Shown here piece by piece: positions 1 to 64,000 of a stretch of 64,000 nucleotides of DNA. A program made the position numbers and the translations under genes. Position 1 is the stretch's first letter; every line of letters begins with the position of its first letter. The notes beneath the pieces are model-generated. The model was not told the DNA's origin, did no database searches, and saw nothing but the letters and a program-made list of their open reading frames with translations. The stretch is taken from positions 124,001 through 188,000 of the forward strand of contig NZ_JANZKZ010000002.1 in assembly GCF_025770725.1 (NCBI RefSeq). The letters are read 5' to 3'. This DNA is from Sulfurospirillum oryzae (GTDB lineage Bacteria > Campylobacterota > Campylobacteria > Campylobacterales > Sulfurospirillaceae).

Positions 1-60
1 TTAGGACATCATTAAAAAAGTGGTGATAGTATTACCTCACTAAAAACAGAAGGATAGTGT

Positions 61-996
61 ATGAACCCTATTGAGGCAATACTAAGAAAGCAAAAAGTGC
101 TTATCATTGATGGTGCGTTTGGTACGGAGTTGGAGCGTAAAGGTTACGACATTAACGACTCGCTTTGGTCAGCGAAGTTTTTGATGGAAAAACCTGAAGC
201 CATTGGCGAAGTGCATAAAGACTATCTTGAAGCAGGTTCAGACTGCGTGACAACGGCGAGTTACCAAGCGAGTTATGAAGGTTTTATGAAGCGAGGTATG
301 AGTGAAGAGGAAGCCAAAGCGCTCATTCAATCTTCGGTTAAAATCGCTCAAAAGGTGCGCGATACGTTTTGGAGCGAAACCAAAAACCATGACAAAAGAG
401 AAAAACCTTTAGTGGCAGCTTCGGTTGGACCTTATGGTGCTTACTTAGCCGATGGCTCAGAATTTAAAGGCAATTATGGACTGAGTCAAGAAGAACTGAT
501 GAACTTTCATCGCAAACGACTCTCTACACTCATTGAAGCAAAACCCGATCTTTTGGCGTTTGAGACGATGCCTTGTTTGATTGAGGTACAAGCGTTGTGT
601 AAACTACTAGAAGCGTTCCCCGATATGTATGCGTGGGTGAGTTTTAGTGCCAAAGATGGAACGCATATCAATAGCGGTGAGTGTATACGTGAATGTGCGC
701 AGTTTCTGGATAGCCAAAAGCAAATCATTGCTATTGGCATCAACTGTACCGCACCTAAATACATCGAATCGCTCATAAGTGAAATCAAGACGGTCACAAC
801 AAAACCCATCATTGTTTACCCCAATGGTGGGTCAATCTACAATGCGCTGACTAAAACATGGGATGGGCTTTCTCAAAGCGCATCGTATGGGAAGATGGCG
901 CATACATGGTATGAAAAAGGAGCACGCATCATCGGAGGATGTTGTCAAACAACGCCCGAAGATATAGCGCAAGTTGCACAGTGGGTTAGACCATAA
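61..996 (+). CDS. mmuM: Homocysteine S-methyltransferase (MmuM-like)
   Basis: Predicted cytoplasmic enzyme of 311 aa that moves a methyl group from S-methylmethionine (or a similar donor) to homocysteine to form methionine. The N-terminal motif DGAFGTELER and the three zinc-binding cysteines of the family are visible: Cys229 in GINCTAP and the Gly-Gly-Cys-Cys motif at 292-295. The length fits the stand-alone MmuM family, so this is not a fragment of MetH. An AGAAGGA ribosome site lies just upstream of the ATG. The gene is convergent with the MscS gene, two bases away. The methyl donor is inferred from the family. Confidence 0.9.
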   Translation: MNPIEAILRKQKVLIIDGAFGTELERKGYDINDSLWSAKFLMEKPEAIGEVHKDYLEAGSDCVTTASYQASYEGFMKRGMSEEEAKALIQSSVKIAQKVRDTFWSETKNHDKREKPLVAASVGPYGAYLADGSEFKGNYGLSQEELMNFHRKRLSTLIEAKPDLLAFETMPCLIEVQALCKLLEAFPDMYAWVSFSAKDGTHINSGECIRECAQFLDSQKQIIAIGINCTAPKYIESLISEIKTVTTKPIIVYPNGGSIYNALTKTWDGLSQSASYGKMAHTWYEKGARIIGGCCQTTPEDIAQVAQWVRP

Positions 997-998
997 AA

Positions 999-2840
999 TT
1001 AACTCGGACTCTCTGTCCTTTTCTCTTTTGAATCAAGCGAAAAACGAACATTTTCATCAATGCTTTTGATATGTAAATCGTGTTGTGGAAAAGGAATTTT
1101 TATACCATGTTCGTTAAGGGTGTTATAGATAAGAATAAGAAAGCGTGAAATCGTTTTGCTTGGTGCGAGGATTTCTTCACCATGTATCCATACTTGAAGC
1201 ATAAAATCAACACTGCTACTGCCCATTCCTGTCATAAGGACATTGGTGTATTTTTCAGGGGTATTCATGACATCGCCATACGCACGTTTTTCAACAGCAT
1301 TAATAAGAACCTCTATGACGTGTTCAGGTTTTGTTCCATAAGCAACACCAAAGGGAATATCAAAGCGTTTTATTTTATCGTGCATCGTCCAGTTAATAAC
1401 GTTGTTTTCAATGAAATTGCGATTGGGCACAATGACGTCGATATTGCCGTTAGTATTGAGTGTGGTGGAGCGCATACGAATATCGAAAACATGACCACGT
1501 AAAGTATCGGACAGCTCAACAAAATCACCAATTTTAATGCTTCGCTCGAACATCAAGATAATGCCAGAAACAAGGTTCGAGACGATATTTTGTAAACCAA
1601 AACCAATACCTACTGAAAGCGCACCTGCAACAAGAGCAATCGAAGAGAGGTCTATACCTAAAACATTTAAAGCGATAAAAAAGGCAGTGATAATGATAAT
1701 GTAATAACCAAGATTGGCCAAAATGGTTCGCGTTGCTTGGTTGATCGATTTGCTATTGTTGGCAATTTTTTTAATACTTGCTTTGTAAAATCCACCCCCA
1801 AAAACACCAATAAGAAAAATCAAGAGGGCTAGAATAAGTTTAAAGGTCGCAATAGGTGTGCCATTTACGGTAAAAAGAGGTTCACTAAACATGAGCCAAA
1901 CTGTTTTAAAAATAGTTTTAAATTCTTGCGTTGTTGTGCCTGTAATTGTATTGATAGTGCCAAAATAGTTCTTTTCCATACCATGCAAAAGAGTTGCCAT
2001 CGCTTCTTTGATTACATTGGCATTTTCTAAGGTTAAAGCGCAATCAAGCATATTTTTTTCTAACGCAAAAGCCTTTTCATCTTTGACTTTTAAGGCGCTT
2101 GAAAATTCTAAAAACAGAGAACTTATCGTTGCTCTAAGTGCCTTGTTGTAAGCATCTTCTTTGCTACTGATCGCTGCGGTTGAAACACCTCTATCACGTG
2201 TATCACCTAAGAGTTCAAAACGCTCTTTTCGCACCAAAAAATTATCGATGGTAGCCCGTAGTTTTGAAGCTTCCTCTTGGATTGCTGCTGTTTTTTTCGC
2301 TTGATTTTCTGGATCAAACAGGATGTTTTTTAGAGATTCACTTAATATCTTTTCGAGAGAGAGCATTTCATTAGCGATCATTTCATTTTGATCTTTAAAC
2401 TCTTGCAATGATTTTGTGTACAGAGCACTTTGAAGTTGGAGTGTGCGCTCTGAAGTTGTATTGCTATCTAAACTTTTGATCTCTTTGGTTAAGGATTTTA
2501 TTTTAGTATCAATAGATTTTATTTTTTTAGCAAGAGAATCTTTTTTGATAGCATCATCAATATAACGATTAAAAAGAGTGCTGTACTCATCAAGATTTTC
2601 AGGTGAGTTCAATACGCTTTTAGTAACGTTTGAGGGAAGCGTGTCAATCAGCTTTTCAAGTAATACTTTTTGTAAAGCAATTTCATCATTCGATACTTTT
2701 GACTCTTTGAGTGTTTTTAAAAGATTGACATAGACTGATTTATCCGCATTGATTAAAGAGGTGTTCTGGTCATCTGCAAGAGCAGTGTTTAACAACATCA
2801 CTACTAAAAATAGAAACGATTTTAAGATACGCATAGCCAT
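999..2840 (-). CDS. MscS-family mechanosensitive channel with long N-terminal coiled coil
   Basis: 613-aa inner-membrane channel that would release solutes on hypo-osmotic shock. An N-terminal signal peptide (residues about 1-22) is followed by a long charged, probably periplasmic helical region to about residue 290, then several membrane helices (about 325-435). The last of these is the Gly/Ala-rich MscS pore helix (ALVAGALSVGIGFGLQNIVS), followed by the cytoplasmic beta domain (FERSIKIGDFVEL). It is larger than E. coli MscS (286 aa) and nearer to the YbdG/MscK-like large members. The gene stands alone, divergent from the nifX operon. Confidence 0.9.
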   Translation of the reverse strand: MAMRILKSFLFLVVMLLNTALADDQNTSLINADKSVYVNLLKTLKESKVSNDEIALQKVLLEKLIDTLPSNVTKSVLNSPENLDEYSTLFNRYIDDAIKKDSLAKKIKSIDTKIKSLTKEIKSLDSNTTSERTLQLQSALYTKSLQEFKDQNEMIANEMLSLEKILSESLKNILFDPENQAKKTAAIQEEASKLRATIDNFLVRKERFELLGDTRDRGVSTAAISSKEDAYNKALRATISSLFLEFSSALKVKDEKAFALEKNMLDCALTLENANVIKEAMATLLHGMEKNYFGTINTITGTTTQEFKTIFKTVWLMFSEPLFTVNGTPIATFKLILALLIFLIGVFGGGFYKASIKKIANNSKSINQATRTILANLGYYIIIITAFFIALNVLGIDLSSIALVAGALSVGIGFGLQNIVSNLVSGIILMFERSIKIGDFVELSDTLRGHVFDIRMRSTTLNTNGNIDVIVPNRNFIENNVINWTMHDKIKRFDIPFGVAYGTKPEHVIEVLINAVEKRAYGDVMNTPEKYTNVLMTGMGSSSVDFMLQVWIHGEEILAPSKTISRFLILIYNTLNEHGIKIPFPQHDLHIKSIDENVRFSLDSKEKRTESPS

Positions 2841-2980
2841 CTAAATTCTCCAAAGATAAATAAAAATTATATATTTTTTACATAAACAATTATACCTTCA
2901 ATGTGTTTAAAGCATATTCCAAAAGGTATTAAAGTCTTACTTCATTTCCTCATTCAGTAATTATGTATCAATATTCACCT

Positions 2981-2998
2981 ACGGAACACTTCTTGTAA
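2981..2998 (+). promoter_or_regulatory. Sigma-54 (-24/-12) promoter of the nifX operon
   Basis: ACGGAACACTTCTTGTAA has GG at 2983-2984 and GT at 2995-2996, ten bases apart, as in -24/-12 promoters (the usual -12 GC is GT here). It shares TACGGAACACT with the promoter before nifH and nearly the whole block with the one at 62473. It lies about 40 bases before nifX. No TGT-N10-ACA NifA site was found upstream. Confidence 0.75.
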
Positions 2999-3034
2999 AT
3001 GTATGTGTAACGTTTAGCATAGGAGGATAAAAAG

Positions 3035-3391
3035 ATGGTCAAGGTAGCGTTTTTTACAAACGATCTTAAAAACATTGATGCCCATTTTGGCTCAGGAGAG
3101 CAATTTGCCGTGTACGACGTAGGGGCAACAGGATTTAATCTTCTTGATGTCGTTCAAACAGGTGAAGAGCGAACAGAAGGCAGAGTCGAGATGTTGCAAC
3201 ATGAAAACGTTGACATTATGTACTGTGTCGAAATTGGACCTGCTGCGGCTGCTAAAGTGGTCAATGGCAAGATCTTTCCTATCAAATACAAAGAAGTTGT
3301 GAGTATTGAGACAGAGCTGAATAAACTTCAAACCATGATGGCAACCAATCCTCCACCGTTTATCAAAAAAATCTTAGAAGCGAGAGGATAG
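3035..3391 (+). CDS. nifX: FeMo-cofactor carrier protein NifX
   Basis: 118-aa protein of the NifX/NifB-C-terminal/NafY superfamily, which binds NifB-co or the VK cluster and passes it along the FeMo-co pathway. The start VKVAFFTNDLKNIDAHFGSG, with the conserved His in DAHFG, is typical, as is the pattern of a conserved Glu-rich middle and Pro-rich end. An AGGAGG site precedes the ATG. It is the first gene of a tightly spaced nif accessory operon behind a sigma-54 promoter. NifE, NifN and NifB, its usual partners, are not in this window. Confidence 0.88.
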   Translation: MVKVAFFTNDLKNIDAHFGSGEQFAVYDVGATGFNLLDVVQTGEERTEGRVEMLQHENVDIMYCVEIGPAAAAKVVNGKIFPIKYKEVVSIETELNKLQTMMATNPPPFIKKILEARG

Positions 3392-3395
3392 AGCG

Positions 3396-3827
3396 ATGAA
3401 TGAACTTGAAAAGTTGTTCATCGAAACGCTGATTTCTCAGATTCGGGCACTTGACCAATTTGGAACATGGGCAAAGAAGAGTGATGAAGAGGTGCTTGGC
3501 GAAAAGTACATCAAAACCAAAGAGCAACTCAAAAACATTCCGATTATTGCAGACATTGATGAGATGCAGATCCAAGATATTCGCCTTATTTTCCAATCCA
3601 TTGCACTCGCTTTTGAGCTCAAAACGGGGGTAATGTGTTCTGTGGTGATGGAGATGAGTCACGAAGGGTTTGGGCGTGCTGTGGTGTTAGCAGAAAAAAT
3701 TGCCATCACCAATAAATTTTTCAAAGATGCCCATCGTTACAGTTTTAGAACATACGAAGATCTCATCAAAGAGGGTGGCAAGATGTTAAAAGATGCCATC
3801 GAAATTTATGAGACGTATAAAAAATAA
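3396..3827 (+). CDS. NifX-associated protein, DUF269 family
   Basis: 143-aa protein matching the DUF269 (NifX-associated) family that follows nifX in many diazotrophs. Visible signs are the N-terminal FIETLISQIRALDQFGTW, the central MSHEGFGRAVV and a basic helical end. It starts four bases after nifX, so the two are probably translationally coupled. Its biochemical role is not established; linkage suggests a part in cofactor handling or nitrogenase maturation. Confidence 0.85.
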   Translation: MNELEKLFIETLISQIRALDQFGTWAKKSDEEVLGEKYIKTKEQLKNIPIIADIDEMQIQDIRLIFQSIALAFELKTGVMCSVVMEMSHEGFGRAVVLAEKIAITNKFFKDAHRYSFRTYEDLIKEGGKMLKDAIEIYETYKK

Positions 3828-3839
3828 TTAGGATAGAAC

Positions 3840-4358
3840 ATGGCAAAGGTTGGTATATTTTACGCAAGTGCGGGCGGCAATACAACACTAATAGCGGAAG
3901 CTTTAAAAGAGGCTTTTGAGGTCGAGGACGATGATTGTGTCTTGATGGAAGATGACTTTGACAGTGTCGAACAGTTTGAAAACTACGACGTGCTTTTCCT
4001 TGGAACTTCCACGTGGGGACAAGGCGATGTACATTTTAGTTGGGTTGACGCACTTTTTGAGATTACGTCTGAAAATATCAGCTTTGCAGGCAAAACCGTT
4101 GCGTTCTTTGGCGCTGGAGACAGCAAAACACATAGTGAGCATTTCTGTTCAGCCCTTGGTAAATTTTATCAAATCTTTACCAAAGCAGGAGCAAAAGTCA
4201 TCGGTTTTGTGGATAAAGAAGACTATAACTACACGGCATCTTTAGCTGAAATTGGCGATAAGCTTTGTGGATTAGCTATTGATAACATTAACGAAAAAAG
4301 CAAAACGAGTGAGCGCATTGAGAACTGGATAGAGCAGTTACAAAGCGAGCTTTCATAA
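3840..4358 (+). CDS. nifF: Flavodoxin, probable nitrogenase electron donor
   Basis: 172-aa long-chain flavodoxin. The FMN phosphate loop is seen near the N terminus (FYASAGGNTTLIAEAL), then the STWGQGDVHFSW loop and the FGAGDSKTHSEHFCSALG segment typical of nif flavodoxins. It is expected to carry low-potential electrons to NifH. It sits between the DUF269 gene and nifW, which supports nifF rather than a housekeeping flavodoxin. The reductase that charges it is not evident nearby. Confidence 0.88.
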   Translation: MAKVGIFYASAGGNTTLIAEALKEAFEVEDDDCVLMEDDFDSVEQFENYDVLFLGTSTWGQGDVHFSWVDALFEITSENISFAGKTVAFFGAGDSKTHSEHFCSALGKFYQIFTKAGAKVIGFVDKEDYNYTASLAEIGDKLCGLAIDNINEKSKTSERIENWIEQLQSELS

Positions 4359-4382
4359 AGTCAGGTTAAAAAGGATATGGGC

Positions 4383-4715
4383 ATGAAAACGCTAAATGAT
4401 TTTTATCAACTCAAAGATGCGGAAGATTATTTCCATTTTTTTGGTATCGAGTATGACAAACATATTGTCGCAGTCAAGCGTTTTCATATTATGAGAGAGT
4501 ATGGAGCATTGGTTAAAAAAGGGTTTGAAAATTTTAATGGCGATGAAAAGTACCTCATGGACTTTTTGAAGTTTGCTCTGATGCGCGTCTATATGGACTA
4601 CAAACATGGGCACGCTCCAAGTGCGGCTGAGGTTTGGGGCATGATCGAAGACGGAAAAGCCAAAGGGTGTTTGGCATGTGCGATCTCATCTGAAGGAGGA
4701 AACTGTGCTTGCTAG
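4383..4715 (+). CDS. nifW: Nitrogenase-stabilising protein NifW
   Basis: 110-aa protein of the NifW family, associated with protection or maturation of the MoFe protein, especially under oxygen. The family pattern of a short N-terminal helix followed by AEDYFHFFGIEYD and a FHIMREYG segment is clear. Two in-frame ATGs exist at 4377 and 4383; the AAGGA at 4371-4375 is correctly spaced only for 4383. The Cys-rich end (CLACAISSEGGNCAC) is unusual for NifW. The last 11 bases overlap nifZ. Confidence 0.82.
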   Translation: MKTLNDFYQLKDAEDYFHFFGIEYDKHIVAVKRFHIMREYGALVKKGFENFNGDEKYLMDFLKFALMRVYMDYKHGHAPSAAEVWGMIEDGKAKGCLACAISSEGGNCAC

Positions 4716-5073
4716 TGAAGAAGTTGTTTTGCACAACACGGTGATGGCAAAACTTTCAGGTAAAGATGAAGAGAGTGCCAAGTTTTTTCTCGGGCAAAAA
4801 GTGAAACTTTTGGAAGATGTCAAGAACGATGGGACTTATCCGTATCTTGGGATTGGAGAGGTGATGATTAAAAAAGGCTCCATTGGGTACATCCGCACCA
4901 TTGGAGAATTTTTACAAGTCATTCGTGTCTATGAAGTTCATTTTTTAGATGCCGAAGCGGTCATCGAAGTGATCGGGTGTAGGGAACATGAGCTTGAAGC
5001 GATGGAACCTTACCGTGACCTTGAAGCCGAAGAGACAGAATGGATGATGAATCATTATAAAACTAAGTCGTAA
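4705..5073 (+). CDS. nifZ: NifZ, P-cluster maturation protein
   Basis: 122-aa NifZ family protein, linked in other diazotrophs to formation of the second P-cluster of NifDK. The family signature is seen as GQKVKLLEDVKNDGTYPYLGI, then KKGSIGYIRTIGEFLQ and GCREHELE. An ATG-started frame begins at 4678, but AAGGAGG at 4693-4699 sits five bases before a GTG at 4705, so the GTG start is chosen. This gives an 11-base overlap with nifW and suggests translational coupling. Confidence 0.83.
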   Translation: MLASEEVVLHNTVMAKLSGKDEESAKFFLGQKVKLLEDVKNDGTYPYLGIGEVMIKKGSIGYIRTIGEFLQVIRVYEVHFLDAEAVIEVIGCREHELEAMEPYRDLEAEETEWMMNHYKTKS

Positions 5074-5077
5074 ATTC

Positions 5078-5093
5078 TGCCTTGTAAAAGGCA
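5078..5093 (+). terminator. Hairpin after nifZ
   Basis: TGCCTT, loop GTAA, AAGGCA: a perfect 6-bp stem just after the nifZ stop. There is no U-run, so it is more likely an mRNA-stabilising or partial-termination hairpin within the operon than a strong terminator. A related intergenic repeat follows directly. Confidence 0.45.
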
Positions 5094-5147
5094 AGCTTTA
5101 GCGCCCTAGTGGCTAACGTAGGCTAGTAAGCTTTGCTTAATAGCCGT
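5094..5147 (-). repeat. Partial copy of the nif intergenic repeat
   Basis: Read on the minus strand, this segment contains GCAAAGCTTACTAGCCTACG followed by TTAGCCACT. It aligns with the two 80-bp repeats at 37131-37210 and 37607-37686 through their AAAGCAAAGCT...CTACGYTA core. It is shorter and more diverged than those two. It lies between nifZ and the ferredoxin-like gene, so this repeat family appears confined here to nif intergenic regions. Confidence 0.55.
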
Positions 5148-5200
5148 TATAAAAATAAAAAATAAGTAGTAAAAAATCTTAGTAAGGAGGGGAAAAAGTC

Positions 5201-5539
5201 ATGGCAAAAGTAATCTTTATGCATTTTGATAAAGAAAAAGATGGTATCTATGATGCCAAAATAGGCGAGCCTGTTGTGCGTCTAGCAAAAGAGAAGGGGA
5301 TTCCTATCACTTTTGATCCTAAAGATCATTCGACATGTTTGGTCAGCGTTGAGAATATCAGCGATGAAGAGCCAACAAGCTACATGGAAGACGAAGAGCT
5401 TGATGAGCTTGTAAAACTCGGTGCCATTACGCAACAAGATGCAGATATCTGCCAACAGTTTACCGTTAGTCCTAAAGTTCGCATCGCTTCGATGATGATG
5501 ATTAAGGGCGATGTTTTGATTAAACCATTTAAGAAGTAA
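5201..5539 (+). CDS. Ferredoxin-like protein that has lost its 2Fe-2S ligands
   Basis: 112-aa protein that aligns along its length with the intact plant-type 2Fe-2S ferredoxin encoded directly downstream. The ligand loop GCRDGQCGTC of the neighbour corresponds to FDPKDHSTC here, leaving one cysteine. The fourth ligand region LACQM corresponds to IASMM. At most one of four ligands is therefore kept and no cluster is expected. The reading frame is intact and a strong AAGGAGG ribosome site is present, so it is probably a working gene and not a relic. It has a longer, acidic insertion (residues about 50-80). A scaffold or regulatory role near the ferredoxin is only a guess. Confidence 0.6.
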   Translation: MAKVIFMHFDKEKDGIYDAKIGEPVVRLAKEKGIPITFDPKDHSTCLVSVENISDEEPTSYMEDEELDELVKLGAITQQDADICQQFTVSPKVRIASMMMIKGDVLIKPFKK

Positions 5540-5549
5540 AGGATAAAAG

Positions 5550-5846
5550 ATGACAACAAGAGTAGAAATTATCAACGATTTTTTAGCAATTAACGTAAAA
5601 CCAGGCGCAACCATTCAAGATGTCGTCGAAGCAAGCGGTAGTGCACTTCCTTTCGGCTGTCGTGATGGTCAATGTGGTACGTGTGTGGTTGAAATCGTAC
5701 AAGGTATGGAGTTTTTATCACCTAAAAATGAGAAAGAGTTTAAAGTTCTCAAAGAAGTATGTGCGGGCACATGTTCAGAAAATTCACGTCTTGCATGTCA
5801 GATGAAAATCGACAAACCAAACGGCGTTGTACGTATTAAATACTAA
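5550..5846 (+). CDS. Plant-type 2Fe-2S ferredoxin of the nif operon
   Basis: 98-aa [2Fe-2S] ferredoxin with the full C-x4-C-x2-C ligand loop (GCRDGQCGTC, about residues 36-45) and a fourth cysteine in RLACQM near residue 84. It has two further cysteines in VCAGTCSEN. It starts ten bases after the ferredoxin-like gene and ends the first part of the nif accessory operon, closed by a strong hairpin. It is a likely electron carrier to nitrogenase or to cluster assembly; which of these is unknown. Confidence 0.85.
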   Translation: MTTRVEIINDFLAINVKPGATIQDVVEASGSALPFGCRDGQCGTCVVEIVQGMEFLSPKNEKEFKVLKEVCAGTCSENSRLACQMKIDKPNGVVRIKY

Positions 5847-5871
5847 GATATATCCTGCAAAAAACACTTTT

Positions 5872-5906
5872 CAACGCCACAGCAAAAAAGCTTTGGTGTG
5901 GCGTTG
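5872..5906 (+). terminator. Terminator-like hairpin after the ferredoxin gene
   Basis: CAACGCCACA (5872-5881) pairs perfectly with TGTGGCGTTG (5897-5906) across an A-rich 15-base loop. It separates the nifX-to-ferredoxin operon from rpoN. There is no long U-run, so efficiency is uncertain. Confidence 0.6.
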
Positions 5907-6003
5907 AGATTCTCCACAATTTCTCAAAAAATCTCTTTTGTTTGCATAAATTTTAATCATAAATTATGATAAAAAGTATCCACTCTTTAGGCATAATTGA
6001 CGC

Positions 6004-7230
6004 ATGAGAAGTATCAACCTAGAATTCAAACAGAAGCAGAGCTTAAACCTCTCTTTGAAACTTTGGCTCCCACTGTTACAGCTTCCTCTTCAAGAGTTAA
6101 GTACGCACTTAGAGACATTGTCGTACGAAAACCCTTTTTTAGAGGTCAAGCGTCCTTTCGAGCAAAACCTAGGCTCTAGCCATGGCATTGTCGAAGAGTT
6201 GGTACTTGGCAGTGAGTCTTTGCATGAAAAAATCATCGAGCAGATTGTACCGCCACTTTTTCCAACACCTATTTCACAAAAGGTCGCTCACGAGATACTG
6301 TGTGACATCAACGAAGAGGGCTATTTTGATGGTGACATCGAAGCGATCGCGCAGACGTGTGGGGTTTATACGGAGTATGTTGAGCGCATTCGTCAACGTT
6401 TCTCCAAGCTAGAGCCGTATGGCGTCGCGGCACTCGATAGTAAAGAGTCGTTTGTGTTTCAACTCGATGCTTTAAGTGATGACATTGATGATGAGCTTTA
6501 TAACCTTGTAAACAAGATGATAGAGCAGATGGCAAAGGTCGATAAATTCTCGAAACATGGACGTTTTGAAGAGGCTAAAGCGATCATTAAAAAGTTTGCA
6601 AACCCTCCTGCTGTGGAGTATCAAGCAGCACCAAAGCAGATCATCCCTGATTTTTACGTGGAAGTGGGTGATGACATCAAGCTACGCATCAATAATGACT
6701 ATTACCCTGACATTCTCATTACCGATCCGTTTTCAAGCAAGAGTGAGAACATCAAGGAAAAACTCAAAGAGGCACGCGACATCGTCAATCTCTTAGAGCT
6801 TCGCAAAACAACGCTTTACAAGATCGTGCTTTTGGTGGTGGAAAGACAGCTTTCCTTTTTTGTTGGTGGTGAGTTAAAACCGCTTAATATGAGCACACTC
6901 GCAGATGAGCTCTCTTTTGCGGAATCTACCATATCACGGGCTATTTCAAACAAATACATTGAGTCAAAGCAGGGCATTTTCCCGCTTAAATCATTTTTTA
7001 CCAATGCGGTCGCGACCAAAGAGCTTTCCAGCTCAGAGATAAAGAATTTTATCAATCAACAGATAGAATACGAAGATAAAAGTGAGCCACTCACCGATGA
7101 TGAGCTTTTGGAGCGCATTGAAAAGCGTTTTAACATCAAGATGGTCAGACGTACCATCACAAAATACCGCAAATTGATGAACGTAGCCTCATCCAAAGAG
7201 CGTAAGAAAATTTATAAGGTACAAGCATGA
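6004..7230 (+). CDS. rpoN: RNA polymerase sigma-54 factor RpoN
   Basis: 408-aa sigma-54 factor. The Gln/Leu-rich activator-interaction region I is at residues about 5-50. The core-binding domain spans about 60-280, a helix-turn-helix is near 298-321 (STLADELSFAESTISRAISN), and the RpoN box is RRTITKYRK (382-390), which contacts the -24 element. It is shorter than E. coli RpoN (477 aa) but similar to Campylobacter RpoN. It is embedded in a nif operon and overlaps nifQ, so it could be a nif-linked copy; whether the genome has another rpoN cannot be seen here. Three sigma-54-type promoters are found in this window. Confidence 0.92.
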   Translation: MRSINLEFKQKQSLNLSLKLWLPLLQLPLQELSTHLETLSYENPFLEVKRPFEQNLGSSHGIVEELVLGSESLHEKIIEQIVPPLFPTPISQKVAHEILCDINEEGYFDGDIEAIAQTCGVYTEYVERIRQRFSKLEPYGVAALDSKESFVFQLDALSDDIDDELYNLVNKMIEQMAKVDKFSKHGRFEEAKAIIKKFANPPAVEYQAAPKQIIPDFYVEVGDDIKLRINNDYYPDILITDPFSSKSENIKEKLKEARDIVNLLELRKTTLYKIVLLVVERQLSFFVGGELKPLNMSTLADELSFAESTISRAISNKYIESKQGIFPLKSFFTNAVATKELSSSEIKNFINQQIEYEDKSEPLTDDELLERIEKRFNIKMVRRTITKYRKLMNVASSKERKKIYKVQA

Positions 7231-7586
7231 GCACCACAATAGAGAGTATAGAAAACAGATACACTCAACTTGAAATGATAAAACTAGAACGTGAAGTGAC
7301 TATGTTTTTACAAGGCTATGCCAAAAATCGTTACTCTAAGTACGTCATAGCCCCACATATCGCAGCCATGTCTTTACAGATGAACCATCTTTACGAAGCG
7401 ATGGGTTTTAAAAACCGTGTACAGATGGGAAAGTACATGAAGTGCCATTTTCCAGAGCTTGTTGTACTCAAACCTGTCGATAAACTTTGGAAAAAATTTA
7501 TCTTCGATTCCATCAGCAGAGTCGCTCCTTTTTGCTTTACATGTAAAGATAATTCTAACTGCTTTGCGTGCCAGTTGGCAGGGTAA
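7227..7586 (+). CDS. nifQ: NifQ-like molybdenum-handling protein
   Basis: 119-aa protein whose C-terminal half fits NifQ, which supplies molybdenum for FeMo-co. It has a FKNRVQMGKYMKCHFPEL segment followed by DKLWKKFIFDSI, then a cysteine cluster C-x2-C-x5-C-x2-C (PFCFTCKDNSNCFAC). It is shorter than usual NifQ (about 170-190 aa). The ATG overlaps the rpoN stop as ATGA, so translation is coupled. The cysteine-motif codons FTCK are made of one perfect copy of the 14-bp palindrome (7535-7548), so the repeat and the metal site coincide. Confidence 0.72.
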   Translation: MSTTIESIENRYTQLEMIKLEREVTMFLQGYAKNRYSKYVIAPHIAAMSLQMNHLYEAMGFKNRVQMGKYMKCHFPELVVLKPVDKLWKKFIFDSISRVAPFCFTCKDNSNCFACQLAG

Positions 7587-7595
7587 GGAAAAGCG

Positions 7596-8114
7596 ATGAT
7601 TCGAGTCGCAAATGAAAGTGATTTGGAAGAAATATTAGCAATTTACAATGATGCAATTTTAAATACCACTGCGGTTTATACTTACAAAGAAAAAGATATA
7701 CATGAACGCAGAGAATGGTTTTTAAGCAAGAGCGAAAAGGGGTATCCGGTTTGGGTGTACGAAAAAGATCATCGCGTGGCTGGCTTTGCAACGTACGGTT
7801 CTTTTCGAGAATGGCCTGCTTACAAATATACGGTTGAACATTCTATTTACGTTCATAAAGATTTTCGCAATTATGGCATTGGAACTATTCTACTTAAAAC
7901 AGTGGTAGAAGATGCTCAAGAAAAAGGGTATGCCACCCTAGTTGCAGGCATTGATGCCTCTAACGCCAACAGCATTCATCTGCATGAAAAATTAGGCTTT
8001 GTCTCCGCTGGGCTTATCCATAAAGCAGGGTATAAATTTGGGCAATGGCTTGATTTGGCATTTTATCAATTGATACTTGCTGGACCAGACAATCCTAGTG
8101 AAGGAGATCGTTAG
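7596..8114 (+). CDS. GNAT acetyltransferase, phosphinothricin/methionine-sulfoximine type
   Basis: 172-aa GNAT-fold N-acetyltransferase resembling the Pat/Bar/MnaT group, which acetylates phosphinothricin, methionine sulfoximine and related amino acids. Visible features are the start IRVANESDLEEILAIYNDAI, the EHSIYVHKDFRNYGIGTILL acetyl-CoA loop (R/Q-x-x-G-x-G/A form) and the LHEKLGFVSAGLIHKAGYKFGQWLDL end typical of this group. It begins ten bases after nifQ and could be co-transcribed. The real substrate is unknown. Confidence 0.85.
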   Translation: MIRVANESDLEEILAIYNDAILNTTAVYTYKEKDIHERREWFLSKSEKGYPVWVYEKDHRVAGFATYGSFREWPAYKYTVEHSIYVHKDFRNYGIGTILLKTVVEDAQEKGYATLVAGIDASNANSIHLHEKLGFVSAGLIHKAGYKFGQWLDLAFYQLILAGPDNPSEGDR

Positions 8115-8238
8115 TCTTCTGGTCCTATCGTCATAAAAGGGTTGTGTACGATTTCCCATAAATGACCATCGGGGTCTTTAAAGTAGACTTTGCCATATCA
8201 CTGACACCTAAGGTAATCATACTCATGTAGGGTTTCAT
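8111..8238 (-). pseudogene. Remnant of a VOC (glyoxalase/bleomycin-resistance-like) gene
   Basis: Read on the minus strand from the ATG at 8238, the sequence gives MKPYMSMITLGVSDMAKS, the usual N terminus of a VOC-superfamily protein. After a frame change it gives KVYFKDPDGHLWEIVHNP followed by a short tail and TAA at 8111-8113, the usual C terminus. The central 80 or so residues are gone, so only the two ends survive around an internal deletion. It overlaps the stop of the acetyltransferase gene. Confidence 0.75.
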
Positions 8239-8343
8239 TGTTTTCCTTTTTACATATAACCCCCGCCAACGGCTTTGATTATCAGTTGGCGGGGTAATTC
8301 ATCACTTTGTGCCTTACATGTAAAGCACAAAGTTAATGTCTCA

Positions 8344-9345
8344 TTATTGATTTCTAATGTCAAACGTTTCGCTTTTGGATGCACCAAAAAGTTTGAAATA
8401 TTCCTCATCGCTTAACACTTTTTGATACTCTTTAAGTTCTTCATTAAAAAGTTGATTTAACGCATCAAGATCAAGTTCCGCAGATGTTGATTTTAATGCT
8501 CCCTTATCGCTTCCCGCCCTTTTGATCCTATACTGTTTGTCAATTTTAAAAAGGATTGCTTTTCGTTCTTCCGAAATATCGCCAAGCTTCTCTTTGATGT
8601 TAAGCTCAAAAAGTTTTTTGAGGTAATCACTTTCGAATGATGTAGGCATATCTTTTTCGTTTGTTTTTTGAATATAGTCATGGTAAAGCTCTATTCTAGG
8701 ATCGGTTGGTTTCAGCGAGCTTTTTAGATTGGTCGTCTTTTCACCGCTCCAAGGCATATCCTCTTGTACTTTTGTCAAACATTGTGACCAAGCGTATTTC
8801 TTTTTTCCCTCTTCACATCTTGATGGGCTTAGACTATACCAACAAGCACTATTTGTATCGAGTCCGTATGTTCCGTATACTTTTTCGATGAGTGTATAAA
8901 AAGGAACGTTGTGTACCGTTTTTCCCGTGTAGTACAGCCCTCGATTGGTTGCATTCCAGCAGACGCCAACGATGGCATAATAGTGTTCATGCGGCCAAAT
9001 ACAAGGCGCCTCAGTCATAATGTAGTTGAGCGTTGATATATCGATACATGTTCCATTTTGATCGCATTTCGTGGACGTATCCGCCAATACATCTCCACCG
9101 CTATCGCCTCCTAATGCTTTCCACGCGTATCGTGTTCCATTATCATCGAATGCTTCAGGGTAAGTGTGGTGAGCAATTTTTTGCATCAATTTACCACCTA
9201 ATGGATAAAAACGTGCATCCATCTGATTGCCCATTTGATGCTGGATAGGGGCAGGGGCAATTTCTTTATTGCTAGGACTTTTGAGCGAACAAGCACTCAA
9301 CATAAAACCAACCAAAACAATCAAGACTATACTAAAGACTCTCAT
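8344..9345 (-). CDS. Lipoprotein of unknown function
   Basis: 333-aa predicted lipoprotein: hydrophobic N terminus then lipobox LSAC, so the mature protein would start at Cys19 or so. It contains several cysteines (for example CDQNGTCID, APCIW, SACWYS, SPSRCEE, SQCLTK), which suggests disulfides in the periplasm, and a charged helical end. I do not recognise the family. A strong GGAGG precedes the ATG. It stands alone between the VOC relic and the beta-lactamase gene, with palindrome copies on both sides (8314, 9494). Confidence 0.7.
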   Translation of the reverse strand: MRVFSIVLIVLVGFMLSACSLKSPSNKEIAPAPIQHQMGNQMDARFYPLGGKLMQKIAHHTYPEAFDDNGTRYAWKALGGDSGGDVLADTSTKCDQNGTCIDISTLNYIMTEAPCIWPHEHYYAIVGVCWNATNRGLYYTGKTVHNVPFYTLIEKVYGTYGLDTNSACWYSLSPSRCEEGKKKYAWSQCLTKVQEDMPWSGEKTTNLKSSLKPTDPRIELYHDYIQKTNEKDMPTSFESDYLKKLFELNIKEKLGDISEERKAILFKIDKQYRIKRAGSDKGALKSTSAELDLDALNQLFNEELKEYQKVLSDEEYFKLFGASKSETFDIRNQ

Positions 9346-9548
9346 AAATACCTCCTTTTTTATTTGTCAATTCATTTAACACTAATATGCAGAGTGTTGT
9401 CAATAAAAGTTAAAGACAGAATTGTTCTATATGCAAGAACGTTGCCTTATGAAACTTACATAATCTTAATCTAAATGGATATAAATTAAACTTTTACATG
9501 TAAAGGTAAAAAGGTATAATTCTTACGCAATAACCACAAAGGAAGTGA

Positions 9549-10319
9549 ATGTTTCATAAATTATTTTTAGTACTGGGTTTGGTTTACTCTTTACACGCCG
9601 AAGATGCAGTCATAGCCAAACTTTTTGAGAATGAAAATATAACGGGTACGATGATTATTGAATCATTAGATGGCACTGAGCGGTATGTTTACAATGATGA
9701 GCGAGCGAAAACGCCTCTGCTTCCTGCTTCGACTTTTAAAATCCCCAATACACTTATTGCGCTAGATGAAGGTGTTGTGAGTGCTGACTCTATCATTCCT
9801 TGGGATGGCGTTGAGCGAAGTGTGAGAGCGTGGAATCAAGACCAAACACTCAAATCTGCCTTTAAAAGTTCTTGCGTCTGGTGTTATCAGCTTTTTGCAC
9901 GCGACATAGGACTGGAGCAGTACAATGAATATCTCAAAAATCTTCACTATGGCAATGAAAAAACAGGACCAGAAGTGGATCGTTTTTGGCTTGATGGAGA
10001 GCTTCGCATTACCGCGTATGAGCAAATTGCCTTTTTGAAAAAACTTTACAACAATGACTTACCTTTTATACAAGAACATATCGATCTGCTCAAAACTATT
10101 ATGATAGACATGCAGGGAGAAAATTATATTATCCGAGCTAAAACGGGCTGGGCAACGCCAGAAGATGGAGAGCATCATGGTTGGTATGTGGGTTATGTTG
10201 AGAGCTCAAAAGGGGTTTACTTCTTCGCAACCAACCTTCCCATACCTTCAAGCGATGAGCTTCCACTGCGTAAACTTATGACCGTAGAAGCACTTAAAAA
10301 CAAAGGAATTATCGAGTAA
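9549..10319 (+). CDS. Class D (OXA-type) beta-lactamase
   Basis: 256-aa periplasmic serine beta-lactamase with a signal peptide (about residues 1-17). All class D motifs are present: active-site STFK at 61-64 (Lys64 is the carbamylated lysine), S-x-V as SCV at 108-110, YGN at 134-136, Trp147 near the omega loop, and KTG at 198-200. The length fits the family. It would hydrolyse penicillins; the spectrum cannot be told. There is no mobile element around it and its composition resembles its neighbours, so it looks like an intrinsic chromosomal gene as in other Campylobacterota. Confidence 0.93.
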   Translation: MFHKLFLVLGLVYSLHAEDAVIAKLFENENITGTMIIESLDGTERYVYNDERAKTPLLPASTFKIPNTLIALDEGVVSADSIIPWDGVERSVRAWNQDQTLKSAFKSSCVWCYQLFARDIGLEQYNEYLKNLHYGNEKTGPEVDRFWLDGELRITAYEQIAFLKKLYNNDLPFIQEHIDLLKTIMIDMQGENYIIRAKTGWATPEDGEHHGWYVGYVESSKGVYFFATNLPIPSSDELPLRKLMTVEALKNKGIIE

Positions 10320-10348
10320 AAATCTTTACATGTAAAGAGTAGAAAAGA

Positions 10349-11401
10349 CTACTCTTTACGATTTAAAAAAGTTTCGATCTCTTCGATGGCTTTTTTGTTG
10401 GAGAGGTTAAACTTGATCTCGATGCGCCTCGAAGCCTCTTTATCTTCCACACCATTTTTCAAGATAAGATCACTGTATGACCTGCCGTTTGCGCTAAGGT
10501 ATTTTTGAAGCATGGTTGTTCGTTTTTCATCGAGCGAATAGATAAATGCCATAACCGAGTAAGCTCTTTTTTGCGAAAGATCAAGGTTGTGCATGTACGA
10601 CCCATCGGAATCAGTATGTCCTTCGATGACGATATGGTCGATGTTTTCACGTATAGAATTGTCATTGAGCAAAACATCAAGATAAGGCTGAAGTGTCTCT
10701 TTGAGCTGTTTTTTGGCTTCAGGTTTCAGTTCATACGAACCGACATCAAAGAGCACCGAAGAGGGCAGGCGAATCGCTCCGCTGTTAGGATCAATATTGA
10801 TTTTCTTGCCCAGCTTGTTTTTCAGCTCTTGTATGACTTTGATGCGAATACCAGTCAAGTTTTTAATGCGCGCTTTGGTGATGTTCAGGTCTTCAACCAA
10901 CTGCTGATGAGAGGCAGTACTTTCAAGCAATTTAGCACTTAAAAGCGCAAGTTCACCCTCTTTGAGTTTGAGTGTTTGTGTCGTCGTTCCAAGCTCCATT
11001 TGGCTTGCCACAAATTCACCTTTGACTTCATCGCGAGCAAGCTCAGTATCGAGCAGAAGTTTTTTCAGATTTTCGATTTCTCTATCGCTTAATTGCAATT
11101 TGGCATTTGTCTCATCCAGATTGGCTTCTTTTTGAGCGAGCAACTCTTGTGCGATTTGCAAAGAGGCGCTTGTTTGGTTCATATCAGAGCGCAATCTCAA
11201 AAAGTCACGTTTTTTCTGTGTGAGTTCTGCTTCGCTTTGTTCTAAACTTTGCTTTTGATGTTTGAGATCTGTTTGCACGTAAACGTACTTCACGACAATC
11301 GCCCCAATCAGCAAGATAAAGACAAACAACAGCCCCGCCATCAAGTCGGCATACGAGACCCAGAAGTTTTGGTCAGAACTTCGTGAACGGTTGTAACGCA
11401 T
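10349..11401 (-). CDS. MotB/ZorB-like protein with OmpA peptidoglycan-binding domain
   Basis: 350-aa inner-membrane protein. A single N-terminal helix carries the proton-site aspartate (VSYADLMAGLLFVFILLIGA). It is followed by a long coiled coil (about 40-200) and a C-terminal OmpA/MotB domain with the peptidoglycan motif (IEGHTDSDGSYMHNLDLSQKRA). It is the stator plug-and-anchor partner of the MotA-like protein just upstream; stop and start share one base. No flagellar genes are nearby. The general design matches ZorB of Zorya defence systems and other non-flagellar 5:2 rotary motors. Confidence 0.82.
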   Translation of the reverse strand: MRYNRSRSSDQNFWVSYADLMAGLLFVFILLIGAIVVKYVYVQTDLKHQKQSLEQSEAELTQKKRDFLRLRSDMNQTSASLQIAQELLAQKEANLDETNAKLQLSDREIENLKKLLLDTELARDEVKGEFVASQMELGTTTQTLKLKEGELALLSAKLLESTASHQQLVEDLNITKARIKNLTGIRIKVIQELKNKLGKKINIDPNSGAIRLPSSVLFDVGSYELKPEAKKQLKETLQPYLDVLLNDNSIRENIDHIVIEGHTDSDGSYMHNLDLSQKRAYSVMAFIYSLDEKRTTMLQKYLSANGRSYSDLILKNGVEDKEASRRIEIKFNLSNKKAIEEIETFLNRKE

Positions 11402-12561
11402 TATTTTAACGCATCCATTTTCAAGATGATCTCTTCAGTTTCAGCATCAATCATCTTCAAGCTCTCTTTGAGCGACTCAACCTCTTCGTTTTGCGCAGGA
11501 AAACTTCGCGCAGTGCTGGTTTCTTTAAGGGCGCGAAGCACTTCTTGGTTGGTGGTTATCATCTCCTCATTGCTCTCAAGCATCTTTACATGTAAAGCGG
11601 TTGTCTTTTCGTTGAACGAATTGAGTTTAGTAAGCATCTCTTCATGCAGATGCACCAAATCGCGCTGTTTTTCTTGTGAACGTGAAAGTGCGTCCATACC
11701 CTCTTTGATGTGTTCCGCACCTCTTTTGACCGCCGCAGCTTCAAGGGTGAGCATCTCATCAAACAGTTCAAATTTCGCTTCGATATTTTTACCCAAACGC
11801 TCAAAAAAGTCGCTCGAACTTAGATGCTCAAACATCTTCCCGATACGCTCAAAATGTTGGAGATTTTCTTGTACGTAGGCATGTTCTATCTCTTCTTTTG
11901 TCCAAAAAAGTGAAGCGGTTGACTCTTCGATAAGAGCAACCTCTCTATCAAAGCGACTCAGTCCTCTTTTTTCAAAGAAAATCCACCAAAGAGAGAGCAA
12001 GATGCCGTAAATGGAGACGTAAAACGCTGTGCCCACACCGCTTAACAGAAGGGAAATTTCATTTTCCAAAGCACCCGCGTTTTGCGATGAAAAATCAGGT
12101 AAGGTGATGGCAATCGAGATAAATGTACCCAAAATTCCCATAGTTGGGAAAATGCTCGCCGCTACTGAGGCGTAGTTGTCATTGCGAATGCGTTTGGCGT
12201 AAGTGTCGATGAAGTTTTGAAATGAGGCATTGGACTTGAGTGTCTCACCAATGGGCATCAAATTTTTGGTAACATACTCATGGAGTTCTGTTTGAAACTC
12301 TTTGGAGTAACGTCTAAACGTGCAGGCGCCGAACTCGCCATTGTGTTTTGCAAAAATGAGCGCAACAATATAAATAAATCCAATAAGCACGATACTGTGA
12401 ATACCCACTTTAAAATGCAAAATGCCTAAAAATCCCAGTAAAAAATAGAGATACGCCAATGTTGGCAACAAAATGAGTTTGAGGTAAACCATAGCACAAT
12501 TACGTTTTGGCGCCTCAAGCGCGGCTAGATTTTGAAGCGTTTCACTCATATTTTCTTGCAT
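11401..12561 (-). CDS. MotA/TolQ/ExbB-like proton channel with coiled-coil tail
   Basis: 386-aa inner-membrane protein with two early helices (about 25-75) and two further helices forming the MotA/ExbB channel domain (about 125-215, with GILGTFISIAITLP and LLSGVGTAFYVSIYGILLSL). A long cytoplasmic helical tail runs to the C terminus (about 225-386). With the MotB-like gene downstream it would form a proton-driven motor. The long cytoplasmic tail is like ZorA. No ZorC, ZorD or ZorE-like gene is adjacent: the next gene is a divergent CHAD protein. One palindrome copy (11584) encodes LHVK in the tail. Confidence 0.82.
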   Translation of the reverse strand: MQENMSETLQNLAALEAPKRNCAMVYLKLILLPTLAYLYFLLGFLGILHFKVGIHSIVLIGFIYIVALIFAKHNGEFGACTFRRYSKEFQTELHEYVTKNLMPIGETLKSNASFQNFIDTYAKRIRNDNYASVAASIFPTMGILGTFISIAITLPDFSSQNAGALENEISLLLSGVGTAFYVSIYGILLSLWWIFFEKRGLSRFDREVALIEESTASLFWTKEEIEHAYVQENLQHFERIGKMFEHLSSSDFFERLGKNIEAKFELFDEMLTLEAAAVKRGAEHIKEGMDALSRSQEKQRDLVHLHEEMLTKLNSFNEKTTALHVKMLESNEEMITTNQEVLRALKETSTARSFPAQNEEVESLKESLKMIDAETEEIILKMDALK

Positions 12562-12743
12562 TGTAAAGCCTTTATAGAAGAACGGTATTTTCGAGTCACA
12601 TTATAACGCGCTTTGGTATACAGATGTTTAACAAGAGGTTGACATTAACGTGGAATTAATCTAAAAAGACTACAATTTTTCATATCAATAAAAGATCATG
12701 TCGACTCTTTAATCTCCTGTTTAAACATACTAAGGTGGTCAAA

Positions 12744-13631
12744 ATGTCCTCCAAAACGCTCAAACTGAATTGCCACAGTGTTAAGTCTTTGCTGAAAAAT
12801 ACACTTTCAAAAACCACGCAGAATATGATGACCTATTTGAGTGATTTTTTACAGACCAAAGAGCCTGAGAGTTTACACCAATACCGAGTCAACATCCGTA
12901 TGGCGCGCTCTGTTTGTCTTGAATTGAGTGACTTTATGGAAGAAAAACGTAAAAATAAGCTCGATAAAATTCTTAAAACCTTACAGCAAGAGACAAACGA
13001 TATGCGCGATATTGATGTTTTTATAGAGTGTATTGGAGCGTATAAAAACAGCGTTGATCCGCAATGTTTGAGCGAATTTGAGGGCATTGAAGCCAAACTA
13101 AAAGCAGAAAAAGAGGAAGCATACAAGGCGTTTGAAGCCAAGTACACAGAAGCGTTTCAAACACACATAATGACACAACTTCAAAGCCTCCAAAACGATG
13201 ATTTACTCTGCTTGCCAAAGTCGGAGGAAAAGCTTTTCAAATACATCAAAGAGATATTTTTTCATCGTCTCAAAAAGATCGCCAAAGCTTCTAAAAAACT
13301 TACTCTTAGCGCACCCAATGAGCGCTTTCATAAACTAAGACTGCACTATAAAAAACTTCGCTACAATGCCGACGCTGTAAAGCTAAATCAGTTTTCAAAA
13401 AGCTTCAAACCTCTTCAAACTGCCTTTGGAAACGTGCAAGACAAAAACAGTCAAATCGAGCGCATCAAGCACTACAACGTGGCGCACAGTGTTTGCTTAG
13501 AGCAGATCATCGCTCTTTTAGAGCAAGAGCTCATCTTGGACAAGCAGGCGTGCATCGAAAAATCGAGCAAAGAGAACATCGTAAGAATGAAAAATTCCCT
13601 TGAAAAAATCTTTACATGTAAAGATTCCTAG
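12744..13631 (+). CDS. CHAD-domain protein
   Basis: 295-aa, Lys-rich, all-helical CHAD protein (conserved histidine alpha-helical domain), a family that binds inorganic polyphosphate. Two repeats are visible: HQYRVNIRMARSVCLELSDF near residue 45 and FHKLRLHYKKLRYNADAVKL near residue 200. A frame with GTG starts at 12735, but TAAGGTGG at 12731-12738 is correctly spaced for the ATG at 12744. It has no fused CYTH domain. The C-terminal FTCKDS comes from a palindrome copy. It is followed by the YgjP-like gene after two bases. Confidence 0.83.
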   Translation: MSSKTLKLNCHSVKSLLKNTLSKTTQNMMTYLSDFLQTKEPESLHQYRVNIRMARSVCLELSDFMEEKRKNKLDKILKTLQQETNDMRDIDVFIECIGAYKNSVDPQCLSEFEGIEAKLKAEKEEAYKAFEAKYTEAFQTHIMTQLQSLQNDDLLCLPKSEEKLFKYIKEIFFHRLKKIAKASKKLTLSAPNERFHKLRLHYKKLRYNADAVKLNQFSKSFKPLQTAFGNVQDKNSQIERIKHYNVAHSVCLEQIIALLEQELILDKQACIEKSSKENIVRMKNSLEKIFTCKDS

Positions 13632-13633
13632 CC

Positions 13634-14137
13634 GTGCCAAATTTAGAATACATCGCCCATTACCCAGAACACCTCAAAGAGCAAATCCGCCATCTCATCA
13701 CGACAGAGAAGCTGGGCGCGTACCTGCTTTCAAAGTACCCAACCACCCATAGCATCTCCAGCGACAAAGCACTTTACACCTACGTCATGGAACTAAGAGC
13801 TGAGTTTTTACGCAAAAGTGAGCCCATCACCAAAGTGCTTTACGATGGCAAAATCAACGACATCAACGACGCCTTAGGCTTGCACCGTGTCACCATCAAA
13901 AACTACGGCGGACGCCTACGAAGTAAAAGCGAAATCCGCGTGGCAACCCTTTTTAAAAGTACGCCAGAACCCTTTTTAAAGATGATCTGTGTGCATGAAC
14001 TTGCTCACTTAAAAGAAAAAGCGCATAACAAAGCCTTTTACGCGTTGTGTGAAAAAATGGAGCCAAGCTACCATCAGTTGGAGTTTGATGTCAGGCTTTA
14101 TTTGACGCATTTGGACTTGTTTGGGAAGTTGTACTAG
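13634..14137 (+). CDS. YgjP-like zinc metallopeptidase (DUF45)
   Basis: 167-aa cytoplasmic protein with the catalytic zinc motif CVHELAHLKEKAHNKAFYALCEK (HELAH at about residues 121-125, then a downstream His). This fits the YgjP/M48-related DUF45 family. It begins with GTG only two bases after the CHAD gene and is probably co-translated with it. Substrate and role are unknown. Confidence 0.82.
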   Translation: MPNLEYIAHYPEHLKEQIRHLITTEKLGAYLLSKYPTTHSISSDKALYTYVMELRAEFLRKSEPITKVLYDGKINDINDALGLHRVTIKNYGGRLRSKSEIRVATLFKSTPEPFLKMICVHELAHLKEKAHNKAFYALCEKMEPSYHQLEFDVRLYLTHLDLFGKLY

Positions 14138-14185
14138 GAATTATTTTATGATAATATTTTATACTTAATAAAATAAGGCTTCATC

Positions 14186-14908
14186 ATGGAAATAAAAAAA
14201 ATCACTTTGTTTTTAATAGGATTAGTGTCATTTTTATCTGGTGCAATTAGTCTTTATACTTTTTCAGATCAAAAATTTACTGATATTTTTGGTTCTACAG
14301 ATGATAATATTCAAATTACAAAAATGCAATTAATTCCTTCCTCTGATTTTTTTAAGCAAAAAAGTGATTTTTATGCAGATACTAATATTGCAATTACAGC
14401 AAGAAACTTTGGTAATAAAAAAATACAAATTACTTCTTATACTTTGGATATTATTGGTGATAAATCATTAATAGGTGGGAACATTGCTTTAGGCAAAAAT
14501 ATATTAGATGAAGATGCAAAGAAATCAAATTCTATTTTCATTGAAGCTGGTGAAGAAGTTACTTTTTATTTGTCAAAAAGTTTATCATTAAAAAAAGTAA
14601 TGCCTTTTTTTGAGACTTCTAGTTTTCAAGAATCAATATATAGTCATTATAATAAAGATTTTTATCTATTACATAATGTTGATATAACTCCAAAATTTAA
14701 TCAATATTTATTAACAACTTATCACAATGCAACATTAAATCTAAGATTATTTACAGGTTATAATAAATTGATTAAAGATCATAATGTTGTTATTGCAGAT
14801 GGAATTACAATGTTTGAAAATACTGGCAAGTTTCAACATGATGTTTTTTTGGCAAAAGCTTATGCTATTCAAAAGGGTGACTATGATGATAGTAATCGAT
14901 TCAAGTAA
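14186..14908 (+). CDS. A+T-rich membrane-anchored hypothetical protein
   Basis: 240-aa protein with one N-terminal membrane segment (about residues 6-27) and a beta-rich extracytoplasmic part; no family recognised. The DNA is strikingly A+T-rich compared with both neighbours (roughly a quarter G+C by eye), with codons such as aaa, ttt and att dominating. This suggests recent acquisition or a different history. It contains no copy of the dispersed palindrome. No recombinase or repeat marks its ends. Confidence 0.65.
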   Translation: MEIKKITLFLIGLVSFLSGAISLYTFSDQKFTDIFGSTDDNIQITKMQLIPSSDFFKQKSDFYADTNIAITARNFGNKKIQITSYTLDIIGDKSLIGGNIALGKNILDEDAKKSNSIFIEAGEEVTFYLSKSLSLKKVMPFFETSSFQESIYSHYNKDFYLLHNVDITPKFNQYLLTTYHNATLNLRLFTGYNKLIKDHNVVIADGITMFENTGKFQHDVFLAKAYAIQKGDYDDSNRFK

Positions 14909-15023
14909 AAATATTCAATAGTTGGCGAATAAATTTTTGTAGGAAAGACATAATTTGATGTCTCCCTCTTTATCTTCAAATATAATACTATATACTTTTT
15001 ATCTAAAATTAATAGGCTATACA

Positions 15024-15830
15024 ATGAAACTCTCCCAATTCCCCATCTACATCATAGATGCCTTCACCAAAGAACTTTTCAAAGGCAATCAAGCCGCTGT
15101 TGTGCCACTTGATAGCTGGCTACCTGAAAGTGTCATGCAAAGCATCGCTTCTGAGAACAACCTCTCTGAGACAGCCTTTTTTGTGCGAAATGATGCCGGT
15201 GTGTATGAGATACGTTGGTTTTCACCGCTTAAAGAGATTGACTTTTGCGGTCATGCGACGTTGGCGAGTGCGTATGTCATCTGTAACCATCTTGGTGAAA
15301 AAGGCACTCTCAAATTTTGGGCAAAAGCGGTCAATACCATTGAGGTCAATGAGCGTGAAAATGGACTTATCGAGATGAGTTTTCCTAACCGTGCGCCTGA
15401 GCTTTTAAGCGAAATCCCCAAAGCATTAAAAACGGGGCTTTCCATAACACCGCTTGAATTTCACAAAAACCAGCAAGCTTACTTTGCGGTGTATGCAAGC
15501 GAGGATAATGTCAAAAATGTTGTCCCTGACCTTGAGAAGCTCAAAACCCTTGCACCGTTTGATGTGGTTGTAACAGCTCCGAGCGTAGCGTTTGATTTTG
15601 CTTCGCGCTATTTTTGGCCAGCTAATGGTGGTGTCGAAGACCCCGTAACAGGCTCCATCCATGCAGGACTTGCACCATTTTGGGCAAAGCGTTTAGGCAA
15701 AGACAACCTCGTGGCACTTCAAGCTTCCAAACGCACGGGTGTGCTTTACTGTCGTGTGCGCGAAGAGCGCGTTTTTATCTCGGGTGCATGCAAAGAGTAT
15801 TTGGAAGGCAGCATTAGCATTACCTATTAG
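15024..15830 (+). CDS. PhzF-family isomerase
   Basis: 268-aa protein of the PhzF/diaminopimelate-epimerase-like fold. The N terminus IYIIDAFTKELFKGNQAAVV, the NNLSETAFFV segment with the catalytic Glu, FCGHATLASAYV and the C-terminal VEDPVTGSIHAGLAPFW are all typical. A frame begins at 14955, but the family N terminus starts at the ATG at 15024. Most members are of unknown substrate; phenazine synthesis is not implied because no other phz genes are present. Confidence 0.88.
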   Translation: MKLSQFPIYIIDAFTKELFKGNQAAVVPLDSWLPESVMQSIASENNLSETAFFVRNDAGVYEIRWFSPLKEIDFCGHATLASAYVICNHLGEKGTLKFWAKAVNTIEVNERENGLIEMSFPNRAPELLSEIPKALKTGLSITPLEFHKNQQAYFAVYASEDNVKNVVPDLEKLKTLAPFDVVVTAPSVAFDFASRYFWPANGGVEDPVTGSIHAGLAPFWAKRLGKDNLVALQASKRTGVLYCRVREERVFISGACKEYLEGSISITY

Positions 15831-15831
15831 G

Positions 15832-15845
15832 CTTTACATGTAAAG
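15832..15845. terminator. Palindrome between convergent phzF-like and EamA genes
   Basis: A perfect 14-bp copy, CTTTACATGTAAAG, lies one base after the phzF-like stop and 20 bases before the end of the opposing transporter gene. It can fold as a 5-bp stem with a CATG loop and may act as a weak two-way terminator; equivalent placements occur at 10324, 17781, 28231 and 43920. Confidence 0.45.
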
Positions 15846-15864
15846 AGACATCATGTGATGTCTC

Positions 15865-16746
15865 CTATTGGTCAAAGCTTCTTTTGAACTGAAAATTACC
15901 GCCAAATGTATTGACGATAAGACCTGAGATAATCAATACACAAGCGATGATCTTCAAGCTTCCTATTGGCTCGTTGAACACAAAGTAAGAGCCAAGTAAG
16001 CCAAATATAGGCACTAAAAGCGATAGCGGTGCTACGCTTGATGCTGGGTATTTGTGCAGGAGCGAATTCCAAACCCAGTAGCCCATGAGTGTTGTAGGGT
16101 ACACTTGAAAAAGGATGGAAAAGATGGCTTTGCCATCGAGATTTTCAAAAAAGTTTACAAACACAACATCGCCTTGCGTGAGGTATGCCAACAAAAAGAG
16201 AGGAATTGGCGAGAAGATGCTCGCATAAATTAAAAAGGCAAAGACCTCTTTGGTTCCCGCTTTTTTGACAATGACATTGGCAACACTCCAAGAGATGGCA
16301 CCCACAAGCACCAAAAAAAGTCCCAAGTAAGTCACCGTTCCATCGGTAATGCTGATGATAAAAGCAATCCCCGCAAGTGCAGTTACAAAGCCAAGTTTTT
16401 TATGCAGTTGGATTTTCTCATGCAAAACGATAGCGCCTAAAATGACCGTAAAAAAAGCACTCAGTTGCAACACCAAAGAGGCAACGCCCGCTGATATACC
16501 AAAGTAAATCCCCAACGAGACCATGCCCCACAGTCCAACGCCAAATATGAGCCCATAGCTTGCGATATACACCATCGAGACATTGGGTTTTTTGATAAAA
16601 AAGATGAGCGGTATGGCACAGAGCAAAAAGCGAAGCCCTGAGAGCATAAAGGGATTGAGTGAGAGGAGCCCTAGCTTGATGATGGAGAAATTAATCCCCC
16701 AGACAAAGGTAATGAAAACTGCCAGCAGGAAGTCTTTTTTTTGCAT
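15865..16746 (-). CDS. EamA/DMT-family transporter
   Basis: 293-aa inner-membrane protein with ten hydrophobic helices in two EamA repeats, of the RhaT/YdcZ-like drug/metabolite exporter superfamily. A longer frame opens at 16782, but GGGAG lies six bases before the ATG at 16746 and the protein then begins MQKKDFLLAVFITFVWGINF, a typical EamA start. It is divergent from the AraC-type regulator gene, 151 bases apart, which may control it. The substrate is unknown. Confidence 0.85.
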   Translation of the reverse strand: MQKKDFLLAVFITFVWGINFSIIKLGLLSLNPFMLSGLRFLLCAIPLIFFIKKPNVSMVYIASYGLIFGVGLWGMVSLGIYFGISAGVASLVLQLSAFFTVILGAIVLHEKIQLHKKLGFVTALAGIAFIISITDGTVTYLGLFLVLVGAISWSVANVIVKKAGTKEVFAFLIYASIFSPIPLFLLAYLTQGDVVFVNFFENLDGKAIFSILFQVYPTTLMGYWVWNSLLHKYPASSVAPLSLLVPIFGLLGSYFVFNEPIGSLKIIACVLIISGLIVNTFGGNFQFKRSFDQ

Positions 16747-16897
16747 GAAATGCTCCCAATAATTTAATGTTGGTGAAATCATAGCCGTAAAAAGAAATTA
16801 ATTCTTCACTATTGTTGCTCTAAAAATTATCTATTTGTGCTTATAAAATTGTCATATTGTGCTAAAATTCTTACATGTAACGTGCAAGGATGGGAAA

Positions 16898-17779
16898 ATG
16901 CGACGAAAAGAGACCAATTTAACGCACAGCAAATTAGCCAATGATCTGCTCAACTATATCAATAACCACATCGAAACGCAGATCAACATTGATGATTTAG
17001 CGGTTGAGTTTGGGTTGAGCAAATTTCATTTTCACCGCATTTTTAAAGAGCAGACGGGAAGCAACATCTACGAAACGATTCGCTCTGTTAGGCTGCAAAA
17101 AGCATCCAATCTACTCATCACCAACAAATACTCAACCATCACCGAAATCGCCAATATGTGCGGTTACAGCTCTCAAACTTCATTTATTCGGGTGTTTAAA
17201 GAGCGCTTTTCCCAAACGCCAAAACTGTGGCGCAATGGCGGCTACAAAGCGTACTCGAATGACATATTAAGTGGCACATGCAATGCCTTACTCACCCATA
17301 CCGACTTTTCGCATTTGGAAGCCAAGATAGTCAAAACAAATCCCAAAAGTGTTTACTACATCAGGCAAAAAGGTTACAACCGACAAGCGGTGCAGATATG
17401 GCAAAAGATGATGGCATGGGTCTACACCAATGAGATAGAACAGTACGAGCAAATCGCCATTTACCATGACAACCCCATCATTACGCCACTTAATGAGTGT
17501 TCTTACGTAGCGTGTATTGCGCCCTTGGATGGCAAAAAGTTGAAAAATACCAGCTTACCTCTATTTGAAATGTACGATGGACTTTGTGCAACATTTGAGG
17601 TAGAGGGGCAATACAACGATATGCTCAAACTCATCCAATGGGTGTACCACGAGTGGCTTCCTGAGAGTGGATATGAAGCGATCACGATTCCCTCGTATAC
17701 GATCTTTGAGAAGAACCATTTTTTAAGCGATGATGGGTTTTTTAAATGTACGTATTACCTACCTGTGCGGTATGTTTAG
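16898..17779 (+). CDS. AraC-family regulator with GyrI-like effector domain
   Basis: 293-aa transcription factor. Two helix-turn-helix motifs lie in the N-terminal AraC domain (about 20-115; NIDDLAVEFGLSKFHFHRIF and ITEIANMCGYSSQTSFIRVF). A GyrI/SbmC-like small-molecule-binding domain follows (about 140-293), the Rob/SoxS-with-GyrI layout. The ATG at 16898 has AAGGA seven bases upstream and is preferred to an upstream ATG at 16859. The intergenic region holds a palindrome core at 16871-16880 just before the start. It probably regulates the divergent EamA transporter. Confidence 0.87.
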   Translation: MRRKETNLTHSKLANDLLNYINNHIETQINIDDLAVEFGLSKFHFHRIFKEQTGSNIYETIRSVRLQKASNLLITNKYSTITEIANMCGYSSQTSFIRVFKERFSQTPKLWRNGGYKAYSNDILSGTCNALLTHTDFSHLEAKIVKTNPKSVYYIRQKGYNRQAVQIWQKMMAWVYTNEIEQYEQIAIYHDNPIITPLNECSYVACIAPLDGKKLKNTSLPLFEMYDGLCATFEVEGQYNDMLKLIQWVYHEWLPESGYEAITIPSYTIFEKNHFLSDDGFFKCTYYLPVRYV

Positions 17780-17807
17780 GCTTTACATGTAAAGATTTGG
17801 CAAGGCG

Positions 17808-18281
17808 CTACATTTTGATTTTGGTCAACTCTTCTCGCTCTATGGTGGCGCTTAGTTTTTGGTAAACGCCTAAAGAGACGATTAAAATGGCGGAGACAAA
17901 AAGCAACCAAGCTGGGTAGATTAAAAGCGCCATGCTCTCTGTTCCTGCTTTGAAGATATAGACTAAACCTTCGATGCTGACGGCGATAGTGATGATGACG
18001 ATGATCTTTGTCAGTGTACGTCTGGCTTCTCTTGGATCACGAAGTTCTTTGTTCATAAAGACCTCTTCTTCAATCATATACTGTGCCACATCAATAATCG
18101 CCGCGGAGATGACGATAGCGCCAACGGATTGAAGCATCCTTGGGATAAACTCGCCTTTGAGTGGAATACTCGCGATAACTTCATAAACCGCCCAGCCCAT
18201 AATGAGCAAAGACATGATGATAAGAATCAAAGCAGCAAAAAGATGAATAGAATTGAGTAAAAAAGCAAATAATCTTTGCAT
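17808..18281 (-). CDS. Four-helix membrane protein, unknown
   Basis: 157-aa membrane protein with two pairs of hydrophobic helices (about 10-30, 45-65, 90-110, 122-142) separated by a charged cytoplasmic loop (MIEEEVFMNKELRDPREARR). No catalytic motif is seen. I recognise it only as a conserved hypothetical membrane protein type; no function is proposed. It is convergent with the AraC gene across a perfect palindrome (17781-17794). Confidence 0.7.
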   Translation of the reverse strand: MQRLFAFLLNSIHLFAALILIIMSLLIMGWAVYEVIASIPLKGEFIPRMLQSVGAIVISAAIIDVAQYMIEEEVFMNKELRDPREARRTLTKIIVIITIAVSIEGLVYIFKAGTESMALLIYPAWLLFVSAILIVSLGVYQKLSATIEREELTKIKM

Positions 18282-18389
18282 GGAAGCTCCTTAGAAGGCG
18301 AGGGTTTGTTAGCAGGGTAGGAAGTAGTTTTCATTATAGGCTTATGATACTTAAACGAAGTCCGTGAATGAGGTTTACATGTAAAAGAG

Positions 18390-18412
18390 CAGAGGCACTA
18401 GAAATGCCTCTG
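18390..18412 (-). terminator. Terminator of the haloacetate-dehalogenase-like gene
   Basis: CAGAGGCA pairs with TGCCTCTG (8 bp) around a 7-base loop, 12 bases past the stop of the gene on the minus strand. A palindrome copy sits just beyond it (18375-18384). Confidence 0.65.
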
Positions 18413-18424
18413 TGGTAGCGTTAT

Positions 18425-19342
18425 TTAGGGTTTTACTTTTTTCTCTTCCAAAAATTTCAACAACGCTTCTAAAACAACTTTTGGCTTTTCTTCTGGTACA
18501 AAATGCCCGCAATCTTGCACTCCAAAGCCTTGAACGTCTGAGGCGTATTTTTGCCAGTCTTCCAGTACGTTCCAGATGTTGCCAACCACGCCATTGGCGC
18601 CCCAAAGAACGAGGAGCGGTGTTTTGATGGTAAAAGGTCTGTCGATTTTGTCGTGCTCCAAATCAATACCAGCCGAAGCTCGGTAATCTTCGCTAATGCC
18701 ATGCACCGTCGCAGGGTCAGAGTAATGGCGAATGTACTCTTGCAAAACATCTTCTGGAAAGTTTTTTTGCGCTTCAGGTGTGGCTTTTTTGAGGAGATTG
18801 TTTCGTATGAAATACTCAGGATCAGCCCCCAAAAAGCGCTCAGGAAAGTCATACGCTTGTATGTAAAAGAACCAGTGCCAGTATTTTGTTGCGAACTCAC
18901 GGTTGGTCTGCTCATACATGTCAAGCGTTGGGAGTATGTCCATCATGGAGCAAGTGAGCACTTTTTCAGGGTGATCAAGCATCAAACGGTGGCACACACG
19001 CGCACCTCGATCGTGTCCTACGATGTGGAACTTTGAAAAGCCTAGCTTTTGCATGACGCTGACTTGGTCTTGCGCCATAACACGTTTTGAGTAGTTGGAG
19101 TGGTCAGGTAACCCTTTGGGTTTAGAGCTATCGCCATAGCCTCTAAGGTCGGTAGCAACAACGGTGTATTTTTTAGCAAGCTCGGGGGCAATGTCTCGCC
19201 AGATGAGATAACTCTCAGGATGCCCATGAAGCAGCAAAATGGCTTCTTCACCGCTTCCTCCAATAAGCGTGTTGATCTGTATATTATCACCTACATCAAT
19301 TTTTTTTCGCTCGTAACCTTTGAAATAGTCCGTTATAGCCAT
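18425..19342 (-). CDS. Alpha/beta hydrolase, haloacetate-dehalogenase type
   Basis: 305-aa alpha/beta hydrolase. It has the HGHPES oxyanion loop and the nucleophile elbow GHDRGAR, which holds an Asp rather than Ser together with the two arginines used for carboxylate binding. It also has YWHWFF, where His and Trp form the halide pocket in fluoroacetate dehalogenases, and the catalytic His in CGHFVPEE. Together these fit haloacetate/fluoroacetate dehalogenases better than epoxide hydrolases. The ATG at 19342 with AGGAG five bases upstream is chosen over 19378. Activity is inferred, not shown. Confidence 0.8.
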   Translation of the reverse strand: MAITDYFKGYERKKIDVGDNIQINTLIGGSGEEAILLLHGHPESYLIWRDIAPELAKKYTVVATDLRGYGDSSKPKGLPDHSNYSKRVMAQDQVSVMQKLGFSKFHIVGHDRGARVCHRLMLDHPEKVLTCSMMDILPTLDMYEQTNREFATKYWHWFFYIQAYDFPERFLGADPEYFIRNNLLKKATPEAQKNFPEDVLQEYIRHYSDPATVHGISEDYRASAGIDLEHDKIDRPFTIKTPLLVLWGANGVVGNIWNVLEDWQKYASDVQGFGVQDCGHFVPEEKPKVVLEALLKFLEEKKVKP

Positions 19343-19557
19343 TTTATCTCCTGCTTGCAATATGTGATATTTTATCACATCTGAAAAAAATAGGCTTTAA
19401 AATCTTTACATGTAAAGAAATATATGCGCGCTCTTTTCGTGAGGTAACGTTTTAGTTGAATGTTCTTTCAAAGCGTCTATTTTTAAAGCAATGGTTTGAA
19501 CACATTGTTTTGCTGAGTGGGTATAATGCACGCTAACGAATTCACAGTAGGATTTTT

Positions 19558-20511
19558 ATGGTAGCTTTGATCGCACTTGGTTTACTTTCAGCCCTTTTTT
19601 TTAGCTCAACATTTGTGCTGAATCGTCTTATGAGTTTAGAGGGCGGTCATTGGGTTTGGTCTGCATCGCTTCGTTACGTTTTTATGGTTCTGTTTTTACT
19701 TATTGTCATTCGACTTTTTCAAGGCAAAAAACCTCTTACGGCACTCTTAAAACTTTTTTACGCGCATTGGCTTTTTTGGACGGTGGCGGGGAGCATTGGG
19801 TTTGGTTGTTTTTACGCACTTTTGTGTTTTAGTGCAGATTACGCACCCGCTTGGGTCATAGCCGCTACGTGGCAGCTTACCATCATCGCTTCGTTGTTTG
19901 TCTTGATGCTTTTTGGCAGAGTCTTTCCAAAACGTATTTGGGTGTTTTCGACCATCATTGTCATAGGGGTAGGGCTTATTAACACGTCGCATACCATTGA
20001 GCATTTTCACTTTGTTGAGTTTGCAAAAGGTGCTTTTCCTGTCCTCATTGCGGCATTTTGTTATCCCTTTGGAAACCAACTTGTTTGGGAGTCCAAACAC
20101 GGTCACAAACACTTTCCAAAGATCGACTCGCCTCTGGTTGAGAATGCCTTTAACAAAGTCTTGTTGCTATCCTTAGGCTCGCTTCCTTTTTGGTTCGTGC
20201 TTGTTCTGTTCATCAACCCACCAGCACCTAGCTTTGGACAAGTGCTCAACACCTCCTTGGTTGCACTTCTCTCCGGTCTTGTTGCCACCACACTTTTCTT
20301 ACTAGCACGCCATCGTGCGCATAAGTCCAGTGAATTAGCTGCGGTTGATGCAACCCAAGCGAGTGAAGTCATCTTTGCTCTTTTGGGTGAGATGCTCTTT
20401 TTAGGAACAGCACTTCCGAATGCACAAGCATGGTTTGGCATGAGTTTAGTGTTTGTAGGACTTGGTTTTTTTATCTATTTTCAAGAAAAAAAGAGTCTTG
20501 TTGATGATTGA
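19558..20511 (+). CDS. DMT-superfamily efflux transporter (multidrug-resistance type)
   Basis: 317-aa integral membrane protein with about ten helices, resembling the multidrug-resistance efflux branch of the DMT superfamily. The N terminus (ALIALGLLSALFFSSTFVLN) and the conserved VDATQASEVIFALLGEMLFL near the end are visible. It is a different subgroup from the EamA protein at 15865. It stands alone; a perfect palindrome lies about 140 bases upstream (19404-19417), too far to be its terminator and of unknown role. Confidence 0.8.
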   Translation: MVALIALGLLSALFFSSTFVLNRLMSLEGGHWVWSASLRYVFMVLFLLIVIRLFQGKKPLTALLKLFYAHWLFWTVAGSIGFGCFYALLCFSADYAPAWVIAATWQLTIIASLFVLMLFGRVFPKRIWVFSTIIVIGVGLINTSHTIEHFHFVEFAKGAFPVLIAAFCYPFGNQLVWESKHGHKHFPKIDSPLVENAFNKVLLLSLGSLPFWFVLVLFINPPAPSFGQVLNTSLVALLSGLVATTLFLLARHRAHKSSELAAVDATQASEVIFALLGEMLFLGTALPNAQAWFGMSLVFVGLGFFIYFQEKKSLVDD

Positions 20512-20558
20512 TTCATAAAAATGAGTTACAATACCGAAAAAGATGATGACAAGGACTT

Positions 20559-21092
20559 ATGGGAATGAAAACGCTTAAAAAAGCATGTTTGATGGTGACT
20601 CTATTTTTAGGTTTGTATGCGTATGCCGCAGAAACTCAAAAGTTGGCACTTCCTTTTAATATTACTCCTGAAATGTACGCCTCATTTATGGCACAAAATC
20701 TTGCGGGTAGTCTTCCGCATACGTTTAAACATAAAGACCTCTCTTTGGTTGTAACCAAAGTCTATGCCCTTCAAAACAAAGTCTTTTTCCAATCTACAAC
20801 TAAACAATATAAACAAATTCTTGATGAGTTAAACACTTACCATACACTTCCAGATGATCTGAAAAAACAGTGTAAAGACTTCTCCAAAATTGCAATGGTC
20901 GATAAAGGCGTTGAGTACTATCTCAGTGTTGAAGAAAATGAGAAGAAGTTTGTCGTCAAATATGACAAAGACGCCTGTTCAGAGAGTTTTGACCCTGCAC
21001 AAAAGATCTTTATAGGTGGCTATAACCGCTATGGTTATGATATGAATGGCATGAATAAAAAAGAGAATCTCGCTAAAAGATCTTCGAATTAA
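20559..21092 (+). CDS. Exported protein of unknown function
   Basis: 177-aa protein with a signal peptide (about residues 1-23, ending AYAAE). The mature part is mixed helix/strand with two cysteines (KKQCKDF and KDACSESF) that could form a disulfide. AAGGA at 20551-20555 could serve ATG 20559 or, with better spacing, ATG 20565. A decayed copy of its 3' end lies beyond the large sensor gene at 25668-25722, so this gene was once duplicated. Confidence 0.65.
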   Translation: MGMKTLKKACLMVTLFLGLYAYAAETQKLALPFNITPEMYASFMAQNLAGSLPHTFKHKDLSLVVTKVYALQNKVFFQSTTKQYKQILDELNTYHTLPDDLKKQCKDFSKIAMVDKGVEYYLSVEENEKKFVVKYDKDACSESFDPAQKIFIGGYNRYGYDMNGMNKKENLAKRSSN

Positions 21093-21122
21093 CGTAAAGA
21101 ATTTTAAAGGCATCATAAATAT

Positions 21123-24100
21123 TTAGATGCCCTTGAATGCATTCTTTATTTCAAGGAATTTGTCAATATTTTGAAAGAAAATATCGACGAGTTTTGGGTC
21201 AAAATGTTTACCTCTTTCTTCTTTGAAAAATTCAAATATGGTTTCATTTTTCCAAGCTTTCTTGTACACTCTGTCATGACCTAGTGCATCAAAAACATCC
21301 GCGATAGCTGTTATTCTGCCATAAATATGTATTTCTTCACCTTTAAGTCCTCTTGGATAGCCCGTACCATCGTATTTTTCATGGTGTTCATGCGCTATGA
21401 TAGCGGCAGCTTTCAAGATGGTTCTGTGAGAACTTTTAAGCATGTCATATCCAAGTTCCGCATGGGTTTGAATAATCTTAATTTCTTCAGGTGTGAGTTG
21501 TTCTGGTTTATTTAAAATGGCATCAGCAATGGCGACTTTTCCAATATCATGCATTGGGCTTGCAAGTTTTATGATATCAGCTTCTTTATCGGATAAACCA
21601 CAGTATAGAGCAAAAAGTCGTGAGTACTCAGCAACTCTTTTGACATGTTCTCCCGTTTCTTCAGACCTTGCCTCACCAATAGCGCCCATTTTAAAGATAA
21701 TTTCTTTTTGAGTGTCTTCAATCTCTTTGTATAAAAGTTCTACTTTGTTTTGTGCAGTAATATCTTGTGAAATGATAGTATGGTTTAAAAAATTTCCGTT
21801 TTCACGATACTCTTGGAAAAGATTTGTTTTTGTCCAATAGGTTTTGCCAGATTTGCTGGTGTTGATGATTTTTCCGTGCCAAGGTTGCTGATTTAAAAAT
21901 GCTTTTTTAAAAGATTTGAGGGTTCTTTTATTGGTTTTATTGCTTAAAAGAGTGATGCTCTTACCGAGTAATTCTGTTTGCGAATACTCAGAAATTTTAC
22001 ATAAAGCCTCACTAGCATAGATAATTTTTCCTGTTTCATCAAGTTTGAGGGCAATCACATTGTGATCAAAAGAGTTTAACAATTTAGCGAGCTCTAACGT
22101 TTTTTGATGGACAAGATATTTGAGTCTTTGGTTATAAATAAATCCTAAAATAATAACCAAAACGAGTGCTCCAGCAATTTGATAAACAATGGAATAGTCT
22201 ACTTCTGTATTGATCTTTGTTTTGAACCATTTATCTTTGATCGTTTGCTTTTGTTCATAGTTCATTGAAGCTAGAACTTTGTTGATGATCGTAATAAGCT
22301 CAGGTTGTGTTGAATGGGCAATAAACAAATGCGATGTTGACTCTTTTGCAATACCAACGATTTTCAGACTAGGAAAATCTTCTAAAAGAAAAGGAACCAA
22401 TGCTTCATTTGCAATAAATGCAGTTGCTTTTCCTTTGGCAACTAAAAAGAGTGCTTCTTCTGCAGTTTCAGTTTCAATAATGGGAATATAGGGGTATAAG
22501 GCTTTTAGAATGGTTTGTGCATTTGAAAGCTTTATGACGGCAACGGAGCCTTTAATATTTTTAATACCATCCGTAAAGGCACTTTTTTCATTGGCAATAA
22601 TAACAAGCCGCAATGTCATCATCTCATCAGAAAGGATAGAAGAAAATGCCTGTGAATCGAAGTTGTTCGCAGCCACGATAAGATCGATTTCATTGTTTTG
22701 AAATTTTTCATACAGTTCTTCTCTAGTTTTTACGGGCGATTTTAGCTGAAATCTAAGACCGCTTTTTTGTTCAATAACTTTTAAAAAATCAATATAGGTA
22801 CCATTAATGACCTCTTTGTTATTAAAATACAAAGGTTTCGCAAGTAATCCAGCAAAACGAATAGAAGGATTGTTTTTAATAAATGCTTCCTCTTTTTGCG
22901 TAAAGAAAATTTTTTCTAAAAAATCGAGCTTTTTATAGGTTTCTTTTATATCTGCATAGTGACTGAGGTGCTCAAAGAGTTTTAGGTTTGGTATGATGGC
23001 ATAGTTTTGTGCATATTGTTTGAGTTCATTATCATCAAAATAAATATGAACATAACCCACTTTATTGGGAATAAGGGAGAGGTTATAGAAACTATTGTAC
23101 TGTGAGAATGTATTTGATTCACTTTTGGTATGTGATACGAGGAGCACATTCTCATTGTTAAACACATCGATTTTTTGAATATAAGGTAAGGTTGAAAAGG
23201 CTGTCGTAATGTCTTGAATTGCTTTAACATCTTCTGTAAAAATTGGTTTGGCAACCAAGGATGAAAAAAGTGTACTAATTGTTGCTTTAGCTTCTATATT
23301 GGTTTCAAGATAGTGATAAAAAATGTCTGCATATTGTCCAGAATTTTTTAGTTCCTGTAACTTTTTATTGAAAAAATCTCTCAAGTTCTTTTCTCTAAAA
23401 GCGACAGTATAACTATTTTTGTTCGGGAATAGAGCATGAAACTGATAAGTTTCAGATGCGTCGCTATTGAGTCTTTTAAGATACCAAAGGAACACATTTT
23501 TATCGATAACTAATACATCTGTTTTTTTTCTGAGAAAGGCTAATACTTGTTCGTCTTGTTTTGAGGTTTCTATGTAAGTTAAAGGTCTATTCTCAGGATT
23601 GAATTTCTTTTCGTATTCTTTACCTAAAGATTTGTATGCGCCCTCAAATGCAATGATTTTTTTATCTTTCAAGTCTTCAATGCTATTGATTTCAAAATGA
23701 TCTTCTTCTCTCGTAATAACAATGTTTTCAAAATCAATCAAAACATCCGAATAGTAAAAGGCAGCATCTTCTTTTTGTTTTACACCTACGGCAATATCGA
23801 GTTTAATGTCTTCTGTCATAGCTTTTCCCATCTCTTCACGAGAAAGAAATTTTTCAGAAGAGAGAATCACATCGCCTTGATCCATGATTCTTTTGATGAT
23901 GTCGTATTCAATTCCTTTAACAAGAGATTGGTCTATCGTGTAAGGTTCTCTATCTTTTATAAAAGCCACATTGACATTTTTTTTAATAGCTTGATGAAGC
24001 CATTTGTCAATAATATTGTTTTTCTCTTCGGGTGGAATACTGTTGAGTGATTTATTGATAATGGATTGTAGGACTATGTTATCTTTTGTCGATAAAATAT

Positions 24101-25490
24101 GTAAATTTTTTGCTTCAATACTGTTTTGAAAAATAGGCTTAATGTTTGTAATGAGTAATTTTTGAAGAAAATTTTGAGCAACGATTTGGGCTTCAAAAAA
24201 AGCATCTACTTCGTTATTGGAGACTTTCATAATGGCATCTTCAAGGCTGGGTGTTTCAATTATTTTTATTTTTGGAAATTTCTTGCGAATGGGCTCAATG
24301 GTACCAAAGCCTTTTTGTATCGCTAGTGTTTTACCTTCCAAGTCTGCAAAGGACTTGATTGTTTGGTTGTCTTTATTAACATAAATTGTATTGTAGATTT
24401 GTGTATAAGGATCGCTAAAAAGACCGTATTTGGCTCTCTCCTCTGTGTAGTATGTTGCAGGAAGAATGTCGATTTTTCCCTCTTTGAAATCATGCAATAA
24501 CGCATCCCATAATCCAGAAACGAGCTGTGTTTTGAGACCTGATATTTGAATGACCCTCGTGAGTAATTCTCCAGTAATCCCTTCAATGACATAGCCATCA
24601 TGTGTCGAGATCATAGGAGCCCAATTTTCAATACCTATTTTGATGGCAGGTGTATTTTTAATGTAGTTAAGCTCTTCAGATGTAAAGATTGATTTGCCAA
24701 TATTTTGATCAAACCACTTCTCTTTGAGTAGTCGCATCTGATTTTTAGAGATTGAATTGATCCCTTTTGTAATAATCTTTGCCAAAATAGGTTTACTTTT
24801 ATGTGTTCCAATAGTATATTCACCCGATGCAGTGTAAAAAGGAGCAGAAATTTTGAGTCCCATTGGCTCGAGATCGTGGTTATTGACACCTTCTAGGATC
24901 GCACTATGCACCTTTCCTTTTTGAACAGTTTCTAAAATTTCTTTGACGGTTGGTGCATGTACCAATGTGACTTGCGGTGCTTCTTTGAGAATAATATCAT
25001 TGATGATATTGTTTTTTTCCGTGGCAACTATTTTTTTATCCAAGTCAGATAGTGATTTGATAGTATAGTCATTTTGACGAGTAATGATATAGGTGGGGGC
25101 TTGATGATAGCTAGGCGAAAAATAAAAGATACTTTGTCTTTCTTTGGTATTGGAGAGTGAAAGTATGCCATCAACTTGACCTTTCACAGCTGCATCATAA
25201 GCGTTTTCCCAGCCTGAAAACAATTTTATCGTAAGATTGATATTGAGATTTTTATTGATTTGCGCAATTAAGTCAGCATCAAATCCTTGAATATTGCCTT
25301 TGTTATCATGAAAGGCAATATTCCCAGCATCAGTCGTTGCAATAACAATAGTTGGGTTTTGAGAGAGCCAATTTCTTTCTTCCTGTGTTAATCCAAAATC
25401 GTTTGAGGGTTGATTGCTAGATTGCGTGCTTGTTGTGGGCGAAGCATATAAAACACTAAAAAGCAGAACAATAAAATATAAAATTTTCAA
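21123..25490 (-). CDS. Giant sensor: four SBP-like domains, PAS and HD-GYP
   Basis: 1455-aa membrane-anchored sensor predicted to hydrolyse cyclic di-GMP. A signal peptide is followed by SBP_bac_3-like periplasmic binding modules at about 35-270, 275-510, 515-745 and 880-1095. A less clear region lies between the third and fourth. A transmembrane helix comes next (near 1107), then a PAS domain (about 1145-1250) and an HD-GYP domain (about 1285-1440) with MHDIGK and HHEKYDGTGYPRG. The start codon is TTG, with GGA upstream. Four ligand modules are more than the one or two usual for such sensors. The ligands are unknown; amino acids or related solutes are typical for this fold. Confidence 0.85.
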   Translation of the reverse strand: MKILYFIVLLFSVLYASPTTSTQSSNQPSNDFGLTQEERNWLSQNPTIVIATTDAGNIAFHDNKGNIQGFDADLIAQINKNLNINLTIKLFSGWENAYDAAVKGQVDGILSLSNTKERQSIFYFSPSYHQAPTYIITRQNDYTIKSLSDLDKKIVATEKNNIINDIILKEAPQVTLVHAPTVKEILETVQKGKVHSAILEGVNNHDLEPMGLKISAPFYTASGEYTIGTHKSKPILAKIITKGINSISKNQMRLLKEKWFDQNIGKSIFTSEELNYIKNTPAIKIGIENWAPMISTHDGYVIEGITGELLTRVIQISGLKTQLVSGLWDALLHDFKEGKIDILPATYYTEERAKYGLFSDPYTQIYNTIYVNKDNQTIKSFADLEGKTLAIQKGFGTIEPIRKKFPKIKIIETPSLEDAIMKVSNNEVDAFFEAQIVAQNFLQKLLITNIKPIFQNSIEAKNLHILSTKDNIVLQSIINKSLNSIPPEEKNNIIDKWLHQAIKKNVNVAFIKDREPYTIDQSLVKGIEYDIIKRIMDQGDVILSSEKFLSREEMGKAMTEDIKLDIAVGVKQKEDAAFYYSDVLIDFENIVITREEDHFEINSIEDLKDKKIIAFEGAYKSLGKEYEKKFNPENRPLTYIETSKQDEQVLAFLRKKTDVLVIDKNVFLWYLKRLNSDASETYQFHALFPNKNSYTVAFREKNLRDFFNKKLQELKNSGQYADIFYHYLETNIEAKATISTLFSSLVAKPIFTEDVKAIQDITTAFSTLPYIQKIDVFNNENVLLVSHTKSESNTFSQYNSFYNLSLIPNKVGYVHIYFDDNELKQYAQNYAIIPNLKLFEHLSHYADIKETYKKLDFLEKIFFTQKEEAFIKNNPSIRFAGLLAKPLYFNNKEVINGTYIDFLKVIEQKSGLRFQLKSPVKTREELYEKFQNNEIDLIVAANNFDSQAFSSILSDEMMTLRLVIIANEKSAFTDGIKNIKGSVAVIKLSNAQTILKALYPYIPIIETETAEEALFLVAKGKATAFIANEALVPFLLEDFPSLKIVGIAKESTSHLFIAHSTQPELITIINKVLASMNYEQKQTIKDKWFKTKINTEVDYSIVYQIAGALVLVIILGFIYNQRLKYLVHQKTLELAKLLNSFDHNVIALKLDETGKIIYASEALCKISEYSQTELLGKSITLLSNKTNKRTLKSFKKAFLNQQPWHGKIINTSKSGKTYWTKTNLFQEYRENGNFLNHTIISQDITAQNKVELLYKEIEDTQKEIIFKMGAIGEARSEETGEHVKRVAEYSRLFALYCGLSDKEADIIKLASPMHDIGKVAIADAILNKPEQLTPEEIKIIQTHAELGYDMLKSSHRTILKAAAIIAHEHHEKYDGTGYPRGLKGEEIHIYGRITAIADVFDALGHDRVYKKAWKNETIFEFFKEERGKHFDPKLVDIFFQNIDKFLEIKNAFKGI

Positions 25491-25740
25491 TCCAATGTCC
25501 CATCTTAGAAATCTAAACTAGAGCGTTTTAATGATTGATAAGCTTTAAAATAAATAAAGTTCAAGTCTTTTAAATGCTATGAATCAGTTATTATATTTTA
25601 ACGAATGGTAAGGGATGAAATGGTTTATTTTATGATGCAAGTATGTGACCAAAAAGTGACTTTTGCGTAAAATATGACAAAGATACGTATTAAGAGTTTT
25701 GATTTTGCACAAAATATAACCGTTAAAAAAAAAGGCTCTT
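25491..25740. other. Intergenic stretch with duplicated gene debris
   Basis: About 250 bases between the sensor gene and the MocR gene. It is A+T-rich and holds the decayed duplicate at 25668-25722. No other gene or clear terminator is seen. Confidence 0.5.
25668..25722 (+). pseudogene. Decayed copy of the 3' end of the gene at 20559
   Basis: The bases AAATATGACAAAGA, AGAGTTTTGA, TGCACAAAA and TATAACCG occur here in the same order as in 20958-21027 of the exported-protein gene. One base is missing near the start and about 16 are missing before TATAACCG. In-frame stops make it non-coding. The two copies flank the sensor gene as direct repeats. Confidence 0.6.
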
Positions 25741-27126
25741 TTATGCTGCAAGTGTTCTTAGCCATATTTTTTTAAGTAGCAAAATGGCATCTTCTATTTC
25801 TTCTTCCTGCAAGCCGCCAAAACCCATTTTTATCGCTTCCCACGCATCACCGTAGTCATCACTACCCAAATAAAGTTTGACACCTTCTTGTAGTGCATTG
25901 GCTCTTAGTTTTTGTAGATTGATGCTGATGGTTGGTCTAATCATAATAGCAAGCCCACCACCTTCGCTGATAATTTCTATCATATTGCCTAGCGCTTTTT
26001 TTAATGCTTCTCTCATGAGGTCGTGTTTTTTACGATTGAGTGTACGAATTTTACGTAAATGTCGTTCCCAATGACCACCTGCCATAAATTGCTCTAACGT
26101 TTTTTGGGTAGAAAGCGCTACACAACATCGTTGATGACGCATCTGCCATAGTTTTTTAAAAGCTTCTAAATAACGATGAGGAAGAACAAGGTAACTGATA
26201 CGCAAAGCAGGAGAGAGTGATTTGGAAAAGGTTCCAACATAAATGACTCTATCGTCGTTGTCAAGCCCTTGCAGTGAAGGAATAGGGCGATTTTGGTATC
26301 TAAGCTCACTGTCATAGTCATCTTCGATAATAATGCCCCCAGTACGTTTTGACCAATTCAAAAGTTTGGCACGGTTGGAAATTGGCATATTGACTCCCGT
26401 AGGATACTGATGTGATGGCGTAATGTAAACTAGCTTGGCCTCAGTCGTTTCGAGTTGATCGATATTTAAGCCACTGTGATCTACATCAACAGGTGTGATG
26501 GTGTAACCATAATCTGTAAATATTTTCTCAGTAGCAGGGTACCCTGGATGCTCGATAGCAATCTCGTTGAGTTGATTGACAAAGAGTGCGGCGATCAAGC
26601 TCATGGAGTCGTTAAACCCTCCACAGACGATAATTTGAGAAGCGTCACAAACGACACCCCGTGACTTGATCAGATACTTTGAGATTTCAGCCCTTAGTCC
26701 TAGTTCTCCTTGTCTATCACCATAAGCACCAAAATCCAATTTTTCTTCCATCGCTTTGATAAAAAGACGTTTCCAAAGTTTTAAAGGGAATGTATCATGC
26801 GTTAGACGTGCAGGGAAAAAGTCATAACGTAGAACCATTTTTGGTTTAGTATTAGTTTGATAGGTCACGCCCGCATCGTAGTGAGGTTCCAGTAACGTAT
26901 CGGCAACAAAATAACCACTTTTGGGAACACTCTCGATGTACCCTTCCGTATAGAGCTGTTTATAGGCTAATTCAACGGTGTTCTTGCTGATTTTGTATTC
27001 TGTTGCGACTTTACGTACAGAGGGTAGTTTTGATCCGTACGAGAAGCTATTGCCGATCTCTTTTTTGATTTCATTATAGAGTTGTATATAGAGTGGTTCG
27101 CTTTTTTCTTTATCTAGAACGAACAT
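25741..27126 (-). CDS. MocR/PdxR-type regulator (GntR + aminotransferase fold)
   Basis: 461-aa transcription factor with an N-terminal winged helix of the GntR family (about 10-75; KLPSVRKVATEYKISKNTVE) joined to a class I aminotransferase-like domain (about 105-455). The latter keeps the PLP-binding lysine (GTFSKSLSPALRISYLVLP) and an IIEDDYDSELRY segment. MocR proteins respond to PLP or amino compounds. It is divergent from two genes with the pyridoxamine-phosphate-oxidase flavin fold, which it may regulate; a link to vitamin B6 or a flavoenzyme response is plausible. Confidence 0.9.
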   Translation of the reverse strand: MFVLDKEKSEPLYIQLYNEIKKEIGNSFSYGSKLPSVRKVATEYKISKNTVELAYKQLYTEGYIESVPKSGYFVADTLLEPHYDAGVTYQTNTKPKMVLRYDFFPARLTHDTFPLKLWKRLFIKAMEEKLDFGAYGDRQGELGLRAEISKYLIKSRGVVCDASQIIVCGGFNDSMSLIAALFVNQLNEIAIEHPGYPATEKIFTDYGYTITPVDVDHSGLNIDQLETTEAKLVYITPSHQYPTGVNMPISNRAKLLNWSKRTGGIIIEDDYDSELRYQNRPIPSLQGLDNDDRVIYVGTFSKSLSPALRISYLVLPHRYLEAFKKLWQMRHQRCCVALSTQKTLEQFMAGGHWERHLRKIRTLNRKKHDLMREALKKALGNMIEIISEGGGLAIMIRPTISINLQKLRANALQEGVKLYLGSDDYGDAWEAIKMGFGGLQEEEIEDAILLLKKIWLRTLAA

Positions 27127-27159
27127 AACTGTCCCCTAAAATATTTCATTAACTGGCTC

Positions 27160-27188
27160 TTGTATAGAGTACAGTTTGAGAATATAAT
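27160..27188 (+). promoter_or_regulatory. Sigma-70-type promoter of the flavin-fold operon
   Basis: TTGTAT at 27160-27165 and TATAAT at 27183-27188, 17 bases apart, in the divergent region between the MocR gene and the gene at 27229. MocR sites are likely to overlap it but were not identified. Confidence 0.6.
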
Positions 27189-27228
27189 ACCACAATTAGA
27201 ATTTAAAGTAGTCAAAAAGGGGAGTCAA

Positions 27229-27597
27229 ATGGTTTCAGATACATTAAAAGCAGTCATGCAAAAAGAGGGAGTTGTTGCCATCGTCGCTCAAGGAAAAGCG
27301 TTTCCTCATGTTGTCAATACATGGCACTCTTATGTAAGTGTAGGGAACGACAGTTTTATCGTTCCCGTAGGTGGAATGCACGGCATGGAAGAAGCTTTGA
27401 ATCATGATAACAGAGTCTTGGTCACCGTTGGCAGTAAAGAGGTTGAGGGTTTGCATGGAATGGGTACAGGTTTTTTACTCAGTGGTCATGCAAAGATGAT
27501 TTCTGATGGTGAAGAGTACGCTCTTATGAAAAAAAATTATCCTTGGGCAAGAGCCATTATGAACATCACCATTTTAAATGCCATACAAACAGTTTAG
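27229..27597 (+). CDS. Pyridoxamine-5'-phosphate-oxidase-fold protein
   Basis: 122-aa split-barrel flavin-binding protein; the HVVNTWHSYVSV and FIVPVGGMHGMEEAL segments fit small FMN-binding members. A frame opens at 27160, inside the promoter; GGGGAG just before the ATG at 27229 decides the start. The next gene, of the same fold, begins eight bases after this one, so the pair forms an operon divergent from the MocR-type regulator. Substrate unknown. Confidence 0.78.
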   Translation: MVSDTLKAVMQKEGVVAIVAQGKAFPHVVNTWHSYVSVGNDSFIVPVGGMHGMEEALNHDNRVLVTVGSKEVEGLHGMGTGFLLSGHAKMISDGEEYALMKKNYPWARAIMNITILNAIQTV

Positions 27598-27605
27598 GAA
27601 ACACA

Positions 27606-28214
27606 ATGAGAAGATCAGAATTTGAAGTCCACGATAAAGCCGTATTTGAAGAGTTGTTGGCGACATGTGAGTATGGAACACTAAGCCTAATTGATGAAGA
27701 TGAGCCGTATGGCGTACCGCTTAATTTTGTTTGGTATGAAGAGAGTCTCTGTTTTCATGGCTCTAAAGAAGGACGAAAAGCGGAGGTGTTTAGAAAAAAT
27801 GCAAAAGCGAGCTTTAGTGTGGTTAAGGCACTTTCACTCATTCCTTCGTACTTTAGCAATACCCGCTCCGCTTCACCTGCAACGCAATTTTTTATCTCAG
27901 TGCAGATTACAGGAAAGATTGAAGTGGTTGAAGATGTTTCTACAAAATGTGCGATGCTCACGGCACTTATGCAAAAACTTCAGCCAGAGGGCGGGTACGA
28001 TGCTATTGAAGTAACAAATCCTATTTATACCAAAATGGTTGAGCAAACAGGGCTTTTTCGCCTTATGCCAGAGTCCATCTCTATCAAGTTCAAAGCTGGG
28101 CAAAACCTAAGCGAAGAACGCCGAAATTTGGTGATTGAAAAATTGCTTGAGCGCGGTGAACCGCTTGATCTTTTGAGTGTAAAACTCATCCAAGAGGCAA
28201 ATAAAAAAGCGTAA
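27606..28214 (+). CDS. PNPOx-fold flavoprotein, NimA-like
   Basis: 202-aa protein of the pyridoxamine-5'-phosphate-oxidase-like group that includes NimA-type 5-nitroimidazole reductases. The start RRSEFEVHDKAVFEELLATCEYGTLSL and the PYGVPLNFVWYEESLCFHGS segment are typical, followed by a family-type C terminus. The ATG at 27606 begins the conserved region. It is the second gene of the operon. Nitroimidazole resistance is known only for some members and is not claimed here. Confidence 0.82.
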   Translation: MRRSEFEVHDKAVFEELLATCEYGTLSLIDEDEPYGVPLNFVWYEESLCFHGSKEGRKAEVFRKNAKASFSVVKALSLIPSYFSNTRSASPATQFFISVQITGKIEVVEDVSTKCAMLTALMQKLQPEGGYDAIEVTNPIYTKMVEQTGLFRLMPESISIKFKAGQNLSEERRNLVIEKLLERGEPLDLLSVKLIQEANKKA

Positions 28215-28223
28215 AACAAGAGG

Positions 28224-28251
28224 AAAGAGGCTTTACATGTAAAGCCTCTTT
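28224..28251. terminator. Bidirectional terminator built on the palindrome
   Basis: AAAGAGGCTTTA (28224-28235), loop CATG, TAAAGCCTCTTT (28240-28251): a 12-bp perfect stem with A- and T-rich ends, centred on a perfect copy of the 14-bp palindrome, between two convergent genes. The repeat has been extended here into a strong terminator. Confidence 0.75.
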
Positions 28252-28259
28252 TAACGCTT

Positions 28260-31130
28260 TTACTCTCCTACTGTAAATGTTCCAACAAAGACATCTTCAC
28301 TTCGTCCTTTTAATCGTAAGATGATGTGCTCATCTTTTTGATGATCTGTTCCAAAAGCCGTACTAAGCGTGAGCATAAGAGTCGTATATGGCGTTACAAT
28401 CTGTTGGCGCGTTCCGTAAAAATGCGCTTTTACCGTGTATGTTCCCTTTTTTGCTTTTTTGAGAATAAACTCTTCTGGTCCATAGCCTGCTGTAAAATCG
28501 CGCGATATACGTCCACCTTGATAGCTTAGGGTGTGCCCATAGTAGATTTTTTCATCATTGGGGTCAATCACCCATAAATCCATATCCGAATCATCCGCAT
28601 CCCAAGTAAGAACAGCTCGCAAGTCGACAGGAAGGTTTTTAAGAAGGCGTTGGTCGAATTTTGAGGTGTCAAGGTTGGTAGAGTTTGCAAGGAGGGCATT
28701 AAGTTCACCAAGAGCGATAAGGTCAATGTCGGCAAAACGACTCTCCCACTCAGTGCTGACCACTTCCCATAAGGTATCGACTGCTTTTTGTCCTTCACCC
28801 ATTTTGGCATATAAAAGCCCCAAATCTCGCCAAGACTGCGGCTCATGCGGCGAGAGTTCCAAAACACGTTTGAGCAAAGGCAATGCGCAATCAAACTGAT
28901 TCATCTGTTGTAGACGGTATGCCAAAATACGTAAAATATGTCTGTTTTCAAGCTCCATCTCGGCGATGTTTGAGAGAATACGAAGTGCGAGAGTCTCCTC
29001 TTTATTTTCAAAAAAGATTTGGGCGACATCAAGGTAAAAAGCGGTACTTTTAGCGTAATTTGGCTTTTCATCCAGATAGATAGCATAGCGATCTTCTGGC
29101 TTTGCTTCTTTAATACGTTTAGCATAAGGGGCATTAGGCTCATATTTTTGTAGTTGAATGGAAAGTACTGAAGAGGTTGGATTTTCCGCACTCATAGAAA
29201 CTGAAGATGATTTTGCCATGCTTTCTCTCATGGGGGCAGCACTAGAGACTGCCATAGCCATCATCGGTGCAGAAGTTACGGCAGATGCTTTTACTTCTTC
29301 TGGAGGCATGTATTTTTTATCTTCTTTTGGAAACTCTTTTCCCCACCAGAGTACTTTGTCATTGAAACGAGAGACTAGGTGGTCAAGATGTTGACTTTTT
29401 TGTGCGTGAGAATTGAGCTCATTTCTTGCTTTGATCTCAAAAAATGCTTCACGCATTTGTCCTTTTGGTGGCAAGACGTCATAACGCAAGTACTCTTCAA
29501 AATTCTCAAGAACGATAAGAGAGGTATAGGCAGTTACCAAACCAAATTTTTTACCCAGTCGTATAATTTCAGCTTTGTGAAGATGGCTTTGTGCTTCAAG
29601 CTGTGTAATGCGTTGCTTTGCCCACTGCCTAGCGGCAAAACTTGGATGTTGTGTTGCATCTTGCGTGTGAAGCACAAAGGTTTGATTGATGCTATTGCCA
29701 TCGGGATTTTGGCGAGTAAGGGTCAGGGTTGCTTTATCGCTTAGTAGCTTACCTGAGATGGTGATACGACCATGTTCTGGATAACATGAGTTTAAAACAA
29801 GTGCGTCAACATTGTTTCCTGTCATGTTGGTAATGCGTGTAGTGCGCCTAGTAATGCGTTCAAGAGCTTCTTCTTTAGAGAGGGTTAGAATGTCAAGGAA
29901 TTGTCCATTGTTTGACTCTGCAAGCTGTTGTAGAAAAAGGCTATTGTTAAATGGTGATGCGTTAATCGTATAAAGAGGCACAGGTGAAGAGATCTCACTC
30001 ATCTCTTTCCAGTTAGCCAGACCATCCGAAAAAAGTAAGGCAACACTTTCAGATTTTGGTAACTCTTTAGGCACACTCCATGCACCAGCATTGGTAGCGC
30101 CATCGTAAGCAATCGTTTCCAGCACATGGCGTAGTTGTGCCCAATCACTTCCTTGAATGTCAAAAAGAAGAAGGGGTTCTGCTTCATTGCGCACAATACT
30201 TAACGAAACATGGCTTGTTTCCTCTTTGGGAAGTTGTTTAAAATAGGTTTCTAGGAGTGCCAGCTCTTTAGCATGATCTCTCTTCTCACCAGAGCTTGAA
30301 GCATCCCAAATAAGGGCTAGGTTTTTTGCAGGTTTTTGTGAAAGTGAAATCCAGTGCAAAGGAAGCTCACTGACAAAGTAGCGTTCATCTTCAAAAGAGG
30401 AGACTATCGTATGTGACTCAATAGAAGGTTTCCAAAGCGCAATGGGGCGTTTTGTGAGTTTAGAAAGAGGTTTTTGACTATTAATCTTTATGCCATTTTT
30501 TAAAGCACTGATAGTGCTCTCTTCTAACATACCTTTTTTAATAAGATTCTCTTTTGATATGCCATAGAGGCTAAGGGTAAAAGAGCTTTTTTTGAGTGAA
30601 GGAATCTCGAAAGATAAAGGTGTATAGTATGTGAAATAACCACTGTTATTAGGGCTTAGTGTTTCAACAATATCAAGCCGTATGGTACGTTGCTTCTTGG
30701 GCAAAATGGGGTAGAGTCTTAGTTTGAAGTTGTTGCTCACAGTCTGTGAAAGAAGTGCTGGGTCGGCGTTTCGTCTCTCAATCGCTTCAAAGACTTCCTC
30801 ACCACGTTGTTTTTCAATGGCAGAAGAGGGCATCATAGTATGAGATTCATCTAAAGATTCAAGAGCAAAACTCTCTATCACCTGTCCCTCTCTCAGTGGA
30901 AATTCTAAATTTCCTTCTAGCTCATTATTATTGGGATTGTAAAAGGTAAGGGTAACATGGCTGGTTACAATGGCACCGATCACTTCCGTTTCTACATGTA
31001 AAGCATTGATTTGAACGGGAACTTTTGCCATTGGGACAATAAGAAGAGGTGGAATACTTGGAGCCTCAAGGGCAAACAGAGTGTGTGTAAGCACAAACAC
31101 CACAGACACAACTTTCAAAAAGGCTCTCAT
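28260..31130 (-). CDS. VIT/vWA-domain exported protein with TPR and DUF2135
   Basis: 956-aa exported protein. A signal peptide (about 1-20) is followed by a VIT domain (about 30-165; VETEVIGAIVTSHVTLTFYN, NADPALLSQTVSNNFKLRLYP) and a vWA-like domain (about 265-420; LALIWDASSSGEKRD). A Ser/Met-rich linker (about 620-660), TPR-like helices (about 700-830) and a C-terminal DUF2135 beta domain (about 850-956; LTWDADDSDMDLWVIDPNDE) complete it. The role is unknown; metal-dependent protein binding at the cell surface or in the periplasm is the usual guess. It stands in its own unit behind a terminator of the next gene. Confidence 0.8.
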   Translation of the reverse strand: MRAFLKVVSVVFVLTHTLFALEAPSIPPLLIVPMAKVPVQINALHVETEVIGAIVTSHVTLTFYNPNNNELEGNLEFPLREGQVIESFALESLDESHTMMPSSAIEKQRGEEVFEAIERRNADPALLSQTVSNNFKLRLYPILPKKQRTIRLDIVETLSPNNSGYFTYYTPLSFEIPSLKKSSFTLSLYGISKENLIKKGMLEESTISALKNGIKINSQKPLSKLTKRPIALWKPSIESHTIVSSFEDERYFVSELPLHWISLSQKPAKNLALIWDASSSGEKRDHAKELALLETYFKQLPKEETSHVSLSIVRNEAEPLLLFDIQGSDWAQLRHVLETIAYDGATNAGAWSVPKELPKSESVALLFSDGLANWKEMSEISSPVPLYTINASPFNNSLFLQQLAESNNGQFLDILTLSKEEALERITRRTTRITNMTGNNVDALVLNSCYPEHGRITISGKLLSDKATLTLTRQNPDGNSINQTFVLHTQDATQHPSFAARQWAKQRITQLEAQSHLHKAEIIRLGKKFGLVTAYTSLIVLENFEEYLRYDVLPPKGQMREAFFEIKARNELNSHAQKSQHLDHLVSRFNDKVLWWGKEFPKEDKKYMPPEEVKASAVTSAPMMAMAVSSAAPMRESMAKSSSVSMSAENPTSSVLSIQLQKYEPNAPYAKRIKEAKPEDRYAIYLDEKPNYAKSTAFYLDVAQIFFENKEETLALRILSNIAEMELENRHILRILAYRLQQMNQFDCALPLLKRVLELSPHEPQSWRDLGLLYAKMGEGQKAVDTLWEVVSTEWESRFADIDLIALGELNALLANSTNLDTSKFDQRLLKNLPVDLRAVLTWDADDSDMDLWVIDPNDEKIYYGHTLSYQGGRISRDFTAGYGPEEFILKKAKKGTYTVKAHFYGTRQQIVTPYTTLMLTLSTAFGTDHQKDEHIILRLKGRSEDVFVGTFTVGE

Positions 31131-31153
31131 GATGTACTCCTAAGAAGGTAAGA

Positions 31154-31175
31154 AAGGCTTTGTTTCCAAAGCCTT
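31154..31175 (-). terminator. Hairpin between the D-amino acid aminotransferase and VIT genes
   Basis: AAGGCTTTG (31154-31162) pairs with CAAAGCCTT (31167-31175) around a 4-base loop, just after the aminotransferase stop. It probably ends that transcript. Confidence 0.6.
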
Positions 31176-31181
31176 GGTTTT

Positions 31182-32039
31182 TTATGCTATTGATGCCTCT
31201 TTAAGTGCGGCTTCAATATACATTTCACGAAGTTTTTTAACCATAGGACCTGGTTTTCCACTGCCAATTGCTTTACCATCAATCTCGATGATCGGTAAAA
31301 CGAAAATAGTAGCACTTGCCATAAATGCTTCATCAGCATTTAGCGCTTCTTCAATGGTAAATAAACGTTCTTCGACTTTAATGTTATGCGCTTTTGTGTA
31401 TTCCATAAGAAGTTTTCTGCGAATACTTGGCAAAATGGCATTTGAAAGAGGACGTGTGATGATAACACCATCTTTAATGATAAACGCCGCTGATGAAGTT
31501 CCTTCAGTCACAAAACCATCTTCAACCATCCAACCCTCGTACGCACCTTTTTGGTGTACCTCTTCTTTAGCCAAAACTTGACCTAAAAGAGAGATAGATT
31601 TGATGTCTCGACGTTTCCATCTGATGTCAGCAACACTGACAACTTTAATACCTTTGTCTGCAAGAGGATTTTTGATGATCTCTTTTTTAAAGGTAAATGC
31701 CATAAACGTTGTTGGAGTATTTTCAGGGAAGTAGAATTCACGAGGTGCAACACCACGTGTCACTTGCATATAAATGCCACCTTCCACAACATCATTTTTA
31801 GCAATCAAAGTGTCTAAAATAGTTTCAATCTCTGCTTTGCAAAAAGGCGCTTTAAGACCAATTTTGCTCATGCTCGCATTGAAACGCTCATAAAAAGGCT
31901 CTTTATCAATTACTTTTCCATTAATAACAGGTACAACTTCGTAGATGCCATCACCAAAAAGATAACCACGATCAAAAATAGATACTTTGGCATCTTCCTC
32001 TTTACAAAAATCTCCGTTCAAAAAAACAATACTGCTCAT
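31182..32039 (-). CDS. Class IV aminotransferase, probable D-amino acid aminotransferase
   Basis: 285-aa PLP enzyme of fold type IV. The N-terminal SIFDRGYLFGDGIYEVVPV, the Lys in DIKSISLLGQVLAKEEV, and the Glu in VTEGTSSAAFII fit D-alanine/D-amino acid aminotransferase better than the branched-chain enzyme. It would provide D-glutamate or D-alanine precursors for the wall. GGAG six bases before the ATG at 32039 decides the start over 32051. Confidence 0.85.
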   Translation of the reverse strand: MSSIVFLNGDFCKEEDAKVSIFDRGYLFGDGIYEVVPVINGKVIDKEPFYERFNASMSKIGLKAPFCKAEIETILDTLIAKNDVVEGGIYMQVTRGVAPREFYFPENTPTTFMAFTFKKEIIKNPLADKGIKVVSVADIRWKRRDIKSISLLGQVLAKEEVHQKGAYEGWMVEDGFVTEGTSSAAFIIKDGVIITRPLSNAILPSIRRKLLMEYTKAHNIKVEERLFTIEEALNADEAFMASATIFVLPIIEIDGKAIGSGKPGPMVKKLREMYIEAALKEASIA

Positions 32040-32296
32040 TACAAACTCCATAGGAAAATATGTGAAATTGTACCAAAAGGTTTCTTAGCCATCTGTGCAA
32101 TAAGTAGGCAATGGTTTTTTCTTTACATGTAAAGAGTTGAAAAAGAAGTTTATGCGTACTATATTTTTCTTTTTAAAGATTAAATAGATATTATTTTTGA
32201 CGGGTATTGGAGTTTGTGTCAAATTGGGTTAGGGTAGAAAAGTTTAGCTCTTTTTTGATTGCTCCTTTTAAACATTAGATACACAAGGAGTATAAA

Positions 32297-32881
32297 ATGA
32301 AATTAATTTCGAGCGTTATCTTGGTAATGTTCCTTATAGTGATAAGTGGATGTTCCTCCAAATCAATTGTTTTACGAAAGGCTCCAGAAGAAGGTGTTCA
32401 GACACAAGGTATAAATATTCTTTATAGAACATCAACATTTGTTCAACAAAATGCGACAAATACAGAAAAAATTTCAGCTGTCACTAGCCCAACTCATCCA
32501 GAAGCAGAAAGATTAGGTAAAGATATCAAAGAACGTATGCTTCTTGATTTTAAAAATAAAGGCTTTGATTCAAATTTTGCAACTATAGACTTATTGCCTG
32601 GAATCGAAATGACACCTATGAAAGATTTATTTCCATCAACCTCTTCAAAAGATTATTACACATTGATTATAACTCCAGTGAAAGAACAGGTACTTTGCTA
32701 TCAGACCTGTTCAACAACTTATACTGTTTCGTTAAGTTTGAGAACTCCTCTCTTAAATAAAGAAGTTTGGAACCTTAGATTAGTACAATCAGATATATCT
32801 TCATCAGATATAATGCCTTTTAAAAATAATCAATTTATTGATGACATGACAAATGCTGTTTTAACTGTGGTGCATCATTAG
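32297..32881 (+). CDS. Lipoprotein of unknown function
   Basis: 194-aa predicted lipoprotein with lipobox ISGC (mature from Cys19). The mature region contains a CYQTCSTTYTVSLSL segment (possible disulfide) and otherwise no recognised domain. AAGGAG precedes the ATG. It stands alone with a long upstream gap (32052-32296) carrying a palindrome at 32121 and nothing else I can name. Confidence 0.65.
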   Translation: MKLISSVILVMFLIVISGCSSKSIVLRKAPEEGVQTQGINILYRTSTFVQQNATNTEKISAVTSPTHPEAERLGKDIKERMLLDFKNKGFDSNFATIDLLPGIEMTPMKDLFPSTSSKDYYTLIITPVKEQVLCYQTCSTTYTVSLSLRTPLLNKEVWNLRLVQSDISSSDIMPFKNNQFIDDMTNAVLTVVHH

Positions 32882-32901
32882 TGGTAAAAGTGATGTAAAG
32901 T

Positions 32902-32976
32902 GGATAGGCTACTTTACTAAAATTAAGCAATAAAATCTTTACATGTAAAGTGAAAAATTTAAAAAGTAGCCTGTCC
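32902..32976. repeat. Long imperfect inverted repeat around a palindrome copy
   Basis: GGATAGGCTACTTT (32902-32915) faces AAAGTAGCCTGTCC (32963-32976) with one mismatch, enclosing a perfect CTTTACATGTAAAG at 32937-32950. The same 9-base arms GGCTACTTT/AAAGTAGCC recur at 33733-33760, on the other side of the lipoprotein gene. Confidence 0.6.
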
Positions 32977-33065
32977 CCGTTTACCATGCCCATTTACACA
33001 TTTACCCCATTTACAGGCTGTTTCATATATGATGTATGTTAAATAAATAGTTGGGTGTAACAACA

Positions 33066-33650
33066 ATGATGAAATCAAGGAATCTGCTGTACTTCTTTTT
33101 GCTCATTGGATTGTGCGGCTGTTCCGCTATTACGACCAAGCACGTTGGAACCATAGTATCACCTGAACCGGTAAATTATGCCTGGTGGCTTCGCACAGAG
33201 TTCGTACCGGTTCATAAACAGATTCGGGGCATTCCTTTACATCAATTGGATTCCTCATGGTATCTGGCTTCGGAACTTACGTCAGAATCCATTCCTAAGG
33301 AACTGCTCTATGATAACGGAACTGACATCATGAAAGAAAATGGAGTTTCATTTTCGCGTTTCGGTGACTTTAACCATGACGGGGTCGAGGATCTTGCTCT
33401 TATTGGTGTTTACCAAAATGAGACCGGACAACGAGGAAGCTTCATTTTGATCCTTACCAAAGACACTGCCGGGAATTGGCAAAAGTCATTTCTTGAAAAT
33501 CTGGGCGAGCCAAATTTTGCTGCTTTGTCAAAAAATGATCCAATGGAAATTTGGTTTTGTATGTACTGCGATTTTGGTGTCAATGTGCTTTGGGATAAAG
33601 AGAAAGGGGAATACGGCTTAAAATCGTTCCAAGGAGAGGACGAAGATTAA
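33066..33650 (+). CDS. Lipoprotein with unusual composition, possible cassette gene
   Basis: 194-aa predicted lipoprotein (lipobox LCGC) with an EF-hand-like FGDFNHDGVEDLALIGVY loop as in FG-GAP/VCBS proteins. The DNA is visibly richer in G+C than its neighbours. GTTGGGT at 33050-33056, just upstream, fits the integron core GTTRRRY, and ACCCAAC at 33655-33661, just downstream, fits the opposite core RYYYAAC; it is followed by AAACGGGTCAACC, like the left side of an attC site. A full attC was not found, so cassette origin is only a possibility. Start could be ATG 33066 or 33069. Confidence 0.6.
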   Translation: MMKSRNLLYFFLLIGLCGCSAITTKHVGTIVSPEPVNYAWWLRTEFVPVHKQIRGIPLHQLDSSWYLASELTSESIPKELLYDNGTDIMKENGVSFSRFGDFNHDGVEDLALIGVYQNETGQRGSFILILTKDTAGNWQKSFLENLGEPNFAALSKNDPMEIWFCMYCDFGVNVLWDKEKGEYGLKSFQGEDED

Positions 33651-33732
33651 AATCACCCAACAAACGGGTCAACCGAATATTGGGCTCGGAGCTAAACTTT
33701 TAACTTTCTAACAATGTATCGCAAAAGAGGAA

Positions 33733-33760
33733 GGCTACTTTCGTATCATAAAAAGTAGCC
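33733..33760. terminator. Hairpin after the cassette-like gene
   Basis: GGCTACTTT (33733-33741) pairs with AAAGTAGCC (33752-33760) across a 10-base loop. A small GTGCC-GAAT-GGCAC hairpin follows. The arms match those upstream of the gene at 32907 and 32963. Confidence 0.6.
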
Positions 33761-33835
33761 AGTGCCGAATGGCACATGGCTCAAACGATTTTTTTCAACA
33801 AAACTGATGGATTACGTGGCACGAAAATCAAGTGA

Positions 33836-33860
33836 TTAAAGCCCTAAAATAGGGCTTTAA
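33836..33860 (-). terminator. Terminator of the Cache-domain chemoreceptor gene
   Basis: TTAAAGCCCTA, loop AAA, TAGGGCTTTAA: a perfect 11-bp stem directly after the stop of the gene on the minus strand. Confidence 0.75.
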
Positions 33861-33861
33861 C

Positions 33862-36003
33862 TTATGTTCTGAATTTATTGAGGATGGCGTTGAGTTGGGT
33901 GGTGAGTTCATTGAGGTGCTCACTCGCCCCTGCGATTTCTTCCACACTTCTGGTATTTTGCGTTGATAACGTATTGATTTCTTCGATTTTGGAAACGATG
34001 GTATCGATTTTTTCACCTGTTTGGATGTAGTCGTTAACCGTTTTTTCATTGAGTTTGGTTGCAACATTCATCATAGAAACAGTGTTATCCAGTTTGCTTT
34101 CCACATCCCCCGCGAGCGTGTTTAATTCTTGGATTTGTGTTGAATTAACATTCATTCTCTCTGAGCTGTCCGTGATAGCTTGAACAATGACATTAATGGT
34201 TGTGTTGATTTCAACCAAGCTTTTTTGGGTGCGCTCTGCTAAGTTGCGTACTTCATCGGCAACGACTGCAAAGCCTCTTCCATGCTCTCCTGCACGTGCA
34301 GCTTCGATGGCAGCATTGAGTGCTAGAAGGTTTGTTTGATCAGCAATATCGCCGATGACGGTAAGAACATTTTTAACTTGGTCGGCATCAGAGTTAAGTT
34401 GTTGGATTTTTTGTGCAAGTTCTTGCTCTGTTTGTGCGCTCTCTTGAACACGCTGTCCCAGTTTTTGAAGGAACTTACGAGCACTTTGGAGTTCATTATT
34501 TGCCTTAACAATCTCTTCTTTTGAAGCTTTTGCTTCATTGACGGAAGAGACAATTTCTTGTTTGGTCTCGCTTGACATGTGTGTGGCTTGAGAAATGATG
34601 ATTGAAGAGTCTTCCACGCGTTTGCCCACTTGCAGGGTTGTCGCTGAGAGCTCATGCGCAATCGATGCATTTTCAGAACTGGTGTCTTTTGCTAATTTGA
34701 TGGTTGAGTGAACTTTATCGATAAATTGGTTAATCTCATGGGAAGCATCACCAATTTCATCTTGATTTTTAATAGCTAATTTTTTGGTTAAATCACCATC
34801 ACCCGTTGCCAAATCATGGGCAGTTTCTTTAAGGCTTAAAAGAGGTTTGGCAATAATACTGGTGGTAAGAAAATAGATTGCAATAATAGCCAGTAAAGCA
34901 ACGATAAAACCAACGACAACTTGCAATAAAGCATTATTATAAAGTCGATCGGTCATGTCTTTATCAAGCACCAACGCTTTAGCCAATATAATTTCACGTG
35001 GCACTTGAATCAAAACTGCCCAAGGTTTACCTGTCTGTCCAAGCTTGATTGGGGCAACCGTTTCTATCATGCCACTCTCATTGTTGATACGAACTAACTC
35101 TTTACCTGCTTGAATCGCTTTATAAATCTCTTCCCAACCTTTAGGCATCACTTGTTTAAAATGACCTCCAATCATAGAAGGGTTCTCACTTTGGGCTACC
35201 AACAGACCATTGTCTGCAATGATGGAGACTTGCCCATTAGATTCAAATAATGCTTTATCAGCTTTTTCAGCAATTTTTTGAACAAAGTCTAAGTTATAGT
35301 CAGCACCGGCAACGCCATAGAATTTACCATTGACAGTAATTGGCACAGACATTGTCGCAAGAAACACTTGCTTACCTTGTACGATGTAAGGCAAAGGTCC
35401 AAGAACACTCTCTTTATTCTGCTCACGTGGGGTAATATACCATCCACCTTTAAGAACACCATTAGGATGCTTGTCGTAGGTGTCGTACTCGACTAACGGT
35501 TGAACGGCAATATTGCCTTTGTCATCACGCGTCCAGTAAGGGGTAAAGCGCCCAGTCGTTGGATTATTGCCGTCTTTGTCCACACGAAAGTTGGCATCAG
35601 CGCCATCGATTGCATTTGGCTCCCAACAGGAGTAGGTACCATTAAAGCTCTTGTTGCTTTTCAATACATTGAGAAGCACAGCATTGAGCTGGTCGCGGCC
35701 AATGCCCAGCGCTTCTTTACCATCTTTAGGTTTGAGTTTACTCACTTCAAAGGTATTAGCCATCGTACGAGCAGCATCCAAAGCCAACTCCAATTCAGCT
35801 TGAATAGTACCACTTTGCTCGCCAGCTAAATTTTGTAGTCTCTCCATGTTAAGCTCTGTTAACAAAGAAGAAACCTCCGCGGAAACGCGATCTTGTGTTC
35901 TCGTAGATGAAAACAACCCGTAACCCACCAATAGAATAACTGCTGAAACCAAGCAAAGCCCGGCTATCAAAACAATCTTCGTTTGAATCGACTTAAATAT
36001 CAT
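33862..36003 (-). CDS. Methyl-accepting chemotaxis protein with dCache sensor
   Basis: 713-aa transmembrane chemoreceptor. One N-terminal membrane helix (about 10-30) is followed by a double-Cache periplasmic ligand domain (about 35-340; [27 protein letters not shown]). Then come a second helix (about 360-385), HAMP (about 385-440) and the cytoplasmic signalling domain with the hairpin tip [20 protein letters not shown] near residue 560. dCache domains of this kind sense amino acids, carboxylates or similar solutes; the ligand is unknown. It is divergent from nifH, whose promoter lies in the gap. Confidence 0.92.
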
Positions 36004-36086
36004 GATATGCTCCTTTTTTATTATTATATAATTTTGTATTAAAAAACTATCTTAGATGAAAATTGATTTAAAGTCAATCTACATGT

Positions 36087-37120
<1,034 letters not shown>

Positions 37121-37130
37121 GCCATTGATG

Positions 37131-37210
37131 ACACGCTTTTAAAGCAAAGCTCTAAAAGCTACGCTAACGCTGAGTTTCCCTCGGCGTGAAGCCCACGCAC
37201 CTTTGGTGCT
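37131..37210 (+). repeat. 80-bp nif intergenic repeat, copy A
   Basis: Runs from ACACGCTTTTAAAGCAAAGC to CACGCACCTTTGGTGCT. It matches the reverse complement of copy B (37607-37686) over the full 80 bases with scattered mismatches and little length change. It contains a small hairpin GCACC-TTT-GGTGC at its end. Copies A and B bracket the gene at 37239 and could pair in the nifHDK transcript. Confidence 0.85.
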
Positions 37211-37238
37211 TAAAAAATAAAAATGTAAGGAGCATATT

Positions 37239-37598
37239 ATGTTTATTTGCGGATACCACTTCCCAGCATCTTTGGGAAATAAAATTAGTCATGAACAAGT
37301 TATCGAAAGAGTTACAGCAGAAGTTGGCGATCTTTCAGATGTTAGTTACGCAATTCTTATTAGCGAAAATCGTGATGGCATCAAACAAGAAGACCTAAAA
37401 GTTGAAAAAGGATCATTCCTTTTTACCGCATTGGCTGATTACTATAAAAAATCAGACATTGAGGGTGAATACAAAATGATTTATTACACCAACAAGTATC
37501 AAATGAGTGAGATTTCAAAAGCAGTCGATGGTGGCGCAACAGCAGATGTTTGCAAAAAGCTTGATGATATGCTTCTTTACAGAGTTAAAGTCGCTTAA
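37239..37598 (+). CDS. Unrecognised protein between nifH and nifD
   Basis: 119-aa soluble protein, mixed alpha/beta, with three cysteines or fewer and no recognised motif. It is not a P-II (NifI) protein: the T-loop and family signatures are missing. It is not NifT, NifW or CowN in appearance. AAGGAG at 37226-37231 with a seven-base gap supports the ATG. It lies inside the nifHDK operon and is bracketed by the 80-bp inverted repeats. Position implies a nitrogenase-related role (regulation or protection), but nothing in the sequence shows which. It keeps an intact frame and normal composition. Confidence 0.75.
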   Translation: MFICGYHFPASLGNKISHEQVIERVTAEVGDLSDVSYAILISENRDGIKQEDLKVEKGSFLFTALADYYKKSDIEGEYKMIYYTNKYQMSEISKAVDGGATADVCKKLDDMLLYRVKVA

Positions 37599-37606
37599 TC
37601 AGACAT

Positions 37607-37686
37607 AGCACCAAGGGTGCGTGGGCACTCTGCCAAAGAGAGCCCAGTGATAACGTAGTCTTTGGAGCTTTGCTCTAAAGGCGTGT
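37607..37686 (-). repeat. 80-bp nif intergenic repeat, copy B (inverted)
   Basis: Inverted partner of copy A. It carries internal hairpins: GCACC-AA-GGGTGC at 37609-37620 and GGGC-ACTCT...AGAGA-GCCC over 37623-37645, plus GAGC-TTT-GCTC near 37666. It ends 23 bases before the nifD start codon. Confidence 0.85.
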
Positions 37687-37709
37687 TAAAAAATGAAAAG
37701 GAAAAGAGC

Positions 37710-39164
37710 ATGACAACAGAAACACTACTAAGCCAACAAGAAGCCGCCATCGCGGAAGTTCTTGCTGCTTACCCTGAAAAGGCGCAAAAAAGTAGAGCAA
37801 AACACCTTGGCGTTGATATGCCTGAGGGTGTTAAAGGTGCTTGTGATGCAACCAAAAGCAACAAACAAACCGTTCCAGGTGTCATGTCTCAAAGAGGTTG
37901 TGCCTACGCTGGAAGTAAGGGTGTTGTTTGGGGCCCTGTGAAAGATATGATTCATATCTCTCACGGACCAGTTGGTTGTGGTCAATATAGCCGTGCAGGT
38001 AGAAGAAACTATTACATCGGAACAACTGGCGTTGATACGTATGTAACGATGAACTTCACAACAGATTACAATGAAAAAGACATCGTTTTCGGTGGCGATA
38101 AAAAACTTAAAGCCGCACTCGCAGAGATTGACGGACTTTTCCCATTGAACAATGGTATCTCCGTACAAAGTGAGTGTCCTATCGGTTTGATTGGTGATGA
38201 TATTCAAGCGGTAGCCAAAGCGTATAAAAAAGAGTCAGGTAAGCCTACCGTTGCGGTTTCGTGTGAAGGTTTTCGTGGTGTTTCCCAAAGTCTTGGTCAC
38301 CACATTGCGAACGATATGCTTCGCGATGAGGTTTTACCTGATAACTCTTATAAAAAAGACTTTGAGTCAACTCCGTATGATGTTGCGATCATTGGCGACT
38401 ATAACATCGGAGGAGATGCTTGGAGTTCAAGAATTTTACTTGAAGAGATGGGGCTTCGTGTTATTGCTCAATGGAGTGGCGATGCGACTTATAAAGAGTT
38501 AACCATCGCTCCAAAAGCGAAAATCAACCTTCTTCACTGCTACCGAAGTATGAACTATGTTGTTCGTCACATGGAGCAAGAATTTGGTGTGCCTTGGATG
38601 GAATATAACTTCTTTGGACCAAGCAAAACAACAGAGAGTTTACGCAAAATTGCGGCATTCTTTGATGAGAGTATTCAAGCTAAAACTGAAGCGGTTATCG
38701 CAAAATACACAGCTATGACAGACGCTGTCATTGCTAAATACCGTCCAAAATTGGAAGGCAAAACCGTTATGTTGTACGTCGGCGGATTACGTCCTCGTCA
38801 CGTTATCGGTGCTTACGAAGATTTGGGAATGAAGATTATTGGAACAGGTTATGAGTTCGGACATGGTGATGACTACAAACGTACCAAAGATGAGCTTAAT
38901 GGTACAACCTTGATCTATGACGATACCAACGAGTACGAATTAGAGCAATTTGTCAAAAGACTCAAACCTGATCTTGTAGCCAGCGGTGTTAAAGAGAAGT
39001 ACGTTTTCCAAAAAATGGGATTACCATTTAGACAAATGCACTCTTGGGATTATAGTGGTCCGTATCATGGATACGATGCCTTTGCAATTTTTGCAAAAGA
39101 CATGGATTTGGCGTTGAACTCCCCAGTATGGGCTCACACCAAAGCACCATGGGAATCTAACTAA
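37710..39164 (+). CDS. nifD: Nitrogenase MoFe protein alpha chain NifD
   Basis: 484-aa alpha subunit carrying FeMo-cofactor. P-cluster cysteines are seen in [16 protein letters not shown] and [11 protein letters not shown]. The FeMo-co ligands are seen as the Cys in [11 protein letters not shown] and the His in [17 protein letters not shown]. The [17 protein letters not shown] block is typical of Mo nitrogenase, and no anfG/vnfG gene lies between D and K. A frame opens at 37662 within repeat B, but AAAAGGAAAAG before the ATG at 37710 and homology decide the start. It follows repeat B and precedes nifK by ten bases. Confidence 0.97.
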
Positions 39165-39174
39165 GGAGAGCACA

Positions 39175-40728
39175 ATGCAAGACGTAGAAAACATAGTAAA
39201 CGGGCAAAAGCTCTTTTTAAAACCAGAGTATCAAGAAGTTTTCAAAAACAAAAAACAGTTTGAGGGTCATGCAGGCGCTACAAACCCTGAAAAAGTAAAA
39301 GACATTGCTAAGTGGACAACAACATGGGAATACCGTGAGAAAAACTTAGCACGTGAGCACATCACGATCAACCCAGCTAAAGCGTGTCAACCTTTGGGTG
39401 CTGTTATGGCAGCCCTTGGTTTTGAGAACACCATGCCGTATGTTCATGGTAGTCACGGTTGTGTGGCTTACTTTAGAAGCTATTTTACACGTCACTTTAA
39501 AGAGCCAACACCTTGTGTATCTGACTCAATGAGTGAAAGTGCAGCGGTATTTGGTGGTTTGGCGAATATGAAAGAGGGTTTACGTAACTGTAAAGCGCTT
39601 TACAAACCAGACATGATCGCGGTTTCGACTACATGTATGGCAGAAGTTATCGGTGATGACTTGAACGCTTTTGTTATCGGCGCTCGTAAAGATGCTGAGG
39701 GTGAGCTTGACAACACGCCAATCCCAGCGGCACACACACCTTCATTTGTTGGTAGCCACGTTACAGGTTATGACAATATGATGAACGCAATCCTTCAAGA
39801 ACTCAACATGGTTGAAGAGGGCGTTGAAGTAGAAAAAGATAGCGAACGCATCAACATCATTCCAGGGTTTGAGCCATACCTTGGAAGTTTGAAAGAGGTG
39901 AAAAAAATCGCTTCTATGTTCAGCGACAAGATTGTGATGCTTGGTGACCATGAAGAGCAATGGAACACTCCAGCAGGCGAGTACAAACTTTACGCTGGCG
40001 GTACACCTTTAGCGGTTGCAAAAACAGCAAGAGGCGCAGCTGCTACGATTTCTTTGCAAAAGTACTCAACACAGGCTACTGCAAAGATGATCAAGGGTGA
40101 TTGGAAACAAAACTATGTTACATGTAATCCAATCGGTCTTGCTGGAACAGATGCGTTTGTAATGAAACTGAGCGAGCTTACAGGCAAGCCAGTACCAAAA
40201 GAGTTGACACTTCAACGTGGTCAACTTGTCGATGCTATGCAAGACAGCTATCCGTATATGCACGGTAAGAAATTTGCCATCTGGGGAGATCCTGACTTCT
40301 TGTTAGGCGTTGTCTCTTTCTTGGTTGAAATGGGAGCCATTCCTACACATGTTCTTTGTCATAATGCACCACGTAAAAACTGGGAAAAAGAGATGCAAGC
40401 GATTCTTGACAAATGTACTTTCAAAGAAGAGTGCAACATTTGGGCAGGTAAAGACTTGTGGCATTTAAGAAGCCTTCTCTTTACCGAGCCGGTTGATTTT
40501 ATGATCGGTAACGTTTATGGTAAAGAGCTTTACAGAGATACCAAAATACCTTTGATCAGAATTGGTTTCCCAATTTTTGATAGACACCACTTACATAGAT
40601 ACTCTATCAGTGGCTACGAAGGTGCGCTAAATCTTTTAACTTGGATTACCAACTCCGTCCTCGACGCGTTGGATGAAGAGACAAAAGATATTGGCAAAAC
40701 AGATTATTTCTTCGACTGCGTCAGATAA
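39175..40728 (+). CDS. nifK: Nitrogenase MoFe protein beta chain NifK
   Basis: 517-aa beta subunit. The P-cluster cysteines are visible in KACQPLGAVMAALG, SHGCVAYFRS and STTCMAEVIGDDL. An AAGGAG site precedes the ATG. It carries the only perfect palindrome core found in the nif genes, at 40118-40127 where it encodes YVTCN. The operon ends at a strong UUCG-loop terminator 5 bases after the stop, so nifENB are not part of this transcript. Confidence 0.97.
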   Translation: MQDVENIVNGQKLFLKPEYQEVFKNKKQFEGHAGATNPEKVKDIAKWTTTWEYREKNLAREHITINPAKACQPLGAVMAALGFENTMPYVHGSHGCVAYFRSYFTRHFKEPTPCVSDSMSESAAVFGGLANMKEGLRNCKALYKPDMIAVSTTCMAEVIGDDLNAFVIGARKDAEGELDNTPIPAAHTPSFVGSHVTGYDNMMNAILQELNMVEEGVEVEKDSERINIIPGFEPYLGSLKEVKKIASMFSDKIVMLGDHEEQWNTPAGEYKLYAGGTPLAVAKTARGAAATISLQKYSTQATAKMIKGDWKQNYVTCNPIGLAGTDAFVMKLSELTGKPVPKELTLQRGQLVDAMQDSYPYMHGKKFAIWGDPDFLLGVVSFLVEMGAIPTHVLCHNAPRKNWEKEMQAILDKCTFKEECNIWAGKDLWHLRSLLFTEPVDFMIGNVYGKELYRDTKIPLIRIGFPIFDRHHLHRYSISGYEGALNLLTWITNSVLDALDEETKDIGKTDYFFDCVR

Positions 40729-40730
40729 GT

Positions 40731-40756
40731 TGAGAGCTTCGGCTCTCTTCTTTTTT
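40731..40756 (+). terminator. Strong terminator of nifHDK
   Basis: GAGAGC-TTCG-GCTCTC followed by TTCTTTTTT; the stem and T-run begin at 40732. A 26-base identical copy ends the glycine-rich protein gene at 43307-43332. Confidence 0.9.
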
Positions 40757-41156
40757 ATTTTCCGCCTTTTCCACCACCACCTTTGCCTCCATTGCTTCCT
40801 TTTCCACTTCCACTTCCACTTCCACTTCCACTTCCATTGCATGCTCCAGAAGAAGCACTAGAACTGTTTCCATTTGAGCCTCTTCCTGTAAGTGCATTGA
40901 TCTGTTGTGTTGTTACATCCTCATTTTTTTCAGCATTGAGCGTAGACATCATCTGTTCTCTTTTAGCTTCATTTTCGATTCTTGCACGCTCTTTAATCGC
41001 TTGAATATAACGATGACGGTACTGTCTTGGGGCATTTTGCATCTGCGTGCTCAGTTCTTCAATAGTTTTGGCATTTTGTATCTCTTGGGCGACATCATTT
41101 TCATCAAGGGCATAGAGGCATAAAACCAGCAAGCAAAACAGCGTTAAATGTTTCAT
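40755..41156 (-). CDS. Small exported protein with glycine/serine-rich tail
   Basis: 133-aa exported protein. A signal peptide (about 1-16, ending YALDE) is followed by a charged helical region (about 20-85) with ENDVAQEIQNAKTIEELSTQMQNAP. A low-complexity tail (about 95-133) contains a run of Gly-Ser pairs and ends Lys/Gly-rich. The helical part resembles DUF1104-type small periplasmic proteins of Campylobacterota, and the tail is like that of the protein at 42956. The start overlaps the end of the histidine kinase gene by four bases (ATGA), so it is the third gene of that operon. Confidence 0.65.
   Translation of the reverse strand: MKHLTLFCLLVLCLYALDENDVAQEIQNAKTIEELSTQMQNAPRQYRHRYIQAIKERARIENEAKREQMMSTLNAEKNEDVTTQQINALTGRGSNGNSSSASSGACNGSGSGSGSGSGKGSNGGKGGGGKGGK
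40802..40837 (-). repeat. Hexanucleotide repeat in the glycine-rich gene
   Basis: TTCCAC is repeated five times perfectly from 40802, with a sixth imperfect unit; the minus strand reads GGAAGT, coding Gly-Ser. The unit length keeps the frame, so length changes would vary the tail without breaking the gene. Confidence 0.85.
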
Positions 41157-42202
41157 GCTTTTTCCTCTTTTGAGAAGAGGAGTGTGATCGATGTTCCCAT
41201 CTCAGCATTGCTTTCCAGCGTAATGTGAATAGCTAAAATATCGCACAATGTTTTAACAATATTGAGCCCTAATCCCAGCCCTTTTTCACTCTCTTTATAG
41301 TAGCGCTCATAGACAAGATCACAGCGCTTGATACCCATACCTGTATCGCTAATCGTGACAACATTTTCTATATTACGTAGGGTGACTGAGCCATTTTTGC
41401 GGTTATATTTGCAGGCATTTGATATGAGATTATCAAAAATCCTTGCAATAGAATCAGGATCGCTATGGATGATGCAAGGCTCTGTTTCAAAGATAAATGT
41501 CAGTTTTGGGTAAAGCTTTTGATAGAGTTTTGCTCTTACATGTAAAAGTTTTTCAAGATCAATTTCGCTTTTTTTGGGAATAAATCCTTGATGCAAAACT
41601 TCAAGATTACGGTACAAAGAAGCTATCGTTTTTGCCGCTAACTCGATACGCTCTAAGGCTTCAGATGGAGCTGTTTTGGCGATGGATTTGGTATTTAAAA
41701 GTATCGAAGTTACGGGTGTATTGAGATCATGAATCATATCTTTTAAGAAACTTTCCAAAAGATAGAGTGCATGCCTGAGCGGATAAAGTGCGTAAAACGA
41801 GTACAAGAGTGAAAAGACAGTGATGGTACATAAAAGAATGCTATAGATCAAAAGCACTTTGTTAAAAAGAGTATGAATCTGGGCATTGTATTCTTCATAA
41901 GGCATAATGACTTTGAACATGGAATTTTTCGTACTAGGGATGGCAAAATACCCGCACATATCGTTACCGCATGGTTGTAAATTGAGCTCATCTACAGTAT
42001 TGTCGTAAGGAATGACATCAACTTCAAAAGTGTAATTTTGAAAATCATACGTAAAAGATTTCATTTTTGAGAAGATCTGTTCTTCTAAAATATGTTTTTG
42101 TTCACTGAAATAAAAATAGGCAACAAGCGTGGTTGAGAGCATCAATGTGGCAAAGAAAATGCCAAATGTTTTAAAAAAAGCCTCTTTCTCATACTTTTTC
42201 AA
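41153..42202 (-). CDS. Sensor histidine kinase (DccS-like)
   Basis: 349-aa membrane kinase with two helices (about 12-32 and 115-140) enclosing a short periplasmic sensor domain that contains CGNDMCGYF. The phosphoacceptor His is in MIHDLNTPVTSILLN (about 155), followed by the ATP-binding N box (DNLISNACKYN), G1 box (SDTGMGIKRCD) and G2 box (GLGLGLNIVK). It overlaps the response regulator gene by 14 bases. Operon layout and small exported targets resemble Campylobacter DccRS; this is inference, not a confirmed orthologue. Confidence 0.85.
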   Translation of the reverse strand: MKKYEKEAFFKTFGIFFATLMLSTTLVAYFYFSEQKHILEEQIFSKMKSFTYDFQNYTFEVDVIPYDNTVDELNLQPCGNDMCGYFAIPSTKNSMFKVIMPYEEYNAQIHTLFNKVLLIYSILLCTITVFSLLYSFYALYPLRHALYLLESFLKDMIHDLNTPVTSILLNTKSIAKTAPSEALERIELAAKTIASLYRNLEVLHQGFIPKKSEIDLEKLLHVRAKLYQKLYPKLTFIFETEPCIIHSDPDSIARIFDNLISNACKYNRKNGSVTLRNIENVVTISDTGMGIKRCDLVYERYYKESEKGLGLGLNIVKTLCDILAIHITLESNAEMGTSITLLFSKEEKA

Positions 42203-42824
42203 GGCGGTATCCTATGGCTTTGACATTGATGACATGTAAAGAAAAGCGTTGTTTGAGCTTTGTAATATGCACACGAAGCGCAATGTCGCTTGGTTTTTCC
42301 ATCACATCAAAAAAACTCTCTTTAAGGATGGTTTGACCCAGATTTCGCATAAGAAGGTCAAATATTTCTTTCTCAACAAAACCAAGATCAACTTCTCTTT
42401 CATTGTGAAAAACACGTTTATTTAAAAGGTCATACGTTATTTGACCATACGAAACAAGAGGATTTTTTTTGACGATATGTGCTTTGATGCGCACTAAAAG
42501 TTCATCAAACTCAAAAGGCTTTTTGATGTAATCATCACAAGCATTATCGAAAGCTTTCGTAATGGTTTGTATATCTTTATAGGCACTGATAAAAAAAACG
42601 GGTGTGACATCGCCACTTTCACGTAAGAGTTTGAGCAGATCAAGACCATTTAGAAGTGGAACGTTGATGTCAAAAAGATAAAGATCAAATGAGCTTTCGT
42701 ATGAATAATTTAGTGCCTCTTCTCCATCACTGGCATGTATAACTTCAAAACCTTCACCCCTAAGTAAGCTTTTGAGCGTTTCACATAAAAGGTAGTCATC
42801 TTCGAGAAGTAAGATTTTTGACAT
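42189..42824 (-). CDS. OmpR-family response regulator (DccR-like)
   Basis: 211-aa regulator with a receiver domain (phospho-Asp in LYLFDINVPLLNG, about residue 51; switch Lys in YIKKPFEFDEL) and a C-terminal winged-helix DNA-binding domain (about 125-211). A frame opens at 42914, but the family N terminus MSKILLLEDDY begins at the ATG at 42824. It is the first gene of an operon with the kinase and a glycine-rich exported protein. A direct-repeat element lies upstream on both strands and could be its binding site. Confidence 0.88.
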   Translation of the reverse strand: MSKILLLEDDYLLCETLKSLLRGEGFEVIHASDGEEALNYSYESSFDLYLFDINVPLLNGLDLLKLLRESGDVTPVFFISAYKDIQTITKAFDNACDDYIKKPFEFDELLVRIKAHIVKKNPLVSYGQITYDLLNKRVFHNEREVDLGFVEKEIFDLLMRNLGQTILKESFFDVMEKPSDIALRVHITKLKQRFSLHVINVKAIGYRLEKV

Positions 42825-42857
42825 TGATCTCTCCTTGCTCAAAGGATAGCAAATATC

Positions 42858-42874
42858 TGTTAACGAAGTGTTAA
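42858..42874 (-). promoter_or_regulatory. Direct-repeat operator upstream of the response regulator
   Basis: On the minus strand, TTAACACTTCGTTAACA: two TTAACA half-sites 11 bases apart, in front of the regulator operon. It matches the element at 42893-42910 on the plus strand, in front of the divergent gene. This spacing is usual for OmpR-family binding. Confidence 0.65.
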
Positions 42875-42892
42875 AGTAAAAAAATTTTATCC

Positions 42893-42910
42893 TTAACACT
42901 TGGCTAACAC
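42893..42910 (+). promoter_or_regulatory. Direct-repeat operator upstream of the DUF1104-like gene
   Basis: TTAACACTTGGCTAACAC: TTAACAC and CTAACAC about 11 bases apart. Together with the minus-strand copy it suggests that one regulator controls both divergent transcripts. A -10-like TTATAA lies about 20 bases downstream. Confidence 0.65.
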
Positions 42911-42955
42911 ACAAATTATATAGTTACATTATAACAAATATCAAAGGAGGCTATG

Positions 42956-43288
42956 ATGAAAAAGAGTTTAATCTGTGCATGCTTTATTGGCATGAGTGTT
43001 TTTGCAGCTGACTATTCAGCGATGAGTGCAACGGAGCTAAGTGCTATGCGAGGAACGGTTCCTGCCGAAGATAGAGCTTCTTTTCAAGCGGCTATGCAAG
43101 AAAAAATGCAATCCATGAGTCAAGAAGAGCGCCAAGCTTTTACACAGTCTCGTACTTCAAACCCAGCAACGGGGAACATGGGTTCCAATTCTGGAGGGAT
43201 GAACGGCAGTGGTAATGCAAGTGGTTCAGGCATGGGCGGTAGCGGTATGGGTGGCAATGGAAAAGGTGGTGGACGAGGAGGACGATAA
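42956..43288 (+). CDS. Small exported DUF1104-like protein with glycine-rich tail
   Basis: 110-aa exported protein: signal peptide (about 1-17, ending VFAAD), a helical DUF1104-like segment (YSAMSATELSAMRGTVPAED... about 19-60), then a Gly/Met/Asn/Ser-rich tail ending GGRGGR. AAGGAGG at 42944-42950 favours the ATG at 42956 over 42953. It is divergent from the two-component operon, which encodes a similar exported protein as its last gene, so both are probably targets of the regulator. Function unknown. Confidence 0.72.
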   Translation: MKKSLICACFIGMSVFAADYSAMSATELSAMRGTVPAEDRASFQAAMQEKMQSMSQEERQAFTQSRTSNPATGNMGSNSGGMNGSGNASGSGMGGSGMGGNGKGGGRGGR

Positions 43289-43306
43289 CGCTTCTTCGTG
43301 ATACGC

Positions 43307-43332
43307 TGAGAGCTTCGGCTCTCTTCTTTTTT
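43307..43332 (+). terminator. Terminator of the DUF1104-like gene
   Basis: GAGAGC-TTCG-GCTCTC with a T-run; the same 26 bases as the nifHDK terminator. The two copies lie in the same orientation and flank the two-component locus. Confidence 0.9.
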
Positions 43333-43435
43333 CAACTGATCTTACATCTAAACTATGATACTATGACCTCTTCACGTTTTCAATAGTAAAGGATGGTATA
43401 TGGGTAGAGATGATTTTAGTGTGACAAACACATAA

Positions 43436-43915
43436 ATGTCGCGCATTTGGCTTTTTAGCGATGGCAGTGTCAATACGCAAACCCATGTAGGTTTTGGTGC
43501 GTATGTTATCGTCCATGAAGATGCACCTTTTGATGCACACAGCGCTTTACATGTAAAGGTAAAAGCATTTACACAAACCTCTTCAACCAAGCTGGAACTT
43601 CAGACACTGTTGTGGGCTTTAGAAGAGGTGAAAGTCTTTGGAAAGCCCATCATCATTCATACTGATTCACAAAATATCATTGGGTTAGAAACTAGGCGAG
43701 AGCGGTTTGAGCGCAATGGCTATGAAACGAAGCAAAAGAGGGTTCATGAACATGCTAAATTGTATCAAGCGTTTTATGCGATGATGGATAGTGTGGAGTG
43801 TTCTTTGGTGAAAGTGAAAGGGCATAAGCTTACATGTAAAAAAGATGAAGTGGATCGTTACTTTACGCTTGTTGATCGCGCAGCACGTGAGGCACTTCGA
43901 CAAAGTGGTCTTTAA
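43436..43915 (+). CDS. RNase H-fold protein (RNase HI-like)
   Basis: 159-aa protein with the RNase H catalytic residues: Asp in LFSDGSVN, Glu in STKLELQTLLWALE, Asp in IIHTDSQNI and Asp in TLVDRAAREAL. It would cleave RNA in RNA/DNA hybrids. It is more diverged than standard RnhA (the LFSDGSVNTQTHVGFGAYVI start replaces TDGSCLGNPGPGG), so it may be a second RNase H-like enzyme. Two palindrome copies lie within the gene (43545, 43830) and one just after it (43920). Confidence 0.78.
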   Translation: MSRIWLFSDGSVNTQTHVGFGAYVIVHEDAPFDAHSALHVKVKAFTQTSSTKLELQTLLWALEEVKVFGKPIIIHTDSQNIIGLETRRERFERNGYETKQKRVHEHAKLYQAFYAMMDSVECSLVKVKGHKLTCKKDEVDRYFTLVDRAAREALRQSGL

Positions 43916-44019
43916 CTGTTTACATGTAAAGCAAAAAGCACGAGAAGCGTGCTTAGAGTTGTTACAGAATTTATGAATGAGAAAGTTGGTGAGAACTTTC
44001 TCTTATTTAGAGGCAAAGA

Positions 44020-44310
44020 TTATTTGCCAAAGTATTTTGAAGCGTGGTGCATTGTTGACTTTGTGGACTGCCAAATGGACTCAACACCTTTTTTCAAAGC
44101 GTCAAATTTATCTTCAGTCGCATCTACAAGCTCTGCAAGTTTGGTTTTACCCTCACTCATTTTTTCTTCAAGTTGTTTGATCTGTTTGTGCATTTCTATT
44201 TGAGCATCTGCACTCGCACCTGAAGCTTCTGCTTTAAATTTATCAATTTGAGCTTTACAGGTATCGAATTCTGCTTGTATTTTTTGTTCATAGAGTGCTT
44301 TATCATTCAT
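44020..44310 (-). CDS. Small coiled-coil protein, paralogue 1
   Basis: 96-aa charged, all-helical protein with heptad-like spacing (KIQAEFDTCKAQIDKFK, IKQLEEKMSEGKTKLAEL). It is a paralogue of the protein encoded just upstream at 44354; EKMSEGKTKLAEL and EGKLEEGKTKLEEL correspond. No signal peptide. It could be a stress or granule-associated protein; no function is shown. Confidence 0.68.
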   Translation of the reverse strand: MNDKALYEQKIQAEFDTCKAQIDKFKAEASGASADAQIEMHKQIKQLEEKMSEGKTKLAELVDATEDKFDALKKGVESIWQSTKSTMHHASKYFGK

Positions 44311-44353
44311 AATAAGTCCTTTTTAAATAGTATGTGTATATATATTGAAAACG

Positions 44354-44650
44354 TTATGCAGTTGCTTTGAACTTCTCAGCAGTGTCTTCAAAAGTGCTGC
44401 TAATGGACTCCCACGTTATTTCAAAGCCTTTTTTGGTTGACTCAAAGTTGCTTCCTGATGCTTTGTGTAACTCTTCAAGTTTAGTTTTTCCCTCTTCAAG
44501 TTTGCCCTCAAGGATTTTAACCTGTTTGCCTAGTTCCACTTGGACATGGGTTCTTGCGGCTAAAGCTTGTGTTCTAAAGAGGATCATTCCTGTTTTCCAC
44601 TCATTAAGTTGTATCTGTTTCGTGTGTTGGTAAAGTTCTTTACTGCTCAT
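44354..44650 (-). CDS. Small coiled-coil protein, paralogue 2
   Basis: 98-aa all-helical protein, the tandem relative of the gene at 44020, 43 bases apart. Both share the central GKQVKILEGKLEEGKTKLEEL and the KKGFE/KKGVE-x-W motif near the end. Paired arrangement indicates local duplication. Function unknown. Confidence 0.68.
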   Translation of the reverse strand: MSSKELYQHTKQIQLNEWKTGMILFRTQALAARTHVQVELGKQVKILEGKLEEGKTKLEELHKASGSNFESTKKGFEITWESISSTFEDTAEKFKATA

Positions 44651-44892
44651 TGGAGTTCCTTGTTTTGGTTTATTGTTTGAAGATACGCTTGCATTAGAAT
44701 TTTTGATTCTTTGTTTTGGTTGTTAGATGTGGAGTAAAGGGTTGAATCCTAAAATGCACAGAGTATTGGACGCTGACTTATCTGTTTCACTATACTCTTA
44801 TTTTGGAGATTGCGGTGGTTTAGAGAAATATAATACAGAGATAACCTAATTCATTACGAAAGTACCCATTATCAATTTTTGAGAACGGTTTG

Positions 44893-44915
44893 AGAGGTTA
44901 CATGTAACCTCTCTT
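44893..44915 (-). terminator. Terminator of the chemoreceptor gene, built on the palindrome
   Basis: GAGAGGTTA, loop CATG, TAACCTCTC: a perfect 9-bp stem containing TTACATGTAA, just past the stop of the minus-strand gene at 44917. The palindrome is part of the terminator as at 28224. Confidence 0.75.
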
Positions 44916-44916
44916 T

Positions 44917-46059
44917 TTAGACTTTAAATTCGTTCAGCTTTTCTTGGAGTGTCACGCCCCATTTATCAAGCACGGTTGTGATTTCCATAATCTCTTCACT
45001 TTTTTGATAAGTTGCATGAAAGATTGTCTCTATTTGCAGTGAAGCTTCTTTGATTTGCTCCGTTTCTTCTTTGAGGTTGACGGATTTTGTTGCAATATCA
45101 TTGGAGAGCGCTATGTTTTTATCGGCTACGTTGACGAGTTGCTCGAGTACAACATTGGCATTGGTAGAGACATCTTGAAGAATGTTGATTTCAGAAGCAT
45201 TGTCTTTCATCTGCTGGCTGATGGAGGTGATGGAGCTCACGATGGAAGTAATGGTTGCATTGATCTCTTCAAGGCTTTTTTGTGTCTTCTCCGCCAAGAG
45301 TCTGACTTCATCGGCAACAACGGCAAATCCACGACCGTGTTCACCTGCACGCGCTGCTTCAATGGCGGCATTAAGTGCCAATAAATTGGTCTGATCGGCG
45401 ATATCGTCGATGACGCTGAGAATATTTTTGGTTTCTTGGGTATCTTTACTCAAAGCATTGAGTTGTGTGACGAGAAGATTCTCTTTTTGAACACTTTGAG
45501 CAATCTTTTCACCTAATTCGATGATGTTTTTTTGTGTATCGCCAAGGTACGTACCGATCTGTTGCATCTGTACTTTACTCGCATGCGCATTGTGACTGAT
45601 GTCGTCAAAAACAACTTGCATGTTGTTGACATGCTTGGTGCTCTCATCGATGATGATCTTCTCTTTTTGGGTTTGAGCATGAAAAAACGAGACGATTTGT
45701 TGCAGTTGCGCTGAGATTTGGCTGTGTGTTGTGGCATGCGCTTGAAAGCCAAGAATGGCATGTCTTATTTTCTCTTTAAAAAAGACAACGGAGTCAAGCA
45801 TTTTGGCAGATTCAGCATTGAAGCTGGTGTTGATCTTGATCTCTTTGGTCAGATCCATTGAGGCTAAGGCTTGGTTGATTTTAACACTTAGATCCACGCC
45901 CCATTTTTTTTCATCAATATCATGCACGATGAGGATAATGGCAATAGCATATTGAACAATTGCCCCTAGGGTACTGGTTGTAAAAAAATAGGCATTGAGT
46001 GGAAGGATCAAAAAAGCTGCAATGTGGATAACTCTCATTCTAAGAAACAGAGATTTCAT
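44917..46059 (-). CDS. Methyl-accepting chemotaxis protein without large periplasmic domain
   Basis: 380-aa chemoreceptor: two close membrane helices near the N terminus (about 8-50) with almost no periplasmic loop, then a cytoplasmic region with the signalling tip [20 protein letters not shown] near residue 220. The hairpin tip matches that of the receptor at 33862, and the sensor is probably cytoplasmic or membrane-based. AGGAG seven bases before the ATG at 46059 decides the start over 46089. Confidence 0.87.
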
Positions 46060-46177
46060 TGTATTTCTCCTGTATGAAATAGAATTCACATTCTACTTCA
46101 TACGAAAAAATAAAAGATTGATCTGTATCAAAAAATAGGATAAATTTACTCTCTTTTTTAAAATAACCTCAAAATCT

Positions 46178-47602
46178 TTACATGTAAAGCTTCTGATCTT
46201 CTACAACGCCAAGTTTGCGAGCGATGGCTACCGCAGCCGTTCTGCCATCAAGTGCGGCATTGACAACGAGGTTTGCGCCTCTGACCACATCACCACCCGC
46301 GAAAATGAATGGATGAGAGGTCTCTTTATTCTCATCGACGATGAGGGTGTTTGAGCGTCCAACAGAGAGATTCAGTTCATCGTAAAAGCTAAAATGTTTT
46401 GCCTCAAATCCAAGGGCTAGGATGATACTGTCCGCTGGCAAGGTTTGAACACTATGCGGCTTGGTTTGCAGGCGTTTGTTCTCATCGGTATAGGTTTCCA
46501 TGATTTCAAGTCCAGTAACGCGATGTTCATCATCCACCAACGCTTTTTTAGGAAGGGCGTTAAAGATAAACTGCACCCCTTCTTCTTTGGCATTAATGAC
46601 TTCGGCGCGACTTCCAGGCATACTCTCTTCACCCCTACGGTAGACACACGTCACACTTTTGGCTTTATGACGAATGGCAGTACGAAGCGCGTCCATTGCA
46701 GAGTCGCCTCCGCCAATGACCACAACGTGTTTGTTGCGCAAGATCGATTTTTGAAGGGCATGGTCGAAAAGGTTTTTTTGTGTTTGCGTAAGAAGCGTCA
46801 TGACTTGATGCACACCGTTAGCATCTTCGTTTTCCATATCGGCACTACGACCTTTTGGCACGCCTAAGCCCAAAAAAACGGCATCAAATTTCTCTTGAAG
46901 CTCGCTCAAACTTACATCTTTGCCCACTTCGGTATTTAGATGCACTTTGAGTCCCGCTTTTTTCATCCACTCAAAACGCCTTAAAATGACACTTTTGGGT
47001 AGTTTAAAGTTGGGAATACCATACATCAAAAGTCCACCCACGCGGTTTTCTCTCTCATACAGCTCGACTTCAATGTTCGAGCGTAGTAAAAATGTCGCAC
47101 AGCTAAGACCTGCTGGTCCACTACCGACAACGGCAACTTTAAATTTACGCCCCTCTGCCTGACCGTAATCGGGAATGGCACCTTGCTCGTACGCTTTTTC
47201 GTTTAAAAAGACTTCGACGTTGCCGATAGAAACAGCATGGTACTCTGTCTTTTCCAACGTACAAGAGCTTTCACAGAGCCCTTTTTTAGGGCAGACACGA
47301 CCCAGAATTTCAGGAAAAGGAGATCTGGCATTGGAGAGTTCAAAGGCTCCTAGATAGTCTTTTTCATACGTTTTTTTAAGCCATCTTGGGATGTTGTTGT
47401 TCAAGGGACAGCCTGTGCGGCAAAACTTGAATTCACTTTCAAGTCCACGTAAAAGATCGATGGGGCATTGCAGACAGCGGCTTGCTTGTGCTTTTGCCTC
47501 GCTCTCTTCAAAGTTATGATATATAGGGTAATAATCCTCAACACGCTCCTCTGCGGGACGTTTTTTGGGATAGGCTTTTGCGATTGTTTTATATTCTCTC
47601 AT
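46178..47602 (-). CDS. GltD-like NADPH oxidoreductase subunit of the hydrogenase cluster
   Basis: 474-aa flavoprotein of the glutamate synthase small-subunit family. Residues about 40-110 hold the iron-sulfur cysteines (CLQCPIDL, CRTGCPLNN, CPKKGLCESSC). The FAD-binding VAVVGSGPAGLSCA is near 157 and the NAD(P)-binding VVVIGGGDSAMDA near 285. Glutamate synthase large subunit is not adjacent; instead it lies one base after hypA at the end of the hydrogenase operon, so it may link the complex to NADPH or feed ferredoxin. The last codons KLYM and the stop are made of a perfect palindrome copy (46176-46189). Confidence 0.85.
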   Translation of the reverse strand: MREYKTIAKAYPKKRPAEERVEDYYPIYHNFEESEAKAQASRCLQCPIDLLRGLESEFKFCRTGCPLNNNIPRWLKKTYEKDYLGAFELSNARSPFPEILGRVCPKKGLCESSCTLEKTEYHAVSIGNVEVFLNEKAYEQGAIPDYGQAEGRKFKVAVVGSGPAGLSCATFLLRSNIEVELYERENRVGGLLMYGIPNFKLPKSVILRRFEWMKKAGLKVHLNTEVGKDVSLSELQEKFDAVFLGLGVPKGRSADMENEDANGVHQVMTLLTQTQKNLFDHALQKSILRNKHVVVIGGGDSAMDALRTAIRHKAKSVTCVYRRGEESMPGSRAEVINAKEEGVQFIFNALPKKALVDDEHRVTGLEIMETYTDENKRLQTKPHSVQTLPADSIILALGFEAKHFSFYDELNLSVGRSNTLIVDENKETSHPFIFAGGDVVRGANLVVNAALDGRTAAVAIARKLGVVEDQKLYM

Positions 47603-47603
47603 G

Positions 47604-47951
47604 CTATTCCTCTATGATCTCTATACTTTTTACATGTAACTCTTGTCCGCCTATCATGGCGACATCCTCGCTATAACATTTTGGACAGATAAAATGGTTC
47701 TCACTTACAACACTTTTTTCATGACAAGACGAGCACAAAAGTACCACGTCACACAGCTCTATGCTTAGAGTTGCATCGTGGCAGATGGTCTCTTCTTTAA
47801 AGGTATCAAAACACTGTTCCAAAAAATGAATTTCAATGCCACTCAACCTTCCGACACTCACTTGTAGATGTTTAATGGCTTTGGCATGATGCTTTTTCGC
47901 CTCTTTTTCGCACAAATCAATGAGTGACGCGACGATGGTATATTCATGCAT
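47604..47951 (-). CDS. hypA: Hydrogenase nickel-insertion protein HypA
   Basis: 115-aa nickel chaperone. It starts with the nickel-binding MHE, and has the zinc motif C-x2-C (LCSSCHE) and C-x2-C (FICPKCYSE) in the C-terminal half. It would deliver nickel to the large subunit encoded upstream. It lies six bases after the ferredoxin gene. HypB and other Hyp genes are not in this window. Confidence 0.88.
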   Translation of the reverse strand: MHEYTIVASLIDLCEKEAKKHHAKAIKHLQVSVGRLSGIEIHFLEQCFDTFKEETICHDATLSIELCDVVLLCSSCHEKSVVSENHFICPKCYSEDVAMIGGQELHVKSIEIIEE

Positions 47952-47957
47952 AAAAAC

Positions 47958-48431
47958 TTAGCCTTTTTGCGCCATTAACATTGTGTACTCGTCGTAATCC
48001 ACTACCGAAATGGCACTGGTGGTACAGACGCGAATACATGAAGGTCCATCGATGCGATCAAAACAGAGATTGCATTTGACTGCAACTCTACGATCTTCTT
48101 TTTGAATCATTGTGATAGCGCCATAAGGACACACCAACGAACAAGTACCGCATCCCACACACGCCTCTTCATGAATCTTGATAAAATCATCCATCTTCTC
48201 AATGACACCATGTGGACATACCGCTAAACACGAAGGTGACTCGCAGTGCATACACTGAAGCGGAGAGGTTTTGCCCTCAAACTTGATAACACGGTTACGA
48301 GAAATAAGCGGTAGTTTGGTCTCATAAGCCTCTACAAAGGCAATGCCTTGGAAACTTGCCGCACAGGCTAACTCGCAACTTAAACACCCGACACATTTGG
48401 TACTATTTGCCAATATAAAATGGTTTCGCAT
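47958..48431 (-). CDS. Polyferredoxin subunit (CooF/HydN/HycB-like)
   Basis: 157-aa protein with cysteines for about four [4Fe-4S] clusters (CVGCLSCELAC, CMHCESPSCLAVCP, CVGCGTCSLVCP, CNLCFDRIDGPSCIRVC), in the DMSO-reductase-type iron-sulfur subunit layout. The ATG at 48431 is one base after the large-subunit stop. It is probably an electron carrier between hydrogenase and a partner. A longer frame upstream overlaps the large subunit gene and is not used. Confidence 0.85.
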   Translation of the reverse strand: MRNHFILANSTKCVGCLSCELACAASFQGIAFVEAYETKLPLISRNRVIKFEGKTSPLQCMHCESPSCLAVCPHGVIEKMDDFIKIHEEACVGCGTCSLVCPYGAITMIQKEDRRVAVKCNLCFDRIDGPSCIRVCTTSAISVVDYDEYTMLMAQKG

Positions 48432-48432
48432 C

Positions 48433-49521
48433 TTAACGCTCGGTACAAGAGATACAAGGATCGATGCTGTTAAAAATAAGTGCAACATCGTCAATGCTGT
48501 TGTTTGGCATCATCACTTTGAGTGCCTCCCAGTTCATGTAGGTTGGAACTCGCCACTTCATGCGTTCAGGCTTTCGTGTGCCGTTGCTTTTGAGGTAATA
48601 CACCAACTCTCCGCGAGGCGCTTCGGTGCGAGAAGTCGCTTCACCCTCTGGCAAAAGTGTTTTTACATGTAAGGCTATATCTCCTTGCGGAAGGGCATCT
48701 AAGGCTTGGTGCAAAAGCTTCATGGATTCTAAGATTTCATACAGTCTTACTTTGGCGCGAGAGAGGACATCGCCATCTTTTTGCAAGATGACATCAAAAT
48801 GGAGTTTGTCATACGCGGCGTAAGGGGAACGTTTTCGCACGTCATTATTCACACCACTTGCCCTTGCAACAGGACCTACAACGCCAAGTTTTAGCGCATC
48901 TTCGTAACTGAGCACTCCAACACCGCTGAGTCGTGAGATCAGCGTTGGATCCGTTTCAAAAAGAGCGATGAACGCTTCGACTTTGCTTCTGTTTTTATCC
49001 AGTGTCGCTTTGATAGAAGCGATCAATTTCTCATCAAGGTCAAATTTCACGCCACCGATGGTGTTCGCACTGAGATCCATACGGTTTCCCCAAATGGCTT
49101 CTTTGAGGTCTTGAAAATCCTCGCGCGTTTCCAAAAACTGTGTCATCAGAGCTTTATTGTGAATGAGATGTGAAAGCATGCCAAGATTAAAGAGATGGCT
49201 TGCAATGCGCTTGATCTCATCGGCGATAACACGAAGGTAAAGGGCACGCTCAGGAAGTGTTATATTGGCGATTTTTTCAACTGCCATACAATAGGTAAAA
49301 GGGTGGTTGTTGGAACAGAGCGCACACACTTTTTCGGTGATGATAAGGTTTTGTAAAAAGTTTCGTTGAAGCACGATAGACTCGATGCCACGATGAACAA
49401 AACCGTTGATCATATCGACACTTTTGATGGTTTTACCATCATCATTTGGCTCGATTTTAAAATAAACTGGCTCTTCGAGGGCAACGTCAAAAGGTCCCAA
49501 AATGACTTTTGTTTTATCCAT
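48433..49521 (-). CDS. Group 4 [NiFe] hydrogenase large subunit (CooH/EchE-like)
   Basis: 362-aa catalytic subunit related to NuoD, with all nickel-iron ligands kept: Cys66 and Cys69 in VCALCSNNH, and Cys356 and Cys359 in the terminal DPCISCTER. The protein ends exactly after that motif, so no C-terminal peptide has to be cleaved, as in CooH. The large subunit is thus predicted to be an active hydrogenase and not an inactive NuoD. It overlaps the preceding gene by eight bases. Confidence 0.9.
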   Translation of the reverse strand: MDKTKVILGPFDVALEEPVYFKIEPNDDGKTIKSVDMINGFVHRGIESIVLQRNFLQNLIITEKVCALCSNNHPFTYCMAVEKIANITLPERALYLRVIADEIKRIASHLFNLGMLSHLIHNKALMTQFLETREDFQDLKEAIWGNRMDLSANTIGGVKFDLDEKLIASIKATLDKNRSKVEAFIALFETDPTLISRLSGVGVLSYEDALKLGVVGPVARASGVNNDVRKRSPYAAYDKLHFDVILQKDGDVLSRAKVRLYEILESMKLLHQALDALPQGDIALHVKTLLPEGEATSRTEAPRGELVYYLKSNGTRKPERMKWRVPTYMNWEALKVMMPNNSIDDVALIFNSIDPCISCTER

Positions 49522-50008
49522 GACGCACTCCTTCTTCAGCTTTGACTCTGCTCCAAAGCTCTTGGCTCACTTTGCCACTCATGGCTGAGGAGAGCGAGTA
49601 GTACTCTTGCAAAACACTCTCTTTAATGGACTCATCTAAAAAGAGGCGTTTAGGGTTGGGATGATTGACAATGGCGATGCCATAGATTTCGGAAAGTTCC
49701 CTCTCTGTCCAGTCCGCACTTTTAAACAGAGGCGTGATGGAGGGAACGCTTTTGTCGGTGATGCGCAGTTTAAGATTGAGCATGACACCATTGAGGTCGA
49801 AGTGATAAACAAGTTCGTGTTCATCCTCTTTTTGGTATGCGGTGATCATGCACACACGTGCATTGAGTGTTGCAAGAATTTCGGCAAGCTCTAAAAGCAA
49901 TTTTTTATCGGCAATTTCACACCAAAGGCTATCGCTATTGGGTTCAAAATGACAACGAAGTGCCATTGATTTTGTCATATCATTTAACTTTACATGTAAA
50001 GATTTCAT
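49514..50008 (-). CDS. NuoC/CooU-like hydrogenase subunit
   Basis: 164-aa subunit of the 30-kDa NuoC family. The family motif is seen in SADWTERELSEIYGIAIVNHPNPKRLFLDE. It is expected to bridge large and small subunits. It runs directly into the preceding ferredoxin gene with adjacent stop and start. Its early codons KSLHVK come from a perfect palindrome copy (49988-50001). Confidence 0.85.
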   Translation of the reverse strand: MKSLHVKLNDMTKSMALRCHFEPNSDSLWCEIADKKLLLELAEILATLNARVCMITAYQKEDEHELVYHFDLNGVMLNLKLRITDKSVPSITPLFKSADWTERELSEIYGIAIVNHPNPKRLFLDESIKESVLQEYYSLSSAMSGKVSQELWSRVKAEEGVRHG

Positions 50009-50434
50009 TTAAAGGACTCTCTTTGCAAAAGTATGGTCACGTCTGCATTTTGGGCAAAGGCTAAAGAGTGTTGTAAGCTCTTCATTTACAGTGGCAAAGC
50101 CTTTTTGCAGCAAGGTTTTTGGGACGTTTATCATAGGTTCATGACATTTGGGACATTCACCATACTCGACCGTATTGGCAGTAATGGAGGTGTATTTTTC
50201 ACTTTGGGGTGTCGTCTCTGCAAGTGTAGAGCTAAGTGTTATAGCTCCCGTTGGGCAAAAATAGGCACAGTTGCCACACAACGTGCAGGTGTTGTGCCAA
50301 ATGATGAAGTCGTAGCTTTGTTGGGGTGCAACGCAGGAGATGTTGATCGCTCCTGCTGGGCAGACGAAAACACATGTCTGACAGAGTACGCATTGCTCTT
50401 TATCAAAAGCAACTTTTCCTTTATAGGTGTTCAT
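50009..50434 (-). CDS. Two-cluster ferredoxin subunit (CooX/NuoI-like)
   Basis: 141-aa protein with two C-x2-C-x2-C-x3-CP sites (CVLCQTCVFVCP and CTLCGNCAYFCP) for [4Fe-4S] clusters. A C-terminal zinc-ribbon-like pair follows (CPKCHEP and CPKCRRD). The ATG at 50434 overlaps the stop of the small-subunit gene (ATGA), which is preferred to a start at 50455. It carries electrons from the small subunit. Confidence 0.87.
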   Translation of the reverse strand: MNTYKGKVAFDKEQCVLCQTCVFVCPAGAINISCVAPQQSYDFIIWHNTCTLCGNCAYFCPTGAITLSSTLAETTPQSEKYTSITANTVEYGECPKCHEPMINVPKTLLQKGFATVNEELTTLFSLCPKCRRDHTFAKRVL

Positions 50435-50844
50435 GCGCTTACCTTCACTTTCCAAAGCTCACAGGCTTTAATGAGTCCATCAACGATCGTTTGAGGAGAA
50501 GGTGGACAGCCAGCGATATTGACATCGACATTGACAAAGCGGTCTAATGGCCCTTCAATGGAGTAACTATCGCGAAAGACACCACCGCTAATGGGGCAAA
50601 TACCCATAGCCACAACGATTTTTTGCTCAGGCAAACGTTTCAGTGTTGCTTCTAAAAAAGGTTTGGATCGTGTGGTGATAGACCCCGTGACGATGACAAT
50701 GTTTGCCTCTTCAGGGGTGTTGGTGTAAGTGCAATGAAGGGTGTCAAAACCAAACTTTGGAACAAGGATGCTTGCAAGCAGCTCGACATCACAGCCATTA
50801 CAGGAGCCTGCGTTGATACGATAAACGTTAATATTATCTACCAT
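50431..50844 (-). CDS. Group 4 hydrogenase small subunit (CooL/NuoB-like)
   Basis: 137-aa NuoB-like subunit holding one [4Fe-4S] cluster. Cys15 and Cys18 (SCNGCD), a Cys in AMGICPISGG and one in AGCPPSPQ are the four ligands. A long frame reaches 50946 but the family start is the ATG at 50844. It is the first gene of the operon: the upstream region is a divergent HD gene, so no membrane subunit (CooM or CooK, NuoL/H-like) precedes it. Confidence 0.87.
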   Translation of the reverse strand: MVDNINVYRINAGSCNGCDVELLASILVPKFGFDTLHCTYTNTPEEANIVIVTGSITTRSKPFLEATLKRLPEQKIVVAMGICPISGGVFRDSYSIEGPLDRFVNVDVNIAGCPPSPQTIVDGLIKACELWKVKVSA

Positions 50845-51018
50845 AAAGGGTCTCTTTAGTTTATAGTTTTTTACTAATATTAATTCAATCAATAAAGATT
50901 GTTTTAAAGTTGGTATTGTAACACAATAATGAATGGATTGAGACATACAAAAGAGCTTTTTTCTAAAATCTTTACATGTAAAACGGTAAAATGCTTTATT
51001 TATATGGAAAGGATGAAA

Positions 51019-51582
51019 ATGCCAAAAAGAGAAGAGGCGTTGACACTGTTAAAAGCCTATAACGGCGATGCACTTGTTACACATGGACTTGCTGTTGAGG
51101 GGACGATGCGCTATTTTGCAAAAAAAGCGGGCGAAGATGAAGAAAAATGGGGTATCGTAGGGCTTTTGCACGATCTTGATTATGAAAAATACCCTGAACA
51201 GCATTGCCATAAAACAGCAGAGATTATGCGAGAACATGGCTACTCTGAAGAGATAATACGGGCTATTATGTCGCATGGCTTTGGTTTTTGCACCGATGTT
51301 GAACCTCTCTCAAAAATGGAGAAAACCCTTTATGCCGTTGATGAACTCACAGGTTTGATTACCGCGTGTGCGTTGGTTCGTCCAAGCCGTTCTGTGATGG
51401 ATTTGGAGCTTTCCTCTGCGAAAAAGAAGTTTAAAGACAAAGCTTTTGCCGCGGGTGCTAGCAGAGAAGTCATTCAAAAAGGAGCTGATATGTTAGGTGT
51501 CAGCGTTGATGAACTCATTGTTGACGTTATTGCCGCTATGAGAGCCATTGCTCCAAGTCTTGGGTTGGAGCTTAAAAACTAA
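51019..51582 (+). CDS. HD-domain phosphohydrolase
   Basis: 187-aa metal-dependent HD protein. His and His-Asp are seen in ALVTHGLAVEG and VGLLHDLDYEKYPEQHCHKT, with a further HGFGF and a VDELTG segment, as in small HDIG-type hydrolases. The AAGG at 51009-51012 favours the ATG at 51019. A palindrome copy lies just upstream (50972). The substrate is unknown; it is not part of the hydrogenase operon. Confidence 0.82.
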   Translation: MPKREEALTLLKAYNGDALVTHGLAVEGTMRYFAKKAGEDEEKWGIVGLLHDLDYEKYPEQHCHKTAEIMREHGYSEEIIRAIMSHGFGFCTDVEPLSKMEKTLYAVDELTGLITACALVRPSRSVMDLELSSAKKKFKDKAFAAGASREVIQKGADMLGVSVDELIVDVIAAMRAIAPSLGLELKN

Positions 51583-51583
51583 T

Positions 51584-52360
51584 CTAGCGACGACGCCTCT
51601 TAGCAGGAGCTTTTTTGACAATAGGGCGATAATCGACAATGGTTGTTGTCCCCTTTCCAGGGTAGCGATTCATTTCGAACTGTTCACCCAGTTTTGCAAG
51701 GAGAGATGTCAGTTTACTAGAACCATAGGTGCGTGGATCAAAGTCTGGTGATTGGCGTTTGATGTACGCACCAGCTGCCGATACACTTGCCCAACCCTCA
51801 TCATCTTGCGTTTTTTCCCAGCCTACATGTAAAAGTTTTGCAAGCTCTTTTAAGCTGTCTTCATTGGTTGCTTTTGAAGGTTTAAGTTCGGGTGTGCCTT
51901 CCAATGTTTCTGTGTTAACGCTAAGATTTTCGGTGAAGATAAAGTCGTCACAGGCATTACGAAAGGAGATAGGCGTTTTGTGCTCACCAAATCCAAAAAC
52001 GTAGATTTCTGATTCTTTGAGGCGAGAGGCTAGCTTGGTAAAGTCACTGTCACTTGAAACGAGGGCAAAGGCATCAAATTTTTGAGTGTAGAGTAAGTCC
52101 ATCGCATCAATAATCATCGAAGCATCGGTTGAATTTTTCCCTGTGGTGTAAGCAAATTGCTGGATGGGCTGCACGGCAAGCTCGTTGAGGCTCTCTTTCC
52201 AGTTTTTGAGGTAACTGCTCGACCAGTCACCATAGGCACGCTTCACGATGATATGCCCGTGTGTCGAGAGTTCTGCAAGGATGAGCTCAAGCTTGCTTTG
52301 TTGAGCATTGTCCGCATCGATTAAGACAACGATTCGTTTCTCTTCACTAATATTTTTCAT
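51584..52360 (-). CDS. NYN-domain protein with OST-HTH/LOTUS domain
   Basis: 258-aa protein with an N-terminal NYN/PIN-like nuclease domain (about 8-150; the acidic residues in VLIDADNAQQSK, STDASMIIDAMDL and SSDSDFTKLA). A C-terminal OST-HTH/LOTUS RNA-binding fold (about 165-240) and a basic tail KKAPAKRRRR follow. LabA/DUF88-type proteins act on RNA; the target here is unknown. It is convergent with the HD gene, one base apart. Confidence 0.85.
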   Translation of the reverse strand: MKNISEEKRIVVLIDADNAQQSKLELILAELSTHGHIIVKRAYGDWSSSYLKNWKESLNELAVQPIQQFAYTTGKNSTDASMIIDAMDLLYTQKFDAFALVSSDSDFTKLASRLKESEIYVFGFGEHKTPISFRNACDDFIFTENLSVNTETLEGTPELKPSKATNEDSLKELAKLLHVGWEKTQDDEGWASVSAAGAYIKRQSPDFDPRTYGSSKLTSLLAKLGEQFEMNRYPGKGTTTIVDYRPIVKKAPAKRRRR

Positions 52361-52400
52361 GCTTATGCCTTTAAAACGTAGTTATGAAATTATAGCTTAG

Positions 52401-53624
52401 TTATGATGGCTTGGTGACTTTTGTAGCTTTCCATAAATAAGGTAAAAAGAGTGCAATGATAATAAGGGCTGCACACCCCTCTAAAAGAAGCGTCTCGGCC
52501 GCTCCAAGATAATGCGAGATTGAGCCTATCAAAAGCGCGCCAAGAGGTTGCATGCCAAAAAAAGCCATTGCAAAATAGCTGATGACTCTTCCTCTCATAG
52601 TGCTATCTGAGGTTGTTTGAAGCAGGGTATTGATAATGGTAACATGTAACATCATGCCAAAGCCCGCAACAATGCAAAATAGATAGGAAAAGAGTAGGGT
52701 ATGTGAGAGTGAAAAAAGGAGTATACCCAAGCCAAAAAGTGTGGTAGCGATGATGAGCAACTTTCTAAGGTTACTGGTGTGTTTAAGTGAAGCTAGAAGT
52801 ATCGCGCCACTGAGAGCGCCAACGCCCACAAAACTGTTAAGATAGCCATAAATCGAAGCATCCCCACCCAAGGTCTCTTTGGCGATAATCGGAAACAAGG
52901 TCGTATAGGGAAGTACGAGCAGGCTCATCACGCAGAGCAGTAAAACCAATACACCAAGGGACGGAGTAGACTTGAGATAGCGCAGACCATCATTAAGATC
53001 AGCAAGCATCTTTTGGGTACGTGCTTGAGGAATATGCGCTGGAAGTTTCATCATAAGTAATGAGATGATGACAGCGATAAAACTAAGGGCATTGAGCATA
53101 AAACAGATGCCCGCTCCAAAGGTTTCGAGTATAAAACCTGCAAGCGCAGGTCCGATGAGACGTGCTAGATTGACCATGGTCGAATTAAGCGCTATGGCAT
53201 TGCTGACATCTTCTTTTTGCTCAACCATATAATGCACCAAAGACTGACGTGCTGGAACATCAAACGCATTGACAATACCCAATAGAACACTAAGACAAAT
53301 CAACTCTAGCACAGAATAATCCGTAAAGACAACCACCAACGTCATCGCAATGGCTTGCATCATCGAGGCAATCTGTGTGAAGAGAAGTACTTTAAAACGA
53401 TTGTATCTATCGGCAATCGTGCCACCTAGAAGCGAGAGTAAAAAAGAGGGAAACTGAGAGGCAAAAACACTAAGACCTAGTATAAAAGCAGAGTTCGTTT
53501 GCACATAAATGACCCAATAAACAGCCGTTCGCTGCATCCATGTGCCCATCAAAGAGATGGACTGTCCTGCAAAAAAGAGTCGGTAATTTCGGCTTTTAAA
53601 AGCCCTAAAGGTGTGAATGTTCAT
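52401..53624 (-). CDS. MFS transporter (MFS_3, EntS-like)
   Basis: 407-aa permease with twelve predicted helices and the MFS loop motif GGTIADRYNRFKV between helices 2 and 3. The N terminus FRAFKSRNYRLFFAGQSISLMGTWMQRTAVYWVIY is typical of the MFS_3 group, which includes siderophore exporters. No siderophore biosynthesis genes are nearby, so the substrate is open. Confidence 0.85.
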   Translation of the reverse strand: MNIHTFRAFKSRNYRLFFAGQSISLMGTWMQRTAVYWVIYVQTNSAFILGLSVFASQFPSFLLSLLGGTIADRYNRFKVLLFTQIASMMQAIAMTLVVVFTDYSVLELICLSVLLGIVNAFDVPARQSLVHYMVEQKEDVSNAIALNSTMVNLARLIGPALAGFILETFGAGICFMLNALSFIAVIISLLMMKLPAHIPQARTQKMLADLNDGLRYLKSTPSLGVLVLLLCVMSLLVLPYTTLFPIIAKETLGGDASIYGYLNSFVGVGALSGAILLASLKHTSNLRKLLIIATTLFGLGILLFSLSHTLLFSYLFCIVAGFGMMLHVTIINTLLQTTSDSTMRGRVISYFAMAFFGMQPLGALLIGSISHYLGAAETLLLEGCAALIIIALFLPYLWKATKVTKPS

Positions 53625-53936
53625 GATGTAAGTACTCTTTAGTTGAATACGGAAATTATAGCGGAGTTAAGGTTTGAAATTGTTTTACATGTAAAGACAA
53701 TTTTGCCACAATCCTTTGATGCAAAAAGTTATCTTGATCTTGCAAATTTTTTTCGTGTAGCATAAAGTAAATAAACCCCCTATCTCCTCTTTATAAACTT
53801 CATAATCTCATACAATCGTCATTTGTATGAGATAGAATATTTGCATATTTAACTTAAATGATATAATTTATATATCTTTAAGTTTAGTCTTTACATGTAA
53901 GTAAAAAATATCTCATAATAACAAGGAGACACGCGT
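53625..53936. other. Intergenic region upstream of lutC
   Basis: 312 bases, very A+T-rich. Holds two palindrome cores (53685 and 53891) and the 11-bp inverted repeat at 53805-53833. No gene was seen. The promoter and control of the lut operon must lie here; a TATAAT-like ATATAATTTATATAT is near 53860-53875. Confidence 0.6.
53805..53833. promoter_or_regulatory. 11-bp-arm inverted repeat upstream of the lut operon
   Basis: ATCTCATACAA (53805-53815), 7-base spacer, TTGTATGAGAT (53823-53833): perfect arms. It may be a dimer operator for a lactate regulator or an mRNA hairpin. It is unlike the published LldR/LutR operator form I recall, and no regulator gene is adjacent. Confidence 0.6.
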
Positions 53937-54500
53937 ATGTTTGAAAATTTCAAAGCAAGGGCTGAAGCATCGGGCAATACCGAAGTAAAGCGTTTTGCGA
54001 CAACCAAAGAGGCACTTGGTTTTATTGAAGAGTTCCTTGCAAAAGAAGAAGTGAAAGATGAGCCGGGCTCTTACGCTGTTTGGGCAAAAAGTCCCATCTT
54101 GAGCCAATTTGATAACAAAGCGATGGCGGAAAAATTTCCAGGTCTTCATTTTGAAGTGACCAAAGAGCTAGCAAAAGGTGCAAAAGTGGGCATCACGCAG
54201 TTAAAGTGGGGATTGGCAGAGACAGGTAGTATGGCACAAGACTCTACCGATATTGAGCAACGCCTTGCGTCTGCGCTTGCATGGATTCACGTAGCAATTC
54301 TTCCTACGTCAAAAATCATTGCGGATATTCCTGCGTTGATGACAAAAATGCACCCAAAAAATGACAAATACATTACCCTCATCACAGGTGCGAGTAAAAC
54401 GGCAGATATTGAACGTGTGCTTGCTATTGGTGTTCACGGACCTGAACGATTGGTTATAGTGTGTGTCGATGATTTAGAGTTAGAAGGAGTACAGTCATGA
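53937..54500 (+). CDS. lutC: LutC-like lactate utilisation protein (LUD domain)
   Basis: 187-aa LUD-domain protein. The KWGLAETGSMAQDSTDIEQR segment and VGITQLKWG fit LutC/LldG. In Bacillus and Campylobacter it is part of a three-protein, non-flavin L-lactate oxidation complex. Strong AAGGAG precedes the ATG. The last four bases overlap the next gene (ATGA), so the two are co-translated. Confidence 0.87.
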   Translation: MFENFKARAEASGNTEVKRFATTKEALGFIEEFLAKEEVKDEPGSYAVWAKSPILSQFDNKAMAEKFPGLHFEVTKELAKGAKVGITQLKWGLAETGSMAQDSTDIEQRLASALAWIHVAILPTSKIIADIPALMTKMHPKNDKYITLITGASKTADIERVLAIGVHGPERLVIVCVDDLELEGVQS

Positions 54501-56623
54501 AACAAGATATGTCAGCATCTATCCACAAAGCCCTTAAAAATCAAAACCTTGCAGGTATTTTAGACCGATGGAATTACCCAGCGACACGTGCTAAAGCATT
54601 TGAAGGTATCGATTTTGAGGCATTACGAACTAAAATTGCAGATATTAAAGGTGAAGCGGCTGGTCATCTTGATGAATTAGCCGAGACATTTAAGAAAAAT
54701 GCAGAAGCCAATGGCATCAAAGTGTTTCGTGCCAACAGTGCTGAGGCAGCACGACAATACATTGCCGATCTTTGCAAAGAAAAAGGTGTCAAAAAGATTG
54801 TTAAATCAAAATCAATGGCAACCGAAGAGATTCATCTTAACCATTTCCTTGATGAATTTGGCATTCAATCTGATGAAACAGACTTGGGTGAATGGATTTG
54901 CCAGCTTGCGCACCAAACACCTTCCCACATGGTTATGCCTGCACTTCATCTCACCAAAGAGGAGATTTCAGACCTTTTTGAGGAAGAGACCAAACAACCT
55001 TTGGACAATGACATTCAAAAACTCGTTAAAGTTGCACGAAAAGCGATTCGCGAGAAATTCTTTGAAGCCGATATGGGAATTTCTGGTGCCAATATTGCGA
55101 TTGCAGAGACAGGCTCTATCGTCATCTGTACCAATGAAGGTAACGCGCGCCTTGTAACAACACTTCCAAAAGTACACGTTGCGTTAGTGGGACTTGAAAA
55201 ACTTGTTCCTCACTACACTGATGCTGCGCCTATTTTAGCCGCACTTCCTAGAAATGCGACGAGTCAGCTTTTGACCAGTTATGCTTCCTTTATCTCTGCT
55301 CCAACACTCAATGATGATGGGTCTATGAAAGAGGTGCATATCGTTTTGATGGACAACAATCGCACCAAAATGGCACAAGACCCTAAATTTAAAGAAGCAC
55401 TTCAGTGTATTCGTTGTGCGGCGTGTTTGAACGTCTGCCCAGTGTATCGTTTAGTGACAGGACATGTTTTTGGTGACATCTATACTGGTGGTATTGGTAC
55501 GATTTTAACAGCATGGTTCAATGAGTTAAAATCAGCCGAAGATATTCAAGCGCTTTGTATCGGATGCGATAAATGTAAAGATATATGTGCCGCTAAAATC
55601 GACATTCCTGGACTCATTTTAGAGATTCGTCATCGTGCTGCTGAGAAAGAAGGTTTGCCGTTTATCTATAAAACTGCGCTTGAAGTCATCAATAATCGCA
55701 GAGTCTTTCATGGCATGTTGCGTGCAGCTTCTGTGCTTCAAAAACCATTTGTGAAAGAGGGATTTATACGACACTTACCGATGTTCCTCTCAGGTTTGTC
55801 AGAGTATCGAAGCTTACCATCCGTTGCACCGGTTCCATTCCGTGATCTTTTTAAAACGATCAAACAACCAAAATGCGATGAAAAGGCGGTCTTTTATGCA
55901 GGCTGCGCGCTTGATTTTGTTTACCCAGATGCGGGTGTGGCAATTGTCAAGATCTTAAATAAAGCGGGTATTGAAGTACTCTTCCCAGAAGAGCAATCGT
56001 GCTGTGGTATTCCTCACTGGGGAAGTGGCTCGTTTGATATGGCAGCCGATGCCGCAGAGCGAAATATCTTGCCACTTTTAGAGGGCGATCCTAAGTATAT
56101 CGTGGTAAGTTGTGCCAGTTGTACCACCGCTTTGAAAAAAGAGTGGGCTAAAATTCTCAAAGAACAACACAGAGAGACATTGATTCCTAAAGCCAATGAA
56201 GTCTCGTCAAGAACCTATATGTTCACCGAATTGGTTGACAAGCTCATTAAAGAAAAACGCTTGACACCAAAAGAAGGCATAGAGCTTCATACGTTAACGT
56301 ACCATGACTCTTGCCATGCTAAACGTCATGTGGGTATTTACAAAGAGCCGAGGGCGGCGCTTAGTGCTGCTGGGTATGAAATCAAAGAGATGAATGAGTG
56401 CGATACCTGTTGTGGTATGGGCGGTTCTTATACGATTAAACAACCTGAAATTTCAATGCAAATGCTTAAACGAAAGCTTGAAAACATTGAAGCAACAGGT
56501 GCTGAATTTGTCTCTGCTGAGTGCCCAGGTTGTTTGATTCAATTACGTGGTGGACTTGATAAAACAGGTTCTAAAATTAAAGCAATACATCCTGCGGAAT
56601 TGATGGTCGATAAGTTTAAATAA
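54497..56623 (+). CDS. LutB-LutA fusion: L-lactate oxidation iron-sulfur protein
   Basis: 708-aa protein joining two usually separate subunits. Residues about 1-290 are a LUD domain like LutB/LldF (SKSMATEEIHLNHFL, GAN...AETGSIVICTNEGNARL). About 300-370 hold two [4Fe-4S] motifs (CIRCAACLNVCPVY and CIGCDKCKDICAA). About 460-700 hold two CCG domains as in LutA/LldE (YAGCALDFVYP...CCGIP, SCHAKRH...CCGMGG, CPGC). Together with LutC it should oxidise L-lactate to pyruvate and pass electrons to the quinone pool or a partner. No lactate permease is adjacent. Confidence 0.88.
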   Translation: MKQDMSASIHKALKNQNLAGILDRWNYPATRAKAFEGIDFEALRTKIADIKGEAAGHLDELAETFKKNAEANGIKVFRANSAEAARQYIADLCKEKGVKKIVKSKSMATEEIHLNHFLDEFGIQSDETDLGEWICQLAHQTPSHMVMPALHLTKEEISDLFEEETKQPLDNDIQKLVKVARKAIREKFFEADMGISGANIAIAETGSIVICTNEGNARLVTTLPKVHVALVGLEKLVPHYTDAAPILAALPRNATSQLLTSYASFISAPTLNDDGSMKEVHIVLMDNNRTKMAQDPKFKEALQCIRCAACLNVCPVYRLVTGHVFGDIYTGGIGTILTAWFNELKSAEDIQALCIGCDKCKDICAAKIDIPGLILEIRHRAAEKEGLPFIYKTALEVINNRRVFHGMLRAASVLQKPFVKEGFIRHLPMFLSGLSEYRSLPSVAPVPFRDLFKTIKQPKCDEKAVFYAGCALDFVYPDAGVAIVKILNKAGIEVLFPEEQSCCGIPHWGSGSFDMAADAAERNILPLLEGDPKYIVVSCASCTTALKKEWAKILKEQHRETLIPKANEVSSRTYMFTELVDKLIKEKRLTPKEGIELHTLTYHDSCHAKRHVGIYKEPRAALSAAGYEIKEMNECDTCCGMGGSYTIKQPEISMQMLKRKLENIEATGAEFVSAECPGCLIQLRGGLDKTGSKIKAIHPAELMVDKFK

Positions 56624-56633
56624 TGTTCTACAA

Positions 56634-56667
56634 GAAGGAAGAGCTTTTGGCTCTTCCTTCTCTTTTT
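56634..56667. terminator. Bidirectional terminator of the lut and slyD genes
   Basis: GAAGGAAGAGC (56634-56644), loop TTTTG, GCTCTTCCTTC (56650-56660), then TCTTTTT: an 11-bp perfect stem between convergent genes, and the strongest terminator in the window. Confidence 0.9.
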
Positions 56668-57142
56668 AAGATCTTGCGTGCTCTTCTTTAATCTCTTTTG
56701 CAGTGGCTTTACGAATCGCTAACACCGTGGCTGTAAAGATAACATCAATGCCTGCAAGTGGGTGGTTTCCATCTAACGTGACATTGTCTTTGGTGATCTC
56801 TTTGATGGTATATGAGATTTTTTGATCTTCTACGGCTTCGTCTTCATCTTCAATCACTTCGATAAATTGCTCACCGACATAGATGTTGTCATCAAACTCA
56901 CCACGCTCTTCGATGGTCACCAAGGATTCATCGTATTCGCCAAAGGACTCTTTGGGTGTGAGTTGTACCTTGATGCTATCGCCTACTTTTTTACCATCGA
57001 GCGCTTGTTCGATTTTGGCGAAAATGTCATTATAGCCGCCATGAAGGTAAATGAGTGGATCTGCACCTGAATCAAGCAGGTTTTTAGTGGTATCGGTGAT
57101 GGTGTATTCGAGTGTTACAACAGAATTTTTAGAGATGGTCAT
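56666..57142 (-). CDS. slyD: FKBP-type peptidyl-prolyl isomerase, SlyD-like
   Basis: 158-aa cytoplasmic prolyl isomerase/chaperone with an FKBP domain interrupted by the IF insert. The start is VVTLEYTITDTTKNLLDSGAD, then YLHGGYNDIFAKIEQALDGKKVGD and LAGIDVIFTATVLAIRKAT are typical. The C-terminal histidine-rich metal tail of E. coli SlyD is missing. It may help nickel enzymes, but this is not shown. Strong AAGGAA precedes the ATG. Confidence 0.87.
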   Translation of the reverse strand: MTISKNSVVTLEYTITDTTKNLLDSGADPLIYLHGGYNDIFAKIEQALDGKKVGDSIKVQLTPKESFGEYDESLVTIEERGEFDDNIYVGEQFIEVIEDEDEAVEDQKISYTIKEITKDNVTLDGNHPLAGIDVIFTATVLAIRKATAKEIKEEHARS

Positions 57143-57161
57143 TTTGTTTTCCTTTTTGGTG

Positions 57162-57575
57162 TTAATTTATTTTTTGAATAAACCAGTCAAATCGTCCTGA
57201 GCAGGTTACAATCTCATTGGTATCTTTTATCTCCACGTCAACGCTGATATATGCGCGACCTTTTTTTGCCAATTGCTCTTCAAATTTTTCTTTCATGGCA
57301 TTGTCAATGTGCGCCAAACCATAAATCTCACCTGTCGCTGGTTTTTTGAATTTTATCTCTGATTCTCTTAAAATAGGCACTACATGACCAGAAAGATGTG
57401 GAAACATCTTCTGCAACGCCTCACCACTAAGGGTTTCAGCAAGTGTAAATTGTGCGCTTGCATGAACGGTTTGGATATGGTTTTCATTGCTTTTATTCAG
57501 TGGTAATGTTAAATAGCCATCACGATTACGGCTTAACCCTACTTTTTGGACAAATGGTATTTCTAACACATTCAT
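57162..57575 (-). CDS. Hotdog-fold thioesterase-like protein
   Basis: 137-aa hotdog-fold protein, similar to DUF4442/YiiD C-terminal thioesterases; the HIQTVHASAQFTLAETLSGEAL segment is typical. Start overlaps the end of the aminotransferase gene (ATGA), so the two are co-translated. The acyl substrate is unknown. Confidence 0.7.
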   Translation of the reverse strand: MNVLEIPFVQKVGLSRNRDGYLTLPLNKSNENHIQTVHASAQFTLAETLSGEALQKMFPHLSGHVVPILRESEIKFKKPATGEIYGLAHIDNAMKEKFEEQLAKKGRAYISVDVEIKDTNEIVTCSGRFDWFIQKIN

Positions 57576-58699
57576 CGTTGCGTTCCTCTTTTGTGCAAAT
57601 AATCCCTGAGCCTCTGCACACCTTCGCTCATGTGCTCAATACTTCTTGTGTAAGCAAAGCGAAGGTAGTGATTTGTGCCATTGCTTCCAAAGTCGATGCC
57701 CGGTGTCGTTGCGACGTGGATGTTTTCCAAAAGCTCTTTAGCAAAAGCAAAGCTATCATCGGAGTACTTTGAGATGTTTGCCCAGATGTAAAAAGCACCT
57801 TCTGGTTTCGCGTCGATCTCAAAAAGTTGTGAGAGTTCAGCGTATAAGAAGTCGCGGCGGGCTTTGAATTCGGCTTTGATGGTTGTAAGGTAGCTTTCAT
57901 CAAAGGCTTCAAGTGCTCCGTATTGGCTCAGTGTGGGTGCTGAGATAAAAAGGTTTTGTGCGACGATCTCGGCATGGCGTACTTGCTCTTTGGGGACAAT
58001 CACCCAACCCAAGCGCTGACCAGGCATACAGTAGTATTTGGAAAAGCCATTGATAACCAAAACATTTTTTCCAAATTCAAGCGCACTGTGCGCATTTTCT
58101 TCGTAGGTCAGACCATGGTAAAGCTCATCGGAGATAAACGCTATGTTATGGGCTTCGCAGTACTCAACGAGTTCTTTGAGATTTTCTTTGGTGTAGATAT
58201 TTCCCGTTGGATTGGCAGGCGAAGAGATTTGCAGAGCATCTAGCTCATGTGATTTCAAATCCTTTACATGTAACTCAAAATTATCCTCTTTACCGATGGG
58301 CATAAACTGAGGTTTGATGTCAAGAAGATGTGCAAAATTTTTGTAACACGGGTACGAGGGATCACTTAGTCCTAGCGTTGCTTCGCCTTTAAGTGTAAGG
58401 GCATAAGCGATTAAAAATGCACCGCTGGTTCCCGGCGTTAAGAAGATTTGGTCGATGTCTATTTTTACATTGTAGGTTAAAGCGTAATGCTGTGCAATTT
58501 TTTCACGTAAAGCAATTAAACCGTGGCTTTGCGTGTAGGAAAATCGGTTCTCATCAATGCTTACATGTAACGCTTTTTTAACATTAGGAGAGGGTGGAAG
58601 GTCGGGCTGTCCGATCTCAAAATGAATACTATCTGGAAACTTTTCAGCCTCTTTGACAATGTCCATGACAATAAAAGAGCTCATTTCTTTGCAACGCAT
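57572..58699 (-). CDS. Class I pyridoxal-phosphate aminotransferase (aspartate-type)
   Basis: 375-aa fold-type I enzyme. The PLP lysine is in NGFSKYYCMPGQRLGW (about residue 222), with SPANPTGNIY and DELYHGLTYEE binding-site motifs and the final LRFAYTRSIEHM arginine site. It resembles AspC/AlaT-type transaminases. Two palindrome cores give LHVK and LHVS (58264, 58561). The amino acid substrate cannot be decided from the sequence. Confidence 0.87.
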   Translation of the reverse strand: MRCKEMSSFIVMDIVKEAEKFPDSIHFEIGQPDLPPSPNVKKALHVSIDENRFSYTQSHGLIALREKIAQHYALTYNVKIDIDQIFLTPGTSGAFLIAYALTLKGEATLGLSDPSYPCYKNFAHLLDIKPQFMPIGKEDNFELHVKDLKSHELDALQISSPANPTGNIYTKENLKELVEYCEAHNIAFISDELYHGLTYEENAHSALEFGKNVLVINGFSKYYCMPGQRLGWVIVPKEQVRHAEIVAQNLFISAPTLSQYGALEAFDESYLTTIKAEFKARRDFLYAELSQLFEIDAKPEGAFYIWANISKYSDDSFAFAKELLENIHVATTPGIDFGSNGTNHYLRFAYTRSIEHMSEGVQRLRDYLHKRGTQR

Positions 58700-58777
58700 A
58701 TCATTACCTTTGGATTTTAAAACGGATATTATAGCTCATTTGAAAGAAGAGGGAAACGAATGCTTCCCTTAAAAAGT

Positions 58778-59821
58778 TTACGAAGCTATGGTTTGGAGAA
58801 ACTCGGTTTTGAGATCTTCGTAAGGAAGATAACGACCAATGACGACAAGTAAAGATTTGCGCTCACCCTCAAAAGGGGCTCCAAAGTCGAAACCAACAAC
58901 TTTGTGGACACCTTGAACGATTAAACGGCGTTCATCACTATCCACCGCAAGGACACCTTTGTAACGTAGCATATCGTTGCCGTATATTTCGACAAGATTT
59001 TCCATAAATGCACCGATTTTTTTGATGTCAAGCTCACCTGCTTCAAAGACATAAGAGGTGATGTCATCGCTCCAAGAGTGTGTCTGCTTTTTGGTGCTAA
59101 AGCTTTTAAACTGGATGTTTTGAACATCTTTAGCTTGGTAGAAACCTTGGTTTACATGTAAAGAATCACTCAGATCAAACGCCCCAATGCCTATCCAAAT
59201 CTCTTTGGGTAAAGCACCCTGAAAGGCTTCAAAAATTTCGGCTTTTGCGTTAATAGCATTGATGCGAGAGAGAACGATCTCTTTTTGTGCTTCATCGATG
59301 CTATCAGCTTTGGTAAGGATGATACGATCGGCAAAGCCGATTTGAGAAGCGGCAACACGGTGTTCATCAAGTTGCTTGATGATATGAATACTGTCCACGA
59401 GCGTTATAACCGCATCAAGCATGATGCGCTCACGAATAATCTCATCAACAAAAAAAGCTTGAACGATGGGTGCAGGATCAGCCAGTCCGGTTGTTTCTAA
59501 AAGCAGGCGATCGGCTTTAAACGTGCCAGAGTCTATTTTTGCAAGCAATTCGTGAAGTGCTTGGGTTAACTCGCCTCTGATGCTACAACAAACACAGCCA
59601 TTGCTCAGTTCAACAATTTCCACATCGGCATCTTTTTTAAGCAATGCTCCATCAACATTAACAGCGCCAAACTCATTTTCGATGATAGCAATGCGTTCAT
59701 TTTTGTTGTGTTCTAAAAGGTAGTTGATGAGCGTCGTCTTACCTGCGCCTAAAAAACCTGTCAAAAGCGTGACAGGAAGAGGTGCAAAAGCTAGATTCTC
59801 ATCAACAACAACGTCCGCCAT
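58778..59821 (-). CDS. yjiA: COG0523 GTPase, YjiA-like metal chaperone
   Basis: 347-aa G3E GTPase with P-loop [10 protein letters not shown], the metal-binding CxCC motif ([12 protein letters not shown]), and a C-terminal CobW domain. In E. coli the same three genes occur as yjiY-yjiX-yjiA. GGAGG five bases before the ATG at 59821 decides the start, which overlaps the end of yjiX by 20 bases. It may supply a metal to an unknown partner. A palindrome core encodes LHVN (59152). Confidence 0.87.
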
Positions 59822-59999
59822 TTTTGCCTCCATATCGTGCTTCAACACGCTCTCTGTAAAATTCTTCATAACTCATAGGTGTTTGTTCAGGATGTGTGAG
59901 ACGGATATGTTGTACATACGTATCATAATCAGGCATACCGACCATCAAACGTGCGGCTTGACCCAAATATTTACCCGCTTTCGCAAGATTTTCAAACAT
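59802..59999 (-). CDS. yjiX: YbdD/YjiX-family small protein
   Basis: 65-aa protein of the DUF466 family. [20 protein letters not shown], the [12 protein letters not shown] segment and the terminal [11 protein letters not shown] match the family, and the Cys pair at the end is conserved. It is always found with CstA-type transporters and lies here just downstream of one. The role is unknown; it may help the carrier or its assembly. Confidence 0.9.
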
Positions 60000-60060
60000 T
60001 ATTTTTCCTAGTCAAAGATTGCACAAAGAGGTGATGAAACACCTCTTTGTGATTGTAGAT

Positions 60061-62184
60061 TTAGTGTGCTGTACCGCTTATGATTGCTTCTGCATTTGCA
60101 GGCATTGGAGCATAAGGGACTTCATTTGTTGTAGGTTGATCAGATTTAAGTGCTTTAAGGCACGCTTGTACCGTAAAGCCAATCATTGCAACAACAACGA
60201 CCATAAAACCAAGAATCAAAACACCATCAAGTTGGTTGTTAAAAATGACTTGTTCAACAGATGCTTGAGATTTAAAGACCGCATTGGGTTTAAAGTTACC
60301 ACTTGCAAGAAGTGCTTGAAGTTGGTTTGCTTTAGCAAAGAAGCTTACCGCTGGGTCAGAGCTAAATGCTTTTAACCAACCTGCACTCATCGTACAAATA
60401 ACCAACCATGTCGCTGGAACAATAGAAACCCAAGCAAAGGCTTGTTGTTTCATTTTGAAAAGAACCACAGTACAAAGCATCAATGCGATTGCGGCAAGCA
60501 TTTGGTTTGTAATACCAAAGAGTGGCCATAAGGTATTAATACCGCCTAATGGATCAACAACGCCCACATAGAGGAAGTAACCCCATGAAGCAACAACGAG
60601 TGCTGTTGCAAGTAAGTTTGCAAACAAAGAGTTTGTTTTTTTCAAGTTTGGATTGATAAGTCCTAGTAGATCTTGCAACATAAAACGCGCTGCACGAGTT
60701 CCAGCATCAACCGCAGTCAAGATGAAAAGAGCTTCAAATAGAATCGCGAAGTGGTACCAGAAAGACATGGAACCCAGTCCGCCAAGTGCTTGGTGGATGA
60801 TTTTAGCCATACCAACCGCAAGTGTAGGAGCACCACCAGCACGAGAAATAATACTTTTCTCGCCAACTTCTGCTGCAATTTGAGTGAGAATATCTGGAGT
60901 AATTACAAATCCCCAATTGCTAACGGTTGTAGAAGCTGCTGCTGCAATGTCCGCTAAACCTGTTGGGTTAAGTGCGCCCATTGGGCTGTTCATTGCAAAG
61001 TAAACACCTGGATCAATAATAGAAGCTGAAATGAGCGCCATCATCGCAACGAATGATTCCATAAGCATACCGCCATAACCGATCATACGTGCTTGTGTCT
61101 CATTAGCAAGCATTTTTGGTGTTGTACCTGAAGAGATGAGGGCGTGGAAACCAGACACGGCACCACATGCAATGGTAATAAACAAGAATGGGAACAAACT
61201 ACCTGCCCATACTGGTCCATGACCGTCAAAAGCATATTTTGTGACAGCAGGCATTTGCATATTTGGCATCATAATAACAATACCAATTGCTAAACCAACA
61301 ATCGCGCCAATTTTTAAGAAAGTAGAAAGGTAATCACGAGGTGCCAAAAGAAGCCATACAGGAAGTACAGCAGCTATGAAACCATAGGTAACCAATGCCC
61401 ATGTTAAGGCAACACCGCTAAGATCAAAGTAAACTGACCATGTTGGGCTTTCTGCTACTTGTCCACCTAGGATAATTCCAAAGATAAGACCAGCAATACC
61501 AAAAACAGAAGCTTCAAGAATACGACCTGGGCGAATAAAGCGGAGGTAGATGCCCATAAAGAATGCTAATGGGATAGTAAATGCTACTGTAAAGGTTCCC
61601 CAAGGACTGTGTGTAAGTGCTTTAACAACAACCATTGCAAGAACCGCTAAGATAATGATCATGATCATAAAACAAGCGATCAAAGCAATAACACCAGGAA
61701 TGGTTCCCATCTCTGTTTTAACAAGCTCACCAAGTGATTTACCATCGCGTCTTGTGGAAACAAAGAGAACCATATAGTCTTGTACAGCACCTGCTATAAC
61801 AACACCGATTAAGATCCAAAGCATACTCGGTAGGTAACCCATTTGAGCTGCTAAAACAGGTCCAACGAGTGGACCAGCACCTGCGATTGCCGCAAAGTGA
61901 TGACCAAAGAGAATGACTTTGTTCGTTGGAACATAATCAAGTCCATCATTATGACGAAATGCTGGCGTCATACGTGTAGCATCAACTTTTAAAACCTTAT
62001 CTGCAATGTAAAGGCTGTAGAAGCGGTATCCAATCAAATAGACACATACTGATGCTGTTAATACCCACATGGCATTAATCGATTCACCCCGATTTAATGC
62101 AATATAACCAAATGCAAAAGCACCCAAAATGGCTACAAATAACCAAGCTATCTTCGTTGAAGAGCTTGTACTGTTTGTCGACAT
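60061..62184 (-). CDS. cstA: CstA-type pyruvate/peptide transporter
   Basis: 707-aa inner-membrane carrier with about 16-18 helices, of the CstA/BtsT family. The N-terminal region (TPAFRHNDGLDYVPTNKVILFGHHFAAIAGAGPLVGP) is diagnostic. E. coli homologues import pyruvate or peptides on carbon starvation. It is the first gene of the cstA-yjiX-yjiA operon. AAACGGAGG-type ribosome site (TACCTCC on the plus strand) is present. There is no palindrome copy in the gene. Confidence 0.93.
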   Translation of the reverse strand: MSTNSTSSSTKIAWLFVAILGAFAFGYIALNRGESINAMWVLTASVCVYLIGYRFYSLYIADKVLKVDATRMTPAFRHNDGLDYVPTNKVILFGHHFAAIAGAGPLVGPVLAAQMGYLPSMLWILIGVVIAGAVQDYMVLFVSTRRDGKSLGELVKTEMGTIPGVIALIACFMIMIIILAVLAMVVVKALTHSPWGTFTVAFTIPLAFFMGIYLRFIRPGRILEASVFGIAGLIFGIILGGQVAESPTWSVYFDLSGVALTWALVTYGFIAAVLPVWLLLAPRDYLSTFLKIGAIVGLAIGIVIMMPNMQMPAVTKYAFDGHGPVWAGSLFPFLFITIACGAVSGFHALISSGTTPKMLANETQARMIGYGGMLMESFVAMMALISASIIDPGVYFAMNSPMGALNPTGLADIAAAASTTVSNWGFVITPDILTQIAAEVGEKSIISRAGGAPTLAVGMAKIIHQALGGLGSMSFWYHFAILFEALFILTAVDAGTRAARFMLQDLLGLINPNLKKTNSLFANLLATALVVASWGYFLYVGVVDPLGGINTLWPLFGITNQMLAAIALMLCTVVLFKMKQQAFAWVSIVPATWLVICTMSAGWLKAFSSDPAVSFFAKANQLQALLASGNFKPNAVFKSQASVEQVIFNNQLDGVLILGFMVVVVAMIGFTVQACLKALKSDQPTTNEVPYAPMPANAEAIISGTAH

Positions 62185-62524
62185 ATTTTACCTCCGTATA
62201 AAATTTGCAATCGTAGAGCATGAAACGTCAAAAAAATTGACATTGCTAAAGCATCTGCTAAATCAAATGCCATAACAACGGTTGAAGGTAGCATATATTT
62301 TTTTAGATTAGGTTTAATTATTCTTTTCTTTTAAAAAAATAACACTTAATGTTTCAAAAAGTGTTTTAACTTTTCTTATCTGAAAAATTTGATGTTTATT
62401 CTGATCTAAAACATCTATTTAAGAGTTCTCTTTTTAAGATTTTGCAAATACTCATTAAAGACAGGATGGTATACGGAACGATTCTTGTATATGCTTATAA
62501 AAGCTCAATTAAAAGAGGTTCATA
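62185..62524. other. Divergent regulatory region between cstA and the aldo/keto reductase
   Basis: 340 bases, A+T-rich, with no gene visible. It holds a 7-bp hairpin (AACACTT with AAGTGTT around 62341-62367) and the sigma-54 promoter at 62473. The cstA promoter should lie at the other end. Confidence 0.6.
62473..62490 (+). promoter_or_regulatory. Sigma-54 (-24/-12)-type promoter of the aldo/keto reductase operon
   Basis: ACGGAACGATTCTTGTAT has GG at 62475-62476 and GT at 62487-62488, ten bases apart. Apart from GA for AC and the last base it matches the nifX promoter, including the GT variant of -12. It lies about 35 bases before the start codon. Confidence 0.7.
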
Positions 62525-63652
62525 ATGCGTTTTACTCATGCAACACCTGAAGCAACTTATGGTTTTGCCAAACGTTTTTCACATTATAAAGACTTTTATG
62601 CAAGGCATAATGGGCTTATCTTCTCCAAGCTTGGTTTTGGAACCTTCAAAAAAGAGCCTTACAAAGAAGAAAATTATACATTTGACTATAAAGATGCCTT
62701 AAAGAGTGCCATACAAGGCGGTGTGAATGTCATTGACACTGCCATAAACTACCGTTATCAACAAAGTGAACGTGAGATCGGCGAAGTGCTAGAAGAACTT
62801 TTTGACAAGGGTGATGTAAAGCGCGAAGAGTTGATCATCTGTTCCAAAGGTGGCTTTGTCCCACTTGATTTTCCTTTTCCTGAAAATCCTTATGCGTGGA
62901 TTCATGAGCATATTATTCAAAAAGGTTTGGCAAGTCCTGAAGAGATCGAGCTTGATCAACATTGTATGAGTCCTGCTTTTTTACAAGACTCGTTGGAACG
63001 CTCTTTAAAAAACTTACATGTAAAGTGTTTGGATATCTACTTTTTGCACAATCCAGAGACCCAACTGACTAAAATAGGCTACGACCAGTTTCTCAAAAAG
63101 CTTGAAGAGATCTTTGCATGTTTTGAAACGATGGTCAGTGAGGGAAAAATCAAAGCGTATGGTTTAGCGGTTTGGAACGCTTTTACTTATGAAGAAGGCA
63201 ATAGCGAGTACATTCGCCTTGAAGATGTCTACGATGTCGCTTGTCGTGTAGGCGGCGCTAATCATCATTTTAAGTACATCCAGCTTCCTTTTAACATTGC
63301 TAAAACCCATGCATACAGTGTACCAAACCAAAAGATGCGCGATGGCAACTACTACACACCTCTGCAGGTAGCGCACAAGCTAGGGCTTGGTGTGATGAGT
63401 AGCACGTCATTGTTGCAGATGCACCTTTTTCAAAAACCTTTTAAGCCTGAAATCGGTTTTCTTTTGGATTCCAAGATGGAGCTGCAAAGCGATGTTCAGC
63501 TTGCCCTTCAGTTTGTACGCTCAACTAGGGGTATTGTAACTTCGTTGTTTAGTTCAAGTAAAAGTGAACATGTAAGGAGCAATCTAGGCATTGCTACGAT
63601 AAATGCCACCAACAGTGCCAAATACAATCTTCTATACAAAGTGGAGCGATAA
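62525..63652 (+). CDS. Aldo/keto reductase
   Basis: 375-aa NAD(P)H-dependent TIM-barrel oxidoreductase. Asp and Tyr (NVIDTAINYRYQQSE), Lys (IICSKGGF) and His (YFLHNPE) of the AKR tetrad are visible. It is longer than the usual 280-330 aa, with an extra loop near residues 115-145. GAGG before the ATG. It is driven by a nif-like sigma-54 promoter and is followed after one base by a flavoprotein gene. A palindrome core gives LHVKC (63014). The substrate is unknown. Confidence 0.83.
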   Translation: MRFTHATPEATYGFAKRFSHYKDFYARHNGLIFSKLGFGTFKKEPYKEENYTFDYKDALKSAIQGGVNVIDTAINYRYQQSEREIGEVLEELFDKGDVKREELIICSKGGFVPLDFPFPENPYAWIHEHIIQKGLASPEEIELDQHCMSPAFLQDSLERSLKNLHVKCLDIYFLHNPETQLTKIGYDQFLKKLEEIFACFETMVSEGKIKAYGLAVWNAFTYEEGNSEYIRLEDVYDVACRVGGANHHFKYIQLPFNIAKTHAYSVPNQKMRDGNYYTPLQVAHKLGLGVMSSTSLLQMHLFQKPFKPEIGFLLDSKMELQSDVQLALQFVRSTRGIVTSLFSSSKSEHVRSNLGIATINATNSAKYNLLYKVER

Positions 63653-63653
63653 T

Positions 63654-64000
63654 ATGACGTACGATGTAATTGTAATAGGCTCAGGCATCGCAGGTCTCAT
63701 GGCGGCGATCGAGGCAAAGAGTGAACACAACAGTGTTGCTATCATCACTAAAAGCAATATTTTTAAATCCAACAGTTCGGTTGCGAGTGGGGGTATCAAT
63801 GCTGTTTTAGATGAAAATGATGAAGCTGAAATTCAAAAACACATTGACGATACGATGAAAAGCTCGAAAGATCTTGGCGATAGTAAGGCTATTAGTTATC
63901 TTTGCCATCAAGCACCGTTGATTATTAAAAAACTTGTTAAGTATGGTGTTGCGTTTGATCGTGATGAAAATGGCAAGATACTGCAGAGAAGTTTTGGTGG
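63654..64000 (+). CDS. FAD-dependent flavoprotein, aspartate oxidase/fumarate reductase type (partial)
   Basis: The first 115 codons of a gene that runs off the window. The start TYDVIVIGSGIAGLMAAIEAK is an FAD-binding Rossmann motif, and SSVASGGINAVL with RSFGG is typical of the SdhA/FrdA/NadB family. An ATG at 63654 lies just after the aldo/keto reductase stop; the two are an operon. L-aspartate oxidase (nadB) is one candidate but a fumarate reductase-like enzyme cannot be excluded from the N terminus. Confidence 0.82.
   Translation, partial: MTYDVIVIGSGIAGLMAAIEAKSEHNSVAIITKSNIFKSNSSVASGGINAVLDENDEAEIQKHIDDTMKSSKDLGDSKAISYLCHQAPLIIKKLVKYGVAFDRDENGKILQRSFG

Follow-up and report, generated by a model that had tools for sequence, protein, structure and literature searches.

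Inverted repeats around a nif-linked gene between nifH and nifD of Sulfurospirillum oryzae are probably copies of a genus-wide MITE-like palindromic element

In the nif operon of Sulfurospirillum oryzae, two repeats in opposite orientation bracket a gene for a 119-aa protein located between nifH and nifD. This locus raises the question of whether the repeats form a purpose-built pair or have another origin. A preliminary description proposed that they could pair in the nifHDK mRNA and isolate the gene on a stem, thereby changing the stability or translation of nifH versus nifDK. We analysed the window, i.e., the whole stretch of DNA of 64,000 nt that contains the locus, together with related genomes. 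A repeat search placed the 80-nt arms at 37131-37210 (copy A) and 37607-37686 (copy B), exactly as first described, and showed them to be inverted, 75% complementary and separated by a gap of 396 nt. The smaller hairpins reported within both copies were also borne out, with + strand folding z-scores of -4.6 for A and -4.3 for B and energies well below those of shuffled sequences. Both copies match the covariance model of the repeat family (R1) over its full length (102.3 bits for A and 98.4 bits for B, both being part of the training alignment of the model), thus indicating that their similarity is not due to chance. The features of the locus are as follows.

36209-37120, + strand: nifH (Pfam PF00142, E 9e-120)
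37129-37214, + strand: copy A, core of the type 1 element, just 3′ of the nifH stop (R1 match; dispersed matches)
37135-37159, + strand: hairpin H2 of copy A, an 11-pair stem with a GC-AAA-GC tip (fold; covariation across 21 copies)
37171-37195, + strand: hairpin H3 of copy A, loop TCGGC (fold; covariation)
37197-37209, + strand: hairpin H4 of copy A, GCACC-TTT-GGTGC (fold; covariation)
37239-37598, + strand: the 119-aa ORF (orf), a nif-linked Campylobacterota protein, outside the element (ORF list; homologue search)
37603-37688, - strand: copy B, inverted core of the same element, located between the orf stop and the nifD ribosome-binding site (R1 match)
37608-37620, - strand: hairpin H4 of copy B (fold)
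37622-37647, - strand: hairpin H3 of copy B (fold)
37658-37682, - strand: hairpin H2 of copy B (fold)
37710-39164, + strand: nifD (Pfam PF00148, E 5e-96)

The named relatives of the nif locus belong to Sulfurospirillum, e.g., S. diekertiae. Upstream of nifH, the sequence GGAACACTATATGC at 36154-36167 was read by eye as a putative sigma-54-like promoter (GG-N10-GC). The bracketed gene itself represents a conserved unannotated nif-linked family: a protein search found nifH upstream and nifD downstream of it in 26 of 26 loci (L124-L149), and the protein is encoded in 13 of the 150 genomes sampled across the phylum. It starts with MFICGYHFPA and bears two invariant cysteines, C4 and C105. No Pfam or NCBIfam family matched the protein, its relatives gave weak scattered matches to unrelated families, and the comparison with PDB sequences yielded no match of note. 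The AlphaFold2 model is confident (pLDDT 91), and its best structural match, the N-terminal domains of DapD (Z 5.4), is too weak to assign a function.

The notion of A and B as a private pair did not survive a search of the 2.63-Mb genome in which they lie, where copy A has 43 blastn-level matches and the covariance model finds 56 at E<=0.001, including 35 that score more than 60 bits. The model also matched in all 24 Sulfurospirillum genomes searched (6-80 matches per genome), while the other genera of the family gave 0 to 7 matches each, so that the repeat is rare outside the genus. An Rfam 15 search at the element returned no match at E<=1, which rejects a known Rfam RNA family as its identity, and the family is apparently undescribed in the open-access literature searched.

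When a hand-written structure consisting of three hairpins and a short two-pair helix was imposed on 21 aligned copies, 89.6% of the cells were paired, and 12 of the 28 base pairs showed compensatory changes on both sides. The covariation score was 0.253 compared to 0.125 in shuffles (none of 500 reached 0.253) and 0.03-0.09 in slid control structures, an excess that may partly reflect subfamily inheritance, since the structure was drawn from the same sequences and the copies are related. Nearly all the copies are intergenic, and they are found in every orientation class. The antisense orientation within operons prevails in the S. oryzae genome (17 vs. 5, counted by eye), but the bias is weak given 15 vs. 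11 elsewhere. The counts of G-U vs. A-C pairs favour neither strand clearly (30 vs. 36 cells, with 19 of the 30 coming from one column).

Fuller copies of about 125-155 bp comprise the core with one hairpin on its left (AGAGTTCTTGCAGAACTCT) and another on its right (CTTCTTGCAAAATGAGTTTTGCAAGAAG), and end in TA-flanked inverted termini, TA-GA(G/C)TTCTTGC ... GCAAGAAGTC-TA. The terminal motif AGA(G/C)TTCTTGCA(A/G)AA occurs 33 times vs. once for the reversed control, in many cases beside cores. A and B represent the core only, both missing the outer hairpins and the element termini. Copy A also has no T-run behind its last hairpin; TTAAAAAA stands where most copies have one, a replacement that would avoid termination within the operon. 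A second subfamily, type 2, has the H2 hairpin and a CTACG motif in common with type 1, differs in the later hairpins and is also dispersed. The window contains one such copy in addition to A and B:

5085-5151, - strand: a third, type-2-like copy (R1 27.9 bits; type-2 DNA match G000:C2:129090-129162, equal to window 5090-5162)

This type 2 copy (5085-5162) lies about 12 nt past the stop of a 131-aa ORF (4678-5073) and upstream of an ORF at 5201. Elsewhere in the genome (L218, G000:C2:847906-848069), we observed a near-perfect palindrome of about 160 bp with a fold of -82.9 kcal/mol, whose terminal inverted sequence, TTAGACTTCTTGCA, is as in the element. Its interior is different, making it a second MITE type, which may have its mover in common with the element.

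Traces of mobility are seen in two sister species, G017 and G018, whose flanking sequences are about 89-96% identical. In the stretches examined, they have in common just 2 of about 11 strong syntenic type 1 copies, and several clean filled and empty sites distinguish them, with the flanks continuous in the empty genome. At the same site, one of them may hold type 1 and the other type 2, and one type-1/type-2 chimera was found. The junctions are AT-rich, and a target-site duplication of TA, AATT or a longer sequence is possible, with no one length fitting all. The family shows the marks of a MITE of the ERIC/Correia-like kind: the copies are short (less than about 200 bp), non-coding, numerous and dispersed, the fuller ones (A and B themselves being without ends) have terminal inverted repeats, and filled and empty sites occur in relatives, both between G017 and G018 and in the nif spacers. 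As for a mover, no DDE_3 gene exceeded the cut-off in the genus, this being the one DDE transposase family searched, and an IS630-type transposase was therefore rejected as a partner. Among the listed terminal motifs in the S. oryzae genome, no two that face inward span a stretch long enough for a gene.

The nif spacers themselves vary across the genus. Of the 19 Sulfurospirillum genomes that have orf, 12 carry a hairpin element in the nifH-orf spacer, as either of two forms with opposite orientations: type 1 at the position and in the orientation of A in S. oryzae (G000), G024 and G026, and type 2 in reverse orientation in nine species. An element occupies the B position in S. oryzae, G012 and G030, and A and B occur together in S. 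oryzae alone among the 19 species. In six congeners (G018, G019, G020, G021, G025 and G028), both spacers are empty and short (27-34 nt for nifH-orf, 32-39 nt for orf-nifD) with the gene order kept. The nifH-orf-nifD tree places the three species with copy A in different clades, a distribution implying that the element was lost more than once, was transferred or was inserted more than once. A tree of the copies, built on too few columns, groups the A of G024 with that of G026 and leaves the A of S. oryzae unplaced; the tree of type 2 copies is weak. The nifH-orf spacer of G013 (L032) contains an extra hairpin sequence nested within its type 2 element. In two loci of other genera (L148 and L144), the orf-nifD spacer bears unrelated long palindromic inserts, e.g., GTAGGGTGCAATTTATTGCACC..., thus indicating that this spacer harbours different palindromic elements by genus.

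Taken together, the dispersed copies, compensatory changes, inverted termini, filled and empty sites, intergenic placement and empty nif spacers in six congeners, along with the finding that A and B match no better than other pairs (see below) and the published effects of MITE and ERIC sequences on mRNA (PMC10969869, PMC2229807), make it probable that A and B each represent a palindromic element of MITE-like, non-autonomous type that is found throughout the genus, the two lying inverted relative to each other in the spacers that flank orf. Most likely, they landed there as insertions and do not constitute a purpose-built switch, although one of the two spacers seems to favour the retention of such hairpins. 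The element would owe its spread to a transposase supplied in trans, with A and B arriving by separate insertions. Each transcribed copy would fold locally while the polymerase passes, and its effect, if any, would be that of an ordinary hairpin block at a 3′ end or of an entry site for nucleases. This might mildly raise the nifH mRNA relative to nifDK, as proposed for ERIC and Correia/NEMIS, the long A-B stem being presumably an incidental result of the inverted placement of the two copies. Against this reading speak the absence of a matching transposase among those searched for, the lack of a consistently definable target-site duplication and that of outer hairpins in A and B, and the presence of A in three distant clades would be odd for random insertion.

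The likeness to known small repeats extends to several families. ERIC/IRU sequences are similar in size, palindromic, intergenic, located between co-directional genes and flanked by TA, with a plausible effect on mRNA (PMC2229807), but they form one long stem, whereas the Sulfurospirillum element has separate hairpins; they belong to a different phylum, and no sequence relation was seen. Correia/NEMIS elements of Neisseria are likewise small, have inverted termini and dozens of copies, and their transcripts contain hairpins on which RNase III could act (PMC10969869). Their termini differ from those of the Sulfurospirillum element. YPAL/RU-2 of Yersinia was also recognised by comparing filled with empty sites, and its junctions vary (PMC2229807), but, unlike the Sulfurospirillum element, YPAL has no TA ends, and the sequences are unrelated.

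The occupancy of the nifH-orf spacer in 12 of the 19 species makes it plausible that local hairpins would stabilise the nifH mRNA. A nifH-adjacent hairpin is also found in the nifH1 mRNA of Anabaena variabilis, where the stem-loop is proposed to set transcript stability; it lies at a 5′ processing site and is not described as a dispersed repeat (PMC4284476). One may go further and suppose that selection has acted on the nifH-orf spacer to carry an array of hairpins, whether type 1 in forward or type 2 in reverse orientation, which shields the nifH mRNA at its 3′ end, a proposal we regard as possible, if on the whole doubtful. It is compatible with the MITE-like origin, which would provide the raw material, and concerns the retention of the element. 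Two subfamilies in opposite orientations are found at this site, and the type 2 end hairpin is preserved there by paired changes (GCCAA/TTGGC to GCCGA/TCGGC, GCC/GGC to ACC/GGT), while type 1 copies elsewhere turn over rapidly, as seen in G017 and G018; structured nifH-orf spacers occur in some other genera as well. However, seven species have short spacers without the element, and persistence may be a property of type 2 in general, since type 2 copies are common to relatives at non-nif sites too. An extended version, in which a modular hairpin family with types 1 and 2 swapping sites and forming chimeras has been recruited several times to the 3′ end of nifH to serve as an exchangeable mRNA stabiliser, the inverted second copy making a double-strand processing stem in one species, seems improbable; if true, it would mean that a mobile repeat supplies the control of the nitrogenase expression ratio.

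The stem of the preliminary description can now be weighed. Thermodynamically, the proposed pairing holds: the minimum-energy fold of a 590-nt stretch contains 69 A-B pairs at -200.5 kcal/mol, compared to -145.1 kcal/mol when the pair span is limited to 100 nt. The A-B duplex alone reaches -104 kcal/mol vs. -31 and -36 kcal/mol for the separate local folds, and it is also favoured by the global fold in the nifH..nifD context. Such an equilibrium fold ignores co-transcriptional local folding and the ribosomes on orf, and in the cell the local hairpins would form first, with 119 translated codons intervening. Moreover, 89% of all aligned copy pairs are more alike than A and B (71% identity by alignment), and an equally or more stable duplex is expected for 70% of inverted copy pairs. 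The pairing potential thus needs no selection on the pair, since neither its identity nor its duplex stability is exceptional within the family. The restriction of the two copies together to one species out of 19 also speaks against a dedicated pair. The preliminary description had itself named the absence of the repeats from close relatives with the same gene order as evidence against its stem, and this is what the six congeners with empty spacers show; others carry one element alone, or a different subfamily, in the nif spacers.

These data render a dedicated A-B stem unlikely. Its specific form, in which a duplex of about 69 bp loops out orf and is cut by RNase III to separate a stable nifH mRNA from nifDK, appears very improbable. 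Such a device would resemble the processing stems of rRNA operons, but the inverted pair around the looped-out gene is not conserved. Another very improbable reading takes the copies for REP sequences that owe their movement to a RAYT (TnpA_REP) Y1 transposase: they are indeed dispersed, palindromic and intergenic, the S. oryzae genome has one RAYT-like Y1_Tnp gene and Y1_Tnp matches occur in 39 of 44 family genomes, but the RAYT flanks hold another, unrelated inverted repeat (GGGGTCAGGGCTAAACTTTTAACTTTT; GGGGTCAGGGCTAAAC...), with no R1 match near the gene in the four genomes checked (L055-L058). In S. oryzae (L055, G000:C1:539000-545000), the single RAYT-like gene is located at 2177-2935 between copies of GGGGTCAGGGCTAAACTTTTAACTTTT in inverted orientation and thus forms a REP-like system of its own.

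The feature is thus real and of an ordinary kind, since the nif operon contains two members of a repeat family that is new but MITE/ERIC-like. This family is spread through the intergenic spacers of Sulfurospirillum and is apparently unreported in the open-access literature. The inverted pair as a chance meeting of two mobile-type repeats cautions against reading such pairs as designed. If the occupancy of the nifH-orf spacer is selected, the genus would offer a clean series of natural spacer states, from empty through type 1 or type 2 to the inverted pair, in which to test how hairpins in the spacer set the nifH:nifDK ratio.
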